Position numbers and translations under genes: made by a program
Shown here: positions 1 to 52,935 of the stretch, in pieces
Numbering within the stretch: the first letter of the stretch is position 1
Layout: each line of letters starts with the position of its first letter
Notes under the pieces: model-generated
The model's database searches: none
What the model was told of the DNA's origin: nothing
What the model saw: the letters and a program-made list of their open reading frames with translations, nothing else
IMG/VR virus record: IMGVR_UViG_3300042868_013143
Coordinates: 1-52,935 of that record
Source of the DNA: a virus
Length of the DNA stretch: 52,935 nt
Strand: one strand, 5' to 3'

Positions 1-1
1 T

Positions 2-1162
2 ATTAGACAAAAGGAGAAGGGTTTAGCTAAAGATCATCTACTTGGACTTATAGATAAATTGGAGTCTACTGAATTGACAAATCCAAATCATCTAAAAGAT
101 TCAGCTTATTATTTCTTCAAAGAAAGAAGTGTTAAAAATTGTTTATTTGAGCTAGTTAAGGATTGGAAGGGTCATAACTATGACTCTATGAAGGTTAAGC
201 TAGAAAATGCTCTTAAAGCAGGTGAGCCAAAAGAAACAGGTCACCATTACTTAAGAGATATTGAAAAAAGGCTAGAAAGAGATTTTAGAGCTCCAATTCC
301 TGCTATGTATGGTTTGGATAAATATATTGGCGGTGGTTTAGCAGGTGGTGAGATGGCTATCGTTTTAGCTCCTCCAGGTGGTGGAAAGTCTATGGCTTTG
401 GTTAAGATTGCATCTACGGCTTTATTAGAGGGTAAAAAGGTTATTTATTATACATTAGAGTTATCGGAAAAGGTTGTTGGGCAAAGATTTGATGCTTGTC
501 TAAATCAAATAAAGATAAAAGATGTTTGGGAATATCCTGATATCGTAAGAGAGAATGCTCAAGAGATAGATGATAAGGGCGGCCAGTTGGTTATTAAAGA
601 GTTTGCTACAGGTCAAGCTACAACCAATACAATAATGGCTCACTTAAGAACACTAGAGGCAAATGAGGGGTTTGTTCCAGATATAATCTTTATTGATTAT
701 GCTGACATTATGAAACCACTTGCTGTGTTCAGCGAAAAAAGACACTCGCTTACAAGTATTTATGAGGGCATTAGAGGTATTGCTGTAGAGCTTGGGATTC
801 CAATTTGGACTGCATCTCAAACCAATAGAGCAGGGATGAATAAAGATAAGTTTGGTCTTGATGCTATTGGTGAAGCTTTAGGTAAAGCAGCGACTGCCGA
901 TTTGGTTATAGGTATTGGTAGACCAGATGAAGTGAAGGTTGCAAACGAGGCCACTTTTGGTATTTTGAAAAACCGAAATGGATCAGATGGATTCTATCTT
1001 CCTGCGATTTTTGATACACATAAAATTTTTATTGAAATTTTACCCCCAGAAGAGTCTGTTATGATGCCTGGAAATCAAAAGTCAACCAACAAAAAAAATG
1101 AAAAAAAGAAGGACGATGATATAGAAAATATCAACGACATATTGATGGACAACGATTTTTAA
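2..1162 (+). CDS. Replicative DNA helicase, DnaB/gp41-like, 5' end cut by window
   Basis: RecA-fold hexameric helicase that unwinds DNA at the replication fork. The reading frame is open from base 2, so the gene begins upstream and only its C-terminal 387 codons are here. Visible motifs are a Walker A loop (PPGGGKS, about 360-385), a Walker B segment (IIFIDYAD, about 685-710) and an ASQTNRAG segment typical of DnaB motif H4 (about 814-835). The tail is a Lys/Asp-rich linker ending in an acidic stretch, possibly a partner-binding tail. It precedes the ribonucleotide reductase genes, a usual T4-like arrangement of replication and precursor supply. The family call is firm; whether it is closer to gp41 or to cellular DnaB cannot be judged without the N-terminus. 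Confidence 0.85.
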   Translation: MRQKEKGLAKDHLLGLIDKLESTELTNPNHLKDSAYYFFKERSVKNCLFELVKDWKGHNYDSMKVKLENALKAGEPKETGHHYLRDIEKRLERDFRAPIPAMYGLDKYIGGGLAGGEMAIVLAPPGGGKSMALVKIASTALLEGKKVIYYTLELSEKVVGQRFDACLNQIKIKDVWEYPDIVRENAQEIDDKGGQLVIKEFATGQATTNTIMAHLRTLEANEGFVPDIIFIDYADIMKPLAVFSEKRHSLTSIYEGIRGIAVELGIPIWTASQTNRAGMNKDKFGLDAIGEALGKAATADLVIGIGRPDEVKVANEATFGILKNRNGSDGFYLPAIFDTHKIFIEILPPEESVMMPGNQKSTNKKNEKKKDDDIENINDILMDNDF

Positions 1163-1250
1163 AAAAAAGATAAATTTTATTTTTTTTGATTTTATTTATT
1201 TCTACACTCGTTAAATAATAATCAAACCTAAAATAAAAAATAAACAAAAA

Positions 1251-2219
1251 ATGAATGAAGTAAAAATGGAAGAACCGATTTTAAAATCAAACCCAGACAG
1301 ATTCGTATTGTTTCCAATAGTACACCAAGATTTGTGGGAGCTTTATGAAGAACAAGAGAAAGCAATGTGGACAGTTAAGGAGTTGGATATAGCTCAAGAC
1401 ATATCACATTGGAAAACTAAACTTACAGACAATGAAAGATTTTTCATCAAAAATGTATTAGCATTTTTTGCAGCTTCTGATGGAATAGTTAATGAAAATT
1501 TAGCTGTGAATTTCTTGAATGAAGTTCAGTATACAGAGGCGAAGTTTTTTTATGGACTTCAGATTCATATGGAAAATGTTCATAGCAATACTTATTCTCT
1601 ATTGATTGATACATATATCAAAGATACAAAAGAGAGAAATGAGTGCTTTAAAGCTATTGAATATATGCCACCTGTAAAGAAAAAAGCAGAGTGGGCTCTT
1701 AAGTGGGTTGAGTCAGAATCTTTTATTGAAAGACTTATTGCTTTCGTAGCTGTTGAAGGTGTATTTTTTTCAGGATCATTCTGTAGTATTTTTTATTTAA
1801 AGTCTAGAGGTTTGATGCCAGGTCTGTGTAGTAGTAATGCTTTTATTTCTAGAGATGAAGCTATGCATTGTGATTTTGCGATACATTTATTAAATAATCA
1901 TATTATAAACAAGCCATCAAAAGAAAGAATTAAGGAGATACTTTTGTCTGCTCTTGAAATAGAAAAAGAGTTTATCACAGAATCTTTGCCAATTTCTTTG
2001 ATTGGTATGAATGCTGACTTGATGAAACAATATTTAGAATATGTTGTTGATCAGTTATTGATTCAATTGGGTTGTGATATAGAATTTGGCTCAAAGCAAC
2101 CATTTGAGTTTATGAATCAAATCGCATTAAAATCTAAGTCTAATTTCTTTGAGAATAGACCGACTGAATATAAAGTAGCAGATTTAACTGGACCAATCAG
2201 TTTTGATGAGGAAATTTAA
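1251..2219 (+). CDS. nrdB: Ribonucleotide reductase class Ia, small (beta) subunit
   Basis: Houses the diiron-tyrosyl radical cofactor used by NrdA to reduce ribonucleoside diphosphates. All expected ligands can be read in order: D77, E108, H111, E169, E203 and H206, with the radical tyrosine at Y115 four residues after H111. The length of 322 residues is normal for phage NrdB. The gene lies 23 bases upstream of nrdA, so the two are probably cotranscribed. The 88-base gap upstream holds an A/T-rich stretch with a TATTTATT box at 1193-1200. No intein or frameshift is visible. Confidence 0.95.
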   Translation: MNEVKMEEPILKSNPDRFVLFPIVHQDLWELYEEQEKAMWTVKELDIAQDISHWKTKLTDNERFFIKNVLAFFAASDGIVNENLAVNFLNEVQYTEAKFFYGLQIHMENVHSNTYSLLIDTYIKDTKERNECFKAIEYMPPVKKKAEWALKWVESESFIERLIAFVAVEGVFFSGSFCSIFYLKSRGLMPGLCSSNAFISRDEAMHCDFAIHLLNNHIINKPSKERIKEILLSALEIEKEFITESLPISLIGMNADLMKQYLEYVVDQLLIQLGCDIEFGSKQPFEFMNQIALKSKSNFFENRPTEYKVADLTGPISFDEEI

Positions 2220-2242
2220 CAAAAACAATAAATGATACAAAA

Positions 2243-4555
2243 ATGCAAGTAATAAAAAGAAACGGAAACAAGATTGATTTTAACCCTAGTAGAATACTAA
2301 CTAGAATTAAGAAACAGGCAGAGGGATTAAAAGTTAATGCAGACGAAGTGTTCATTAAGGTAACACAAGGTTTGGCAGATAACATGACAACAAATCAATT
2401 AGATGATTTGATTTCAGTGGTATCTGAATCATTGGCAATGAATCACCCTGACTATTCTAAGTTAGCAGCAAATATAGCAATTAGTAAACTTCATAAAGAA
2501 ACTGAGGATTCTTTTATGAAAGCGACTAAAAAAATGTACAATAGTGGTTTGTTAAGTGAGAATTATTACAATAAGGTAAAGGAGAATATTGATTTAATAG
2601 AGTCCGTGATTGATTATTCTAGAGATTACAATTTTGATTATTTTGGATGGTGCTCATTAAAGGATATTTATCTTTTAAAAACTGCCGAAGGTGTAGTTAT
2701 TGAGAGACCTCAACATATGTATGTGAGAGTTGCTTTGATGGTTACAGCAAATGCAAAAGACTTTAAAGAGAAATATAATGATTTGAGTTTTCAAAAAGAG
2801 AGCCCAGCAACACCAATTAAAATCAACATCGGTACAAATATTGGTCAAATTGCATCTTGTAATCTTTCTATAGTTCCTGATGATTCAACAGATGGTTTAT
2901 TGGATATGTTAGGAAGAATTTCAGTTTCTTCATCTAAAGCTGAAGGTATTGGATTGGCTGTTTCTAACATTCGTTCAAAAGAAAGCAATGTTGGTAAATC
3001 AGATGGTAAAGCAGGTGGTATTTTAAAATACTTAAAAGTTGTAAATGAAGCTTTAAGGTTTTGGAATCAAAGAGGTAAGAGACCAGGTTCTTGCGCTGTT
3101 TATATCGAGCCTTGGCATAAAGATGTGTTTGATGTTTTAGAAATCAGAAAAAAGACTGGCGATGAAACATTAAGAGCTCGTGATTTGTTTTCTGCACTTT
3201 GGATTCCAAATAATTTTATGAAAGCTGTGCAAGAGAGTGGTGACTGGTATTTGTTCTGTCCTAATGATATAAAAGTAGCTGGATTAAAACCTTTCTATGA
3301 AATATATGGTCAGGAGTTCGAAGAAGAATACAATAAAGCTGTTTCGCTTGGTATCGGAACTAAGATTAAGGCTCACGATTTGTGGATTAAAATATTAGAA
3401 TCTCAAATTGAAACAGGAATGCCTTATATGTGCTATAAAGATCATGCCAATGAGAAATCAAATCAGAAAAACTTTGGTGTAATTCATAGCTCAAATTTGT
3501 GTTCAGAAATTATGGAAGTAACCGATAAAGATACTACCGCAATTTGTACTCTTACTTCAGTTCCAATTCAGAAATTTGTTAAAAATAAAAAGTATGATTT
3601 TAAAGAATTGGGTAGAGTTGTACGCTCAATTACAAAATCTCTTAATGTTGCGATTGATGTAAATGAATATTCTACAAAAGAAGGTCGTAAGGGAGGTTTA
3701 GAGCAACGAGCTTTAGGAATTGGTATCCAAGGTTTGGCAGATGTTTTTGCTATGCTTAAATTGCCTTTTATATCTGAAGAAGCAAAGAAATTAAATAGAG
3801 ATATTTTTGAAACAATCTATTTTAACTCATTAAGACAATCTTGTGATATATCAAAGGAAACAGGTTTGACTTATGACCACTACGAAGGTTCTCCGATATC
3901 TAAAGGTATTTTCCAATGGGAAATGTGGGGATTGAAAGAAGAGGATTTAAGTGGTATGCATGATTGGGCTACACTTAGAGAAGATATTATCAAATATGGA
4001 GTAAGAAACTCTTTGGTAACAACTTGTCCTCCAACAGCTAGTTCTGCTCGTGTAATCGGATCTAATGAAGCTTTTGAGCCATTTACTTCAAACTTATATG
4101 TTCGTAAGGTAACGGGTGGTGAATTTGCTATGGTTAATAAACATCTTGTTAGAGATTTAGAAGAGGTAGGTCTTTGGAATAGAGATATTCTAAATGAGCT
4201 AATAAAAAATGAGGGTAGTATTCAAAACATACCTGTAATTAGTTCTGATTTGAAAGAGGTTTATAAAACGGTTTGGGAATTATCTCAAGGAGCTTTGATT
4301 ACTATGTCTGCAGAAAGAGGTCCATTTATTGACCAATCTCAAAGTCTTAATCTTTTCTTTGACACTCCAACTGTTGGTAAATTAAGTACAGCTCACAACT
4401 TAGGGTGGAGATTGGGTCTTAAAACTGGTCAGTACTATTTAAGAAGTCAGTCTGTTGAGATGAAGTCTAAGCATTTGGCGATTGATATGTCTACAGAAAA
4501 GAAAGTAGAAAGACCTGTTGATAGTCAATTTGAATGTTTTGGATGCAGTAGCTAG
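2243..4555 (+). CDS. nrdA: Ribonucleotide reductase class Ia, large (alpha) subunit
   Basis: Catalytic subunit making dNDPs for phage DNA synthesis. An N-terminal ATP-cone (residues 1-90, opening MQVIKRNG) suggests allosteric control by ATP/dATP. Catalytic residues are readable: redox cysteines C206 and C435, and the N418-C420-E422 triad in SSNLCSEI. The C-terminus ends in CFGCSS, giving the CxxC shuttle pair at 765/768 that is re-reduced by thioredoxin or glutaredoxin. The length of 770 residues is standard, with no sign of an intein or intron, which are common in phage nrdA genes. It follows nrdB directly. Confidence 0.95.
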   Translation: MQVIKRNGNKIDFNPSRILTRIKKQAEGLKVNADEVFIKVTQGLADNMTTNQLDDLISVVSESLAMNHPDYSKLAANIAISKLHKETEDSFMKATKKMYNSGLLSENYYNKVKENIDLIESVIDYSRDYNFDYFGWCSLKDIYLLKTAEGVVIERPQHMYVRVALMVTANAKDFKEKYNDLSFQKESPATPIKINIGTNIGQIASCNLSIVPDDSTDGLLDMLGRISVSSSKAEGIGLAVSNIRSKESNVGKSDGKAGGILKYLKVVNEALRFWNQRGKRPGSCAVYIEPWHKDVFDVLEIRKKTGDETLRARDLFSALWIPNNFMKAVQESGDWYLFCPNDIKVAGLKPFYEIYGQEFEEEYNKAVSLGIGTKIKAHDLWIKILESQIETGMPYMCYKDHANEKSNQKNFGVIHSSNLCSEIMEVTDKDTTAICTLTSVPIQKFVKNKKYDFKELGRVVRSITKSLNVAIDVNEYSTKEGRKGGLEQRALGIGIQGLADVFAMLKLPFISEEAKKLNRDIFETIYFNSLRQSCDISKETGLTYDHYEGSPISKGIFQWEMWGLKEEDLSGMHDWATLREDIIKYGVRNSLVTTCPPTASSARVIGSNEAFEPFTSNLYVRKVTGGEFAMVNKHLVRDLEEVGLWNRDILNELIKNEGSIQNIPVISSDLKEVYKTVWELSQGALITMSAERGPFIDQSQSLNLFFDTPTVGKLSTAHNLGWRLGLKTGQYYLRSQSVEMKSKHLAIDMSTEKKVERPVDSQFECFGCSS

Positions 4556-4611
4556 TAAATCCATTTTGAAATTTAAATTAGATTTATTAGATTTATTTAA
4601 AAATATAAATT

Positions 4612-4806
4612 ATGAAAAAACCAGAAAAAGACCAAAAGAAAAAATTGGCTAAAATCAAAAGAGGAAATAAAAGAACTCAAAGATTTAAAGAATCTAGAGA
4701 AGTTATTGCCAAAAGAAGAAAGCAAACAATGTTAGCAAAAGCGCTTAGACAGAAAAAAATGGATGAGCTAATGGATAAAATTTTGCAATCTAGATTTAAT
4801 CAATAA
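4612..4806 (+). CDS. Small highly basic protein, unknown
   Basis: A 64-residue protein of which roughly a third is Lys or Arg, with long helical-looking stretches and no cysteine. It follows nrdA by 56 bases and ends just before a strong intrinsic terminator, so it probably closes the nrd transcription unit. Such compact basic proteins often bind nucleic acid, but there is no recognisable domain. Not recognised. Confidence 0.6.
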   Translation: MKKPEKDQKKKLAKIKRGNKRTQRFKESREVIAKRRKQTMLAKALRQKKMDELMDKILQSRFNQ

Positions 4807-4810
4807 AAAT

Positions 4811-4836
4811 TAAGCCCCTCGTGGGCTTATTTTTTT
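4811..4836 (+). terminator. Intrinsic terminator after the nrd unit
   Basis: A 7-bp stem (TAAGCCC 4811-4817 with GGGCTTA 4823-4829), a 5-base loop and a following T run. It starts 4 bases after the stop codon of the small basic protein. Confidence 0.8.
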
Positions 4837-4870
4837 GTTTTTTCATATATTTATATAAAATAGTTTTATT

Positions 4871-5170
4871 GTGTCAAAAGATAAATTAAAAGTGTTAGCT
4901 GAAAAAATTGAGCAAGTTGTTAATGCAACTGCTGAAGCACAGGCTCAAAGAAAGAAGCCTGTTAAAGTTGTTTTTGATAAAAGCTCTTCAGCTCCTTGGG
5001 AAGTTATATTTTCCGAAAGAGGTTTTTTGGTAGGAGATACAAGATTATCTTTTGAGGAAATAAAAAATGCCTTATCTAAAAATTATCAAATTGTTTTAGA
5101 TGCAGGAAATGGTTTAGTGTTGGATGGAGTAAAAATGCAATCGATTTTAAAGTATGAGGATAGAGTTTAA
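4871..5170 (+). CDS. Hypothetical 99-residue protein with GTG start
   Basis: Starts at GTG; the reading begins MSKDKLKVL and no upstream ATG exists in frame. A TATTTATA box at 4848-4855 lies 15 bases upstream, so the gene has its own promoter candidate after the preceding terminator. The N-terminal half is charged and helical; the C-terminal half alternates hydrophobic residues as in a small alpha/beta fold. No family is recognised. Confidence 0.6.
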   Translation: MSKDKLKVLAEKIEQVVNATAEAQAQRKKPVKVVFDKSSSAPWEVIFSERGFLVGDTRLSFEEIKNALSKNYQIVLDAGNGLVLDGVKMQSILKYEDRV

Positions 5171-5193
5171 TTTAAGGGTATATAGATTAATTT

Positions 5194-5310
5194 ATGGGTA
5201 AAAAGAAAGAAGTATTAAGGAGCGTATTTACAAACAAACAGAAAACTAATAAAAAAATAAAAATCACAAATTCTTTATTGGTTTCCCCCTTATATATTAC
5301 AGGGGTTTAA
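5194..5310 (+). CDS. Possible 38-residue basic protein
   Basis: A short ORF opening MGKKKEVL and ending in a hydrophobic segment (LLVSPLYITGV). It lies in the otherwise empty gap between two hypothetical genes, 23 bases after the preceding stop. It is Lys-rich at the N-terminus like its neighbours, but too short for composition to prove coding. Confidence 0.35.
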   Translation: MGKKKEVLRSVFTNKQKTNKKIKITNSLLVSPLYITGV

Positions 5311-5358
5311 TTTTTTATGCTGACAATCACATAAAAGATTTCTATTTATTATAATTTT

Positions 5359-5390
5359 TTTGTTTAAAAGAAAAAAAATAGTTACTTTTG
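5359..5390 (+). promoter_or_regulatory. Bacteroidota housekeeping-type promoter
   Basis: TTTG (5359-5362), 20 bases, then TACTTTTG (5383-5390), matching the TTTG / TAnnTTTG consensus. It lies 35 bases upstream of the gene at 5426. Confidence 0.6.
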
Positions 5391-5425
5391 TTGGCAGTCA
5401 TTGTTGGCTATAAACTTTACATATT

Positions 5426-5863
5426 ATGGATAATCAAGCAAAACAAGTATTACAAAAAGGTATATTGGGAGAGCAAGCGGAAAATCCCTACGCAAATGTA
5501 GGTGAGATGGTTCCTCAAGAACAGCCTGTTGATCATCAAGCGGCATTTGAAGCGCAAATGAAACAGGCAAAAGCTCAACCACAACCACAAGTTCAGAATG
5601 AGGGTCAAACATATGCATTTGAGCAAAATGGTACATATTGCAGAACTGGAAATTTTGAAAATGGCTTCATCGAAACTGATTTAAAAATAGTGAAACAGAA
5701 AGGTATTGAAGAAAGATGTGTTTCATTTACTATAATAACTCAGGCAGAAACGGCTGAATTATATGAGGAAAACAATTTAATATTGGTTAAAATGGAAATG
5801 CGCTCTGAAGAACAATTTAATAATTTCAAAAATTTTGTGGCAAATTTACAATGGAATGATTAA
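5426..5863 (+). CDS. Hypothetical 145-residue protein
   Basis: The N-terminal 65 residues are low-complexity and Gln-rich (many QQ/PQ pairs), followed by a compact region of alternating strands (residues 70-145) ending NLQWND. The gene has its own housekeeping-type promoter and sits 16 bases upstream of the sigma-factor gene, so the two are likely cotranscribed. The layout of disordered tail plus small domain suggests a binding protein, possibly an RNA-polymerase or replication accessory. That is inference only; no family is recognised. Confidence 0.6.
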   Translation: MDNQAKQVLQKGILGEQAENPYANVGEMVPQEQPVDHQAAFEAQMKQAKAQPQPQVQNEGQTYAFEQNGTYCRTGNFENGFIETDLKIVKQKGIEERCVSFTIITQAETAELYEENNLILVKMEMRSEEQFNNFKNFVANLQWND

Positions 5864-5879
5864 ATAACAAACAAACATT

Positions 5880-6755
5880 ATGGCAGAAAAAACAAACAAC
5901 AATGATTGCAGTGTTAGTGGCAACAGCATTTCAATCAGAAATTATTTCAAAGACTTAAGGAAGTTAGATACAATATCTGGTGACGAACAAACTGATTTGG
6001 CAATAAAAGCTAAGGGTGGAGATCAAAGAGCTATGAATAGATTGGTGGAATCAAATTTAAGATTTGTCTTATCAATCGCAAAAGAATATTCATGGTCTGG
6101 AATTCCCTTAGAAGAATTGTCTAGTGAGGGTAATATCGGCCTTATAAAAGCAGTAGGCAAGTTTGATGAAACAAAAGGTGTAAAGTTTATATCCTACGCT
6201 GTTTGGTGGATAAGACAATCTATTATGCAGTCTGTATACGAAAACGGAAATACAGTAAGGCTTCCAATAAACAAGATAAACAACATAGGTAAAATAAATA
6301 AGGCATCGGATAAGCTTTATCAAAAACTAGATAGGGAGCCAACCATACAGGAAATTGTAGGGGCTACTGAATTGACAGAAAAAGAAGTGAAGATTTCTGT
6401 TAATGATGCAATGAGTTATGTATCAATAGATGATAAGATAAAGGAAGATTCAGATAGTGAAATAGGCGATTTCATTCCAGGGGAAACTATGGATGATATA
6501 GATAAAAAGATTAATCTTAATTCACTAAAAGAAGAAATAAATTCAGTTTTTGAAGATTTAAGCAACAGAGAAATACGTATATTAAATATGCATTTTGGTC
6601 TTAATGGATATCACGAAATGAGTTTAAAAGAAATTGGTGAAGAACTTGAGTTGACAAACGAAAGGGTTAGGCAGATTAAAGAGTTTGCTTTGAAAAAATT
6701 AAGAATGTATGGGAAGAGTTCTAAGTTAAAAGAATTTTTGAATTGTAAATTATGA
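5880..6755 (+). CDS. Sigma-70 family RNA polymerase sigma factor, primary-sigma-like
   Basis: A 291-residue sigma factor. Region 2 spans about residues 36-122 and includes the core-binding/-10 recognition segment KFDETKGVKFISYAVWWIRQ, nearly as in Bacteroidota housekeeping sigma. Region 3 follows (about 130-185), then region 4 with a helix-turn-helix (about 247-277, SLKEIGEEL...NERVRQIK). Region 1.1 is absent, as in Bacteroidota RpoD. This differs from T4, whose late sigma gp55 is a strongly reduced protein. It probably redirects host polymerase to phage promoters; the TATTTATW boxes described below are candidate targets. The stop codon overlaps the next start (ATGA). Confidence 0.92.
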   Translation: MAEKTNNNDCSVSGNSISIRNYFKDLRKLDTISGDEQTDLAIKAKGGDQRAMNRLVESNLRFVLSIAKEYSWSGIPLEELSSEGNIGLIKAVGKFDETKGVKFISYAVWWIRQSIMQSVYENGNTVRLPINKINNIGKINKASDKLYQKLDREPTIQEIVGATELTEKEVKISVNDAMSYVSIDDKIKEDSDSEIGDFIPGETMDDIDKKINLNSLKEEINSVFEDLSNREIRILNMHFGLNGYHEMSLKEIGEELELTNERVRQIKEFALKKLRMYGKSSKLKEFLNCKL

Positions 6756-7003
6756 TTTTTGCTTGCTATAGATTAATTGAAAATAAGCTTATGTCTGATG
6801 GGGTTGAAATCCCAAAAGACCAAAATTTATATTGTATTAAAAATGAAGACGACATTTTATTTTTGTTGTTTGAAAAAGAAGAAGAAAAAGCAATTATGTT
6901 TTGGGCACGCCTAGAAGAAGTGGCTTATGTATGTGATATTGAAAAAGATTTTGATTTTAATATTGATGATGTAATAAATGGTCAATATTTCAACTTGATT
7001 TGA
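6752..7003 (+). CDS. Hypothetical 83-residue acidic protein
   Basis: Starts inside the sigma-gene stop (4-base ATGA overlap), so it is translationally coupled to the sigma factor. The protein is acidic and aromatic-rich, about half predicted strand. Tight coupling suggests a partner or anti-sigma-like role, but the sequence shows no known anti-sigma motif. Confidence 0.65.
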   Translation: MIFACYRLIENKLMSDGVEIPKDQNLYCIKNEDDILFLLFEKEEEKAIMFWARLEEVAYVCDIEKDFDFNIDDVINGQYFNLI

Positions 7004-7030
7004 TTTTTAAATACGATAGATTAATAATTT

Positions 7031-8518
7031 ATGGCAAAAAGAAATATAGTAAAGAAGTCTCAACAGCAGACTGCTCAATTAGATTTATTATCTGAAATTG
7101 ATAAGCAATCTTATACTCCAGAACAAAGAAAGTTTGTGGAGTTTGATGGAGAAGAATCTGTAATTTTAGCAGCAACAGCTGGCGCAGGTAAAACTTATAG
7201 TTGTGTGCAAAGAGTAAAGGAGTTATTAAAAAGGGGTGTGGATCCAAATAAAATAATATTCTTCAGTTTTACAAAAGCAGCGACAGAGGAGCTAAAAGGT
7301 AGAGTTGGGAATAAAGATATAAAGATTACTACAATACACGCTTTTTGCTATCACATATTAGCAACCACAGGAAAGTTTAAAGATATTGCTAGTTTTTATG
7401 ATTTCATCGAATGGTTCAAGGTAAAATACAAGCCAAATCATTTTGCTGACAAAGAAACTAAGGAGTTCTTCTATGACACCATTTCAACCTTATATGAAGA
7501 TGCTGAATTTATTTCATCTTCTATAGCATCTTTTAAGTTGCAATCTGCTGATGGAATAAAAGCAAAACTGCCTTCATACATCAACGAGTATAATAAGTTT
7601 TTACGTGAAAAGAAGTCAAGAGACTTCTCAGATATGCTTATTGAGGTTAGAGATATGTTTAAGGAAGATAAGTGGCTTAGAATGTTTAGAGGTAAGTATG
7701 ACTATATATTTATCGACGAGTATCAAGATACAAGTACAATACAACTTCAAATATTGCTAGCATTAAATGCAAAGTATTATTATTTAATTGGAGATAGAAA
7801 TCAATCAATATACGGCTATTCAGGGGCAAATTGTAGACTTCTTGAAAGTATGGTTAAGGGTAGAAGAAAAACTACTGAATTAAGCCTTTCTGTAAATTTC
7901 AGAAGTGATAAAGTAATTGTTGAAAATTCAAATAAGTTCTCATCATTAAAGGCTGTGGCTAATAGCAAAGAAGAGGGGTATATTGATGATAAGGTAATGC
8001 TTAAAATGGATGACCTAATAGAAGTATTAAAACTTCCTCAAGAGGTTGCTGTTTTGGTTAGAACAAACGATGTTATTAAAAAGTTAGAAAGACAGCTTCT
8101 TAAGAAAAAAGTTCCAATGAAGTATTTTAATTTCATCACAGAAAAAGATGTGGAAAACTTTGAGAAAGATGTTGTGACAGATGCTTTAAAAAATAAGCTG
8201 AAATTAGTTAGAGAGTTTTTTGATAATAAAGATGAAAATGTAATATCATTCATTAAAAGATATCAAGGAATGAATAAGTTTGTTACAACAATTCATAAAA
8301 GTAAAGGAAGAGAGTTTCACACTTGTGTTGTAGTAAATTCGATAGCGCCTGAACTATTGGAACAAAATCCAAATTTTCACAAACTAACAAAGAAGCAAGT
8401 TGCTCAAATTAGTTTTGATCCTGATGACGATGATGATGTGGAACCTAGAAATATTCATTATGTAGCTGTATCTAGAAGTAAGCATAAGTTATACTTTATG
8501 ATTTATATGACTAAATAA
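7031..8518 (+). CDS. SF1 DNA helicase, UvrD/Dda-like
   Basis: Superfamily 1A helicase of 495 residues. Motif I is TAGAGKT (about 49-55), motif II IFIDEYQDTS (near 225-235), motif III GDRNQSIYGYSGA (near 255), motif V in HKSKGREF (near 422) and motif VI YVAVSRSKHKLYF near the C-terminus. The size fits the compact phage Dda/UvrD type with reduced 1B/2B domains. It likely assists replication restart or recombination, in line with the neighbouring nrd and sigma genes. The C-terminal region includes a DDDDDVE acidic patch. Family is certain; Dda versus UvrD is not resolved. Confidence 0.9.
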   Translation: MAKRNIVKKSQQQTAQLDLLSEIDKQSYTPEQRKFVEFDGEESVILAATAGAGKTYSCVQRVKELLKRGVDPNKIIFFSFTKAATEELKGRVGNKDIKITTIHAFCYHILATTGKFKDIASFYDFIEWFKVKYKPNHFADKETKEFFYDTISTLYEDAEFISSSIASFKLQSADGIKAKLPSYINEYNKFLREKKSRDFSDMLIEVRDMFKEDKWLRMFRGKYDYIFIDEYQDTSTIQLQILLALNAKYYYLIGDRNQSIYGYSGANCRLLESMVKGRRKTTELSLSVNFRSDKVIVENSNKFSSLKAVANSKEEGYIDDKVMLKMDDLIEVLKLPQEVAVLVRTNDVIKKLERQLLKKKVPMKYFNFITEKDVENFEKDVVTDALKNKLKLVREFFDNKDENVISFIKRYQGMNKFVTTIHKSKGREFHTCVVVNSIAPELLEQNPNFHKLTKKQVAQISFDPDDDDDVEPRNIHYVAVSRSKHKLYFMIYMTK

Positions 8519-8532
8519 ATGTTTTTTGACTC

Positions 8533-8540
8533 TATTTATT
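8533..8540 (+). promoter_or_regulatory. TATTTATT box, 5 bases before the Nudix start
   Basis: One of a recurring sense-strand motif TATTTAT(A/T) found shortly upstream of many genes here. If it serves as a -10 element, the mRNA would be almost leaderless. Confidence 0.4.
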
Positions 8541-8545
8541 AATAG

Positions 8546-8989
8546 ATGAAAAACGAGAAAGTCATAGCAGCGGGCGTTTTACCGATATGCACAAAGACGG
8601 GAAGAGTTATGTTGATTAGACGTGGCTTTAATCAACCACAACCTGGAACTTGGGCTACATTTGGTGGAAAGTATGAAAAGGGTGATGATTTAAACCCTAA
8701 AGATAACGCTATGCGTGAGTTCGTAGAGGAAAGTGGGTTTCATGGAAAGTTCAGAATATCCAACAAACCACTAGACGTATTAGATTCGAATCATTTGAAA
8801 TTTTACACTTTTGTGGGTCTATTTGATGAAGAGTTTATTCCAGATCTAGAAAAAGAGCAAGAGGCTGTCGATTATGGTTGGTTTTATTTAGGAGAATTCC
8901 CTGAAGACTTACATCCAGGCGTATCTGAAATGTTGGATAAAAGTAAAAAGACAATAGAAAATATTATTTGTTTTTTCCACAATAAATAA
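8546..8989 (+). CDS. Nudix hydrolase
   Basis: A 147-residue Nudix protein. The Nudix box begins at GGKYEKGD (residues 40-47) and continues to REFVEESGF (57-65), with the metal-binding REhxEE core R57, E58, E61, E62; a short insertion lies between the two halves. It could clean up damaged dNTPs or other nucleoside diphosphate derivatives; phage relatives also include NAD- and cap-active enzymes, so the substrate is open. It lies in the nucleotide-metabolism block. Confidence 0.88.
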   Translation: MKNEKVIAAGVLPICTKTGRVMLIRRGFNQPQPGTWATFGGKYEKGDDLNPKDNAMREFVEESGFHGKFRISNKPLDVLDSNHLKFYTFVGLFDEEFIPDLEKEQEAVDYGWFYLGEFPEDLHPGVSEMLDKSKKTIENIICFFHNK

Positions 8990-9002
8990 TTAGATTTGCT
9001 CT

Positions 9003-9248
9003 ATGAGTGATGAAAATTTTTATAAAGAGATTGACTTTATGTTTGAAAGTTATCTGTCCGCAAAAGAAGAGCAACTACAAGTAAGAATCAAAGACATTTC
9101 TAAAGATAAAATACTGAGTGATTCTGATATGAATTACTCAAAAGTTTTTTTTGATTCAGATCTCAATATATACAAGAAAACTATTGATGGTAAAATTGAG
9201 CTAGTAAACAGCGACAATTTTCAGGCTGTTGTCATAAAGATTGATTAG
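9003..9248 (+). CDS. Hypothetical 81-residue acidic protein
   Basis: Thirteen bases after the Nudix gene, ending before a bidirectional terminator. It is acidic, with an apparent helix (residues 1-35) followed by short strands. Not recognised. Confidence 0.6.
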   Translation: MSDENFYKEIDFMFESYLSAKEEQLQVRIKDISKDKILSDSDMNYSKVFFDSDLNIYKKTIDGKIELVNSDNFQAVVIKID

Positions 9249-9261
9249 TTGATATAAAAAC

Positions 9262-9294
9262 AAAAAAGCTCTCGATTTGAGAGCTTTATTTATT
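9262..9294. terminator. Bidirectional terminator between converging genes
   Basis: A 9-bp stem AAAGCTCTC (9263-9271) / GAGAGCTTT (9277-9285) with a 5-base loop. It is T-rich downstream on the plus strand and A-rich upstream, so it also works as a terminator for the minus-strand gene. Confidence 0.75.
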
Positions 9295-9309
9295 TTAAGT
9301 GGTTTGGTT

Positions 9310-10533
9310 TTATTTAGAAATTCTTCTGTAAACTTCTTCCATAATTGTATCCATATTGTCATTTACAAAAGATTCGAAAAGATCTTCTTCTGAGCTTGGG
9401 CTCAACAAGATTCTTCTAATTTCTTGATCAGCAGCTGAAGAATCAGATTCTTGAATTCCTTTTTTGTATGCGCTTATAAATCTAGCTATTTCTGTAAATT
9501 TATTTTTCTTGTCATGGATAAATTCAAGCCAGCTTTCAGGAAGACCATTGTCTATTCCTGTATCTTTCATAAGCTTGTATAATTTAGATGTAGGAGAAAA
9601 GTATAATTTTAACCAAGAAGTAAACTCATTTCTTATTTGTTTAATAGCTTTAGATAAATCACCTCCTTTTTGGATTGTTTTTCTATCTATTAAATCTTTA
9701 AGTATTTCATCATTTTGATATTTAGCAAAAGTTTCAGAAGGCTTCAATCCATCAAAATAATTTACAAAAACAAGTTTAATAAGCGGGTTTTTGAACACAA
9801 CGTTTCCATCTTCTATACGCTGTTTTATTGTGTCAAAAGTCTCTTTCAGCTTATCTGCAGAAAGTTGTCTAAGCAATTCATTTGTTTCAACATCTACGTC
9901 AACACCGCCTGATAAGTCAAACTTTCTATTACCTTCTTCGTCTGTTCCTGCAGAATCTAAGCTTTTGCCAATAGATTTACCTCCCTTTTTTTGAGTCGCT
10001 TGTGTTGCCACTTCTCCTCTTGCAGCGTTTAATATGTAAGTTCTAAATAAACTTCCTATACCAGTATCGCTATCAACATTATATTTATCAACAATTTCGT
10101 CAAATTTAACTGGATCCACCATTCTTTCAGTATAAGCACCTCCAAGAAAAACATCAAAATCTTCTGGATTGGTTAACTCAGCTTTTTTTCCTTTAACTGC
10201 ATTATCGTTAGAAATTATGGTATACATTTTTCTACTTCCAAAATTAGGGTCAGGATAGTAGAAAGTGCTTATAGCATCATGAATTTTTTTATTTCTTGAG
10301 CTCTTATATTCTTCTACTGCTTTTTCGATTAGGTAATTTTCTGTGTTTGAGTCTAAATCTCCAAAATAAATTTGTTTTGAACCTTTAATCCAAGGAGCGT
10401 ATAATGCTTCAGCTTTTTGCAATTCTTGAGGCGAAAGCTTTTGAGCTAAAGCTTCTGAAGACTCATTTATTAATTTATTTATAAAAGCAATTTTAAAGGC
10501 TTCACGTATTGTTCTTAATAAGATTTTCTCCAT
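9310..10533 (-). CDS. Putative virion-associated protein with N-terminal capsid-targeting-like segment
   Basis: A 407-residue protein opening MEKILLRTIREAFKIAF and reaching a possible I-N-E cleavage site at residue 24. That segment matches the shared LRKIIRE-type N-terminus of eight other proteins in this window. The body is mostly helical, with a region around residues 170-250 that looks like the conserved core of sigma-like or adaptor domains (TNELLRQLSADKLKETF), but no family can be named. A minus-strand TATTTATT box (plus-strand 10553-10560) lies about 20 bases upstream of the start. A structural or packaged protein is the best guess, from the N-terminus and promoter type only. Confidence 0.6.
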   Translation of the reverse strand: MEKILLRTIREAFKIAFINKLINESSEALAQKLSPQELQKAEALYAPWIKGSKQIYFGDLDSNTENYLIEKAVEEYKSSRNKKIHDAISTFYYPDPNFGSRKMYTIISNDNAVKGKKAELTNPEDFDVFLGGAYTERMVDPVKFDEIVDKYNVDSDTGIGSLFRTYILNAARGEVATQATQKKGGKSIGKSLDSAGTDEEGNRKFDLSGGVDVDVETNELLRQLSADKLKETFDTIKQRIEDGNVVFKNPLIKLVFVNYFDGLKPSETFAKYQNDEILKDLIDRKTIQKGGDLSKAIKQIRNEFTSWLKLYFSPTSKLYKLMKDTGIDNGLPESWLEFIHDKKNKFTEIARFISAYKKGIQESDSSAADQEIRRILLSPSSEEDLFESFVNDNMDTIMEEVYRRISK

Positions 10534-10552
10534 AATTTGGTTTCGTTTTTAT

Positions 10553-10560
10553 AATAAATA
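10553..10560 (-). promoter_or_regulatory. Minus-strand TATTTATT box
   Basis: Appears as AATAAATA on the plus strand and is oriented toward the minus-strand gene starting at 10533. This supports the motif being strand-specific rather than random A/T. Confidence 0.4.
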
Positions 10561-10586
10561 GTTTAAATTTTTGATTATTTACGTAT

Positions 10587-11942
10587 ATGGAAAATTTACA
10601 AAAAACATTTAATAAAAGAGCTTATATAAATGATTTAATGTCTAAAATGGAGGTGGACAAATTCAATTTTGGAGAAGTAATGACGCCTTTTGATTTAGTG
10701 GAGGAAATGTTGAATTTATTGCCAAATAAAATTTGGGAAAATCCAAATCTTAAATGGTTTGACCCATGTGGTGGAGTAGGTAATTTTCAGGTTATTATAG
10801 TGGAAAGGTTAATGGAGGGTTTGAAAGGCTTTATTCTAAACGAGGAAGATAGGTATAGGCATATATTAGAAAACATGATTTATGTGTGCGAAATTCAAGA
10901 AAAAAACACATCTGTTTTTTTAAATATTTTTAATCCAAATAAACTTTTAAATTTAAATTGTTATAATGGAGATTTTTTATCTGAAGACTTTGACTCATTT
11001 ATGAATAATGTTTGGGGCTTAGAAAAGTTTGATGTATTAATAATGAATAGCCCCTATCAAATATCATCAAATGGAAACCATCATAGAAGCCGACCTCTTT
11101 ATCATCTTTTTATTGAAAAGGGCTTAAGGATATCTGACAAATTAGTTAGTGTAAACCCTAGCAGGTGGATGACAAAATCTATGGGACTGGAAGAGTTTAG
11201 AAAAAATATGCTAAGTAGAAATGATATAAAATTCATAAAAAACCTAAATTTTAAAAATAAGCATAGCATATTTGGAGAGTCGGTGGAAATTAGGGGTGGT
11301 ATACATTTTTTTTTAATTGACAAAGAATATGAAGGAATGGTTAATTACGATGGCGTCCTTTGTAATCTAGGTGATTTTGATATTTTTTTAGATCAGAAAT
11401 TTCACGAGATTGTAAAGAAGTATTGTATTAATAAAAAATCTCTTAGCAATATCTGCGAATCAAATTCTTTGTTTATGAATTTTAATAATAGTAAACTTAG
11501 CAATGAGCCGAGTGAGGGTTATGTAAAATGTTATGTATCAAATCAAAAGGGAGGTATAAAGTATATTAAAGAAGAAGATATTGCAAAAAAGGGTAAAAAA
11601 TTGATAGAGTCCTGGAAAGTATTTACTCCGTTTGCATCTGGTTATGGAGTGAAGTTTAATTACTTTGGTTCTAAAATAATTGGAAAGCCAAGAGAGGTTT
11701 GTTCTAACACATTTTTAACACTAGTAGTAAATTCAGAGCAGGAGGCAGAAAGCCTTGCGTCTTATATGAATACAAGTTTTTGTTGCTTTTTCTTATCTCT
11801 AAGGAAAAAAACTCAAAATATGAATAAGAAGACGCTTCAGTGGATTCCCTTAGTTCCGTTGGATAGACAATGGACAGACGAAGATTTATTTGAGTATTTT
11901 AAATTGAGTTCCGAGGAGGTTGATTTAATTCTAAAAAAATAG
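10587..11942 (+). CDS. N6-adenine DNA methyltransferase, Eco57I/type IIG-like
   Basis: A 451-residue class I methyltransferase. Motif I is DPCGGVGNF (about 61-69), binding S-adenosylmethionine; the catalytic motif IV appears as FDVLIMNSPYQ (near 147-157), an N-S-P-Y variant of NPPY. The C-terminal half resembles a target-recognition domain with many aromatic and Lys residues. No nuclease domain or partner restriction gene is adjacent, so it is probably an orphan enzyme protecting phage DNA from host restriction. The gene is divergent from the preceding minus-strand gene. Confidence 0.85.
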   Translation: MENLQKTFNKRAYINDLMSKMEVDKFNFGEVMTPFDLVEEMLNLLPNKIWENPNLKWFDPCGGVGNFQVIIVERLMEGLKGFILNEEDRYRHILENMIYVCEIQEKNTSVFLNIFNPNKLLNLNCYNGDFLSEDFDSFMNNVWGLEKFDVLIMNSPYQISSNGNHHRSRPLYHLFIEKGLRISDKLVSVNPSRWMTKSMGLEEFRKNMLSRNDIKFIKNLNFKNKHSIFGESVEIRGGIHFFLIDKEYEGMVNYDGVLCNLGDFDIFLDQKFHEIVKKYCINKKSLSNICESNSLFMNFNNSKLSNEPSEGYVKCYVSNQKGGIKYIKEEDIAKKGKKLIESWKVFTPFASGYGVKFNYFGSKIIGKPREVCSNTFLTLVVNSEQEAESLASYMNTSFCCFFLSLRKKTQNMNKKTLQWIPLVPLDRQWTDEDLFEYFKLSSEEVDLILKK

Positions 11943-11954
11943 CTTTATAAATTA

Positions 11955-11969
11955 TCAACAACTTGTTGA
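11955..11969. repeat. Palindrome TCAACAACTTGTTGA
   Basis: A perfect 15-base palindrome centred on C11962 and followed by an A run. A close imperfect copy (ATCAACATCTTGTGGAAA) occurs at 29948-29965. The ends resemble DnaA-box halves with one mismatch. Confidence 0.45.
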
Positions 11970-11987
11970 AAAAAAAGTTTTTTTCCC

Positions 11988-12019
11988 TTGATTTTTGTAA
12001 TATAAAATGCTTATATTTG
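11988..12019 (+). promoter_or_regulatory. Bacteroidota-type promoter for ssb
   Basis: TTG (11988-11990), 21 bases, then TATATTTG (12012-12019). It lies 60 bases upstream of the SSB start. Confidence 0.5.
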
Positions 12020-12079
12020 TATAAGATTAACAACCAATGTTTAGTAGAGAGTATTTAATTAATTCAAAAAAGTAAAGTT

Positions 12080-12559
12080 ATGGACGGTTTAAATGAAGTA
12101 AAGTTAATTGGAAATGTAGGAAAAGACGTAGAGCTTAGACATTTAGAAAATGACAGAAAAGTCGCAAGAGTTGTATTAGCAACAAATAAGACTTACAAGA
12201 AACAAAATGGTGAAAAAGAAAGCAAGACTGAGTGGCACAATGTAGAATTTTGGGGTGACACAGCACAGTTTTGTGGTAATTATGTGAAAAAAGGTATGTT
12301 ACTATACATCTGCGGAGAGCTTAGAACAGATTCTTATGAAAAAGATGGTGTTAAGCAGTATAGAACAAAAATCGCTGGTTCTGAAATCAAAATTCTTTCA
12401 AACGGAAATTCAGCAACATCAACAACTAGTGTTCCTACTGCTGACTCAACAGAAGCAGCAAGACAGCAAAGTCAACAATATGTAGCAGAGCCTGCAAATA
12501 CAGCAGCAACTAGCGCTTCTTTTGCGTCTAGTGCGGTAGATGAGGATTTGCCATTCTAA
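12080..12559 (+). CDS. ssb: Single-stranded DNA-binding protein, bacterial type
   Basis: A 159-residue OB-fold SSB. The N-terminal core (residues 1-110: VKLIGNVGKDVELRH..., ...TEWHNVEFWG...) is the bacterial SSB domain. It is followed by a Ser/Thr/Ala-rich linker and the acidic tip DEDLPF, which recruits replication and repair partners. This replaces the unrelated T4 gp32. The final tip suggests it can dock host or phage SSB-interacting proteins. It has its own promoter and a strong terminator, so it is monocistronic. Confidence 0.95.
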   Translation: MDGLNEVKLIGNVGKDVELRHLENDRKVARVVLATNKTYKKQNGEKESKTEWHNVEFWGDTAQFCGNYVKKGMLLYICGELRTDSYEKDGVKQYRTKIAGSEIKILSNGNSATSTTSVPTADSTEAARQQSQQYVAEPANTAATSASFASSAVDEDLPF

Positions 12560-12586
12560 TAAAAGCAATTTTGTGTTGTTATTCTA

Positions 12587-12617
12587 AAGCCCACCTAACT
12601 AGGTGGGTTTTGTTTTT
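12587..12617 (+). terminator. Intrinsic terminator after ssb
   Basis: A 7-bp GC-rich stem CCCACCT (12590-12596) / AGGTGGG (12601-12607), tetraloop AACT, then a T-rich tail. Confidence 0.9.
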
Positions 12618-12624
12618 TACTGAA

Positions 12625-12632
12625 TATTTATA
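12625..12632 (+). promoter_or_regulatory. TATTTATA box upstream of gene at 12650
   Basis: Lies directly after the ssb terminator and 17 bases before the next start, so it is well placed to drive a new transcript. Confidence 0.45.
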
Positions 12633-12649
12633 TAAAAACTCCTTTTTAA

Positions 12650-13093
12650 ATGAAAAATCTTAGAAAGATAATTAGAGAAATGGTCGAGCTCAATATTCAA
12701 GAAGTTGAACTAGAAGAGGCGCAAATAGATGAAGAAAGAATCACCAATAAAGAAGCTGCAGAAAAAGTAAATAATAGAGAAAACTTTGTTGCTTCTCATA
12801 CTTACGGAGAAGATTTGGGAGGGCTTGGTGAAATGTATGTTGCGTATTCTTACGGAGAACAACATCCTCTATATTTGTGGTATAAAGATAGATGGTATTA
12901 TAACAATCAAGACTACATATTAGATGATGGAGAAATAAATATTTGGACTAGAAAACATCTTAAGGATTTAAAACCAAACTCAGAAGTTCAAGCTAGACCA
13001 ACAGCTTTCCTTGAAAAAATAATCAAGAAATTCAAGAATAAACATGGGCTGGGAGACAATACTCACACTGATCTTGAACCAGGGGAAAAATAA
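12650..13093 (+). CDS. Hypothetical protein with LRKIIRE N-terminus
   Basis: A 147-residue protein whose first residues are MKNLRKIIREMVELN, with a following acidic stretch and possible L-E-E processing site near residue 24. The C-terminal two thirds are rich in Trp and Tyr (YSYGEQHPLYLWYKDRWYY) and look like a small beta-rich domain. It is driven from a TATTTATA box and lies between SSB and a membrane protein. By the shared N-terminus it may be packaged in the head; the body is not recognised. Confidence 0.6.
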   Translation: MKNLRKIIREMVELNIQEVELEEAQIDEERITNKEAAEKVNNRENFVASHTYGEDLGGLGEMYVAYSYGEQHPLYLWYKDRWYYNNQDYILDDGEINIWTRKHLKDLKPNSEVQARPTAFLEKIIKKFKNKHGLGDNTHTDLEPGEK

Positions 13094-13097
13094 TCTA

Positions 13098-13128
13098 TTG
13101 ATTTTAATAGTTTAATTTTTTATTTTTG
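13098..13128 (+). promoter_or_regulatory. Bacteroidota-type promoter, near-leaderless
   Basis: TTG (13098-13100), 20 bases, TATTTTTG (13121-13128). The ATG at 13133 starts only 4 bases after the box, so the transcript would begin at or very near the start codon. Confidence 0.55.
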
Positions 13129-13132
13129 CATT

Positions 13133-14560
13133 ATGTTAGAAAGAATTAAGCAATATTTTTTCCCGTTTTTAGTTGCCCTATCTGCCTTTTCTTTGGCGGG
13201 TGCAGCGGCATTCTTTTCTGTTACGGGTTTATCTAAGCTATTTGGGGGTGCTCAAGAAGCTGTTATCATTATGGCTTCTAGTTTAGAGTTTTCTAAGTTG
13301 GTTACAGCATCATTTCTTCATAGGTATTGGAAAACAATAGATTGGAAATTAAAAACCTACTTAACCATAGGTATTGTCACTATTATGTTTATTACAAGTG
13401 CTGGTATTTACGGGTTTTTATCAAGTGCATATTCAGAAACATCAAATAAACTAGATAATATTGATGGGCAAATAGCGTTGGTAGAGCAGAAGAAAAAAAT
13501 CATTCAAGATGATATTACAAGATTGGAATCAAACCAAAAGCTAAAACAAGATAGGGTTCAGTCATTGATTACTTTGAGGAGTCAGCAAGAGGCTAGGGTT
13601 GATAGTTTATATAATAGAGGTAGAGCTAATATAGCAAAGAGAGTTGAGGATCAAATAAATCAATCAAACTCTGAAATAACAAGAGTAACAACAGAGACAG
13701 ATGGTTTAGGTCAAAAAATACAAGTTAAAAATGATGAGATTGCAAAACTAGATACTGAAATATTAGGATTGAAAAATAATGATATAGCAGGAGAAGTTGG
13801 TCCGTTAAAGTATATAGCGAAACTAACTGGGTATAGTATGGATTCTGTTGTAAACTTCTTTATATTACTTTTAATATTTGTTTTTGACCCTATGGCAGTA
13901 TGTTTGGTTATTGCAACGAACATAACACTTGAAAGAGCTGGAGTGAAGTCTTTGGCTGATATTGTCCCAAGAAAAAAAGAGGAAGATGTTGTTATAGAAG
14001 AACAATTTGAAGATAATCAAATTAGCGATTTAGAGAGCGAGTTAGATTCTAATATAGAATTCCTTATGCCTAATGAGGATATTGATAAAAAAGAAGTTGT
14101 TGATGAGCCTGAAACTATGGAAGTGGAAGTGGAGGAACAACCTGTCTTGGAAGTTGAAATAGAAAGCGAAAAAGAAGTAGAAGATAAAATAGAATACAAA
14201 TCTAATGAGGAAGGTGAATTTGTTCAGCAAAATCCAGGTGAGACAATAAGTTCTAGCGAAGCTATTCAAATATTAAATGATATTAAACTACAAGGAATAC
14301 AAACAAATGAGAAATATCAGTTGTTTTTAGATTCTCTTTATATGAATGGAGCTTTAAATGTGGGAGATACATTACCTCCATATTCTCAGTTTGTGGAAGA
14401 TTTAAATTCACGAGGTATTCAGCATGAAGATAAAGAGGTTTTAGATTTCTTGACAATCTGTAATTTATTAAAAGTGACAGATATGAATGGTTCAGACAGA
14501 AGAGTGGCTAAGGAGTATGGTGTTGCCAAAGGTATTTTTAAAGTATTGTCTTCAGAGTAA
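13133..14560 (+). CDS. Membrane protein with long coiled coil
   Basis: A 475-residue protein. Two or three hydrophobic segments lie in residues 9-97, then a Gln/Lys/Glu coiled coil (about 100-215), a further membrane segment (about 237-262) and an acidic cytoplasmic-looking tail (about 275-370) of Glu/Val-rich repeats. The last 90 residues form a compact domain that looks winged-helix-like. The coiled coil would sit on one side of the inner membrane between membrane anchors. Its role is unknown; similar coil-plus-membrane proteins occur in marine phages. It is read from a near-leaderless promoter. Confidence 0.7.
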   Translation: MLERIKQYFFPFLVALSAFSLAGAAAFFSVTGLSKLFGGAQEAVIIMASSLEFSKLVTASFLHRYWKTIDWKLKTYLTIGIVTIMFITSAGIYGFLSSAYSETSNKLDNIDGQIALVEQKKKIIQDDITRLESNQKLKQDRVQSLITLRSQQEARVDSLYNRGRANIAKRVEDQINQSNSEITRVTTETDGLGQKIQVKNDEIAKLDTEILGLKNNDIAGEVGPLKYIAKLTGYSMDSVVNFFILLLIFVFDPMAVCLVIATNITLERAGVKSLADIVPRKKEEDVVIEEQFEDNQISDLESELDSNIEFLMPNEDIDKKEVVDEPETMEVEVEEQPVLEVEIESEKEVEDKIEYKSNEEGEFVQQNPGETISSSEAIQILNDIKLQGIQTNEKYQLFLDSLYMNGALNVGDTLPPYSQFVEDLNSRGIQHEDKEVLDFLTICNLLKVTDMNGSDRRVAKEYGVAKGIFKVLSSE

Positions 14561-14577
14561 AAATATTTAATATTAAG

Positions 14578-14611
14578 AAATTCCCCATATTTATATAAGT
14601 ATGGGGAATTT
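14578..14611. repeat. 12-bp inverted repeat enclosing a promoter box and a start codon
   Basis: AAATTCCCCATA (14578-14589) pairs perfectly with TATGGGGAATTT (14600-14611). The 10-base loop holds part of the TATTTATA box (14588-14595), and the ATG at 14601 lies in the 3' arm. It may terminate the upstream gene while masking the start of the next one. Confidence 0.6.
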
Positions 14612-14831
14612 TGCTTTAAGGAAAATAATAAGAGAGATAATATCTGAATATGGAAACATGGCTTTCTATAACGCAGATATATATTCTACAGATGGAACTA
14701 GATTTCCAAAGTATGATAAAGAAAATCCAAATACACCAACTGAAATAGACTTTTGGAATGACTTAGAATTTAAAACAGATGAGGACATTCCTATCTCTGA
14801 AGATGAGGACACATCTGAGTCAGAAGACTAA
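14601..14831 (+). CDS. Small acidic protein with LRKIIRE N-terminus
   Basis: A 76-residue protein opening MGNFALRKIIREIISEYGN, carrying the shared segment and a possible I-S-E cleavage site at residue 15. The rest is very acidic, ending in Glu/Asp/Ser repeats (EDEDTSESED). The start codon lies within the arm of a 12-bp inverted repeat, so initiation may depend on how the RNA begins. The small size and acidic tail would fit a packaged internal peptide. No family is recognised. Confidence 0.55.
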   Translation: MGNFALRKIIREIISEYGNMAFYNADIYSTDGTRFPKYDKENPNTPTEIDFWNDLEFKTDEDIPISEDEDTSESED

Positions 14832-14883
14832 AAAATTAATTCAATTTTATTAAAAAAACCTTTGCTTTATCCTTTTGCTTGAT

Positions 14884-14891
14884 TATTTATT
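14884..14891 (+). promoter_or_regulatory. TATTTATT box 5 bases before the start at 14897
   Basis: Same spacing as at the Nudix gene (8533-8540). Confidence 0.4.
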
Positions 14892-14896
14892 GTTAA

Positions 14897-15112
14897 ATGC
14901 AAATGAATATGAGAGTCGTGCAAAAGACATTGGAAAAAATAGTCCTTGAGGTCACCTCGAAAGAGATTGACGATGAGGGTTTTGATACTATTTGGGATAA
15001 GGTGAGAAAGGTATACTCTACAGAAAACTATGATATTTCAGCAATCAGAGTAAGTGAAAAAAATGAAGACATTATATTCATAGAATTGATAAATAAAAAA
15101 ATAAAGGATTGA
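14897..15112 (+). CDS. Hypothetical 71-residue protein
   Basis: Three in-frame ATGs occur at 14897, 14903 and 14909; the first is used here because it lies closest behind the TATTTATT box. The N-terminal helix (VVQKTLEKIVLE) is a weak variant of the shared LRKIIRE segment. The rest looks like a small alpha/beta domain. Unknown function. Confidence 0.5.
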   Translation: MQMNMRVVQKTLEKIVLEVTSKEIDDEGFDTIWDKVRKVYSTENYDISAIRVSEKNEDIIFIELINKKIKD

Positions 15113-15119
15113 CCTTGTG

Positions 15120-15150
15120 TTGATTTTCTAGCGTCAAATCCTTATATTTG
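15120..15150 (+). promoter_or_regulatory. Bacteroidota-type promoter for the ClpC-like gene
   Basis: TTG (15120-15122), 20 bases, TATATTTG (15143-15150), with a 19-base leader before the ATG. Confidence 0.6.
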
Positions 15151-15169
15151 TACAATCACAAATTAACAG

Positions 15170-17182
15170 ATGGAAAAACAAAAGCCTTTTGACCATGAGG
15201 ATGATGATGCAGGTCAAGATAAAGTAAAAAAAACAAATAGCCCAACTCCAAATTTAGATAAGTTTGGAAAAGATTTAACAAAGTTGGCAGCAATAGGAAA
15301 ACTGGATCCTGTAATTGGAAGAGAGGATGAAATTGATCAAACGATTGAAATTCTAAATAAGAGGAAAAAGAATAATCCAATTTTAGTTGGTGAACCTGGC
15401 GTAGGAAAGACAGCTATCGCAGAAGGTTTAGCATTAAGAATACATCAAAAAAAAGTTGATAGGTCTTTAGCCAATAAAAAAATTATAGAATTAAATATTA
15501 CTTCTATAGTTTCAGGAACTAAATATCGTGGTGATTTTGAACAGAGGATGGATGAAATAATGAAGGAAGTTCAAAAGAATCCAGATGTTATCATATTCAT
15601 TGATGAAATTCATAATGTAATTGGTGCAGGTAGTGCATCGGGGTCTATGGATGCTGCAAATATTATCAAACCAGCTTTAGCAAGAGGTGAGATGAGATGT
15701 ATAGGAGCAACTACATTAGATGAGTACAAGAAAGTTATAGAAAATGATAGTGCTCTCGAAAGAAGATTCCAAAAGGTTTATATCAATATCCCCACAAAAG
15801 AGGAAACGCATGAGATATTAAATCAGGTAAAAATAAAATATGAAGATTTTCATGGCGTATTTTATTCTGATGAAATATTAAAGAATTGTATAGATGTATC
15901 TGATAGATATATTACGGATAGAAATTTTCCAGACAAAGCATTGGATTTAATGGATGAGGTTGGCGCTAGCGTTAAGCTTCATAAGATTAAAATACCAGAG
16001 TCTATCAAAAAGCTTGAGTCAGAAATGTCTGAAATAGTTGATAGAAAAGAAATAGCTGCAAAAAAACAAGACTATGAAAATGCGGCCATATACAGAGACA
16101 AGCAAAGAAATATCTTAGCTTTAATAGAGCAGGAGAATGTAAAATGGAAAGAGCAATTAAAGCAATCTAGAATTCCTGTTGAAATTGAGGATATTGCAAG
16201 GGTTGTATCAAAGCACACAGGGATTCCATTAAGCAAGCTTACTGATTCCGAAAATGTTAAATTGGTTAAGCTTGATAAGTTTCTAAAAGAGAAAATTATA
16301 GGTCAAAATGAGGCTGTTGAAAAAATTGTTGATGCTATCCATAGATCAAGAATTGGGATACAAGACCCAGATAAACCAATTGCATCATTCTTGTTTTTAG
16401 GTTCTACAGGTGTGGGTAAAACATATTTAGCTAAAACGCTTGCCAAGTTTATGTTTGACACAGAAGAATCATTTATTAGATTTGATATGTCTGAATATAT
16501 GGAGAAAATAAGTGTTAGCAAATTAATAGGTGCTCCTCCAGGGTATGTTGGATATGAAGAAAAAGGTATATTGACTGAGAAAGTTAAAAACAGACCATAT
16601 TCAATTCTTTTGTTTGATGAAATAGAAAAGGCTCACCCAGATTTGTTTAATATATTATTGCAAATATTGGATGAAGGAAAGCTTACAGATTCAGCAGGAA
16701 AAGAAGTTAACTTCAAGAACACCATTATCATATTAACTTCTAATATCGGTACGGAAAAAATATTAACAGAAAAGAGAATGGGTTTCAACACTTCTTCTGC
16801 AGAATATGATGTTACAAGTATGGTGATGAATGAGTTGAAAAAGAAATTTAAGCCAGAGCTAATAAATAGAATAGATGAAAAAGTGGTTTTCAAACCAATA
16901 AATGATGAAGATGTTTTGAGTGTAATTGATTTAGAACTTACAAAGCTTATTAAGAGACTTCAAGAAAAAGGATATAAATTGTCAATAAATATTGCGGTTA
17001 AAAAATTCTTAGCATCAGTTGGATATGATAGAGATTATGGGGCTAGACCTCTCAAAAGAGCAATAACTACTTACATAGAAACTCCAATAGCAAAATTCTT
17101 ATTAATTGAAAACCCTGCGGAAGGCACTACTCTTAAATTGAGTTTAGACAAAAAAGGAAATGTTGTTGTAGTTAAATCATAA
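15170..17182 (+). CDS. ClpC/ClpA-like AAA+ unfoldase lacking the N domain
   Basis: A 670-residue HSP100 ATPase. Two AAA+ modules are present: D1 with GEPGVGKT (74-81) and IIFIDEIHN (near 143), D2 with GSTGVGKT (near 411-418) and LLFDEIEKA (near 482). Between them is a UVR-like segment (KKQDYENAAIYRDKQR, near 300), as in ClpC rather than ClpB. The usual 140-residue Clp-N domain is missing; instead there is a 30-residue charged tail. The tripeptide M-G-F near residue 537 sits where ClpC carries its ClpP-docking loop, so use of host ClpP is plausible. It may redirect host proteolysis or assist capsid processing (inference). Confidence 0.9.
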   Translation: MEKQKPFDHEDDDAGQDKVKKTNSPTPNLDKFGKDLTKLAAIGKLDPVIGREDEIDQTIEILNKRKKNNPILVGEPGVGKTAIAEGLALRIHQKKVDRSLANKKIIELNITSIVSGTKYRGDFEQRMDEIMKEVQKNPDVIIFIDEIHNVIGAGSASGSMDAANIIKPALARGEMRCIGATTLDEYKKVIENDSALERRFQKVYINIPTKEETHEILNQVKIKYEDFHGVFYSDEILKNCIDVSDRYITDRNFPDKALDLMDEVGASVKLHKIKIPESIKKLESEMSEIVDRKEIAAKKQDYENAAIYRDKQRNILALIEQENVKWKEQLKQSRIPVEIEDIARVVSKHTGIPLSKLTDSENVKLVKLDKFLKEKIIGQNEAVEKIVDAIHRSRIGIQDPDKPIASFLFLGSTGVGKTYLAKTLAKFMFDTEESFIRFDMSEYMEKISVSKLIGAPPGYVGYEEKGILTEKVKNRPYSILLFDEIEKAHPDLFNILLQILDEGKLTDSAGKEVNFKNTIIILTSNIGTEKILTEKRMGFNTSSAEYDVTSMVMNELKKKFKPELINRIDEKVVFKPINDEDVLSVIDLELTKLIKRLQEKGYKLSINIAVKKFLASVGYDRDYGARPLKRAITTYIETPIAKFLLIENPAEGTTLKLSLDKKGNVVVVKS

Positions 17183-17186
17183 TTAT

Positions 17187-17735
17187 ATGGCAGAAGAAAT
17201 TTTAAAAATAGGAAGAGATTCTCAGTTTTACCTAGAAGGTAATTTAATATCAACAAAAGAAGTTGGTGATTTAAATGATTACTTGACTCAGTTATTAGCT
17301 TTTAATACTACTCTAGAAAGTGGTATTACGCTATCTGAATTAGTACACGCTCTGTACGGCTTAAAAAAGTTTGTTAGTGATTATTTTTCAGAAGAATATG
17401 AAGTCGTAAGAGCTTTTTCTACATCAACAAAGCTAGATAGAAAGATGTCAAATATAACTTTCTATAAAAGTTTTAGAGTGGAGTCAGATGATTTTATGGA
17501 TGATGATGAGTATGTGTATATTCTTCCTGAAATAAAAATAGAAGACATAAAAGGTGATGAGGATGGTTTTATCAAACTTGGTGACTTACCTGTAATAATA
17601 GATGAAAACCTGATCTACAAAGGAGATGAGTTCAGTTTTGAGAAAAAGGTAAAATTTACATTACTAGATATAATGACTTGTATATTTGAAGAGGTGGTTT
17701 ATACTGTAAGGGATGGTAAAAATATAGAAGCCTAA
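17187..17735 (+). CDS. Hypothetical 182-residue protein downstream of the ClpC-like gene
   Basis: Starts 4 bases after the unfoldase stop codon, so it is probably cotranslated with it, and ends inside an intrinsic terminator. The protein is acidic and alpha/beta in appearance, with no cysteines or known motif. Its position makes an adaptor or substrate of the ClpC-like unfoldase a reasonable guess, without direct sequence evidence. Confidence 0.65.
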   Translation: MAEEILKIGRDSQFYLEGNLISTKEVGDLNDYLTQLLAFNTTLESGITLSELVHALYGLKKFVSDYFSEEYEVVRAFSTSTKLDRKMSNITFYKSFRVESDDFMDDDEYVYILPEIKIEDIKGDEDGFIKLGDLPVIIDENLIYKGDEFSFEKKVKFTLLDIMTCIFEEVVYTVRDGKNIEA

Positions 17736-17757
17736 AGAAATTTAGGCTTTATTTTTT
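17729..17757. terminator. Terminator overlapping two converging stop codons
   Basis: A 7-bp stem AAGCCTA (17729-17735) / TAGGCTT (17744-17750) followed by T-rich sequence. It lies across the plus-strand stop and abuts the minus-strand stop at 17749. Confidence 0.75.
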
Positions 17758-17994
17758 TATAAATTTTCTGAGCTGAGTCTTAAAAGCTAATCCGACTAAT
17801 TCATTTACATCATCAGGAACAACTTTGTTCTCATGACTTGTACCCTTCTTCCATTCTTCCCCTTCTTCTATTTGACTAAATGAGTAATAATCTAATATTG
17901 TGTTTATTAAATGATTTAAATCTGAAATTTCAGAGTCAAATACGGGACCTTCAGAATCTGTATCCAATAACTCATCTTCTTGATTCTCTTTCAT
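17749..17994 (-). CDS. Hypothetical 81-residue acidic protein
   Basis: Acidic N-terminal half (EDELLDTDSEGPVFDSE) and a basic C-terminus (LRKFIKK). A minus-strand TATTTATA box (plus-strand 18005-18012) lies 10 bases upstream. The gene is isolated between two plus-strand genes. Not recognised. Confidence 0.55.
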   Translation of the reverse strand: MKENQEDELLDTDSEGPVFDSEISDLNHLINTILDYYSFSQIEEGEEWKKGTSHENKVVPDDVNELVGLAFKTQLRKFIKK

Positions 17995-18065
17995 AGCTTT
18001 TTTTTATAAATATAATTCTTTTTTTGCTAAAAGCAAATTCATGTCGTTTTGATAAAATTTGAGTT

Positions 18066-18073
18066 TATTTATA
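18066..18073 (+). promoter_or_regulatory. TATTTATA box before 18077
   Basis: The box overlaps an alternative upstream TTG frame and sits 3 bases before the ATG. It therefore argues for 18077 rather than 18059 as the start. Confidence 0.4.
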
Positions 18074-18076
18074 GCT

Positions 18077-18433
18077 ATGGAAAGAGATATTATAAAAGAG
18101 ATTTCGGAGTCCAAAAATAGGGATATAGTTATTCATATGGACAATGAAAAGCATTGGTCTGAACATATAAAGTTCTTAAACTCGCTTAAAGAGTCAGACT
18201 TGTTTTATGAGAGAGTGGTTTCTGAACTACCAAAGTCTAGTAAGGGAAATAAGTGTTATCTTTCTTATAATAATAAAATTTATGCTTGGTTGGAAGTTTA
18301 CTCAATTACCAAAAAAGTAAATAATGTAATAATACAAATGTTTCCTTATTTGAATTTCGTATTTCCAAGTTTGGAGAACAACGATTTCAAAGAAGACTTT
18401 AGGTATTTCTACGACAATAAATCAAAACAATAA
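18077..18433 (+). CDS. Hypothetical 118-residue protein
   Basis: The frame is open from a TTG at 18059, but the ATG at 18077 (MERDIIKEI) is preferred because a promoter-like TATTTATA box lies between the two. The protein has a helical start, a central strand region with several aromatic residues and a charged tail. No family is recognised. Confidence 0.55.
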   Translation: MERDIIKEISESKNRDIVIHMDNEKHWSEHIKFLNSLKESDLFYERVVSELPKSSKGNKCYLSYNNKIYAWLEVYSITKKVNNVIIQMFPYLNFVFPSLENNDFKEDFRYFYDNKSKQ

Positions 18434-18472
18434 CTATTTATTTTACTAATAATATTTGATACATTTCAGTTT

Positions 18473-18805
18473 ATGAAATATGTCTATTTAGTAAACATAG
18501 AAGGTACAAGTGTTTATAAGATTGGGTTTACAAAACAATCTCCAGAAAGAAGATTGAAAAATCTACAAACAGGTAATCCATATAAAATGGTATTGGTAGA
18601 TTCATATAAATCGAATATTGCTCCAAACATAGAATCTGTAATGCATAGTTATTTTAAGCATAAAAAAAACAACCCCGAAGAGGGGTTGAAATTATTAGGT
18701 GAATGGTTTATGTTAGACAAAAGTGATATAGAAGCATTTAAGGATACTTGTCAAATGATTGAGGGTAACTTAAAGGCTTTGGGTGATAGCACTATGTTTT
18801 ATTAA
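18473..18805 (+). CDS. T5orf172/GIY-YIG-like protein
   Basis: A 110-residue protein with the motif YVYLVNIEGTSVYKIGFTK (3-21) followed by SPERRLKNLQTGNP (23-36), characteristic of the T5orf172 branch of the GIY-YIG nuclease superfamily. In phages such proteins occur both as stand-alone nucleases and as domains of larger ones. It could be a mobile nuclease or a DNA-repair/exclusion enzyme. The last 4 bases overlap the converging minus-strand gene. Confidence 0.75.
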   Translation: MKYVYLVNIEGTSVYKIGFTKQSPERRLKNLQTGNPYKMVLVDSYKSNIAPNIESVMHSYFKHKKNNPEEGLKLLGEWFMLDKSDIEAFKDTCQMIEGNLKALGDSTMFY

Positions 18806-19233
18806 ATACTATCTTCTTCTCTACCTGTTCCTTCACTGATTTGTGGGTCTGTAGTCTCTGTAGAGTCAGAATTTTGAGGTGCACTTTGTTGTTTTTGAAT
18901 ATTATTAACACCAACGCTATCCTTATTGTCTTTTGCTGACTTAAGAAGATCCATATATTGTTTTGTTTCTGCGTTTTTGTTTATTCCAAGAAGTGCCAAG
19001 TGGTGTGCTAAAATCATACCAAAGAAGATTAAGTCTTCTGTAGAAATTATAAAAACTTGACCTTTAGACCATTTTATTACGGCATTTACAATATCAATTA
19101 ATAGATATACAATTCCTGTTGTAAGTATAGAACCTAATATCAAATAAGAGCTTATTCTAGTTGTTGAAACCTTATTAGAAATGCCAGCTAAAATAGATTT
19201 TTCAACATACTCCCAAAACTTTTTAAATACCAT
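18802..19233 (-). CDS. Small membrane protein, holin candidate
   Basis: A 143-residue protein with two hydrophobic segments (about residues 27-52 and 62-85) separated by a short basic/polar loop. A long Gln/Ser/Thr/Glu-rich hydrophilic tail (about 95-143) follows. Two membrane spans plus a charged tail fit class II holins, but no endolysin gene lies nearby, so the assignment is weak. It is divergent from the gene at 19306; a minus-strand TATTTATT box (plus-strand 19277-19284) lies in the shared gap. Confidence 0.5.
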   Translation of the reverse strand: MVFKKFWEYVEKSILAGISNKVSTTRISSYLILGSILTTGIVYLLIDIVNAVIKWSKGQVFIISTEDLIFFGMILAHHLALLGINKNAETKQYMDLLKSAKDNKDSVGVNNIQKQQSAPQNSDSTETTDPQISEGTGREEDSI

Positions 19234-19305
19234 ATCGATTTATTTTAATATTTTTTTTTACTATTATTTACTCTTAAATAAATAACAACTAAAAAAAATA
19301 TTGAT

Positions 19306-19857
19306 ATGAAAAACTTTTTAAGAGATTTGTTTCTGCTGCCAGGAAAGAATGGTGAAAGAAGGTTAGTAAGACATTTTTTTACCAAGAAAATGGTTTGGAC
19401 AAAAGGGTTAGAGCCAAAGTTTGTAGAAAATCCTGAAGTAAAAAAAGTAATGCAAAATACAGAAGATAAAAAAATTGATACTACATCTTTTGCGCATTTT
19501 GAACCTATTAAGAACAGAAGATTTGTTGTCGATTTCCCAGGGATAGATTCTTTTATATTTAAGTCTTATAAGTTTTTGGGAGATGATTTCGTAACACCCA
19601 AAAAACAAGTTTCAGAATTTCATACTTATTTGCCTATAGCGCAAGATGTTGATGTAGATTTTTATTCTAGAAAATCAAAAAAGATTGGAGCTATAAAAAT
19701 TTTAGTATTAGACACTACAGGTCTTGTTATTAGAACTATAGAGTTAGAAAATTGTTATATTGAACATGTTTCTGTGTATGAAGAGTTCGATTATGAAAAA
19801 GACGATTTTCAAATTATGAAATTAAGAGTTTCACATTCACCAAGAAAATTAAGTTAA
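19306..19857 (+). CDS. Putative virion protein, tail-tube-like
   Basis: A 183-residue protein. After a basic N-terminus, residues 68-183 alternate strands in a way reminiscent of T4 gp19/gp54-type tail-tube domains (RRFVVDFPGI..., a central DVDVDFYSR, and a C-terminal KLRVSHSPRKL). This is a pattern resemblance, not a secure family match. It is monocistronic, with its own terminator. Confidence 0.45.
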   Translation: MKNFLRDLFLLPGKNGERRLVRHFFTKKMVWTKGLEPKFVENPEVKKVMQNTEDKKIDTTSFAHFEPIKNRRFVVDFPGIDSFIFKSYKFLGDDFVTPKKQVSEFHTYLPIAQDVDVDFYSRKSKKIGAIKILVLDTTGLVIRTIELENCYIEHVSVYEEFDYEKDDFQIMKLRVSHSPRKLS

Positions 19858-19859
19858 TA

Positions 19860-19887
19860 TTAGCCTCTTTTTAGAGGCTTTTTTTTG
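19860..19887 (+). terminator. Intrinsic terminator
   Basis: A 7-bp stem AGCCTCT (19862-19868) / AGAGGCT (19873-19879), loop of 4, then eight T. The following TTTG doubles as the -33 box of the next promoter. Confidence 0.85.
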
Positions 19888-19915
19888 GAAATAACTTTAT
19901 AAAAAACTATCTTTG
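19884..19915 (+). promoter_or_regulatory. Bacteroidota-type promoter, near-leaderless
   Basis: TTTG (19884-19887), 20 bases, TATCTTTG (19908-19915); the ATG is at 19920, four bases later. Confidence 0.6.
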
Positions 19916-19919
19916 TGTT

Positions 19920-20909
19920 ATGCAAAATTTAATTTTAGAAGAAAATATTTCTGATAACTATAAGGTTAGAACAGAAGAAAATGTTCGAAACTCAGACTTA
20001 ACATTGGCTATTGCTATTGACTTTGAAAGTTTTGGTGAGAAAATTACCAAGGAGTTAACTGTTAAGGCTAACAAGAAGTATATAGCAGTTTATCCTGATG
20101 GTGATCCAATTGAAAAAGCAGCAAAGATTGTTGCAAAGATGAATGAGTTGAACTTGCCACAAAAATTTATTTTGAATATTGCAGGAAATGGTTTGTCAAT
20201 AATGAAAGGTCAAATACTTCAAAATGAGGCTGATGAGTTTACTTATATCTTGCTAAAGACAATCAGTCAAAATCCAAAATTAAATAGCAAGATAGGGTCT
20301 GTAAGAACGGGCGGTCAATCAGGTTTTGATGAAGCTGGCGCAAAAGCAGCCATCAAGCTTGGGTTTACAACTGTTGTGCATATGCCAAAAGGTTTTAAGA
20401 TGAGAAACCAAGACGGTAAGGATGTAACAATGTCTTATGAGCACGCAAAGCTTAGATTTGAAATTTTAAAATCAAAAATCATATATATTGATATGGACGA
20501 TACAATTTGTGACTATAGTGGTTTGTGGAGTATTTATAAAGAAAAGTTTCCTGGCGTACAATACCCTCAGTCAAAATTTGGATTTTTTTCCAGATTAAAA
20601 CCTATTGAGGGAGCTCTAGAATCTATAAGTTTATTAGAAAAATATTACGATGTTTTTATTCTAACAAGACCCTCTATTAAAAACCTTCATTCGTATTCTG
20701 AAAAAGCGGAGTGGGTAGAAAAATATTTAGGTGAAGAATATTTAGAAAAGTTAATTTTATGTCCTGATAAATCACTAGTAAAAGGAAATTTCTTAATTGA
20801 TGATTATGATAAAAATGGTCAAACAGAATTTGAAGGTGAATTTATTAAATTTAAAACTGAAATGTTTCCTAATTGGGAAAGTGTTGTAAAATATTTAATA
20901 AAAATATAA
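19920..20909 (+). CDS. SLOG/molybdenum-carrier-like domain fused to 5'-deoxyribonucleotidase
   Basis: A two-domain 329-residue protein. Residues about 25-180 carry a Rossmann-like fold with SVRTGGQSGFDEAGAKAA (near 121-138) and HMPKG, matching the SLOG-superfamily 'molybdenum carrier' group that binds nucleotide-like ligands. Residues about 185-329 are a HAD-fold NT5C 5'-nucleotidase with the nucleophile motif DMDDT, a TRPS segment and the DDYDKNG metal-binding loop. The C-terminal domain would dephosphorylate dNMPs; the N-terminal domain may sense the nucleotide. Fusion of the two is unusual. It is transcribed from a near-leaderless promoter. Confidence 0.8.
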   Translation: MQNLILEENISDNYKVRTEENVRNSDLTLAIAIDFESFGEKITKELTVKANKKYIAVYPDGDPIEKAAKIVAKMNELNLPQKFILNIAGNGLSIMKGQILQNEADEFTYILLKTISQNPKLNSKIGSVRTGGQSGFDEAGAKAAIKLGFTTVVHMPKGFKMRNQDGKDVTMSYEHAKLRFEILKSKIIYIDMDDTICDYSGLWSIYKEKFPGVQYPQSKFGFFSRLKPIEGALESISLLEKYYDVFILTRPSIKNLHSYSEKAEWVEKYLGEEYLEKLILCPDKSLVKGNFLIDDYDKNGQTEFEGEFIKFKTEMFPNWESVVKYLIKI

Positions 20910-20935
20910 ATTGATATAAAAAATAATTTTTATTA

Positions 20936-20943
20936 TATTTATA
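20936..20943 (+). promoter_or_regulatory. TATTTATA box upstream of the LAGLIDADG gene
   Basis: Lies 12 bases before the endonuclease start in a very A/T-rich gap. Confidence 0.35.
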
Positions 20944-20955
20944 TATAAAAAAATT

Positions 20956-21747
20956 ATGAAATTAAGCGAGATTGACAAACAAGATATAGTAAAATTATCT
21001 GAAATTCATAAACAAAGTGAGATAGCTATAATGTATAGCATATCCCAAACGACAGTGTTTAAAATTTTGAAAGATAATAACATAAAGAGAAAAAGAAATA
21101 GATTAAATCTAAGCAGGTTAGCAATTGATTTTAATTATTTTGATAATATAGATTGTGGAACTAAAGCTTATTGGCTTGGATTTATATCTGCGGATGGTTG
21201 TTTAAAAGGCGGAAAGTTGAGAGTGACTTCTAAAGATTTAGATATTTTAGAAAAGCTAAAATCAGACTTAAAATCAGATCATGCAATTACTATAAACAAA
21301 TCTATACACAAAAAGACAAAAAAAGAATATGTGTCATATATTTTACAAATTACAAATAGTGCATTTACTAATAAGTTAACTAAGTTTATTCCACAAGATA
21401 AAAGTAATAATTTTAATATTCCAGCAATAAAGAAGGAGTTATATCCTTATTTTATTGCTGGAATGGTAGACGGGGATGGTTCTTTTAGTGTAAACTCAAA
21501 AGGGCAAATAAAAGCTTCAATCATATCTACAAAAGAGTGTTTGCAGCAAATTCAAGATTATTTGTTTGTAAATTTAAGTATAAAAAAAACTACATTACAA
21601 AATATCACAAAAAATGGTAATGTTTGGAAGCTTTTTGTCTATTCTAGCTCTAAAGAATTTTTAGAATTTATTTATTCCGATTCAAATAAAAACATTTATC
21701 TTAAAAGAAAACAAGAAAAGCTTAAAAATATGTTTATTAATACTTAA
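20956..21747 (+). CDS. LAGLIDADG homing endonuclease
   Basis: A 263-residue protein with an N-terminal helix-turn-helix-like region (residues 1-45). Two LAGLIDADG motifs follow: WLGFISADG (near 73-81) and FIAGMVDGDG (near 165-174), each carrying the acidic catalytic residue. A two-motif protein acts as a monomer on an asymmetric site. It stands alone, with no intron core visible around it. It sits immediately downstream of the nucleotidase gene and upstream of a coding remnant, which suggests it was inserted next to, or replaced part of, an older gene. Confidence 0.88.
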   Translation: MKLSEIDKQDIVKLSEIHKQSEIAIMYSISQTTVFKILKDNNIKRKRNRLNLSRLAIDFNYFDNIDCGTKAYWLGFISADGCLKGGKLRVTSKDLDILEKLKSDLKSDHAITINKSIHKKTKKEYVSYILQITNSAFTNKLTKFIPQDKSNNFNIPAIKKELYPYFIAGMVDGDGSFSVNSKGQIKASIISTKECLQQIQDYLFVNLSIKKTTLQNITKNGNVWKLFVYSSSKEFLEFIYSDSNKNIYLKRKQEKLKNMFINT

Positions 21748-21804
21748 TCGGAAGTGAAGAATACTCAATCCTTGCAAGTACTGTAGACTTCTTTGATAGT
21801 ATAT
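21745..21804 (+). pseudogene. Possible 3' remnant of a gene displaced by the endonuclease
   Basis: Right after the LAGLIDADG gene, one frame reads LIGSEEYSILASTVDFFDSI and then stops. It has no start codon but a natural protein-like ending. It may be the tail of a gene interrupted by the endonuclease, or a former exon. Too short to identify. Confidence 0.25.
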
Positions 21805-21860
21805 AAATTTGGAATTATATTTTGTTTTTCCTATATTTAAAATAATTAATACAAACAACT

Positions 21861-22190
21861 GTGAAAACAATAGACGTTCTAAGTAAGTCCCTTGACAAGG
21901 CAAAACAAAAAGGCTACAAATCTTCCTTTGATTTTACATATGAAAAAGGTAGGATAATTGATGGTAAAACTTACTATGCAATTATATTCGATAAAGATTT
22001 TTGCAAGGCTATTTGGAGTGATGAAAAAACGTTTTTATCTTTCTCAGGATTACATCAACACTTAGGTGAAAATGTGGTTCTTTGGAAGTGGCATTTAAGA
22101 AATATGGTTGTTTCTGATAATCCAATAAAGTATTTAGAAGATAATCTAGAGTTGGATAGTTGGGAAAAAATAGAAAATGAAATTTATTAA
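21861..22190 (+). CDS. Hypothetical 109-residue protein, GTG start
   Basis: Starts at GTG (reading MKTIDVLSK); no in-frame ATG lies between the preceding gene and this point. It has a helical start, then strands with many Trp and His residues (LWKWHLRNMV). No recognisable domain. It begins a run of four small plus-strand genes ending at 23038. Confidence 0.6.
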   Translation: MKTIDVLSKSLDKAKQKGYKSSFDFTYEKGRIIDGKTYYAIIFDKDFCKAIWSDEKTFLSFSGLHQHLGENVVLWKWHLRNMVVSDNPIKYLEDNLELDSWEKIENEIY

Positions 22191-22192
22191 TT

Positions 22193-22200
22193 TATTTATA
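22193..22200 (+). promoter_or_regulatory. TATTTATA box before 22216
   Basis: Lies 15 bases before the GTG start of the next gene and just after the preceding stop. Confidence 0.4.
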
Positions 22201-22215
22201 TAAAATGATAACAGG

Positions 22216-22497
22216 GTGGATGCTGTAAATTTTACATATTGGCTACAAGGTTTCTTTGAAGTATCAGACGCAAAGAAGTTAGATGAAAAGCAAGTTCAAG
22301 TTATTAAGGACCATCTAAATTTGGTTTTTAATAAAGTGACTCCTAATAGGGAATCATTCCCAAAAGGATCGACATTACAAGGGGATTCAAATGTTAATTT
22401 GTTTGTTGATAATCCTAGTATGTTTAATGGTGATAAAAAGTATTGTTCAACAACAACTTTTGACCTAAAAGATGTATCAACTAAAGTAATCTGCTAA
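22216..22497 (+). CDS. Conserved phage protein, unknown (93 residues), GTG start
   Basis: GTG is the only start after an in-frame TAA and follows a TATTTATA box. The N-terminus VNFTYWLQGFFEVSD and the next helix KQVQVIKDHLNLVF have the look of a family I have seen in many T4-like and marine phages, but I cannot name a function. The C-terminal half is Ser/Asn-rich. Soluble, no metal motif. Confidence 0.65.
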   Translation: MDAVNFTYWLQGFFEVSDAKKLDEKQVQVIKDHLNLVFNKVTPNRESFPKGSTLQGDSNVNLFVDNPSMFNGDKKYCSTTTFDLKDVSTKVIC

Positions 22498-22507
22498 CGC
22501 TATAGTT

Positions 22508-22768
22508 ATGAGAATAAGAGGTAAACTTTATATTGAAAAGCTAGATGTAGAAATGTATAAAGGTATTGCCGACCTAGCTCAAAGCAAAATGAAAAAAATT
22601 GACGAGGAATTAATTCCGAGTTTTATAATAGAAGAGGCAATAAGTTATTATAATGATTTAGAAAAGTATGAACTTTGTCAAAAAATAAAAGGTTTCTTTT
22701 CTATAAATCCTAGTTATACAATAAAAATAACTAGAGCTGAATGGTTCGGTTTGGTTTGTTGCAAATAA
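22508..22768 (+). CDS. Hypothetical 86-residue protein
   Basis: Ten bases after the previous gene. Basic-acidic mixed helices, ending WFGLVCCK with two adjacent cysteines. No known family. Confidence 0.55.
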   Translation: MRIRGKLYIEKLDVEMYKGIADLAQSKMKKIDEELIPSFIIEEAISYYNDLEKYELCQKIKGFFSINPSYTIKITRAEWFGLVCCK

Positions 22769-22780
22769 AAAAGCAAGAAT

Positions 22781-23038
22781 ATGAAATGTCCAGTTTGTGA
22801 AAAAGAAGAATTAAAAAGCTGTGTATATCCTGGAATGAGTACAAGTACTTTAATGTACTGTTCTCCTTATTATGATGAGGAAGGAAAATATCATTCTCAC
22901 GATTCTAATACACATACAACTCATTATAGTTGCTCCAATGGTCACAATTGGAGTGAGTCATCTACAGGAAAATGTCCATCTTGTGATTTCGGAAAAGATT
23001 CAAAAAAAGTTTGGATTAAAGATGAAAAAACTGAATAA
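22781..23038 (+). CDS. Small zinc-ribbon-like protein
   Basis: An 85-residue protein with CPVC (3-6) and CPSC (near 67-70), plus further Cys and many His residues between them (HSHDSNTHTTHYSCSNGH). Two CxxC knuckles facing each other are typical of a zinc ribbon. It may bind nucleic acid or a polymerase; this is inference. It is the last gene before tRNA array 1. Confidence 0.6.
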   Translation: MKCPVCEKEELKSCVYPGMSTSTLMYCSPYYDEEGKYHSHDSNTHTTHYSCSNGHNWSESSTGKCPSCDFGKDSKKVWIKDEKTE

Positions 23039-23051
23039 TTTTTAAAAATAT

Positions 23052-23090
23052 TTTGTTTTTTGTGTAACTTTTTTTATATTTGTACGTATA
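23052..23090 (+). promoter_or_regulatory. Promoter of tRNA array 1: overlapping housekeeping and ECF-like elements
   Basis: TTTG (23052-23055), 19 bases, TATATTTG (23075-23082) matches the Bacteroidota housekeeping form. Overlapping it, TGTAAC (23063-23068), 16 bases, CGTATA (23085-23090) matches the ECF-type element found seven times in the window. Confidence 0.7.
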
Positions 23091-23121
23091 AAAGAAAAAA
23101 ATACATATTTATAAAGGTAAA

Positions 23122-23205
23122 ATGAAAACAACAGTAACAAATAGGAGATCTAGTTGGTCGAGTTCGAGAAGAGCCGAATCAGGGATTCTATTGTCTGCGC
23201 TGTAA
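23122..23205 (+). CDS. Leader peptide of tRNA array 1 (27 codons, Ser/Arg/Trp-rich)
   Basis: Begins MKTTVT, 12 bases after a TATTTATA box (23106-23113) and about 35 bases after the array promoter. Codons 8-17 read RRSSWSSSRR (AGG AGA TCT AGT TGG TCG AGT TCG AGA AGA). The tRNAs encoded downstream read Ser UCN, Trp UGG, Ser AGY and Arg AGR, so every one of these ten codons is served by the array. Codons 19-21 overlap one strand of a hairpin that competes with the terminator at 23236. It is most likely a sensing leader rather than a functional protein. Confidence 0.7.
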   Translation: MKTTVTNRRSSWSSSRRAESGILLSAL

Positions 23206-23247
23206 AGATATAGTGCTTGAGCACAAGCTAATTTGAAACCCTGATTC
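23176..23247 (+). promoter_or_regulatory. Antiterminator helix of array 1 leader
   Basis: GAATCAGGG (23176-23184) pairs perfectly with CCCTGATTC (23239-23247), which is also the 5' arm of the terminator. The two structures are mutually exclusive. The first strand lies within leader codons 19-21. Confidence 0.65.
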
Positions 23248-23269
23248 TAAAAAAGAGTCAGGGTTTTTT
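23236..23269 (+). terminator. Attenuator terminator before array 1
   Basis: A 12-bp stem AAACCCTGATTC (23236-23247) / GAGTCAGGGTTT (23255-23266) with one G-T pair, loop of 7, followed by a T run. It lies before the gene at 23288 and the tRNA array, so it can gate transcription into them. Confidence 0.85.
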
Positions 23270-23287
23270 ATTTTAAATTAATTTATC

Positions 23288-23719
23288 ATGAGAGAAGAAG
23301 TTTATAATAAGTTGGTGCTAAAGCTAGGCGAGGAAAAAGCTGACGAAGTGCGTAAGGCTATGGATGAGGCAAATAAGCAACGAAAGAATGTTGAAAAGTG
23401 GAACAGAGAAAGAGATAAGAAATTTTTGGAAGTTGGAATTAAGAAAGAGGATTTAGAAGATTGTGCATATTATCATGGGGTTAGATTTAGAGGACATGGA
23501 ATAGCGCAGTGGGACAAGAAGCTTGATAGGTTTATAATAATAGCATATGAGTGGGGAGTTCCTGTTATTGAAAAGCTAGAACATTTTGTTGATGTTGTTG
23601 AAAAAAGATATGATGGATTTGTGCCGATAGAAGAGTTAGATAAAAATAAGTATTATGATATCAGGAAAATGGATCCTAAGAAAATTGAAGAAGAGGTAAA
23701 AAATAGAAAATTGGAATAA
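23288..23719 (+). CDS. Hypothetical 143-residue protein in tRNA array 1
   Basis: Between the attenuator and the first tRNA, so it should be cotranscribed with the array. A long charged N-terminal helix (residues 1-50, Lys/Glu/Arg-rich) is followed by a mixed domain with YHGVRFRGHG and a C-terminal Lys/Glu helix. It could act on tRNA given its context, but there is no motif for this. Confidence 0.6.
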   Translation: MREEVYNKLVLKLGEEKADEVRKAMDEANKQRKNVEKWNRERDKKFLEVGIKKEDLEDCAYYHGVRFRGHGIAQWDKKLDRFIIIAYEWGVPVIEKLEHFVDVVEKRYDGFVPIEELDKNKYYDIRKMDPKKIEEEVKNRKLE

Positions 23720-23727
23720 ATAAATAA

Positions 23728-23814
23728 GGAGGAATAAGAGCAGTTGGTCTAAGCTTGGCGGTCTTGAAAACCGTAGGCCCTAGTGGTGTGTGAGTTCGAG
23801 TCTCACTTCCTCCG
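23728..23814 (+). tRNA. tRNA-Ser(UGA)
   Basis: Acceptor GGAGGAA (23728-23734) / TTCCTCC (23807-23813), discriminator G. The anticodon loop CTTGAAA gives UGA. Long variable arm and a canonical TTCGAGT T-loop. No CCA is encoded. Confidence 0.93.
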
Positions 23815-23830
23815 CTGAAAAAAAATTGAT

Positions 23831-24010
23831 ATGCAAGAGAGAATGATGTACTTAGGTAAGGAAAAAAACAAAAAAGTATATGAAAATTTTGATGCTAATT
23901 TTGATAAGTACAAAAAAAGGGCAATTGATAAAGGGTATAAAAATCCTAAGTTAAAAATTCTCAAAGAGAAATCAATAGTGAAATTCTATGTTGTTGTAGA
24001 GATAGAATAG
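23831..24010 (+). CDS. Hypothetical 59-residue basic protein inside tRNA array 1
   Basis: An ORF of 59 codons, opening MQERMMYLGKEKNKK and ending FYVVVEIE. It is basic, with a helical N-terminus and a hydrophobic final strand. It fills the gap between the Ser and Trp tRNAs. Function unknown. Confidence 0.5.
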   Translation: MQERMMYLGKEKNKKVYENFDANFDKYKKRAIDKGYKNPKLKILKEKSIVKFYVVVEIE

Positions 24011-24026
24011 AATTTTAAAATAACAT

Positions 24027-24097
24027 ACAGATGACAGGCTTGGTGTCGGTGGGAACTCCAAATTCTTCACGAGTCGCTTCGATTGCGGCCATCTGTG
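24027..24097 (+). tRNA. tRNA-Trp(CCA)
   Basis: Acceptor ACAGATG (24027-24033) / CATCTGT (24090-24096), discriminator G. The anticodon loop CTCCAAA gives CCA, closed by a GGGAA/TTCTT stem with G-U pairs. T-arm GTCGC-TTCGATT-GCGGC. Confidence 0.85.
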
Positions 24098-24106
24098 CTA
24101 TAATAA

Positions 24107-24192
24107 GGAAGATAAAGCGACAAGGTTGTCGTCCTCGCCTGCTAAGCGTAGGGTTCTGAAAGATGAATGGGAATCGTTTTCTCTGTCTTCCG
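24107..24192 (+). tRNA. tRNA-Ser(GCU), divergent
   Basis: Acceptor GGAAGAT (24107-24113) / GTCTTCC (24185-24191). The anticodon loop CTGCTAA gives GCU, but its stem needs a mismatch or bulge. The T-loop ATCGTTT has A54 (24173) and T58 (24177) instead of T54 and A58, as though the tertiary pair were exchanged. It is assigned to Ser by the anticodon and by the extra-long variable region. Confidence 0.55.
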
Positions 24193-24207
24193 CAAAAAAT
24201 AAATTAT

Positions 24208-24282
24208 GGCTCCGTAGCTCAATTGGAATAGAGCATTGGGATTCTACCCCAACGGTTATAGGTTCGAATCCTATCGGAGTTA
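24208..24282 (+). tRNA. tRNA-Arg(UCU), first copy
   Basis: Anticodon stem TTGGG/CCCAA with loop ATTCTAC, anticodon UCU. D-loop with GG and canonical TTCGAAT T-loop. Acceptor GGCTCCG / CGGAGTT has two G-U pairs at the end. Reads AGA, the dominant Arg codon in most genes here. Confidence 0.9.
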
Positions 24283-24299
24283 CAAGGGTGAAATAATAT

Positions 24300-24374
24300 G
24301 CCCCCATAGCTCAACTGCATTAGAGCACCGTTTTTCTACAGCGTCGGTTACAGGTTGGAATCCTGTTGGGGGTA
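24300..24374 (+). tRNA. tRNA-Arg(UCU), second copy with exchanged 19-56 pair
   Basis: Acceptor GCCCCCA (24300-24306) / TGGGGGT (24367-24373). Anticodon loop TTTCTAC gives UCU, with a 4-of-5 bp stem. The D-loop has G18-C19 (24317-24318) and the T-loop is TTGGAAT, with G56 (24357). The universally conserved G19-C56 pair is thus replaced by C19-G56. Confidence 0.75.
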
Positions 24375-24385
24375 CAAAAAAAATT

Positions 24386-24423
24386 TTTGTATTTGTGTAA
24401 CATTTATTATTTTTGTTCGTATA
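24386..24423 (+). promoter_or_regulatory. Promoter of the structured RNA region: ECF-like and housekeeping elements
   Basis: TTTG (24386-24389), 18 bases, TATTTTTG (24408-24415); overlapping TGTAAC (24396-24401), 16 bases, CGTATA (24418-24423). Confidence 0.65.
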
Positions 24424-24434
24424 GATAAACAAAT

Positions 24435-24886
24435 GGCGAATTCTTTGGAGAATGATGTGCAGTCATGAGCCGTCATGCAAGGGACACCAAATCATAATAT
24501 GGTGTTAATGGATCGAAGCCCCGATTCGCCACTTTAATGTTCTTTGAAAAATTGAAAGTGAATGTGCAACGAAAGTTCTTGTAGGCATACAAGAGTGAGG
24601 TGGGTTCGAATCTCGTTTAATAATCCCAATGACATGGTGGGAGCCAAGTAGTTGAGAACACATTATATCCATTTTAGGGGAGGCGCTGATAAATTCCCCA
24701 TAATAGTGCTGAGTAAACAGGATCAGCACCACTTTCAATTGCATTAAAACCACTCAAGCGTAAAAAGGTCGTAAGTTGGGGAAAGGCACGGAGCAGATAC
24801 CAGAAATGACTCGTCAGAGGATATGGAATACGTTGACAGAAGATCCCAATGTTTTGACCCCGTGCAAGCCTCTGAGTGGTTTTTTA
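24435..24886 (+). ncRNA. Structured non-coding RNA region of three closed domains
   Basis: A 450-base stretch with no plausible protein, downstream of its own promoter and ending in a T-rich hairpin. Domain 1: 24435-24441 pairs with 24524-24530 (7 bp), enclosing hairpins 24464-24468/24473-24477 and 24484-24489/24500-24505. Domain 2: 24550-24560 pairs with 24730-24740 (11 bp), enclosing 24577-24583/24588-24594, 24624-24628/24638-24642, 24677-24681/24695-24699 and 24706-24712/24723-24729. It also holds a T-loop-like GGGTTCGAATCTC. Domain 3: 24746-24755 pairs with 24874-24883 (10 bp), enclosing 24786-24791/24860-24865 and 24813-24816/24834-24837. Whether this is one RNA or several processed ones, for example very divergent tRNAs, is open. 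Confidence 0.6.
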
Positions 24887-24889
24887 TTT

Positions 24890-24996
24890 AGTCAGGTGGC
24901 GGAGTGGCTTAACGCTGAGCATACATAGAGTCTGGGAATGTGGTATGTATGATACCTATACACGGGGACTCGCAGGTTCGAATCCTGTCCTGGTTA
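24890..24996 (+). tRNA. tRNA-like gene, class II, with expanded anticodon arm
   Basis: Acceptor AGTCAGG (24890-24896) / CCTGGTT (24989-24995), discriminator A. D-arm GCG-CGC, and a T-arm with a canonical TTCGAAT loop. Between D and T arms there are 56 bases, about 20 more than a Leu/Ser tRNA. The central helix is 24920-24927 / 24944-24951 (8 bp) with a 16-base loop. No anticodon can be assigned; an intron-like insertion is possible. Confidence 0.6.
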
Positions 24997-25020
24997 CTAT
25001 ATTTTTTGTAAAAAAATTTA

Positions 25021-25079
25021 TATTTATTATTATGAAAACAAATAAAATATCTCTTCAGTTCTGGTAGTTTAAACCAGAA
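25021..25079 (+). promoter_or_regulatory. TATTTATT box, 11-codon leader ORF and hairpin before 25085
   Basis: The box at 25021-25028 is followed by an ORF (25032-25067) opening MKTNK and ending QFW-stop. The hairpin TTCTGGT (25059-25065) / ACCAGAA (25073-25079) covers the Trp and stop codons. The architecture recalls the array leaders, but there is no T run. Confidence 0.35.
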
Positions 25080-25084
25080 TACAT

Positions 25085-25783
25085 ATGAATAGAAAAAATC
25101 CCCACTTTAAAGAGTGGTTAAAAGTTTGGGAGGAAGTCCAAACTTTAATTGATTACAAACGTAATCGTAATTGGATTCCATTGGAAAAGCCTTACAGAAA
25201 AGGCTATTGGATGTCTTTTGACCTTCGTGAAGATATTAAAAATCGTGAAGATGCTTGGGTGTTTTATACATGCATTGAATTGTTTGGTACACATACTTGG
25301 TGTAAAGACAAAACAATGACATATAAATCTAGAAAGAAAAAGCCAGAGCCAATTGCCCTTGAGAAGAAGTTAATATCAGAAGAGAAATATGAAAACTTGC
25401 CAAGCGCAGTTCAAAAATATTTTTCAGAATCATCTAGCTACAATAAAGGCTGGAATCCATATAGAAAAACTTATTATTGTAATGTTCCAGATTATTTCTT
25501 TGTATACAAGTTAGAACCTAGATGGATAACACACTATCAGGAAGTAGATTCTGTTATTGAGCAAGAAATAAGTGAGAAGCGTGATTATGTTGATAAGAGC
25601 CCAAAATTTCAAAATGTAGGAAAGTGGAGTTATAATGCTCCAAAGTCATTCTGCAAATTTTTAAACAGAAGCGATAGAAGACTTAACAAACAAGTTCTTC
25701 AAAAAAACTTGATGTCAGAAGATTGGGATAAGTATGAATATAAATATAATCACAGACATTACGCAAAATGGTTGTATTGGTAA
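25085..25783 (+). CDS. Hypothetical 232-residue Trp/Tyr-rich basic protein
   Basis: Unusually rich in Trp, Tyr, Lys and Arg throughout (for example RKGYWMSFDLRED near residue 39 and HRHYAKWLYW at the C-terminus). No membrane segment and no recognised motif. It lies after the tRNA/ncRNA region and before a CorA-like transporter. The aromatic, basic composition could fit nucleic-acid binding. Confidence 0.6.
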   Translation: MNRKNPHFKEWLKVWEEVQTLIDYKRNRNWIPLEKPYRKGYWMSFDLREDIKNREDAWVFYTCIELFGTHTWCKDKTMTYKSRKKKPEPIALEKKLISEEKYENLPSAVQKYFSESSSYNKGWNPYRKTYYCNVPDYFFVYKLEPRWITHYQEVDSVIEQEISEKRDYVDKSPKFQNVGKWSYNAPKSFCKFLNRSDRRLNKQVLQKNLMSEDWDKYEYKYNHRHYAKWLYW

Positions 25784-25813
25784 AAATTAAAAAATATTTA
25801 TTGAAAAAACCAA

Positions 25814-26818
25814 ATGATTTGTCAGCTTTATACATACAATGAAAATGGTCACTCTCTTGATCAGAATACAGCAGAACATTTTGCAAAAAGGTTTTCGCTA
25901 GACACTTTAAAAAAGGGTAAAGTACATTGGTTGAATTATCACTCTGTGGAATTCAAGGATGAACTATCCAAGATGTTTGATAATTTGGAAATTAGCCCTT
26001 TTATCTTAGAGGATATTTACAAGCTAGAAAAAAGACCAAAGGTTGAAGAATATGCAAATTGTATATTTTTTAAAGTTCAATCACTTCTTCCTGAAAAAGA
26101 TGAAAATCATTTAAACAAAGAAAGTGTGTCATTCATATTGGGTGATAATTTTTTAATTACCACCCAAGAACAGAAATCAGGACACTTTGATGCAGTAAGA
26201 GATAGAATAGAGAACAAGAAAGGTAAATTATGTTTTAAGGGTGCTGATTATTTGCTGTTTAGGTTGTTAGATGCCATTATTGATAATTACTTTGAAGTCA
26301 TAGAGTCAAACATTAAAAAAATCCAACAAATAGAAAAATCACTTTCAAAATCAGATAGCTCTGTATTAAAAGAAATTGAAATAGAAAAGAGAAAAATAAT
26401 GGAACTAAAGAAAATTGTTTTTCTAACTAAAGATGTTATTTCTCACATAGAAAGATTGGATAGTAATCTTATTAAAGAAGAAAACTTCTATTATTTTTCA
26501 GAACTAAAAGATGAATGCTTAACAATTTTAGATGAAATAGATACAGCCTCTCAAATGCTCGATGGTTTATCTAATTTATTCTACGCTATTCAAGGTCAGA
26601 GAATGAACGAGATAATGAAAATGCTTACGTTGGTTAGTACGATATTTATACCTATAACTTTTATAGCTGGAATATACGGAATGAACTTTAAGTATATGCC
26701 CGAATTAGAACAGCCATATGCTTATTATACAATATGGGGCATCATCATTATAACTGTCTTTTCTTTCTTGACTTTCTTTAAGAAAAAGGGGTGGTTAAAA
26801 AGTGGAAAAGATAAGTAG
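25814..26818 (+). CDS. CorA-like divalent cation transporter
   Basis: A 334-residue protein with the CorA layout: a soluble N-terminal domain (1-230), a long stalk helix (about 235-275) and two C-terminal membrane segments. Between the two lies the selectivity motif YGMNF (near 287-291), and a basic tail ends the protein. CorA pentamers carry Mg2+, Co2+ or Ni2+ across the inner membrane. A phage copy may secure Mg2+ for replication or packaging. A TATTTATT box at 25795-25802 lies 11 bases before the start. Confidence 0.9.
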   Translation: MICQLYTYNENGHSLDQNTAEHFAKRFSLDTLKKGKVHWLNYHSVEFKDELSKMFDNLEISPFILEDIYKLEKRPKVEEYANCIFFKVQSLLPEKDENHLNKESVSFILGDNFLITTQEQKSGHFDAVRDRIENKKGKLCFKGADYLLFRLLDAIIDNYFEVIESNIKKIQQIEKSLSKSDSSVLKEIEIEKRKIMELKKIVFLTKDVISHIERLDSNLIKEENFYYFSELKDECLTILDEIDTASQMLDGLSNLFYAIQGQRMNEIMKMLTLVSTIFIPITFIAGIYGMNFKYMPELEQPYAYYTIWGIIIITVFSFLTFFKKKGWLKSGKDK

Positions 26819-26836
26819 TTTTTTGGTTTTTAAGAC

Positions 26837-26844
26837 TATTTATT
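26837..26844 (+). promoter_or_regulatory. TATTTATT box before the 26860 unit
   Basis: Fifteen bases upstream of a three-gene unit in which every product carries the LRKIIRE-type N-terminus. Confidence 0.45.
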
Positions 26845-26859
26845 GAAAAACATTTTTTT

Positions 26860-28218
26860 ATGAATCTAAGAAAACATATCCAAAAAGAAATTAGTAGAAT
26901 ATTGTCTGAAAGCGATTATTTGCCTTTGGGTGCTGAATATATAGAAGATGCGCCATATAATCAGGAAGATCCATCTATTAGACAAGGTAAAAATCCAAAA
27001 GAAAGCAAATATTCACCTGTTTGGCATGGCTATAATGCTGGGTTTTGTATTTTAAAAGATTCAAATGGTAAATTATATTCCTTTTCTTATGATGGAATAG
27101 ATAAGGGTGATTTTGAGCCATATGCCAAAAGAGAGGTTGTTGGTTATGATGAAGATGGTTGGCCTGAATATGCTGAACTTGAATTGGATGGTGACACACT
27201 TGCTGCATATGTAAACGATAATATTGATTCATTAACCACTGGAGTGGGAAGAAAAGATGAATTGGATGGAACAGATATTGTTTTGATTGACAAAGAATGG
27301 AAAGATGGTTGGTTAGAGTACGCTCATAAAAAAGGTATGGGAGATAAAAATCAGGAGTTTATTGAAATTCTTTCTAACTATAATCCAACAGAATCTTTAG
27401 AAGAGTCTGCTCCATACGAGGCTAAAATGCCAAATGAAGAATTCGAAAAAGTTGTTTTTGAATATGAATTTCCTTCTAATGAAAATAGATTGCAATTAAT
27501 TAACATAATCAAAGATTATTTTGGTGAACCACTAGGTAAAGGTAGGGAAGATCAATATTGGTCAACATATATTCCTAAATTGGAGTTGGAAGATTTTATG
27601 TTTGAGGCTCAAGATTTTAATCCATATCCTACAGGAGATGTAATTATGGCAAATAGATTTAAGCCTCTAACAAAAGGTTTAAAAGATGGCGAGATTATAA
27701 AGTTTTTTGATTATACTGTTAGTGAGAATGACCCGCCAAGAGCAGAGGGTTATTTGAAACCAGGGTTCATCCAAAGAAATAGATCTTTAATGAAGTGGGA
27801 TGGAGATGCAAAAGAAGCTTGGATTGACAATTCTATGATTGATAAGTATTATTTCTACCACGGAAATGTTTCCGACATTAAAAATCATCCAGGTAGTAGA
27901 AAGCTTGATTCGGATTATGCAAAAATATTCTTCGACGATTCAATTCTTGATAATATGAATGCAGAACAAGAAGACGAGCTAAGAAACATCATAACTAGCC
28001 ACAAAGGTCAACTGAGATATGTATTTGGTAAAGAAAGAGCTTCTGGCGGTCAAAGATATACATTAGTTCCTCAAGATTTGGCGGATGATTTCATTCAAGC
28101 AGCGTATGATTTTGGCGCTCAATACGCCGAAACAGAAAGGAATATATATTTGGAAGATAAAGCCTTAAATGAAATAAGAAAAATTGTTAGAGGGGTAATC
28201 AATAATGTCATTAAGTAA
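26860..28218 (+). CDS. Large putative packaged protein with capsid-targeting-like N-terminus
   Basis: A 452-residue protein opening MNLRKHIQKEISRILSESD, with a likely L-S-E processing site at residue 17. The body is acidic (residues 18-440), with many Tyr and Trp and no membrane segment. Two regions may be repeats of one alpha/beta fold (around 195-255 and 370-430). A second helix resembling the targeting segment ends the protein (EIRKIVRGVINNV). It is the first gene of a unit with 28221 and 29378. Function unknown. Confidence 0.6.
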   Translation: MNLRKHIQKEISRILSESDYLPLGAEYIEDAPYNQEDPSIRQGKNPKESKYSPVWHGYNAGFCILKDSNGKLYSFSYDGIDKGDFEPYAKREVVGYDEDGWPEYAELELDGDTLAAYVNDNIDSLTTGVGRKDELDGTDIVLIDKEWKDGWLEYAHKKGMGDKNQEFIEILSNYNPTESLEESAPYEAKMPNEEFEKVVFEYEFPSNENRLQLINIIKDYFGEPLGKGREDQYWSTYIPKLELEDFMFEAQDFNPYPTGDVIMANRFKPLTKGLKDGEIIKFFDYTVSENDPPRAEGYLKPGFIQRNRSLMKWDGDAKEAWIDNSMIDKYYFYHGNVSDIKNHPGSRKLDSDYAKIFFDDSILDNMNAEQEDELRNIITSHKGQLRYVFGKERASGGQRYTLVPQDLADDFIQAAYDFGAQYAETERNIYLEDKALNEIRKIVRGVINNVIK

Positions 28219-28220
28219 TT

Positions 28221-29381
28221 TTGAGTTTAAGAAAAATAATAAGAGAAAGTTTGGAGGCGCTCTTAAATGAGGGCGCACCAAAAAATCTTATGCCCTTAAA
28301 TGAAAAAAAGAAAAAGAAAAGAAAGACTAAACAGCCATTAATGGCAACGCCAACAGGCTCTATTTTTTTTATGGATGCAGCTGTGAGTGAAATTTCAGAA
28401 AGCAAAAAAACTAAAAAAAAAGTTTTAACTGAATCCCTAGCAAACAGAAAAGTTCCAAAAACTTTTGACCACTTAAAGTGGGGTTTAAATCAACAACAAA
28501 AACATTTCCTGCAAGATTTTATAGATACTCACCCAGATACAATGAAAGAGTCTGATTACGAGTATGCTTCAAAAATGACAGGTATACCAGCAAAAAGTAT
28601 AAAGTCTATACAGAATACTTATGGTTCTTGGAATGGAAAGAGTGATGAGCTGGATCCTCAAGATATTAATTCATACGGCAAATTTGCTTTTGGAAAAGGA
28701 GATGTATTTAATGCCAAGGATTATGATTTCCCTCAAAAATATAGAAATGATGTTGTAAATTTTAAGACAATATCAAAAGATGAGGCGGACAATTTAAGAT
28801 ATCCAAAAAAGTCTTTAAGACAAAAGAAATATGAATCAGATTTAGCTGGCTCTATAGGCGGTTCAGTTCGAAAGTCAGATGTGAAAAGACCAGAAGATAA
28901 CTACGATGAGTGGTTAAAGTATTATATTGTTGGTGAGGCAAAACCTAAAGATTGTAGATTAAATAAAGAAAAGAATCAGATAGAGGTAGATTTTGAACCA
29001 TCAGATGATTATTATGATTTCCACAAGTCTATGTTGAATTCAAATAAGAAAAGCAAATTTTGGATTTCAGTCGAAAGTTTAATCAATCAATTCAATGATG
29101 CTTTTGGGACTTATTATATGATAGATGATCAATATGATTTGACACAGGCAAAAAGTAATTGTATAAGATTGGTTGTAAAAGAAATTGCCACTTCAGATAA
29201 GATGCTTTGGGATTCTGATTCGAAAACATATATTCCTTGGGAATACGCTCCTGAAGATTTGAGAAAACAACACTTGGCTCATAAGTCTTGGAATTTGGCA
29301 AAGCCAACTCCAAGCGTAGACTTTAATGAGCTTTTAGATAAGTATTTAAACTTCCACCACTCAATGTTTCAGGGTTTATGA
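28221..29381 (+). CDS. Putative packaged protein, TTG start
   Basis: A 386-residue protein. TTG at 28221 is chosen because it gives MSLRKIIRESLEALLNEGAP, the full shared segment with an L-N-E site at residue 17; the next ATG would remove it. A Lys-rich stretch (KKKKKRKTK) follows, then a charged alpha/beta body. The start lies 2 bases after the preceding stop, and the end overlaps the next ATG by 4 bases, so the three genes are coupled. No domain is recognised. Confidence 0.6.
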   Translation: MSLRKIIRESLEALLNEGAPKNLMPLNEKKKKKRKTKQPLMATPTGSIFFMDAAVSEISESKKTKKKVLTESLANRKVPKTFDHLKWGLNQQQKHFLQDFIDTHPDTMKESDYEYASKMTGIPAKSIKSIQNTYGSWNGKSDELDPQDINSYGKFAFGKGDVFNAKDYDFPQKYRNDVVNFKTISKDEADNLRYPKKSLRQKKYESDLAGSIGGSVRKSDVKRPEDNYDEWLKYYIVGEAKPKDCRLNKEKNQIEVDFEPSDDYYDFHKSMLNSNKKSKFWISVESLINQFNDAFGTYYMIDDQYDLTQAKSNCIRLVVKEIATSDKMLWDSDSKTYIPWEYAPEDLRKQHLAHKSWNLAKPTPSVDFNELLDKYLNFHHSMFQGL

Positions 29382-29896
29382 AAAAATTAAGACATATTAT
29401 AAGAGAGGCTATTGAGTCTGCAATGGAATCAAAAGATGTTAGGTTGGATTTTGATAAAGGGGACATAATGTTGAATGATGAAACTATTGGTTACTTTGAA
29501 TTATATAAAACTAAGAGCGGATTCTTAAAATTAGCGAAAATAGAAATACTTCCTAAATATCAAAGAATGAGATATGCAACTCAGGTTATGAATAAAATAA
29601 TAGCTCACGCAAATCAAGAAGGTGCTACAATCATTTTAACTCCAGATCCATACTTGCGCAATTTAACCAAAAACAATCTTATTGATTGGTATAAAAAATT
29701 GGGATTCATAATGAATAAGGGTAAAAATAAAGATTTCACTCACCAAGAGTTGATGCAGAAGTTTCCTGATTCATTAGATGAGAGTAATTGGCCTCAAAGT
29801 AATATGAGAAACTTTATTCCACCACAATATCCAACATTCCCAAATCCATCAGATTATGATCAGTTTGGCAACAGATTGGATGACATAAATAGATAA
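29378..29896 (+). CDS. GNAT-family N-acetyltransferase with LRKIIRE-type N-terminus
   Basis: A 172-residue protein opening MKKLRHIIREAIESAMES. Residues about 25-130 form a GNAT domain: a beta strand with KLAKIEILPKYQRMRYATQVM, where the Q-R-x-R-x-A/G loop binds acetyl-CoA, and a late WYKKLGF strand-helix. An acetyltransferase with a capsid-targeting-like leader could be injected with the DNA and modify host proteins early, as T4 Alt does with ADP-ribose. That role is inference. The last 40 residues are Pro/Asn-rich. Confidence 0.75.
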   Translation: MKKLRHIIREAIESAMESKDVRLDFDKGDIMLNDETIGYFELYKTKSGFLKLAKIEILPKYQRMRYATQVMNKIIAHANQEGATIILTPDPYLRNLTKNNLIDWYKKLGFIMNKGKNKDFTHQELMQKFPDSLDESNWPQSNMRNFIPPQYPTFPNPSDYDQFGNRLDDINR

Positions 29897-29947
29897 AAAA
29901 ATCTATTTTTCCACCTTTTAATCCCTTATAAATAAGGAAAAAAACTA

Positions 29948-30033
29948 ATCAACATCTTGTGGAAAAAAAGCTTTAAAAAAAGTCTTTTTTTTCTGAATAT
30001 TCGGTTCATATTCTGAAAATATATCTATTTATA
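29948..30033 (+). other. Intergenic region with DnaA-box-like element and TATTTATA box
   Basis: ATCAACATCTTGTGGAAA (29948-29965) is an imperfect copy of the palindrome at 11955. It is followed by A- and T-runs, and a TATTTATA box at 30026-30033 lies 51 bases before the next gene. Nothing else is seen in the 187-base gap from 29897. Confidence 0.35.
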
Positions 30034-30084
30034 AACAGAAGATAAGCGTTCTTTTTATAGTATGAAATTTAAATTTAGTCAAGT

Positions 30085-30408
30085 ATGAAAACAGCGATTA
30101 AAGTTGTTAAACCAAATGTGTTTAACTATGGTGATGATTGGAAAGATTATTTTGTGAAGATTAAAGATTTGAGAAAGGGTGACATTTTTTATGAGTGCTC
30201 TGGAAGTGGTGAAAATTATGAGTTAAGGGTTATTGAAAATCCTAAGAAGACAAAAGAAGGTTGGTTTTGTTTAGTGGAAAATACGAGCAAAGAAGTTTTT
30301 GATTTCTTTGTCTCCTCAGATACAAGTTATTTAGAGCCAAATTTATTTTGGGCTCCAATACATTTATCTCAACTAGAAAATGGTGAGTATGTGTATATGA
30401 TACAGTAA
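30085..30408 (+). CDS. Hypothetical 107-residue protein
   Basis: Strand-rich small protein with DLRKGDIFYECSGSGENYELRV near the middle, resembling a beta-barrel such as an SH3- or hedgehog/intein-like fold, but not assignable. It ends before a long imperfect terminator hairpin. Confidence 0.55.
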   Translation: MKTAIKVVKPNVFNYGDDWKDYFVKIKDLRKGDIFYECSGSGENYELRVIENPKKTKEGWFCLVENTSKEVFDFFVSSDTSYLEPNLFWAPIHLSQLENGEYVYMIQ

Positions 30409-30429
30409 GTTCTGTTCAGTTAATATATA

Positions 30430-30478
30430 AAAGTTATCGACTATGCTATTTATTAGTGTGGTTGGTAACTTTTTTTTG
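30430..30478 (+). terminator. Long-stem terminator
   Basis: A stem of about 12 bp with G-T pairs, near 30430-30442 / 30461-30473, closing an A/T-rich loop and followed by a T run. Confidence 0.55.
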
Positions 30479-30505
30479 TTTTATTCGTATGATATATTAA
30501 ATTTG
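30464..30505 (+). promoter_or_regulatory. ECF-like element (variant) plus housekeeping box
   Basis: GGTAAC (30464-30469), 16 bases, CGTATG (30486-30491) is the most divergent copy of the ECF-like element. A TAAATTTG box (30498-30505), 19 bases after a TTTG ending at 30478, gives a housekeeping alternative. It lies upstream of the 30534 gene. Confidence 0.5.
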
Positions 30506-30533
30506 TCGGTATTAACGATATAAAACACGTCTT

Positions 30534-30704
30534 ATGAAATTTTTAATGATTACAATTTGGTTTTTGATGTCGCTGAGCCTTTGGCTTTTTGCCACTGCAA
30601 TAAAAATTGAAAACCCTCAATTTAAACATTACGAGTTCAGAGCGAAAAGTGTGTTTTATTGGATTGCGGTATTGACTTCTTTATTAATAGGAATTTCAAT
30701 TTAA
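30534..30704 (+). CDS. Small membrane protein (56 residues)
   Basis: Two hydrophobic segments (about residues 3-22 and 40-56) flank a short polar loop (KIENPQFKHYEFRAK). No known family; the length and topology recall small phage membrane proteins that modulate lysis or superinfection. It is preceded by the ECF-like element and overlapped by nothing on this strand. Confidence 0.55.
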   Translation: MKFLMITIWFLMSLSLWLFATAIKIENPQFKHYEFRAKSVFYWIAVLTSLLIGISI

Positions 30705-30714
30705 AGTATATAAT

Positions 30715-31137
30715 ATGAGTTTGGATGTTTATTTAGAAAGAAAGAGGTGGATTAGTTATGATGAAGGCAAAACATATACAGAGGACAAGGAAAATCTGTA
30801 TAGTGCAAACATCACTCATAATTTAGGTGAAATGGCTAGCGAGGCTGGAATCTACGAAGCACTTTGGAGACCTCATAGATTAAAAGAAGGGTATAATATT
30901 CCTGAGAGTGACCATAATGCTGAGTGGGAGTTTGAGGATAATACAATCACAAAAGCTTCTGAAATAATACCTATAATTGAAAAAGGTTTAGAAGATCTTA
31001 AGGCAAGACCTGAATACTTCAAGAAATTTAACTCTCCAAATGGTTGGGGAATGTATGAACACTTTGTTCCATTTGTGGAAAAATACCTGGAAGCCTGCAA
31101 GGAATATCCAGAATCTATTGTCGAAGTCTCAAGGTAA
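30715..31137 (+). CDS. Conserved phage protein, unknown (140 residues)
   Basis: Opens MSLDVYLERKRWISYDEG and includes SANITHNLGEMASEAGIYEALWRPH; this N-terminal pattern is common in phage proteins of unknown function. A His/Glu-rich centre (residues 35-62) might bind metal. It lies 10 bases after the small membrane protein. Confidence 0.65.
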   Translation: MSLDVYLERKRWISYDEGKTYTEDKENLYSANITHNLGEMASEAGIYEALWRPHRLKEGYNIPESDHNAEWEFEDNTITKASEIIPIIEKGLEDLKARPEYFKKFNSPNGWGMYEHFVPFVEKYLEACKEYPESIVEVSR

Positions 31138-31151
31138 ATAAATTAAGGCAA

Positions 31152-31307
31152 ATGAATAGAAAGACTAAACTTTATGGTGTTGATTTATTTTATGGTATTG
31201 GATTGGGATTTGATAAAGCCTATATATCTGATTCAAGATATAAATATAAAATCTATGCAATAACCATATTATTTATTAGATTGAGTTGTTGTATTAGATA
31301 TTGTTAA
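31152..31307 (+). CDS. Possible 51-residue protein
   Basis: An ORF opening MNRKTKLYGVDLFYGIG, aromatic-rich, with a hydrophobic C-terminal stretch containing three cysteines. It fills the gap between two genes. Coding status is moderate: spacing and composition fit, but length is short. Confidence 0.4.
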   Translation: MNRKTKLYGVDLFYGIGLGFDKAYISDSRYKYKIYAITILFIRLSCCIRYC

Positions 31308-31326
31308 AAAATGTATCTTTGTAGTT

Positions 31327-31923
31327 ATGATGATAGAAAATATAAAAATTACAGAATTTGCCAAGAGGCATTTTGATTCAAAGTTCGGAGGTACAAAGAT
31401 TTTAAATGTTACTCCTGAAGATTTTGAACACATGATAAATACTTTACATACATCAGCTCATACAGAGCATTTGTTTGAGCGTGTTATTCCAGGTTATGCT
31501 GATTTTTGTAAACTATTAGTTGTGAAAAATTTTACAAATGCAAAAACTGGTACTTTGCCTATTACGTTGGAAAATTATCAATATCTTAGAACTGGTTATT
31601 CTGCTAGAACAGAAAGTGAACTTCCTATTATGGAAAGATGGTTTGAGCTCCCCTTGCCTGCGCCAAAAGCTGAATATCTTGTTATCGTATTGTATTCAAA
31701 AGAACAACTAGAAAAGGAAGCGACTTCTGAATATGTTTTTGATGGTGATTGGGGTATTGTAGCAATCCTAGGACAAATGTCTGCAGTCGAAGAACCGATG
31801 AAGCCGATAACAATGATGCGAAATGCTCTTGGAATAGAAGAGGGTGGATCTGGAGTTCCAATTGATAAAGAGGCATATAAAAAGTCAGTTGATTTTTGGA
31901 GTTTAAACGCAACTGTAAAATAA
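31327..31923 (+). CDS. Hypothetical 198-residue protein, possibly DUF3228-like
   Basis: A soluble alpha/beta protein with FGGTKILNVTPEDFEHMI near residue 21 and a Pro-rich loop ELPLPAPKAEYLVIVLYS near residue 106. It recalls the DUF3228 family, but I hold that loosely. A TATCTTTG box (31314-31321) lies 5 bases before the ATG, so the message is near-leaderless. Confidence 0.6.
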   Translation: MMIENIKITEFAKRHFDSKFGGTKILNVTPEDFEHMINTLHTSAHTEHLFERVIPGYADFCKLLVVKNFTNAKTGTLPITLENYQYLRTGYSARTESELPIMERWFELPLPAPKAEYLVIVLYSKEQLEKEATSEYVFDGDWGIVAILGQMSAVEEPMKPITMMRNALGIEEGGSGVPIDKEAYKKSVDFWSLNATVK

Positions 31924-31927
31924 TTAT

Positions 31928-31955
31928 TGTAACCTTTTATGTTTATGCTCGTATA
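31928..31955 (+). promoter_or_regulatory. ECF-like promoter of the lipoprotein gene
   Basis: TGTAAC (31928-31933), 16 bases, CGTATA (31950-31955). No TAnnTTTG box is present, so this copy argues that the TGTAAC/CGTATA pair works on its own. Confidence 0.6.
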
Positions 31956-31982
31956 TTAGGGCATAAGCATAAAACAAGTTAT

Positions 31983-32435
31983 ATGAAAAAATTAATTCTT
32001 ATTATTTCAACTTCTTTGTTTTTGTTCTCTTGTGGACAAAAAGAAGTTAAGAGTGTTAGCGAGCCTACCGCTGAAGTTCCTAAAGAAGTAATTGTAGACC
32101 CTTCAATGTCAAACCCTGAATTGTTTTTAGGTAGTGGTGTTGGTCCTGCATTTGTGTCTTTCATTAAAACACAAAACTTTGATTTAGCAATTCAATTCAC
32201 TTCCAAAGAGTCAGTTGACAAGTTTGGTCGTGAAGTGATTTTGGAAAAATATAAAAGTCTAAAGACAAATTATACTTTGAAAAAAGTGTCCACTTCCACC
32301 AATGTCGGAGAAACCACACTAAGATATACAACAAACGAGTTTGCTACTAGCAAGTTTAAAGATTTTGTTGTCGTTGTAGAGAATGATTCATGCAAGATTT
32401 TGTTACCTAATAACTTGGATGATTTCTTAAAATAA
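31983..32435 (+). CDS. Predicted lipoprotein (150 residues)
   Basis: The frame is open further upstream (31896), but ATG 31983 gives a clean lipoprotein signal: MKKLILIISTSLFLFSCGQ, with lipobox LFSC and Cys at residue 17. The mature part starts with a Pro/Glu/Val-rich linker followed by a small alpha/beta domain. It should be anchored in the outer or inner membrane. It has its own ECF-like promoter and lies directly before the envelope cluster, possibly as superinfection exclusion or an envelope accessory. Confidence 0.75.
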   Translation: MKKLILIISTSLFLFSCGQKEVKSVSEPTAEVPKEVIVDPSMSNPELFLGSGVGPAFVSFIKTQNFDLAIQFTSKESVDKFGREVILEKYKSLKTNYTLKKVSTSTNVGETTLRYTTNEFATSKFKDFVVVVENDSCKILLPNNLDDFLK

Positions 32436-32455
32436 TACAAATATTTTTTTTGTAT

Positions 32456-32483
32456 TGTAACTTTTTGTAATTTTGGTCGTAGA
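32456..32483 (+). promoter_or_regulatory. ECF-like promoter of the envelope cluster
   Basis: TGTAAC (32456-32461), 16 bases, CGTAGA (32478-32483), overlapping a TAATTTTG box (32468-32475). It lies 18 bases before the first gene. Confidence 0.6.
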
Positions 32484-32501
32484 ATATAAAAAAACAAGTA
32501 A

Positions 32502-33194
32502 ATGAGTTGGAAAGATTTATTCATTATAAGTAATGAAGAAGAAGCAAAAAAGGAGACGACTGCTCCCGCTACTAGCGAGCCAGTTAAATTTCCTAGTGCA
32601 ACTGACAGTGTGACAATAGCACCTGCAGGTTTTGGATCGCCAAGTGTGGGTGTTCCTTTAGAAAGTAACCCTGCTTGTCAGCCACATATGGAGAAAATAC
32701 TACAAATGTATGAAGCTGGATTTGATGGGCTGAATATGGAGGGGTATGATTTCTTCGAATTCTATAAGGCAATTCTGTCTGCTGGAGCTGATAATCCTGC
32801 GGTTTATCCTATGGCGTTTACAATGGCTCAATCGATGGATAAGAAGATTACAAAAGATTCATTGGTAACTCAATCAGAATTTTATGTTAAAGAAATTTCT
32901 AAAGTTCATACTAAATATGTAAGCGGAGGAAATGACAAGAAGAATGAGTTGTTGTCTAGGAAAGAAAACGAAAGAGAACAATTGGGCACAGAAGTTCAAA
33001 ATTTAAAAATGCAAATTGAGGCATTGACGAATCAATTGAACAATGCGCAAACTAATTTAGTTCAAATAGATAATAAGTATGCCAATGACTTGATGGAAGT
33101 TGAATGCAAGTTAATGGCTAATGATGTTGCTAAGAATAATTTATTAGCTTCAATTGATAAAGTAAAACAAGGTTTAATTAATAACGTTAAGTAA
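32502..33194 (+). CDS. Coiled-coil protein, first gene of the envelope cluster
   Basis: A 230-residue protein: a low-complexity Pro/Ala/Thr linker (15-50), a helical domain (50-120, HMEKILQMYEAGFDGLNMEGYDFFEF) and a C-terminal coiled coil (about 125-230, Lys/Glu/Gln/Asn-rich). The next gene also has a long coiled coil, and the two are 8 bases apart, so they may form a complex. TelA- or TerD-associated stress clusters of bacteria have comparable partners, but no domain is certain. Confidence 0.65.
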   Translation: MSWKDLFIISNEEEAKKETTAPATSEPVKFPSATDSVTIAPAGFGSPSVGVPLESNPACQPHMEKILQMYEAGFDGLNMEGYDFFEFYKAILSAGADNPAVYPMAFTMAQSMDKKITKDSLVTQSEFYVKEISKVHTKYVSGGNDKKNELLSRKENEREQLGTEVQNLKMQIEALTNQLNNAQTNLVQIDNKYANDLMEVECKLMANDVAKNNLLASIDKVKQGLINNVK

Positions 33195-33202
33195 AAAGTA
33201 AA

Positions 33203-34306
33203 ATGGAGACACAGAGCACATACATGAATCTTCCTATTATGAAACACTTCTCTGAAGGTGAGATTTCTAATAAGGTTGATAAATTTAGAAAAGGCGAGAA
33301 AGGTTTATTTTGGTTCCTGAAGTTGGGCGCATTAATTGGTTTGGGGTATTTAACATGGGTGTATGTATTGCCGCCATTGTTTCTTGCTATTGGTCAATTT
33401 TTAGCGGTAGCTGCAACTGGAGTATTATTGGTTGGTTTGATTATCGCAATGCCCGTTATTCTAAAAGGAATTAGAGTTCTTACACGAAACTTGCACAAGG
33501 CAATCATTAAACATGACCCTTTCGCTGAGTTGGAAAATCAAAAACAATTGATGGTTGCGAATCAACAAAAGTTCAGATTGGCTAAGGGTAAAATTGCAAA
33601 TCTTAGACAAGATATGGAAGTTGAAGCCGCTCAATCAGAAAAGGATGCTAAAGAAATGCAAAACCGCATCATATCATTACAAACTAAGGCGCAAAAACTA
33701 AAAGCAAATTTAGACGATATGGTTGCTAAGGGTGGCGCTGCAGCTAGAGGTTCTGATGAGTATGTAAATGGTAATGCTGAGCTTATGAAGTTGCTTTCTG
33801 AAGCACAGCGTGTAGGACACCAAATGGAGCAATCTAAAGACTTCGTTACAAAGTACGGAACAAGAGCCAATATTATGAAGAAATTCGGACAAAAATTGGT
33901 GATGGTTGAAACAAGTATGGACATTAAAGTATTGGACTTCGATGCTACAATTGAAATCTTGAAGAAAGATTACGCATTTGCTCAGAAATCTAAAGAAGCA
34001 ACTGAAAGCGCAAAATCAGCAATGTTGTTTACTAAGAGCTGGGAACTTGATTACGCATTGGATGTTGTAACAAGTACAATTGCTGAAGATATCGCAGTTA
34101 CGGCTGGTAACTTGAATGATATCGACACATTGACAAGCAAATACTCATTGGATAGTGATGAATTGTACACTAACCTTGATGCGTTGGCAAATCAAATCAA
34201 AATTGGCGCTGAAGCTGTACCATCAGCTAAGGCATACAATAACCCTGAATACCAACTTACTAGTGATGATAAACTAAAAAGTGGTGGATTTGGGGATCTA
34301 TTTTAA
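33203..34306 (+). CDS. PspA-like membrane-associated coiled-coil protein
   Basis: A 367-residue protein. Two hydrophobic segments (about 32-85) precede a long coiled coil (about 105-250: Lys/Gln/Glu/Met-rich heptads) and a C-terminal helical region with the ending GGFGDLF. A membrane anchor plus Psp/ESCRT-III-type coil fits proteins that brace the inner membrane under stress; true PspA lacks the N-terminal anchor, so this is a resemblance only. The first of three adjacent genes with a higher proportion of CGT Arg codons than the rest of the window. Confidence 0.6.
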   Translation: METQSTYMNLPIMKHFSEGEISNKVDKFRKGEKGLFWFLKLGALIGLGYLTWVYVLPPLFLAIGQFLAVAATGVLLVGLIIAMPVILKGIRVLTRNLHKAIIKHDPFAELENQKQLMVANQQKFRLAKGKIANLRQDMEVEAAQSEKDAKEMQNRIISLQTKAQKLKANLDDMVAKGGAAARGSDEYVNGNAELMKLLSEAQRVGHQMEQSKDFVTKYGTRANIMKKFGQKLVMVETSMDIKVLDFDATIEILKKDYAFAQKSKEATESAKSAMLFTKSWELDYALDVVTSTIAEDIAVTAGNLNDIDTLTSKYSLDSDELYTNLDALANQIKIGAEAVPSAKAYNNPEYQLTSDDKLKSGGFGDLF

Positions 34307-34356
34307 TAACAAATAAATAAGTGTAATTAGATTTAAATTAATTAAAAAAGAAAAAA

Positions 34357-36171
34357 ATGGGAAAAATTTTAAGAACAAAAAATTTAACAACAGGTTTTGA
34401 AGCGATTATTGTTGTTTTAGGATTGGCAGTTATTTTGACTGGTGTATATTACCTAGCTCCTGGACTTCGAGTTGATGAGTCCAAGCAGTTGGATGGAATG
34501 GAGTTGAGCGATGATAATATCGACAACAACACAAAGAGTGCATTGATTGAGTTGCCTTCGACTGAATTGTCTAGCGTGGCTTCTGAAAGACCGCTTGTAA
34601 GAGTTGCTGGATATGCTTGGAATAGCCAATCTGGTATTATCGTTGCAAATGGAGGACCTAAGACTACAGAGGGCTCAATTATGGAAAAGAATGGTCTTAA
34701 TGTTGAGATTATTCGTCAGGATTGGGTTTCTGAGTTGAGAAATATGCAAATGAAGTTTATTGAGGAATTTGATCGTGGTGTTGAATATCCTAAGTCTAAC
34801 AAAAGTGCATATGCTGTAATGATTATGGGTGATGGTGCTCCGTTCTATATTTCAACTATGCAAGCTGCATTGGATGAGAAATTTGGTGAGGGTAAATATC
34901 ACGTAGAAGTACAAGGGTGTTTCGGTATGTCAAATGGAGAAGATAAACTGATTGGCCCTAAAGAGTGGAAAACAAATCCCCAAACAATGAAAGGGGCTCT
35001 TATTTCTGCGGTTCTTGGTGATGGTGATTGGGTTGTAGCATTAAACTACGCATCAGCTAATGGTTTGAAAGTAAATCCTGATGTAACTACCTATGATCCT
35101 GAGGCTGTAAACTTCTACCCTTCTGAAGATGATGATTATATAAACTCTGCAAAAGAATTGATTAAATCTCAAAACAGCGGATTTACAGTTGAACTGAAAG
35201 AGATTAAGGATGGTAAATTAACAGGTAAGACTATTAAGAAGAAAATTGATGGTTGTGCAACTTGGACTCCTGGAGATAAAATGGTATTCGATGCTGTAAC
35301 TGGCGTGACTGATATCGTATCTACTAGAGAGTTTAAAAACCAAATGCCTACAACATTCATTGGTGTTAAAGAGTGGGCAAGCAAACACCCTAAGACAGTT
35401 TCTAATATCTTGAAGTCAGCGTTGACTGCATCAAACCAAATGAAGCAATATGATTCTTGGAGAGTGCGTGCTTCTGAAGCTGTATCTGAAACGTTCAATC
35501 TTGAAACTCCTAAATATTGGTATAATATGTTCAAAGGAGAAAAGATTACTAAGAATGGTATGACTTACAATGTAGGTGGTTCTAAAGTTCTTAACTATGC
35601 AGACGTTATGCAGTACTACGGAATTACTGATGGAGTTGATAGATATAAAGCAGTTTACAACCAAGTGTCTACTTATCTTACAGAGTTGAACCCATTTGGA
35701 TTTAATGAGTCAGTAAAAGGTGTTGTTCCTTATAGCGAAGCAGTGAACTTGTACTACTTGAAAAATATTGAAGATATTGAAGTGGGTACTGCAGAACACT
35801 CGGACTATACGGAAACTAAAACTAAGGTAATGGCATCAGGAAACTGGTCAATTAACTTCTCAACTGGTAGTGCAACTATTGAGTCTGTTTCTTATAAGGA
35901 TCTTGAGAAAATCTACAACTTGTTAATTCAAGCGGAGGATGCTAAATTGAGAATTGTTGGTCACACAGATAACGTAGGTAATCCTGCAAGCAACAAGACT
36001 TTGTCTAGAAGTAGAGCAAATTCAGTTGTTGAATACCTTGAAAGTCGTGGAATCCCTTCATCTCGTATTCAAGAAATTGATGGTAAAGGTGATGCTCAGC
36101 CAGTGGCTTCAAATGCAACAGCTGCAGGTAAGGCTAAAAACCGAAGAGTAGAAGTTACATTGCTACAATAA
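34357..36171 (+). CDS. NitT/TauT-type substrate-binding protein fused to an OmpA domain
   Basis: A 604-residue protein. An N-terminal membrane anchor (residues 13-32) is followed by a periplasmic substrate-binding domain (about 75-470) of the nitrate/sulfonate/taurine type. The C-terminal OmpA-like domain (about 490-604) contains IVGHTDNVGNPASNKTLSRSRA near 538-560, which binds peptidoglycan. The protein would tie an ABC transporter to the cell wall. Its probable permease and ATPase are the genes at 38143 and 39062. Fusion of these two domains on a phage is unusual. An intrinsic terminator follows. Confidence 0.85.
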   Translation: MGKILRTKNLTTGFEAIIVVLGLAVILTGVYYLAPGLRVDESKQLDGMELSDDNIDNNTKSALIELPSTELSSVASERPLVRVAGYAWNSQSGIIVANGGPKTTEGSIMEKNGLNVEIIRQDWVSELRNMQMKFIEEFDRGVEYPKSNKSAYAVMIMGDGAPFYISTMQAALDEKFGEGKYHVEVQGCFGMSNGEDKLIGPKEWKTNPQTMKGALISAVLGDGDWVVALNYASANGLKVNPDVTTYDPEAVNFYPSEDDDYINSAKELIKSQNSGFTVELKEIKDGKLTGKTIKKKIDGCATWTPGDKMVFDAVTGVTDIVSTREFKNQMPTTFIGVKEWASKHPKTVSNILKSALTASNQMKQYDSWRVRASEAVSETFNLETPKYWYNMFKGEKITKNGMTYNVGGSKVLNYADVMQYYGITDGVDRYKAVYNQVSTYLTELNPFGFNESVKGVVPYSEAVNLYYLKNIEDIEVGTAEHSDYTETKTKVMASGNWSINFSTGSATIESVSYKDLEKIYNLLIQAEDAKLRIVGHTDNVGNPASNKTLSRSRANSVVEYLESRGIPSSRIQEIDGKGDAQPVASNATAAGKAKNRRVEVTLLQ

Positions 36172-36190
36172 CAAACATAAAACCATACGA

Positions 36191-36222
36191 AAGGAGAGTG
36201 AGTTTTTGCTCTCCTTTTTTTG
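36191..36222 (+). terminator. Intrinsic terminator after the SBP-OmpA gene
   Basis: An 8-bp perfect stem AAGGAGAG (36191-36198) / CTCTCCTT (36209-36216), loop of 10, then T run. Confidence 0.88.
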
Positions 36223-36230
36223 TGTAATAT

Positions 36231-36258
36231 TGTAACATTTTTTTATTGCATTCGTATA
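36231..36258 (+). promoter_or_regulatory. ECF-like promoter of the DNA ligase
   Basis: TGTAAC (36231-36236), 16 bases, CGTATA (36253-36258); no TAnnTTTG box. It directly follows the preceding terminator. Confidence 0.65.
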
Positions 36259-36274
36259 AAAAAGAAAAACATTT

Positions 36275-37672
36275 ATGGAGATAAAGCAAATTCTAGATGA
36301 GATTTCGAGTGAACCTGGAAAGAATCAGAAAATGGTTATTCTAGGTAAGTATGCAGACAACGAACTATTGAAGCGTGTGTTGTATATGGCAAACTCTAGT
36401 CGAGTGAAGTTCTATATCAAGCAAATTCCTGAGTATACTCGTAAAAATGAGCAAACAAATACGTTGGACTTTGTTATCAACGAACTAGGTCATATCTCAA
36501 GAAGAGAGGTGACTGGAAATGATGCGTTGCGTTTCTTAAGCGATTTGTTGTCCACATTGAGTCCAAATGATGCTTATGTGATTGAGCGCATTATCGAAAA
36601 GGATCTTAAAATTGGAATGGATTCTAGCATTAATAAAGTTTTCAAAAACCTTATTGAAGAAACTCCTTATATGGGTGCAGTTTCTTTTGATGAGAAGAAA
36701 GCTAGAAAGTTGTTTGATAAGGGTGCTAAGGCATATTCGCAAGTTAAGATGGATGGTCGCTATTGCAATGCCACAATTAACGATGGGGAAGTATATCTAG
36801 AAAGTCGTCAGGGCGAACCAACAATTGTTACTGGTGCAAAATTTTTAGAGGAATTAGCTTTGTTGGACAATATGGTTCTGAATGGTGAACTGACAATGGA
36901 TGGAGTTCCACGTTATGAGTCGAACGGAATTATTGCCTCAATTATTGACATTTGCGGAAAGCGTGATGCAAGAACTGAACAGGAAAACTCCAAGAAACTT
37001 TCTACATTCGAAGAGAAGCACGGAAGTTTCGAAGATGCATTGGCTAAAATTCGTTATACGGTTTGGGATGTGATTACCATTGATGAGTATAACGCAGCTA
37101 GTTCAAAAACTCCATACAATATAAGGTTAAAAAACCTATCATGGTTTATATTTGGTGGCGAACATACTTTAAGTATGGTCTCAATCATTCAAAATAGAGA
37201 GGTGAATACATTCGAAGAAGCAATGAACCACTTTAAAGAAATGCTTGGCAGAAATGAAGAAGGTACAATTCTTAAAGCTCAAAATGGTGAGTGGAAAGAT
37301 GGCAAGCCGACTTGGCAAATCAAACTGAAGTTGGAATTGACTTTGGATTTGGTAATCACTGGATTTAATTATGGTACGAAAGGTACAAAGAACGAGCACG
37401 TTGTAAGCTCTTTGAATGCTGAGACATCTTGTGGTTTACTCAAAACTCGTCCTCAAGGACTAAAAGAAGACTTGATGAAAGAAATTACCGAGAATCAAGA
37501 GAGTTTGTTGGGCACAATTATCGAAGTTAAATGCTCAGGTCTTTCCTTTGACAATACGGGTGCATATTCACTTTTATACCCAGCATTCAAACACTTCAGA
37601 GACGATAAGGGCACAGCCAATTCATTAGATGAGTGTATAGAAATTCAAAACGCAGCTTTAGGGCTATCTTAA
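36275..37672 (+). CDS. ATP-dependent DNA ligase, T4 gp30-like
   Basis: A 465-residue ligase. The adenylation motif I is QVKMDGR with catalytic Lys158. Motif III/IIIa lies at VLNGELTMDG (near 206) and motif IV at EGTILKA (near 330); the WQIKLKLELTLDLVI segment is motif V. An N-terminal helical region (1-120) resembles T4 gp30 (ILDEISSEPGKNQKMVI...). It seals Okazaki fragments and repair nicks. It is nested inside the envelope cluster and shares its ECF-like promoter and CGT-rich codon use, which sets it apart from other replication genes. Confidence 0.93.
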   Translation: MEIKQILDEISSEPGKNQKMVILGKYADNELLKRVLYMANSSRVKFYIKQIPEYTRKNEQTNTLDFVINELGHISRREVTGNDALRFLSDLLSTLSPNDAYVIERIIEKDLKIGMDSSINKVFKNLIEETPYMGAVSFDEKKARKLFDKGAKAYSQVKMDGRYCNATINDGEVYLESRQGEPTIVTGAKFLEELALLDNMVLNGELTMDGVPRYESNGIIASIIDICGKRDARTEQENSKKLSTFEEKHGSFEDALAKIRYTVWDVITIDEYNAASSKTPYNIRLKNLSWFIFGGEHTLSMVSIIQNREVNTFEEAMNHFKEMLGRNEEGTILKAQNGEWKDGKPTWQIKLKLELTLDLVITGFNYGTKGTKNEHVVSSLNAETSCGLLKTRPQGLKEDLMKEITENQESLLGTIIEVKCSGLSFDNTGAYSLLYPAFKHFRDDKGTANSLDECIEIQNAALGLS

Positions 37673-37687
37673 TTTAAAACAATAAAA

Positions 37688-38137
37688 ATGAAAAATTTAA
37701 TTTTAGTATTATTCGTTGCGATGAGTGCAACATTGTTTGGTCAAAACAAAATCAATTATTATACTTCTGCAGGATTATCAATTTCAAACTCAGGAGATAC
37801 AACGTTTTCATATTCTTCTTATCCATCTATTGAGTTTGGTGGAATGTATGACAACATTGGAGTTGGGTTGGTGTTAGGAAGAAGTAATCTTTCTGGGTTT
37901 AGGTCTGATGTGATTAGTAATTATTGGTATGAAATAAAGACTTCCGCTTGTAAAACAGTAGGATCAGCAAGTGTTTACGGGTTGTTTGGAATTGGAAACT
38001 ACTTGTCAACAAAAAGAGTTTTTATCGAATATGGTGCAGGTATTTCTTACACATATAAATCAGTTAGTTTTTTTACACAAGCAAGTAATTGGGATGGGTA
38101 TTGGTATGTAACTCCTGGTATTACTTATAATTTTTAA
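37688..38137 (+). CDS. Predicted outer-membrane beta-barrel protein
   Basis: A 149-residue protein with a Sec signal (MKNLILVLFVAMSATLFGQ, cleavage after residue 17-19). The mature part alternates Tyr/Gly/Ser strands and ends in a terminal aromatic (ITYNF), the typical signature of outer-membrane barrels. At this size an 8-stranded barrel fits. A phage-encoded barrel may block receptors or complement the envelope system. It sits between the ligase and the ABC permease. Confidence 0.7.
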   Translation: MKNLILVLFVAMSATLFGQNKINYYTSAGLSISNSGDTTFSYSSYPSIEFGGMYDNIGVGLVLGRSNLSGFRSDVISNYWYEIKTSACKTVGSASVYGLFGIGNYLSTKRVFIEYGAGISYTYKSVSFFTQASNWDGYWYVTPGITYNF

Positions 38138-38142
38138 CCTAT

Positions 38143-38910
38143 ATGAATATTTTTAAACCTTTCGAAAGTGTTAATGGCAAAGCCAAGACACTGATTTTAT
38201 CAGGATGGCTATTGTTCGTAACTGCTATGTGGATTATGTTTTCATTCAGTGAAACACATATGTTCCCAACTCCTAGTCAGGTATTTGGCGGAATGGCCGA
38301 ACTATACAAAGAGGGTCTGATAGTGCATATATTTAGCTCTCTTGCTTTGTGTGCTAAATCTGTACTTATTGCAATCGTTATCTCACTATCATTTTCATAC
38401 TTATCTACTCTACCTATTATATCTCCGATATCAAATGTTTTGAGCAAATTTAGATATTTGCCTCTCACTGGTATTTCTTTCTATATTGCAATTTTATTGA
38501 GTGATGGTAGAGCAATTCAGGTGTGGGTTCTTGTAACCTTTATGACAACGTATCTAACAACTTCGTTACTTGCAATGCTTAAGGATATTCCCCAAGAAGA
38601 GTTTGACCACGCTAGAGCGCTTGGTTGTAATAGATGGGAAATACTTTGGGAAGTCGTTATTAAGGGTAGGCTCGATTATGTAATAGAGGTAATCAGGCAG
38701 AATCTTGCTATTGTATGGATGATGCTTGTAACTGTAGAATCAATCTTAGCTGCAGCGGGAGGATTGGGATTTCTAATCAAAAACTCAGACAAGATGATGA
38801 ACCACGGAAGAATCATTGCGTTACAATTAGTAATTTTACTTGTTGGATTATTTATGGACTTTGCTCTTACGTTCCTTAGAAAGAGACTATTTAGATACTC
38901 AAAGATTTAA
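38143..38910 (+). CDS. ABC transporter permease, NitT/TauT type
   Basis: A 255-residue inner-membrane protein with about six hydrophobic segments and the coupling EAA-type loop EEFDHARALGCNRWEILWEV (near 151-170), followed by ESILAAAGGLGFLI, as in SsuC/TauC/NrtB permeases. It pairs with the ATPase at 39062 and the substrate-binding domain at 34357, giving a complete importer set. Starts 5 bases after the beta-barrel stop. Confidence 0.9.
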   Translation: MNIFKPFESVNGKAKTLILSGWLLFVTAMWIMFSFSETHMFPTPSQVFGGMAELYKEGLIVHIFSSLALCAKSVLIAIVISLSFSYLSTLPIISPISNVLSKFRYLPLTGISFYIAILLSDGRAIQVWVLVTFMTTYLTTSLLAMLKDIPQEEFDHARALGCNRWEILWEVVIKGRLDYVIEVIRQNLAIVWMMLVTVESILAAAGGLGFLIKNSDKMMNHGRIIALQLVILLVGLFMDFALTFLRKRLFRYSKI

Positions 38911-38912
38911 TT

Positions 38913-39065
38913 ATGGTTAATTATATTTTAGGTTTATTAAAGGGGATGATAATTGGAATTTGTATCGTAAGTTTAGATTCAGATTATTGGGGTTATCCTT
39001 TGGTTGTAGGCACACTTACATTAATTGGTGTTGTAATTGAAATTAAAAAATTATATAGGAAATGA
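38913..39065 (+). CDS. Small membrane protein (50 residues) between ABC genes
   Basis: Two hydrophobic stretches (residues 4-20 and 28-42) with a basic C-terminus (EIKKLYRK). The stop overlaps the ATPase start by ATGA, so it is coupled to the ABC genes. Possibly an accessory transporter subunit. Confidence 0.55.
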   Translation: MVNYILGLLKGMIIGICIVSLDSDYWGYPLVVGTLTLIGVVIEIKKLYRK

Positions 39066-39880
39066 AATACGAAATTAAGGAAACAATACTTTATTTAGAC
39101 AATGTAAGTGTTGCATACGATGGAAAGACAATTATAAAAGATATTACTCTTTGCGAAAAAGATGTAATCTCTGCAGGAAAGGTGGTTGGTCAAACCATTG
39201 CTATTGTTGGAAGATCAGGAAGAGGAAAGTCAACTTTATTTAAAGCATTGACTGGCCTTGTGAAACCAACAACAGGTCAAGTTTTAATTACAGATGTCAA
39301 TAGTGATATTAAAGATGATGCGAAGCTTGTATCTGAAGGAGATGTTGGTTTTGTAGATCAAAAATATACACTATTCCGTCATAAAACAATTCAGCAAATT
39401 TGTAACTTTGCACTTCGTAAGAAGAATATAAGCAAAGAAGAAAAGGCAAGTATGATTGATAAGTATTTGACTGATTGGGGGTTGTTCGAGCATAAAGATA
39501 AATATCCTTGTGAACTTTCGGGTGGTCAAAGACAAAGAACTGCAATCATTGAACAAATTCTTTCTTCTGGTCATTTTATGGTTTTTGATGAGCCATTCAG
39601 CGGTCTAGATGTTGGAAACATTCAAAACGTAAAAAACTCATTCAGCTTAATTCAGCAAAGTCATGAGTTGAATACAATTATCTTCTCCACTCACGATATA
39701 AATTTGGCAGTTGAATTGGCTGATAGTATTTATGTGATTGGACATAAAGATGGTTGTAAGGACTATAGTACAATTGTTAAGCATTATGACCTTAAAGAGA
39801 TGGGTTTGGCTTGGGAAGATTTTAGTCCAAAACATTTAAAACTAGTAGAAGAAATTAAATCAGTATTATTAAATTCATAA
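39062..39880 (+). CDS. ABC transporter ATPase, NitT/TauT type
   Basis: A 272-residue nucleotide-binding subunit. Walker A GRSGRGKST (near 49-57), signature LSGGQRQR (near 152-159), Walker B FMVFDEP (near 173-179) and the switch His in STHD (near 210). It energises the permease at 38143. The two half-sites fit a homodimer. Followed after 3 bases by the AAA+ gene. Confidence 0.92.
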   Translation: MKYEIKETILYLDNVSVAYDGKTIIKDITLCEKDVISAGKVVGQTIAIVGRSGRGKSTLFKALTGLVKPTTGQVLITDVNSDIKDDAKLVSEGDVGFVDQKYTLFRHKTIQQICNFALRKKNISKEEKASMIDKYLTDWGLFEHKDKYPCELSGGQRQRTAIIEQILSSGHFMVFDEPFSGLDVGNIQNVKNSFSLIQQSHELNTIIFSTHDINLAVELADSIYVIGHKDGCKDYSTIVKHYDLKEMGLAWEDFSPKHLKLVEEIKSVLLNS

Positions 39881-39883
39881 ATC

Positions 39884-41326
39884 ATGGCAGAAGAAAAATC
39901 AAAATCAAAAAATCAAAGAGACATTATCGTTAGTGTAATGAGATCAAAATTTAATGAATATTCAGATTCTGAGTTATATCCATCAGCAGCATTAGGTGTA
40001 GAAATAAACTTATCAGAGTTGAAAAATGCTTGCAAGAATAGTTCTAGGTCAAAGATTGATCCAAACACAAAAAGCTTTAGACCATATAGTGTTGACTACG
40101 TTAAAAACGATGTACTTCCAAGTATGATATTGGAATATGGATTTAGTCAAAAAGAAAAAGGTCTAACAGTAAAAAGTGAAGCTGGAATGTTTGCAGTTAG
40201 GTTTACAGATAACTCTGTAATGATGTTTGCTCAACGAATAGTTGGTATGGGCAGAAATCAATCTGTTGAGACATATGCACTTGCAACAAGACAAACATTG
40301 AATAAATACTATTCATATCTTAACAGACAGGCTAAGATAAATTCAAAACCAAAAGTAGGACTATTTAAAATATCAGTAAAATCAAGTCCTATGGGAGATA
40401 GGCTAAATTATACTCCTATTAAAGGTAAAATGACTGAGAAGAAAGTCTATCACCAAAATAAAAAGCTTGTTGAAAATGATGTAGAACAATTCTTTGATAA
40501 CGTTAATTTGTATACACGATTCAATCAGCCTGGATCAAGAAGGCTATTATTGGTTGGAGAACCTGGTGGGGGTAAGACAAGTGCTGCAAATGAAATAGCT
40601 ATGAAACTGTCTGAAAAAATGTGTGTTGTAATCGCAACAGATTTAAAAGCTGTTATGATGCATACTTACAATATTTCAAAAGCAGAAATGCCAACACTTA
40701 TTATATTGGAAGACGCAGAATCAACAATTCCTTGGGGTAATTCAGATGTTCTTAATTACTTGGATGGAATTAATCAACCAAGAACAACAAAGGGTTGTTA
40801 TATGATTTTGACAACAAACTATCCTCAAAGAATCGAGCCGAGAGTTCTTAAAAGACCAGGTAGAATTGATAAGATTATTAAATTCGGAGTCCTAGACCAA
40901 GTAAATTCTATTATGTGTGCAAAGCATTATTTTGAAGGAATTTTGTTTGATTCAAATAAAGATAAAGCATCTACAGTAGAAGAAATGTTGAAACAGGTAT
41001 ATGAGAAGATTATTGCTGTTGATAATGAGACTGGAATGACAGGAGCTCAAATAAAAAACCTTTCAGAGGCAACAATTTCTTATGCAATATCTAATAACAC
41101 TGAAAAGATAAATATTGATACAATCATTGCTGTTAGAGATCAGTTAAGTAAAGATTTGAAAGATGTTTATGAAATGGCTGATGATGAAAGTATGAGCGCA
41201 AATAAGCCATCTCCAATTGGATTTGATATCTCAGACGGCAAGCGAAAAAATACATGGGAAGAATCTTTGGACTGGGATTCTATAATAAATCCAGAAAAAA
41301 GTAAAGGAAATGATTTGAGTTTTTAA
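39884..41326 (+). CDS. AAA+ ATPase at the end of the envelope cluster
   Basis: A 480-residue protein. An N-terminal region (1-210) of unknown fold precedes an AAA+ module: Walker A GEPGGGKTS (near 226-234), Walker B-like LIILEDAEST (near 272-281), sensor 1 TTNYPQRI and an arginine-finger segment RPGRIDK (near 325-331). The module resembles proteasome/FtsH/BCS1-type remodellers. An acidic tail ends the protein. It could assemble or disassemble the envelope complex encoded upstream. Confidence 0.85.
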   Translation: MAEEKSKSKNQRDIIVSVMRSKFNEYSDSELYPSAALGVEINLSELKNACKNSSRSKIDPNTKSFRPYSVDYVKNDVLPSMILEYGFSQKEKGLTVKSEAGMFAVRFTDNSVMMFAQRIVGMGRNQSVETYALATRQTLNKYYSYLNRQAKINSKPKVGLFKISVKSSPMGDRLNYTPIKGKMTEKKVYHQNKKLVENDVEQFFDNVNLYTRFNQPGSRRLLLVGEPGGGKTSAANEIAMKLSEKMCVVIATDLKAVMMHTYNISKAEMPTLIILEDAESTIPWGNSDVLNYLDGINQPRTTKGCYMILTTNYPQRIEPRVLKRPGRIDKIIKFGVLDQVNSIMCAKHYFEGILFDSNKDKASTVEEMLKQVYEKIIAVDNETGMTGAQIKNLSEATISYAISNNTEKINIDTIIAVRDQLSKDLKDVYEMADDESMSANKPSPIGFDISDGKRKNTWEESLDWDSIINPEKSKGNDLSF

Positions 41327-41386
41327 AAAAAATTCATACTGATTATCAGACATTTAAATGATATTTTTATTTTTTTTAAAAAAAGT

Positions 41387-41425
41387 TTTGTTTTTTGTGT
41401 AACTTTTTTTAATTTTGTACGTATA
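41387..41425 (+). promoter_or_regulatory. Promoter of tRNA array 2: ECF-like and housekeeping elements
   Basis: TTTG (41387-41390), 19 bases, TAATTTTG (41410-41417); overlapping TGTAAC (41398-41403), 16 bases, CGTATA (41420-41425). Nearly identical to the array 1 promoter. Confidence 0.7.
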
Positions 41426-41476
41426 AATTAAAGAAAACAAAATTTTATAACTATTTAGAATTAAAATCATTTAAAG

Positions 41477-41605
41477 ATGAAAACAGTATTAACATATACA
41501 GCAAATATCCCCGCTATGCCGATGAACGGCTTAGGGAATGGGTATGCCCCTGCCGATTATAGCTTGGGAGAAGCGAGTGTGTTATACTTTAAAGTAATCT
41601 TATGA
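41477..41605 (+). CDS. Leader peptide of tRNA array 2 (42 codons)
   Basis: Opens MKTVLT, like the array 1 leader (MKTTVT). Codons 12-29 comprise three Pro, three Ala, two Met, three Gly, two Tyr and one Asp among 18, plus two Asn, one Leu and one Ser. The array downstream encodes clear tRNAs for Pro, Asp, Tyr, Ala, Gly (two) and Met. The G+C-richer run suggests selection on codon identity and RNA structure. A helix at codons 32-34 can compete with the terminator that follows. It is most likely a sensing leader. Confidence 0.65.
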   Translation: MKTVLTYTANIPAMPMNGLGNGYAPADYSLGEASVLYFKVIL

Positions 41606-41646
41606 TAGATTAGATTTAAATAAAAAAATATAACAAAAGCTCGTTT
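41571..41646 (+). promoter_or_regulatory. Antiterminator helix of array 2 leader
   Basis: AAGCGAG (41571-41577, in leader codons 32-34) can pair with CTCGTTT (41640-41646), using one G-U pair. The second strand overlaps the 5' arm of the terminator, as in array 1. Confidence 0.4.
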
Positions 41647-41667
41647 CGAAAGATTCGAGCTTTTTTG
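41637..41667 (+). terminator. Attenuator terminator before array 2
   Basis: A 7-bp stem AAGCTCG (41637-41643) / CGAGCTT (41656-41662), loop of 12, followed by a T run; located 32 bases after the leader stop and 60 bases before the first tRNA. Confidence 0.8.
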
Positions 41668-41729
41668 TTTTATAAACGTTTTTTGACATATTGGTGATGA
41701 AGTTGAAAGCTAACAAGGTTAGCAAATTT

Positions 41730-41805
41730 CTGGGTGTGGAGGAATTGGTGCCTCGCCTGCTTTGGGAGCAGGAGCTTAATGCAGGTTCGAGTCCTGTCAC
41801 CCAGA
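41730..41805 (+). tRNA. tRNA-Pro(UGG)
   Basis: Acceptor CTGGGTG / CACCCAG; anticodon stem CCTGC/GCAGG with loop TTTGGGA, anticodon UGG; T-loop TTCGAGT. Discriminator A. Confidence 0.93.
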
Positions 41806-41815
41806 CAAATAAAAT

Positions 41816-41896
41816 GGCTACGGCGCATAATGGCTGGTGTACCCGACTGTCTATCGGGCGTGAATAACGTAGAGGGTTCGATTCCCTTCGTAGCCG
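41816..41896 (+). tRNA. tRNA-Asp(GUC) with long variable region
   Basis: Acceptor GGCTACG / CGTAGCC; anticodon stem CCCGA/TCGGG with loop CTGTCTA, anticodon GUC; T-loop TTCGATT. The variable region is about 13 bases (CGT-GAATA-ACG hairpin), where Asp tRNAs normally have 5. Discriminator G, as expected for Asp. Confidence 0.8.
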
Positions 41897-41942
41897 CAAA
41901 TAGCCTTAAATATCCAAGTAACCCCTTGGTGGCTTTATAAAC

Positions 41943-42025
41943 TGGAAGGTGGGTGAGTGGTTAAAACCAACAGACTGTAAATCTGTTCTCGCAAGGGTAC
42001 GGCGGTTCGAATCCGTCCCTTCCAA
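41943..42025 (+). tRNA. tRNA-Tyr(GUA)
   Basis: Acceptor TGGAAGG / CCTTCCA; anticodon loop CTGTAAA, anticodon GUA, stem ACAGA/TCTGT; long variable arm as in bacterial Tyr tRNAs; T-loop TTCGAAT. Confidence 0.92.
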
Positions 42026-42031
42026 CAACAA

Positions 42032-42125
42032 CTAGCGATGATCGAGAGGTTGAAGATGTCCGACTTGGAATCGGATGCGGGCACACAGTAGGTGTCTGCC
42101 GTGGGTTCGAATCCCGCTCGCTAGA
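42032..42125 (+). tRNA. Class II tRNA with UGG-register anticodon loop
   Basis: Acceptor CTAGCGA / TCGCTAG; anticodon stem TCCGA/TCGGA perfect, with loop CTTGGAA. Standard register gives UGG (Pro). However, the 25-base variable arm with a helix is a Ser/Leu feature, and a one-base shift would read GGA (Ser). Canonical T-loop TTCGAAT. Identity is therefore ambiguous between Ser-like body and Pro anticodon. Confidence 0.75.
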
Positions 42126-42271
42126 CTAAATTTAAAAACAATTAAAATGATAGGTCAAGGAGGCAACAGCTTGGACGCCTGAGTAAACACGATAGGGTCG
42201 AGCTAAGAAAAAAAGAAATTGGAAGTAAGAAACATAGAAAGCTTAGAAAGTATTCTGATGGTTTTAATGAG
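42126..42271 (+). other. Intergenic stretch with GGC/GCC hairpin and 11-codon ORF
   Basis: A small ORF (42147-42182, MIGQGG...) and an AGGC/GCCT stem around 42163-42178 are visible. The sequence is less A-rich than the neighbours. No tRNA fold could be made. Confidence 0.3.
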
Positions 42272-42664
42272 ATGTTTACATTCTTCCTACAAGGTTACAG
42301 AAAGGGTCTGTTTAGTTTCTGCGGATCCATCGTTGTAACAGAATTTGATGTAAATGGAGATGAAGGCAAGTTTTGTTTCAGAAGATTAGAAAATGGAGAG
42401 TACAAACCTGGTGAAATTCCCAAGACAAGACATTCAAATATTTTAAAGGGTGTTATATCAGGAAAGAAGGGCTGGGGTTTGTGGGTTGATCAATGGTCAG
42501 ATGGAATTGTTGATTGGACATTTACAGAAGAGGAAATATTAAGTGAGTTTGAAAAGAGGAGTGTTAAAATCCCCGAACCACTTCTACGAGATTTCTACAA
42601 TAGAATCGATAAGAAGAAGAGAAAGAGAAACTTAGAGTACTTTGAAATGTTGAATAAAGAATAA
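42272..42664 (+). CDS. Hypothetical 130-residue protein in tRNA array 2
   Basis: The frame is open upstream to a stop near 42140 but has no earlier start codon, so ATG 42272 (MFTFFLQGYRKGLF) is used. It has a mixed strand region with several Gly and Trp residues and a basic C-terminus (DKKKRKRNLEYF). It lies between two tRNA genes and should be cotranscribed with them. Not recognised. Confidence 0.55.
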   Translation: MFTFFLQGYRKGLFSFCGSIVVTEFDVNGDEGKFCFRRLENGEYKPGEIPKTRHSNILKGVISGKKGWGLWVDQWSDGIVDWTFTEEEILSEFEKRSVKIPEPLLRDFYNRIDKKKRKRNLEYFEMLNKE

Positions 42665-42670
42665 TAAAAT

Positions 42671-42744
42671 GGGGCTATGGTGACAACTGGCTAACACGCT
42701 GCACTTGCACTGCAGAGATGGGGAATCATACTCCTCTAGCTCCA
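42671..42744 (+). tRNA. tRNA-Ala(UGC) with exchanged 54-58 pair
   Basis: Acceptor GGGGCTA / TAGCTCC; anticodon stem CTGCA/TGCAG with loop CTTGCAC, anticodon UGC. T-arm GGGGA-ATCATAC-TCCTC has A54 (42725) and T58 (42729), where T54 and A58 are almost universal. C56 is kept. Confidence 0.85.
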
Positions 42745-42800
42745 CTAACAGAAATGGTAATCCGATACCGCAAACTGAAAACTAAAGAAAATCGGAATAA

Positions 42801-42869
42801 GGGAGTATCGACAGGGTCTGGTCGTGTCTGTAAAACATCGCCTTATTGGTTCAATTCCAATTGCTCCCA
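42801..42869 (+). tRNA. tRNA-like, class I, loop CTGTAAA (GUA)
   Basis: Acceptor GGGAGTA / TGCTCCC and T-arm ATTGG-TTCAATT-CCAAT are good. The anticodon stem CGTGT/ACATC has only three Watson-Crick pairs and one G-U. The loop gives GUA (Tyr), but the variable region has 5 bases, unlike bacterial Tyr tRNAs. The D-arm is shortened. Total 69 bases including the discriminator. A hairpin CCGAT/ATCGG lies just upstream (42762-42795). Identity uncertain. Confidence 0.5.
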
Positions 42870-42899
42870 CCAAATGGTTGATTTTGTACTTTTTTTGAC

Positions 42900-42907
42900 T
42901 ATTTATT
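42900..42907 (+). promoter_or_regulatory. TATTTATT box before the GIY-YIG gene
   Basis: Lies 15 bases before the homing endonuclease start, allowing expression apart from the tRNA array. Confidence 0.4.
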
Positions 42908-42922
42908 TAGAAATAGATAGAT

Positions 42923-43543
42923 ATGCCAAGAAAAGAAAAGAAGTATCACTTCATTTATAAAACGACGAACTTATTGAGTGGTAAGTATTACATTGGAATG
43001 CACTCCACAGAAAACCTAGAAGATGGTTATTTGGGCTCAGGAAAAAGGTTGAGATATTCCATAAATAAATATGGTGCGGAAAACCATAAGAGAGAAATAC
43101 TTGAATTTGTTGACTCAAGAAAAGAGTTAATAAATAGAGAAAAAGAAATTGTTAATTTAGATGAAGTTGCAAAAGAGGAGTGCATGAACTTAATGGTTGG
43201 AGGTAAAGGTGGTTTTACACCAAACATTCAAAAAAAAGGTATTAGTGCTTGGTTAGATAAATACAAAGGAGGAGAAAGTCATAAAGAGTGGGCTAAAAAA
43301 GGCGGAATTAAGAGGTTTGAATTATATGGGATTCCAAAAAAATTCAAACCTGATTGGGTTGGCAGAAAACACACAGAAGAAACAAAAGAAAAAATGAGAA
43401 TTTCCAGCAAAGGTAAGAGTACTGGAAGTTTAAATTCACAATACGGAACTTTTTGGATTACGAAAGATGGGATTAACAAGAAAATAAAAAAAGAAGAATT
43501 AGATTTTTTTATCCAACAAGGATGGATTAGGGGTAGAAAATAA
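42923..43543 (+). CDS. GIY-YIG homing endonuclease with NUMOD3 motif
   Basis: A 206-residue Seg-like endonuclease. The GIY-YIG domain (residues about 8-95) contains FIYKTTNLLSGKYYIGMHS, with the two Tyr and the catalytic region continuing to Glu. A DNA-binding NUMOD3 segment follows (GRKHTEETKEKMRISSKGK near 149-167) and the C-terminus is basic (WITKDGINKKIKKEE...GWIRGRK). Such genes home into phage genomes and often sit in tRNA arrays. It separates the Ala and Gly tRNAs. Confidence 0.9.
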   Translation: MPRKEKKYHFIYKTTNLLSGKYYIGMHSTENLEDGYLGSGKRLRYSINKYGAENHKREILEFVDSRKELINREKEIVNLDEVAKEECMNLMVGGKGGFTPNIQKKGISAWLDKYKGGESHKEWAKKGGIKRFELYGIPKKFKPDWVGRKHTEETKEKMRISSKGKSTGSLNSQYGTFWITKDGINKKIKKEELDFFIQQGWIRGRK

Positions 43544-43549
43544 ATTAAT

Positions 43550-43622
43550 GCGGTAGTAGCTCAGTTGGTAGAGCACCGTCCTTCCAAGTCGGGGGTCGCA
43601 AGTTCGAGCCTTGTCTACCGCT
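43550..43622 (+). tRNA. tRNA-Gly(UCC)
   Basis: Acceptor GCGGTAG / CTACCGC; anticodon loop CTTCCAA, anticodon UCC, stem with one mismatch; T-loop TTCGAGC; discriminator T. Confidence 0.9.
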
Positions 43623-43627
43623 CTAAA

Positions 43628-43778
43628 TAAGAGGCTATATAGATTTGTTACTTCTATGTGGAACAGTTGGCGCAAGCCTTCGCAGTGTTCGAATCCTGCT
43701 CCCCCGACGAGGTTTTAATTCGGGGGATAGCCAAGTGGTAAAGGCAACTGTAAGAATTACTTCTATGATTTCCTCTTA
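43628..43778 (+). tRNA. Circularly permuted tRNA gene
   Basis: The 3' half comes first: anticodon-stem strand ACAGT (43663-43667), variable arm GGC-GCAA-GCC (43669-43678), T-arm with TTCGAAT (43688-43694) and one bulged T, acceptor TCCCCCG (43700-43706), A707. After 13 bases comes the 5' half: acceptor CGGGGGA (43721-43727), D-arm GCC-GGC (43730-43745), anticodon-stem strand ACTGT (43747-43751). The acceptor halves pair perfectly (7 bp), as do the anticodon-stem halves. Outside them, TAAGAGG (43628-43634) pairs with CCTCTTA (43772-43778), and an 11-base direct repeat TTACTTCTATG occurs at 43648 and 43757. The anticodon depends on the join: GUG or GGA are possible. The long variable arm favours Ser or Leu identity. 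Confidence 0.75.
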
Positions 43779-43781
43779 AAT

Positions 43782-43854
43782 GCGATAGTAGCTCAGTTGA
43801 TAGAGTACAACCTTGCCAAGGTTGGGGTCGTGGGTTTGAGCCCCATCTATCGCT
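43782..43854 (+). tRNA. tRNA-Gly(GCC)
   Basis: Acceptor GCGATAG / CTATCGC; anticodon stem CAACC/GGTTG with loop TTGCCAA, anticodon GCC; T-arm GTGGG-TTTGAGC-CCCAT; discriminator T. Confidence 0.92.
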
Positions 43855-43884
43855 CTAAAAATGTAGATTAATATAAGTAACAAA

Positions 43885-43901
43885 GCGGGTGAAAGTCCCG
43901 C
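43885..43901 (+). repeat. Hairpin GCGGG / CCCGC
   Basis: A perfect 5-bp stem with a 7-base loop TGAAAGT between the Gly and Met tRNAs. It has T-arm dimensions but no tRNA around it; possibly a processing signal or remnant. Confidence 0.35.
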
Positions 43902-43907
43902 AAACTT

Positions 43908-43979
43908 GCCGATGTCGTATAATGATAGTACGGGTCCCTCATAAGGACTAGGTTTAGGGTTTGATTCCCTTCATCGGTA
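43908..43979 (+). tRNA. tRNA with CAU anticodon (Met, or Ile after modification)
   Basis: Acceptor GCCGATG / CATCGGT; anticodon loop CTCATAA, anticodon CAU, stem GTCC/GGAC plus one; T-loop TTTGATT. The array leader is rich in Met codons, which favours elongator Met. Confidence 0.88.
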
Positions 43980-44043
43980 CAAAAATTACAATTTTTTTAA
44001 CATGACGTTTAAATTGGTGCAAAAATTACAATTTTTTTAACAT
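43980..44043. repeat. Direct repeat, two copies 40 bases apart
   Basis: The 24-base unit 43980-44003 recurs exactly at 44020-44043, and similarity continues for another 10 bases with two substitutions. The second copy is the 3' end of the minus-strand protease gene, so the last codons of that gene are duplicated beyond its stop. The A/T runs may also end transcription from both sides. Confidence 0.7.
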
Positions 44044-44646
44044 CACCTTTAAGTCCCCATCTCCTTTTATAATTCTATGGAAGGTATCTTTGGGAATAAA
44101 TATTTGTCCTTCTATTTTTATTGGCAATTTGTTGTCTATTTGAAACAGCCAATTAGTTTCACCAACAGCTTCTACGATTCTATCTTCTTTGTCTCTATGC
44201 CAAACCAGTTCTCCTGATTTTGTATCATTTGGAAATGTTCTGTATATGTTTCCGTTGTATTCTTCTTCTAGGAATTGTTTATTCACATCCACCACAAAAC
44301 CTTGACTTAAAATGTCTTTTCCAATAAGAATTGGATAGTTCATTTTCTCTCTATTGTTTAAGGTGAAATTACCAACAACTTCAACACCTTCAATTATAAC
44401 TTTTAATCTAACAGAGTATCTTTCACTGCCTTCTCCGTTGGAACTTTTTACAGATTTTTGTTTAAAATTTTTAAATTTAAAAATCTTTTTCAGAGAAAGT
44501 ATTTTGCAATATAAGACATCGTCTTTTACATAGCAATCATCACAATGAATAGAGCTAGAATCTGCACCAGTATCAACTTTTGCTAGGAAAGATTCATCTC
44601 CAAGTTTAGGAAATGTTATTTTTGTTATAGAACCTAATATATTCAT
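44026..44646 (-). CDS. Retropepsin-like aspartyl protease (RimB/Zn_protease-like)
   Basis: A 206-residue protein with the active-site motif KVDTGADSSS (Asp25-Thr-Gly-Ala28) and the fold of the single-domain pepsin-like family related to RimB and long annotated as 'ATP-dependent zinc protease'. PILIGKDIL (near 105) fits the second conserved strand. Such proteins act as dimers. It may process virion or host proteins; no direct evidence links it to the capsid-targeting segments, but it neighbours two proteins that carry them. The stop codon lies in a duplicated segment. Confidence 0.75.
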   Translation of the reverse strand: MNILGSITKITFPKLGDESFLAKVDTGADSSSIHCDDCYVKDDVLYCKILSLKKIFKFKNFKQKSVKSSNGEGSERYSVRLKVIIEGVEVVGNFTLNNREKMNYPILIGKDILSQGFVVDVNKQFLEEEYNGNIYRTFPNDTKSGELVWHRDKEDRIVEAVGETNWLFQIDNKLPIKIEGQIFIPKDTFHRIIKGDGDLKVMLKKL

Positions 44647-44649
44647 ATT

Positions 44650-45492
44650 TTACCACCACTTACCTCCACCAGAAAGACCTAGTTGTTTTGCATATCTAGG
44701 AAGTCTACAAGACCAATATCCAGGAGTTGTTCTGTCGTTCTTTTGTTCACAATTATGTCTGTCAGCAAATCTTTTTCTTGCTTTTGGATCTCTCAGTTTA
44801 ACAGCTAGATTTCCGCCGCCTGATTTTGCTCCAAATGAAACTTTCTTAATTTTACCAGTTTTAGGATTTCTGACATAAACATAGAATTTTTTAGAACCGC
44901 CTCTCTTTGGCTTTCCAACTTGTACATTTTTACCTTGATATTCAGCTTCGCTCAATAAAGGTTCGTCTTCAACTTCTTCAAATATAAAATTCAGCTTTAC
45001 TCTTTCACCATTTAAAACACAGAAATCTTCGTCGTGTTCTGAAATGATAAATTCATCATTTTCATTTAGGTCAATAATATCATTTTCAAAAAGATACTTT
45101 GCTTCAGAAATTAGATTGAAGTACTCTTCTGATCCATATCTAAATGCACACTCACTTAAAGAAATGCCATTGTCGATATGATATTTTAGATTTTCAGTAA
45201 CAAGACAATCTTGTTTAACATAAATAGGTCTAGACCACTCTTCGTACACTTCATTAAGTGCGCCAAAGTTTTGAACAGATTCGTTCTTTAATCCTTTCCA
45301 AATCTTACCAGCTCTACATTGAACAACTGCTCCAGAAGCATAAGCTGAAGGCCATCTATTGTATTTTCTCTTTGCGATTTTAATACATCTATCAGCTTTT
45401 TTCTTTTTGCTTCTTTTTTTCTTTCCTCTTCTTTCAGAAAGAATTTGTTCAAAAGCTTCTCTTATGATTTGTCTTATTTCTTTTTCTTCCAT
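44650..45492 (-). CDS. Putative packaged basic protein with conserved phage domains
   Basis: A 280-residue protein opening MEEKEIRQIIREAFEQILSE, a shared targeting-like segment with an L-S-E site at residue 20, followed by a Lys/Arg block. Next is a conserved Cys-containing motif (KRKYNRWPSAYASGAVVQCR, near 38-57) common in marine phage proteins. An acidic middle follows (90-185), and the C-terminal basic domain carries a similar motif set (FADRHNCEQKNDRTTPGYWSCRLPRYAKQLGL). It overlaps the upstream gene by 19 bases. Possibly DNA-associated inside the head. Confidence 0.65.
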   Translation of the reverse strand: MEEKEIRQIIREAFEQILSERRGKKKRSKKKKADRCIKIAKRKYNRWPSAYASGAVVQCRAGKIWKGLKNESVQNFGALNEVYEEWSRPIYVKQDCLVTENLKYHIDNGISLSECAFRYGSEEYFNLISEAKYLFENDIIDLNENDEFIISEHDEDFCVLNGERVKLNFIFEEVEDEPLLSEAEYQGKNVQVGKPKRGGSKKFYVYVRNPKTGKIKKVSFGAKSGGGNLAVKLRDPKARKRFADRHNCEQKNDRTTPGYWSCRLPRYAKQLGLSGGGKWW

Positions 45493-45773
45493 GAGATACT
45501 ATCTTTACCTTTTTTCTTTTTCTTGCCTATTGAATTACAAGCACCTAGTGTAGGTCTGCAAGCAGGATATTTTCTATCAGCACCCCTACCAGCTTTATCT
45601 CTTCCACAAGGAACAAGTTTTCCTTTTTTGCTTGCTCTGCAATCAATCCAACCTTTGCCTTTGTTTCTAGCAAACCATCCGTGGAGACCTTGTTCTTTCT
45701 CTTTTTTGAAGATGCTTTCTTCAATTATTTGATAGAACATTTCTCTGATTATTTTTCTTACTTGCTTTTCCAC
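45474..45773 (-). CDS. Putative packaged basic protein, GTG start
   Basis: A 99-residue protein. GTG at 45773 is chosen because it gives MEKQVRKIIREMFYQIIEES, matching the family. The rest holds a conserved phage motif set: WIDCRASKKGKLVPCGRDKAG and YPACRPTLGACN, with four Cys that could bind metal, and a Lys-rich tail. It resembles a DUF5872-like family, as far as I can recall. Flanked by genes of the same character on the minus strand. Confidence 0.6.
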   Translation of the reverse strand: MEKQVRKIIREMFYQIIEESIFKKEKEQGLHGWFARNKGKGWIDCRASKKGKLVPCGRDKAGRGADRKYPACRPTLGACNSIGKKKKKGKDSISWKKKK

Positions 45774-45779
45774 CTTTAA

Positions 45780-45926
45780 TTAGTTACCTTGTTTAGCGTA
45801 ACGCTTTTTGTAATTTTTAGAAGTTTTAAGTTTAGAAGTTTTGCTCTTAGAATGAACTCCAGGGCGCTTTCTTTTAGCTTTTCTTAGGAAGCTAGAAGAT
45901 GATTCAGATTTTTTAGCTTTTGCCAT
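45780..45926 (-). CDS. Small very basic protein (48 residues)
   Basis: Opens MAKAKKSESSSSFLRKAKRKRPGVHSK in outline, with Ser clusters and Lys/Arg making up about 40 percent, ending YAKQGN. Similar short basic proteins are seen in other phages. A minus-strand TATTTATT box (plus-strand 45941-45948) lies 14 bases upstream, making this the first gene of the four-gene minus-strand unit. DNA binding or condensation is likely from charge alone. Confidence 0.65.
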   Translation of the reverse strand: MAKAKKSESSSSFLRKAKRKRPGVHSKSKTSKLKTSKNYKKRYAKQGN

Positions 45927-45940
45927 AACTTTGTTTTCTT

Positions 45941-45948
45941 AATAAATA
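45941..45948 (-). promoter_or_regulatory. Minus-strand TATTTATT box for the four-gene unit
   Basis: Appears as AATAAATA on the plus strand, 14 bases upstream of the start at 45926; back-to-back with the TATATTTG box (45970-45977) of the plus-strand glycosyltransferase gene. Confidence 0.45.
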
Positions 45949-45981
45949 GGAATTAAAAATGAAATTTACTATATTTGTGTT

Positions 45982-47919
45982 ATGAAAAAAATGTTGTTTA
46001 TTTCACCTCATTTATCTACTGGTGGCGCTCCTCAGTTCACTCTTAGTAAAATTGAAATCTTAAAAGATTCATATAATATATTATGTGTTGAAAAAGATTT
46101 CATAGCACCTGAGTTTGTGGTTCAAAGAAATAAGATATCTGAAATACTTGGAGATAAGTTTATTTCTTTAGGTGAAGATAAAATGGAGCTTATTAGGATT
46201 ATAGAAGAATTTAATCCAGACATAATTTCTATGGAAGAAATTCCTGAATTTTTTCTAGATGATTACTTGACAGAAAAAATATATAATACAAATAGGAATT
46301 ATTTAATCTTTGAAACAACTCATGATTCCTCTTTTCCGACAAATGAAAAAAGGTGGTTTCCTGATAAGTTTATTTTTGTATCTGCTTTTAACGCTTTTAG
46401 ATATTCTGATTTTGATATACCTTACGAGGTTATTGAATATCCAGTTAACTTTAAAGAGAAAAATGTTTATGCAAAAGAAAAGCTGGGCTTAGATAAAAGT
46501 TGGAAGCATATTGTGAATGTTGGTTTGTTTACGCCTAGAAAGAACCAAAAATATGTTTTTGAGTTGGCAAAAAAATTGCAGAAACACAAAATAAAGTTTC
46601 ATTTTATCGGAAATCAAGCAGATAATTTTGCTGATTATTGGAAGCCCCTTATGGTTAATAAACCAGAGAATTGTATTGTTTGGGGTGAGAGATCAGATGT
46701 TTTAGATTTCCTAGAGGCGAGTGATTTGTTTTTATTTACATCAAAAGGGGATAAAAACAATAAAGAATTAAACCCAATAGCAATAAAAGAAGCTTTGGAA
46801 TATAGAATGCCTATGATGATGTTCAATTTGGATGTGTATTGTGGTAAATATGATGATTATGAAAATATTACTTTTTTAAGTGGAGACTTAGAGAGGGATG
46901 CAAATGAAATACTTAAATTATTTGAAATGGAAAATATGGATGGAATGTTTAGTACGCAATATGAGCGTGAAGAAAATAAAATCACTATAAATTATTATGG
47001 TGAAAATCCAATAAATTTAAATGTGTCTGTAAAATGTATGACATCAGGTGCGCCAATGTATTGGTTTAACTATCAGGCAAGTCAAGGGGGTGGTTGGTTT
47101 ATAATTCCAATTCCAGCACATATTTTTAAATTCTATCAAAATACAAATTTTAGAGGTTTCTTATTGGAGTTTTATGATGAACAAAATAAACTGAAACACT
47201 CAGAGACAATTATAGTTAATGATATACTTCCAAAGTTAACACCTATAAATTTCATGCCTTTTGATTGTAGTTATAGAAACTATATTGAGTTTTTTGCAGA
47301 TGATATTTATGGAGGCTTTAATTTAAATGATTTAGATTTAGTGTTGGACATTGGTGCAAACATAGGTTTGTTTGCAAAATATATGTATAATAAGAATGCA
47401 AAAAAAGTAATACTTGTAGAAGCGAATCCGTTGATAAAAGAAAATATTGAAACGGTAATGGGTTTTGAAATAGAAAAATCAGCTATATATTTAGCTCCTT
47501 TATTTTCTGAAAAGAAAACAGTGTCTTTTAATTATTCTTCTACAAACTCAACAATAGGAACTTTGGTTATGGATTCTAGCGTTAGCGGTTATGAGGAATT
47601 AGATTCTACAATTGAATTGGAAACTATAACTTTAGATGAGGTTATAACAGAAAATTACATTGAAAGGATATCTTTGTTTAAATGTGATATTGAGGGTGGA
47701 GAATATGATTTAATTGAATCTCTTACTCCTGAACATATGAATATTATAGATAGGTTTTTAATTGAATTCCACCAAAACAAAGGACAGCTTCAAGATATGG
47801 TAAACAAGCTTGAATCTTATGGTTTTGAATGTGAGTTTTATAAGTTGGACATGGCTAATAAAATTAAGGTTGATATAAATTGTGAGCATGGTGTTTTGAT
47901 AACAAACAAAAAAATTTAA
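45982..47919 (+). CDS. Bifunctional glycosyltransferase (GT-B)/FkbM-type methyltransferase
   Basis: A 645-residue fusion. Residues about 1-310 are a GT-B glycosyltransferase (NVGLFTPRKNQKYVFELAKKL near 177-197; an EALEYRMPMM donor-binding loop near 270). A linker domain of strands follows (about 330-430). Residues about 440-640 are an FkbM-type methyltransferase (VLDIGANIGLFAKYM near 455-470, CDIEGGEYDL near 570). It would add a sugar and methylate a glycan. A TATATTTG box ends 5 bases before the start, so the message is near-leaderless. First gene of a surface-glycan cluster. Confidence 0.85.
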   Translation: MKKMLFISPHLSTGGAPQFTLSKIEILKDSYNILCVEKDFIAPEFVVQRNKISEILGDKFISLGEDKMELIRIIEEFNPDIISMEEIPEFFLDDYLTEKIYNTNRNYLIFETTHDSSFPTNEKRWFPDKFIFVSAFNAFRYSDFDIPYEVIEYPVNFKEKNVYAKEKLGLDKSWKHIVNVGLFTPRKNQKYVFELAKKLQKHKIKFHFIGNQADNFADYWKPLMVNKPENCIVWGERSDVLDFLEASDLFLFTSKGDKNNKELNPIAIKEALEYRMPMMMFNLDVYCGKYDDYENITFLSGDLERDANEILKLFEMENMDGMFSTQYEREENKITINYYGENPINLNVSVKCMTSGAPMYWFNYQASQGGGWFIIPIPAHIFKFYQNTNFRGFLLEFYDEQNKLKHSETIIVNDILPKLTPINFMPFDCSYRNYIEFFADDIYGGFNLNDLDLVLDIGANIGLFAKYMYNKNAKKVILVEANPLIKENIETVMGFEIEKSAIYLAPLFSEKKTVSFNYSSTNSTIGTLVMDSSVSGYEELDSTIELETITLDEVITENYIERISLFKCDIEGGEYDLIESLTPEHMNIIDRFLIEFHQNKGQLQDMVNKLESYGFECEFYKLDMANKIKVDINCEHGVLITNKKI

Positions 47920-47920
47920 T

Positions 47921-48556
47921 ATGGATCCAGTAGAAGAAGCTTTAATCAAAGAAAATTCAATTAAAACAATATGTCACATAGGTTCTCATATTGGTTTGGA
48001 GGCTGAAAAGTATTATGAATTAGGTGTAGAACGTGTAATTTGGGTTGAGGGTAATTATAGGGTTTTAAATAGATTAATAAAGAATACGTCAAAATACAAT
48101 ATAGATAACATATATGTCCCTCTAGCAATATCTGATAGGGATGATGAAGTCTTAGACTTTAACATTACTAACAATGAGGAAAGCTCTTCTTTAATGCAAT
48201 TAGGTTCTAGTCATAAGGAGTTTTATCCTCATATCGATGTTGTAGATAAAATAAAAGTAATAACAAAAAGATTTGATACCTTTTTAAAGGGTCAGGATGA
48301 GTTTTTGTGGGAAGATGTTGACATGCTTACAATTGATTGTCAAGGATCAGATTTAAATGTATTAAGGAGTTTTGGTGGATTGCTAAATTCTAATAATTTA
48401 AAGGTAATTAAGACTGAGATTAACTTTGGAGAGATGTATGTTGGAAATCCAACAGAAGAAGATATAGGGAATTATCTTTTGAATTTTAATTTTCATAAAA
48501 AGTTTTGGTTCATAACTGATGATGGTTATTGGGGTGATAATTTTTGGCTGAGATAA
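47921..48556 (+). CDS. FkbM-family methyltransferase
   Basis: A 211-residue protein. The SAM site is ICHIGSHIGLEAEKYYELG (near 17-35); later DCQGSDLNVLRSFGG (near 142-156) matches FkbM motif regions. It follows the bifunctional gene by 1 base and repeats its second activity. The substrate is probably a sugar hydroxyl. Confidence 0.85.
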   Translation: MDPVEEALIKENSIKTICHIGSHIGLEAEKYYELGVERVIWVEGNYRVLNRLIKNTSKYNIDNIYVPLAISDRDDEVLDFNITNNEESSSLMQLGSSHKEFYPHIDVVDKIKVITKRFDTFLKGQDEFLWEDVDMLTIDCQGSDLNVLRSFGGLLNSNNLKVIKTEINFGEMYVGNPTEEDIGNYLLNFNFHKKFWFITDDGYWGDNFWLR

Positions 48557-48557
48557 T

Positions 48558-49187
48558 ATGGCAAGTGGAGTTCATAAAATAACAGAAGATTTTGAAAAGT
48601 CTTTATCAGACTATACAGGTGCGCCATACGTTGTTGCATTGGATAATATGAGCAATGCTTTATTTTTGGCTCTGTATTATGAGAAGATAAGCGGTCAAGA
48701 AATAGAAATACCATCTAGAACATACCCATCTGTTCCTTGTGAGATTATTCACGCAGGAGGAAAGGTAAAGTTTGAACCAGTGGAAGGTCAAACCATAAAA
48801 GGAGCTTATCAATTAAAACCTACAAAGGTTTGGGATTCAGCATTAAGATTTACAGGTGATATGTATATTCCAAATACTCATATGTGTGTTTCTTTTACAG
48901 GTCCATATAAGCACTTGAAATTATCTAAGGGCGGTGCAATACTTACAGATGATTTGCATGCGTATTTGTGGTTTAAGAGGGCTAGGTTTAGTGGTAGAAG
49001 AGAGTGTTCATATCATGATGATTACTTTGATATGCTTGGATGGAATTTCTATATGATTCCTGAACTTGCAGCTAGAGGTCTTCATATGATGCCTCAGTTT
49101 TATAATCTAGATGGGACAAAAAAACAAATGGAAGACTTGGAATTACCATATCCTGATTTGTCAAACTTTGAAATATATAAACAATGA
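48558..49187 (+). CDS. Short DegT/DnrJ-type aminotransferase-like protein
   Basis: A 209-residue protein resembling sugar aminotransferases (DegT/DnrJ/EryC1), which use PLP. It shows YVVALDNMSNALFLAL near 24-39, the PLP-Lys region SFTGPYKHLKLSKGGAILTD near 112-131, and ARFSGRR. The family is normally 360-400 residues; here the C-terminal domain is missing and the gene ends with a stop overlapping the next start. It may be a reduced functional enzyme or a decayed one. Confidence 0.75.
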   Translation: MASGVHKITEDFEKSLSDYTGAPYVVALDNMSNALFLALYYEKISGQEIEIPSRTYPSVPCEIIHAGGKVKFEPVEGQTIKGAYQLKPTKVWDSALRFTGDMYIPNTHMCVSFTGPYKHLKLSKGGAILTDDLHAYLWFKRARFSGRRECSYHDDYFDMLGWNFYMIPELAARGLHMMPQFYNLDGTKKQMEDLELPYPDLSNFEIYKQ

Positions 49188-49768
49188 AACAAGCTTTAAT
49201 TGGAAGTGGCGGGCACGCAAGAGAAATTGAGCTTCAAATGCAAAGAAGTTTTGTGAAGTTTGTGGATGATGAATATGTGACGGGAGAAGATGATTTTGTT
49301 CTTCCACTTTCATCTTTTAATCCTGAAGAATATGAACTGATGATTGCGATAGCAGATTCTAGTGCTAGAGATAAGATAATATCTAGACTTCCGTCTAATA
49401 CAAAGTTTTTTTCTTTTATTCATAGAACGGCAATAGTTTCTGAAGATTTAGAAATTGGCGAAGGTGCTTTTTTGGGGGCTTTTTCTTTTATTTCTTGTAA
49501 TGTAAAAATAGGAAAGCACGCTATATTAAATAGATTTGTTCACATAGGTCACGATTGTATGATTGGAAATTGTTTTAGTGCGATGCCAGGGGCAATAGTT
49601 TCTGGAAATGTAAATATTGGAAACAATGTTTATTTAGGTACAAACGCCTCAGTTATAGAAAAAAAGAACGTGTGTAGCAATGTGATTGTGGGCGCTTCTT
49701 CTTGTGTCGTAAAACATATTACTCAACAAGGTACATATGTTGGTGTACCTACAAAAAAGATAAAATAA
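49184..49768 (+). CDS. NeuD/PglD-type sugar acyltransferase
   Basis: A 194-residue protein. An N-terminal Rossmann-like part opens ALIGSGGHAREIE (3-15), typical of NeuD/PglD. A left-handed beta-helix of hexapeptide repeats follows (about 85-180: ISCNVKIGKHAILNRFVHIGHDC...), with catalytic His of the acetyl-CoA site. It would N- or O-acetylate an amino sugar, in line with the aminotransferase upstream, which it overlaps by 4 bases. Confidence 0.88.
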   Translation: MKQALIGSGGHAREIELQMQRSFVKFVDDEYVTGEDDFVLPLSSFNPEEYELMIAIADSSARDKIISRLPSNTKFFSFIHRTAIVSEDLEIGEGAFLGAFSFISCNVKIGKHAILNRFVHIGHDCMIGNCFSAMPGAIVSGNVNIGNNVYLGTNASVIEKKNVCSNVIVGASSCVVKHITQQGTYVGVPTKKIK

Positions 49769-49771
49769 ATT

Positions 49772-50581
49772 ATGATAGACGGAAAAATAGTATCTCTTTC
49801 AATAACATCATCCAAGAGGCTTGCTATGCTCGAAAGAGTATTGAGGGCTTTTAGTGTTTTTTGTGAGGATTTACATGTTATAGATAATATTATATTTTTT
49901 GACGATTCTTCCACAGAAGAAGAAAAGAAAAAAATGGAAATTATGTTAAATGTTTTATTTCCTGCGCAAAACAAGATAATTCAACATTTCTATTCAGATT
50001 CTTTTAATGATGCATATAGACATTCTAGGATTTTAAATGCATGGAGAGAAAAGCTGATTGAAACAAACACTGAATATTGTTTTCATTTAGAAGATGATTA
50101 CTTATTTGTTGACTTTTTTGATTTGGAAACGGGAATAAAAGTTTTAGACTTAAAAGATGATTGTGGATACGTGGGTTATTTTCAGTCATACAAAAAATTC
50201 CCAAAAGAGCATCAGCCTTTCGTAATAGAAGTTAATAAAGTCAAGTTTTGGGAGTGGATTTATAAATCGGATATCCCATTGAACGAGCATCTCTTTTTAG
50301 ATGAAGCTGGTGCAATACAAACATTAAATGGAAATGGCTATTGGATGATGTACATTAATTGGCCTCATTTTTCTTTGAGGCCAGGAATACATAATGTGCA
50401 AAAATTACTATCCATAGGTGAATTTTCTACCTCATATGATACAAATACAATGCGTACTGAATTGGAATTCTCAATTCGTTGGGCAAAAAAATGGAAAACA
50501 TATTGTCATGAAAAATTTATGGTTGTAAATTTAGCATGGGATGAAAGTCAAAGTTCTTATACATTAAATAATTCGAATTAA
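49772..50581 (+). CDS. Glycosyltransferase, GT-A (GT2-like)
   Basis: A 269-residue protein with an N-terminal VSLSITSSKRLAMLERVL strand-helix typical of GT-A enzymes, IIFFDDSSTEEEKKK (near 45-60) and a metal-binding HLEDDYLF motif (near 107-114). It probably transfers a sugar to a host or phage glycan, or to modified DNA bases. Ends one base before the next start. Confidence 0.75.
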   Translation: MIDGKIVSLSITSSKRLAMLERVLRAFSVFCEDLHVIDNIIFFDDSSTEEEKKKMEIMLNVLFPAQNKIIQHFYSDSFNDAYRHSRILNAWREKLIETNTEYCFHLEDDYLFVDFFDLETGIKVLDLKDDCGYVGYFQSYKKFPKEHQPFVIEVNKVKFWEWIYKSDIPLNEHLFLDEAGAIQTLNGNGYWMMYINWPHFSLRPGIHNVQKLLSIGEFSTSYDTNTMRTELEFSIRWAKKWKTYCHEKFMVVNLAWDESQSSYTLNNSN

Positions 50582-51895
50582 ATGGAGTATAATTTTAAAA
50601 ATATTTGGGAAAAGGCGTTGTTTTATAATATAGAGCAAAAGCCAGAAGAGATTAAGATGTTGTTAGATTTTTTAAACAACACTAAAAATAAAAGGTATGC
50701 ATTAGAAATAGGTTCAAACTATGGTGGTACAGCATATTCTTTGTGTCATTTATATGACTACGTTCTTACTATTGATATAAAGCATAACGAGAATTTTGAT
50801 AAAATTAGATCTGAGTTCCCAAACTACAACTATATAATAGCAGATTCAAATGCTCTAGATACTATAAATGCTATAAAAAAATTAGGGATAAAATTTGATT
50901 TTATTTTTATCGATGGAGATCATTCATATGATGGTGTAAAGAATGATTATGAGAATTATAAGCAATTTTTAGCTTCCGATGGTCATATGGCTTTTCACGA
51001 TATAGTATCTACTAAAGAAAATCATGAAAACAATATTTTTGTAGATAAATTGTGGTCTGAACTTAGTGAATCATATGAATCAAAGTTTGAATTTGTAGCT
51101 CCCAATAGAGAGAATATTTATAGAACAGATAATCTTTTTCATGAGATTTTGAGAAATCAAAAATATGAAGTTTGGGGCGGAATAGGCGTACTGAAAAATA
51201 CACAAGTTTCTGTTTTTTCTCATAATTTCTTGCAAAATCATTGGGAGGAAATTGTGGGACAGCAGCTTAATAAAATGTCTTCAGGTGGATTATACGATAG
51301 AGCTGATACTATACTTTATGGAGTTTATTCAGAAAGCGAAGAAGAATATAGAAAGTTTGAAAATTTGATAAAGCAATATGATACAAGGCTAAAAATAGAT
51401 ATAGTTAGATATTGCGAAAATCAGGCAGAGTATAGCACTTTGTTAAATCTACAAAATCATTGTAGGTTGAATCCAAATAGTCAAGTAGTATATTTTCACT
51501 CTAAGGGGTCTTCTAGAGAAAAGAATCACTATATTACATCATGGAGAGAGTGTTTGGATTTTTTTGTAATTGAGAAATGGGAACATTCTTTTAAGAATTT
51601 GCTTAATAAGAATTGTGATGTTTGTGGTGCTTTGTATGTTAATCTGTTTAGGTTTTTAGACTATGAATTCAAAAACTATTTCTCAGGTAATTTTTGGTGG
51701 GCTGATTCTAATTATATAAATAAACTTCCATCATTGTCATTATTAAAATCTCAAACACAAGAACGTGTGTTTAATGAGATGTGGATTGGAATGCATCCAC
51801 ATGTTTGGGCTAGTTATTATAATGAGGATGTAACTATGTGGTATGAGCATTATTTTAATCCAGATATATATAGAAACTCAAATTTTTTATATTAA
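50582..51895 (+). CDS. Methyltransferase (CmcI/Methyltransf_24-like) with glycan-related C-terminal domain
   Basis: A 437-residue two-domain protein. Residues about 30-170 form a class I methyltransferase: ALEIGSNYGGTAYSL (near 40-54), FDFIFIDGDHSYDGVKNDYENY (near 107-128) with the DGDH metal/active loop. The C-terminal 220 residues (YGVYSESEEEYRKFENLIKQYDTRLKIDIVR...) look like a glycosyltransferase-type domain seen in polysaccharide clusters. The stop overlaps the next ATG (TAATG). Confidence 0.7.
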   Translation: MEYNFKNIWEKALFYNIEQKPEEIKMLLDFLNNTKNKRYALEIGSNYGGTAYSLCHLYDYVLTIDIKHNENFDKIRSEFPNYNYIIADSNALDTINAIKKLGIKFDFIFIDGDHSYDGVKNDYENYKQFLASDGHMAFHDIVSTKENHENNIFVDKLWSELSESYESKFEFVAPNRENIYRTDNLFHEILRNQKYEVWGGIGVLKNTQVSVFSHNFLQNHWEEIVGQQLNKMSSGGLYDRADTILYGVYSESEEEYRKFENLIKQYDTRLKIDIVRYCENQAEYSTLLNLQNHCRLNPNSQVVYFHSKGSSREKNHYITSWRECLDFFVIEKWEHSFKNLLNKNCDVCGALYVNLFRFLDYEFKNYFSGNFWWADSNYINKLPSLSLLKSQTQERVFNEMWIGMHPHVWASYYNEDVTMWYEHYFNPDIYRNSNFLY

Positions 51896-52935
51896 TGAAA
51901 GTAAGTGTAGTTATTCCCTCTTATAAGTTTTTTCGTTTTTTAGAAGTAAACCTTATTACCGTTTTAAGTCAAAAGACAAATTTTGAATTTGAGGTTTTGG
52001 TGAGAGATGATTTTTCTCAAGATGGATCAGACTTGTTATTAAAAAGACTTCGAGGCTTTTATTCAAATTTGGTTGTATTTGAAGCGGAAGAAAATTGGGG
52101 ATTCCACAAGAATATTAAATTTTTGATGGAGCAAGCTGTTGGTGAATATATTTGTTATTTGGATGGTGATGATTATTTCTTGGATCCATTAAAGCTACAA
52201 AAGCAGGTTGATTTTTTAGATGCAAACCCAAGTTATGTTATGCATGCAACAGGATACTGTATTTTAAAAGGAGATTCAGAATATATACCTGGTGAACCAG
52301 GTGATATGATGATGCCTAATATTTATGAGCCAACAACTGAGGATTTGCTAGAACATAATTATGTTGGATTTGGAAGGATGTTCAGAAATTTACCAGGTTT
52401 ATATAAAGACTATATGGACAATTTGCCCTATCTTGATTATCCATTAAATTTTGAGATTTCTTTGCATGGAAAGATAAAAAATGATAACTTTGTTGGTGGT
52501 ATTTATAGGGAGCATTTTGGCGGGGTTCTAACTGCTTTAAATTCGGAAGAAAAAGAAAAAACCCATGAGTTTGTAAAGAGTGAGTTAAGAAAGAGATATA
52601 TGGAAAACAAAAAACAAAACAAGTCAATTTTTATAATTGATTGTTACGTACATTCAATAGATGTGGAAATTAAGTTGCGCAATTGTATTCAAAATTTAAA
52701 AAAACACAACCAAGACATTCTTTTGATTTCCAACAAGATTATTAAAGAAGACATATTAAAGCTTGTTGATTATTATGTATATGATAGTGAAAACAGATTG
52801 TTTTCAGACGAAAAATATTCAGCTGACCCTATAACTCTGTATAAAATATATGAGTCAATTGAAATATATGAGATTGTAAAAGGAGTTCAGAAGCATGGTT
52901 TATCAGTAATTAGAAATCTATTCAAATCAATTAAG
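51895..52935 (+). CDS. Glycosyltransferase GT2, 3' end cut by window
   Basis: The frame is open from the ATG overlapping the preceding stop to the last base (347 codons), so the gene continues beyond the window. The N-terminus MKVSVVIPSYKFFRFLEVNL and the DXD-like YLDGDDYF (near 97-104) define a GT2 family enzyme; VLVRDDFSQDGSD (near 38-50) binds the nucleotide sugar. The remaining part (from about 240) is a second unassigned domain. Confidence 0.85.
   Translation, partial: MKVSVVIPSYKFFRFLEVNLITVLSQKTNFEFEVLVRDDFSQDGSDLLLKRLRGFYSNLVVFEAEENWGFHKNIKFLMEQAVGEYICYLDGDDYFLDPLKLQKQVDFLDANPSYVMHATGYCILKGDSEYIPGEPGDMMMPNIYEPTTEDLLEHNYVGFGRMFRNLPGLYKDYMDNLPYLDYPLNFEISLHGKIKNDNFVGGIYREHFGGVLTALNSEEKEKTHEFVKSELRKRYMENKKQNKSIFIIDCYVHSIDVEIKLRNCIQNLKKHNQDILLISNKIIKEDILKLVDYYVYDSENRLFSDEKYSADPITLYKIYESIEIYEIVKGVQKHGLSVIRNLFKSIK

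Follow-up and report, generated by a model that had tools for sequence, protein, structure and literature searches.

Attenuator-like leader ORFs matched to the tRNA arrays that they precede in phages of Bacteroidota-type hosts

INTRODUCTION

In the leader-peptide attenuators of enterobacteria (trp, his, thr, leu, ilv, and pheA; pheST), a short open reading frame (ORF) rich in the relevant codons is followed by an antiterminator whose 5' strand lies after the control codons and by an intrinsic terminator before the first product. In the Escherichia coli trp operon, the ribosome that finishes at the stop codon covers this strand (strand 2). The Bacteroid-trp RNA is a leader-peptide attenuator of Bacteroidota that belongs to an amino-acid operon, and T-box riboswitches sense the charging of tRNA and control translation genes by antitermination. 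For flavobacteria, leader-peptide attenuators of amino-acid operons have been reported (PMC9723704). Phage tRNAs have been described as a counterdefense against tRNA-cleaving immunity, supplied when host tRNAs are lost (PMC10264068; PMC11555353).

Here we analyze two tRNA arrays of a viral sequence of 52,935 nucleotides (IMG/VR record IMGVR_UViG_3300042868_013143, whose whole length is referred to as the window), together with comparable arrays in other phages. Their leaders resemble the enterobacterial attenuators in the codon-rich short ORF, in the order of control codons and antiterminator, and in the terminator before the first product. They differ from them in that the output is tRNA genes, in that the control runs are composite (up to about nine amino acids matched to the array), and in that the ORF itself contains strand 2, well ahead of its stop codon. 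With the Bacteroidota attenuators (the flavobacterial case and Bacteroid-trp) they share the logic and the host phylum, but those control bacterial biosynthesis, whereas the predicted targets here are phage tRNA arrays and a valyl-tRNA synthetase (ValRS) gene. Unlike in a T-box, sensing would be carried out by a translating ribosome over many codons. As in the counterdefense described for phage tRNAs, supply would follow upon the loss of host tRNAs, with the difference that here the loss itself would act as the inducer of the array.

None of the Rfam amino-acid leader families (Phe_leader, Thr_leader, and others) scored above the gathering threshold in the window, and Rfam scans of the window gave no match to the T-box riboswitch; the first leader of Tenacibaculum phage Gundel_1 (see below) reached 27.9 bits with Phe_leader, where 55 are needed. 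Full-text searches of the open-access literature found no published description of an attenuated phage tRNA operon. A term search of the eLife 2023 study (PMC10264068) found no mention of operons, promoters, or attenuation, and the paper on the genomes and tRNAs of huge phages (PMC7162821) makes no mention of attenuation. What is new is the output (phage tRNA arrays), the composite runs for many amino acids, and the array-by-array matching.

RESULTS

The leader of the first array

The original prediction placed a promoter, a 27-codon ORF (positions 23122 to 23205), and an intrinsic terminator before the operon of array 1, and direct reading of the sequence confirms this anatomy, with the terminator hairpin at 23235 to 23267 (Table 1). 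Codons 8 to 17 of the ORF are AGG AGA TCT AGT TGG TCG AGT TCG AGA AGA, and all ten are indeed read by tRNAs of the array, as had been claimed, with both AGT codons depending on the divergent tRNA-Ser(GCU). A 7-of-8 match to the set {Ser, Arg}, as found in this leader, is reached by only 0.025% of 3,927 other short ORFs from the same sequences. The antiterminator that had been proposed also stands: its first strand, GAATCAGGG, begins three bases past the codon run and is the exact 9-bp complement of CCCTGATTC (23176 to 23184 with 23239 to 23247), which lies within the 5' arm of the terminator. As strand 3 is common to both helices, the antiterminator and the terminator are mutually exclusive. 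The pairing of leader to arm amounts to −18.2 kcal/mol (z = −5.3) and is matched by none of 200 dinucleotide shuffles; the fold of the whole leader has z = −4.6, and the terminator comprises 14 pairs (about −19 kcal/mol) with a U-tract. A scan of IMG/VR for an exact synonymous version of the array-1 run recovered none, so that there is no close relative of array 1 to compare.

With default settings, ARAGORN recovers only tRNA-Ser(UGA) and the two tRNA-Arg(UCU) genes of array 1, while two of the five tRNAs (Trp and Ser-GCU) are divergent and are missed. The tRNA-Trp(CCA), which is missed by both default ARAGORN and Rfam, has a full cloverleaf as its minimum-energy fold. The tRNA-Ser(GCU), which neither ARAGORN nor Rfam calls as Ser, has a class-II cloverleaf with the loop CTGCTAA as its minimum-energy fold and resembles the Ser(GCU) tRNA of the metagenomic megaphage LR745206. 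Relatives of the 143-amino-acid (aa) gene that heads the operon, and of a CorA-like gene, were sought in IMG/VR, and none were found for either; the former also lacks a Pfam match. Farther along the tRNA region (24386 to 25000), a second Bacteroidota-type promoter leads into degenerate tRNA-like genes without a leader.

TABLE 1 Features of the two arrays in the window and leaders of related megaphages
Feature	Location	Strand	Basis or remark
Bacteroidota-type promoter, array 1, TTTG-N-TATATTTG	23052..23082	+	Pattern scan; 86% identical copy before array 2
Leader ORF 1, 27 codons, MKTTVTNRRSSWSSSRRAESGILLSAL	23122..23205	+	
Control codons 8-17 (RRSSWSSSRR)	23143..23172	+	All read by array-1 tRNAs
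Array-1 antiterminator 5' strand (strand 2), GAATCAGGG	23176..23184	+	z = −5.3
Array-1 strand 3, CCCTGATTC	23239..23247	+	Common to antiterminator and terminator
Array-1 intrinsic terminator, hairpin 23235-23267 and U-tract	23235..23273	+	
143-aa ORF, first operon gene, family unknown	23288..23719	+	No Pfam match, no viral relative found
tRNA-Ser(UGA)	23728..23815	+	ARAGORN default
59-aa ORF, no family	23831..24010	+	No Pfam match
tRNA-Trp(CCA), divergent	24027..24097	+	ARAGORN 95% threshold (-ps95) and cloverleaf minimum-energy fold
tRNA-Ser(GCU), T arm very divergent	24107..24192	+	Fold and alignment with LR745206
tRNA-Arg(UCU)	24208..24283	+	ARAGORN default
tRNA-Arg(UCU), second copy	24300..24375	+	ARAGORN default
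Array-2 promoter	41387..41417	+	Copy of array-1 promoter (86% identical)
Leader ORF 2, MKTVLTYTANIPAMPMNGLGNGYAPADYSLGEASVLYFKVIL	41477..41605	+	Unrelated to leader ORF 1
Array-2 antiterminator 5' strand, AGAAGCGAGTGTGTTATAC	41569..41587	+	z = −4.6, 0/200 shuffles
Array-2 strand 3, TATAACAAAAGCTCGTTTC	41629..41647	+	
Array-2 intrinsic terminator	41632..41669	+	−14.2 kcal/mol
tRNA array 2: Pro, Asp, Tyr, UGG class-II-like, Ala/Cys-like (42671), Gly(UCC), Gly(GCC), Met(CAU), tRNA-like remnants	41730..43980	+	
LR745206 leader HKNFSKSHKWF	Before His/Phe/Trp tRNAs		
LR745206 leader KLKYK	Before Lys tRNA		
LR745206 leader SKSSSRSSS	Before Arg(ACG)/Ser tRNAs		
LR745206 leader YESYYEE	Before Glu/Tyr tRNAs		
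LR745206 leader IGNGAGAI	Before Ile/Gly/Met tRNAs		
LR745206 leader TTMNLNMTMNLTLNVVNIT	Before Asn/Leu/Val/Ile/Thr/Met/Arg tRNAs		
LR745206 leader PVNPQPQDQDP	Before Pro/Asp tRNAs		
LR745206 leader QQIQQQQINQ	Before internal Gln set		
LR745206 valyl-tRNA synthetase gene	L007 34378-35709	complement	Leader at record 35852
LR756504 leader ILSLCLSLSLSL	Before Leu/Ser/Cys tRNAs		
LR756504 leader IAIVEIAVIGGAEEGV	Before Glu/Ala/Ile/Val/Gly tRNAs		

The second array in the window

Array 2, which was absent from the original prediction, is predicted to be under the same control as array 1. The residues Pro, Ala, Met, Gly, Tyr, and Asp of its leader are those of its array. The leader frame is kept in the array-2 relatives L005, L006, L027, and L030; relative to the array-2 leader, the within-run changes in L027 are synonymous and amino-acid changes lie past the run, while most within-run changes in L030 lead to residues that the array still serves. 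Two further features of such arrays were observed. A tRNA with a UGG (Pro) anticodon and a long class-II variable arm is conserved in the window (42032 to 42126), L006 (14507 to 14602), and L027 (8830 to 8925); it is an odd Ser/Leu-shaped tRNA reading Pro codons. ORFs lie between tRNAs inside the arrays at differing places (window, 42923 to 43543; L026, 7792 to 8298; L027, 8060 to 8698; L030, 8350 to 9226); such an ORF is annotated as an HNH endonuclease in Gundel_1, and the others are homing-endonuclease-like by eye.

Matching of leaders and arrays in related phages

The same arrangement was found in four metagenomic megaphages (634 to 735 kb), two IMG/VR contigs (G001 and G002), and the cultured Tenacibaculum phage Gundel_1, with each array having its own leader and often several attenuator-like modules per genome. 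The 634-kb LR745206, which was reached via a similar tRNA, has a series of such leaders (Table 1), and fitting leaders are likewise present in LR756502 (642 kb), LR756501 (735 kb), LR756504 (636 kb), G001, and G002. In LR756501, a composition-blind pipeline chose MKNMVRKYNDYCINDKLKMLIG, which had been overlooked by eye, before tRNAs for Ile, Cys, Asp, Asn, and Tyr. In Gundel_1, YSYSCFSSWF precedes tRNAs for Tyr, Trp, Phe, Ser, Cys, and Ser, of which the Tyr and Trp genes score slightly under the Rfam cutoff. Gundel_1 has two leader hairpins (L026, at about 7055 and 7713) and also carries the leader run NNLHIQQNNLP. The match extends to the codon box, with Arg CGN leaders accompanying Arg(ACG) arrays and Arg AGR leaders accompanying Arg(UCU) arrays, apart from one mixed case in LR756504. 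Thus, the comparison suggested with the original prediction, namely, that the codons of the leader should change together with the tRNA set, was fulfilled across nine phage sources, down to the codon box. Two side observations concern the 735-kb phage: a small ORF that by eye resembles ribosomal protein L7/L12 separates a matched leader from its tRNA array (L023, minus strand, 11496 to 12345), and two tandem tRNAs with a CUA anticodon (called Pyl), i.e., amber reading, are present at L038 (LR756501, 690585 to 690737).

For a statistical evaluation, modules were chosen blind to codon content by the presence of a terminator of −12 kcal/mol or better at most 700 nucleotides 5' of a tRNA, and the longest ATG-initiated ORF of 8 to 48 codons ending just before the terminator was taken as the leader, which yielded 38 modules in 9 sources. 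The longest-ORF rule took the wrong ORF for one Gln array of LR745206 and for L027, and both were kept in the main statistics as noise. The mean best-8-codon match of a leader to its own array was 0.747 versus 0.370 (sd, 0.042) under within-genome swaps, a value reached by none of 20,000 swaps; for nonredundant genomes only, it was 0.768 versus 0.382 (sd, 0.063), again with 0 of 20,000. In four of the five genomes tested alone (LR756504, 1/720; LR756501, 1/120; LR756502, 1/5040; G001, 1/720), the true pairing outscores every other permutation, and in LR745206 it is tied with one other. Amino acids served by an array are present in its own leader in 96% of cases versus 66% after swaps. The matching result is stable at three ARAGORN thresholds, and the counts are conservative because only ARAGORN tRNAs were included. 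The leaders are partly shared by descent, and the modules are not all independent, with about five lineages being represented rather than 38. A leader-peptide attenuator should have an ORF rich in codons for the amino acids that its operon is predicted to help supply, and the swap tests bear this out.

Terminators and antiterminators across modules

A leader-peptide attenuator should further have a short ORF between the promoter and the first product, and this is the case for arrays 1 and 2 of the window and for the 38 modules. An intrinsic terminator between ORF and product is likewise present, except that in Lys leaders (MKTKLKYKR, MKTKRKYKR, and MKKKMETKRKR, at L004 11197 to 11260, L021 33590 to 33660, and L020 530 to 600, before Lys tRNAs) the hairpin has no U-tract. 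A further expectation, that antiterminator and terminator exclude each other and that the antiterminator's 5' strand closely follows the control codons, is fulfilled with a reservation: shuffles were outperformed at P ≤ 0.05 by 27 of the 40 antiterminators and at P ≤ 0.005 by 23 of them (2 and 0.2 expected), but the other 13 did no better than shuffles at P ≤ 0.05. The antiterminator strand starts at a median of 4 codons past the best-matched run, which is approximately the position that the front edge of a ribosome would occupy if it stalled where the run ends. At its other side, strand 2 often lies 10 to 45 nucleotides ahead of the stop codon, in many leaders beyond the rear footprint of the ribosome. 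At the stop codon, the ribosome would therefore often fail to mask this strand in the simple manner of E. coli trp, and the unstalled state is not a plain copy of that system. Termination without a stall must instead depend on timing, on occupation of the loop by the ribosome, or on the formation of a 1:2 hairpin.

Leaders before aminoacyl-tRNA synthetase genes

When the whole 634-kb LR745206 was scanned for the combination of promoter, ORF, terminator, and antiterminator, only nine loci were recovered: five tRNA arrays, one valyl-tRNA ligase gene, one HisRS-like gene, and two that are apparent noise. The valyl-tRNA ligase gene (NF009687; E = 9e−98) lies behind the Val-rich leader MKTINLNNLVVVNVSV with a terminator and an antiterminator. 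The leader MRALHTYKITIDLG, also with a terminator and an antiterminator, precedes a small basic protein and the HisRS-like gene (L014, 2085 to 3060; LR745206, 345085 to 346060); it has only one His codon, and so the residue sensed is unclear. DNA resembling phage glnS (a BLAST match only) follows the Gln tRNAs and their Gln leader at about L015 16214 to 16394 (LR745206, 408214 to 408394), and tRNA-Gln and GlnRS may both be products of this operon. The scheme is array specific and, as predicted from these gene contexts, extends to a phage aminoacyl-tRNA synthetase gene.

Genomes without the arrangement

The system is not universal, as some Bacteroidota phages with tRNAs lack it: no matched leaders were found in the crAss-like phage cr111_1 (26 tRNAs) or in Bacteroides phage DAC19. 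The crAss-like phage cr10_1 also gave none. Flavobacterium phage MaF61 and Tenacibaculum phage PTm1 gave no Rfam tRNA match. No matched leaders were found before tRNAs in two Chitinophagaceae genomes used as host controls. In nine IMG/VR loci with relatives of a neighbor gene from Gundel_1, tRNAs are present only in the Gundel_1 genome itself.

DISCUSSION

The central claim of the original prediction, leader-peptide attenuation matched to the operon's own tRNAs, gains strong support from the array-wise matching in related phages and from the repeated geometry of the antiterminators. We consider it very likely that these modules act by ribosome-mediated transcription attenuation in which the operon's own tRNAs are what is sensed, with translation, stalling, termination, readthrough, and induction all being inferred. 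The parts, their order, the matching of codons and tRNAs, and the mutually exclusive helices are established by sequence and statistics, without transcript, ribosome, or protein data. Most of what these operons make is untranslated tRNA, so that transcription and not translation must be the level of control. Each array would form one transcription unit: RNA polymerase would start at the Bacteroidota-type promoter, and translation of the leader ORF would be initiated by a host ribosome. With all tRNAs of the control run plentiful, the ribosome would keep up with the polymerase across the run, allowing strands 3:4 to fold as the terminator, and transcription would stop before the tRNAs. Were any of them short in its charged form, the ribosome would stall in the run and leave strand 2, a few codons downstream, free to pair with the emerging strand 3; with strands 2:3 paired, no terminator could form, and the polymerase would read on and make exactly the short tRNAs. 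The new tRNAs would relieve the stall, resulting in a demand-driven feedback loop.

It is conceivable that a leader of this kind is no more than a chance or low-complexity ORF, its hairpin merely ending an upstream transcript and the tRNAs being transcribed from another promoter. Terminators of upstream genes do precede tRNAs (14 such hairpins lie 5' of 33 tRNA starts in two Bacteroidota genomes), and some tRNAs have their own promoter, e.g., that at window position 24386. However, the failure of all 20,000 swaps, the repetition of array-by-array matching in unrelated phages, the excess of antiterminators over shuffles, and the lack of a comparable run of matching codons at the host tRNA controls leave this account very improbable. 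Still harder to credit is that the small protein genes heading an operon (23288 to 23719 in the window) are the real target, with the tRNAs riding along: the 143-aa ORF does precede the first tRNA of array 1, but most arrays in other phages begin directly with tRNAs after the terminator, and their leaders are matched nonetheless. We see equally little room for a leader RNA that binds uncharged tRNA directly, with an untranslated ORF. T-boxes likewise control translation-related genes via a terminator/antiterminator pair, yet the Rfam scans of the window revealed no T-box, the match is an in-frame run of about 8 to 15 codons from the ATG rather than one specifier codon, and within-run changes are synonymous in one array-2 relative.

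More weight, although not enough for us to think it probable, attaches to attenuation that is real and senses general amino-acid starvation, with the output of tRNA being a side effect. A stalled ribosome reads charged tRNA, so a shortage of the amino acid would be a trigger too, and leader-peptide attenuation has been reported at flavobacterial amino-acid operons (PMC9723704). Against this, what the leaders would regulate is tRNAs and, in LR745206 at least, aminoacyl-tRNA synthetases rather than biosynthetic enzymes, and the leaders mix 2 to 9 amino acids that have nothing but the array in common. Returning to attenuation that senses the operon's own tRNAs, we suggest, more speculatively, that the natural signal is the loss or dilution of host tRNAs in infection, including that caused by tRNA-cleaving defenses, and not amino-acid starvation, for which extra tRNA would be no cure.

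A broader proposal, on which we find ourselves evenly divided, is that these modules belong to a family of sensors of tRNA supply that occurs in phages of Bacteroidota-type hosts, huge as well as ordinary. Every array would have its own composite leader to sense the loss of exactly the tRNAs (and, in some cases, synthetases) encoded behind it, and the phage translation kit would be inducible, likely as a countermeasure to the depletion or cleavage of host tRNAs. Ribosome-mediated attenuation would thereby be extended from amino-acid synthesis to tRNA supply, with several amino acids sensed in one leader. A leader also offers a way to spot divergent tRNA genes and to predict their identity. The purpose of phage-borne tRNAs has been a matter of debate for decades; by spelling out the codons that its own operon serves, a leader would tell what the phage senses, namely, a shortage of those tRNAs, and codon compensation versus counterdefense becomes testable in a cultured phage, Tenacibaculum phage Gundel_1.
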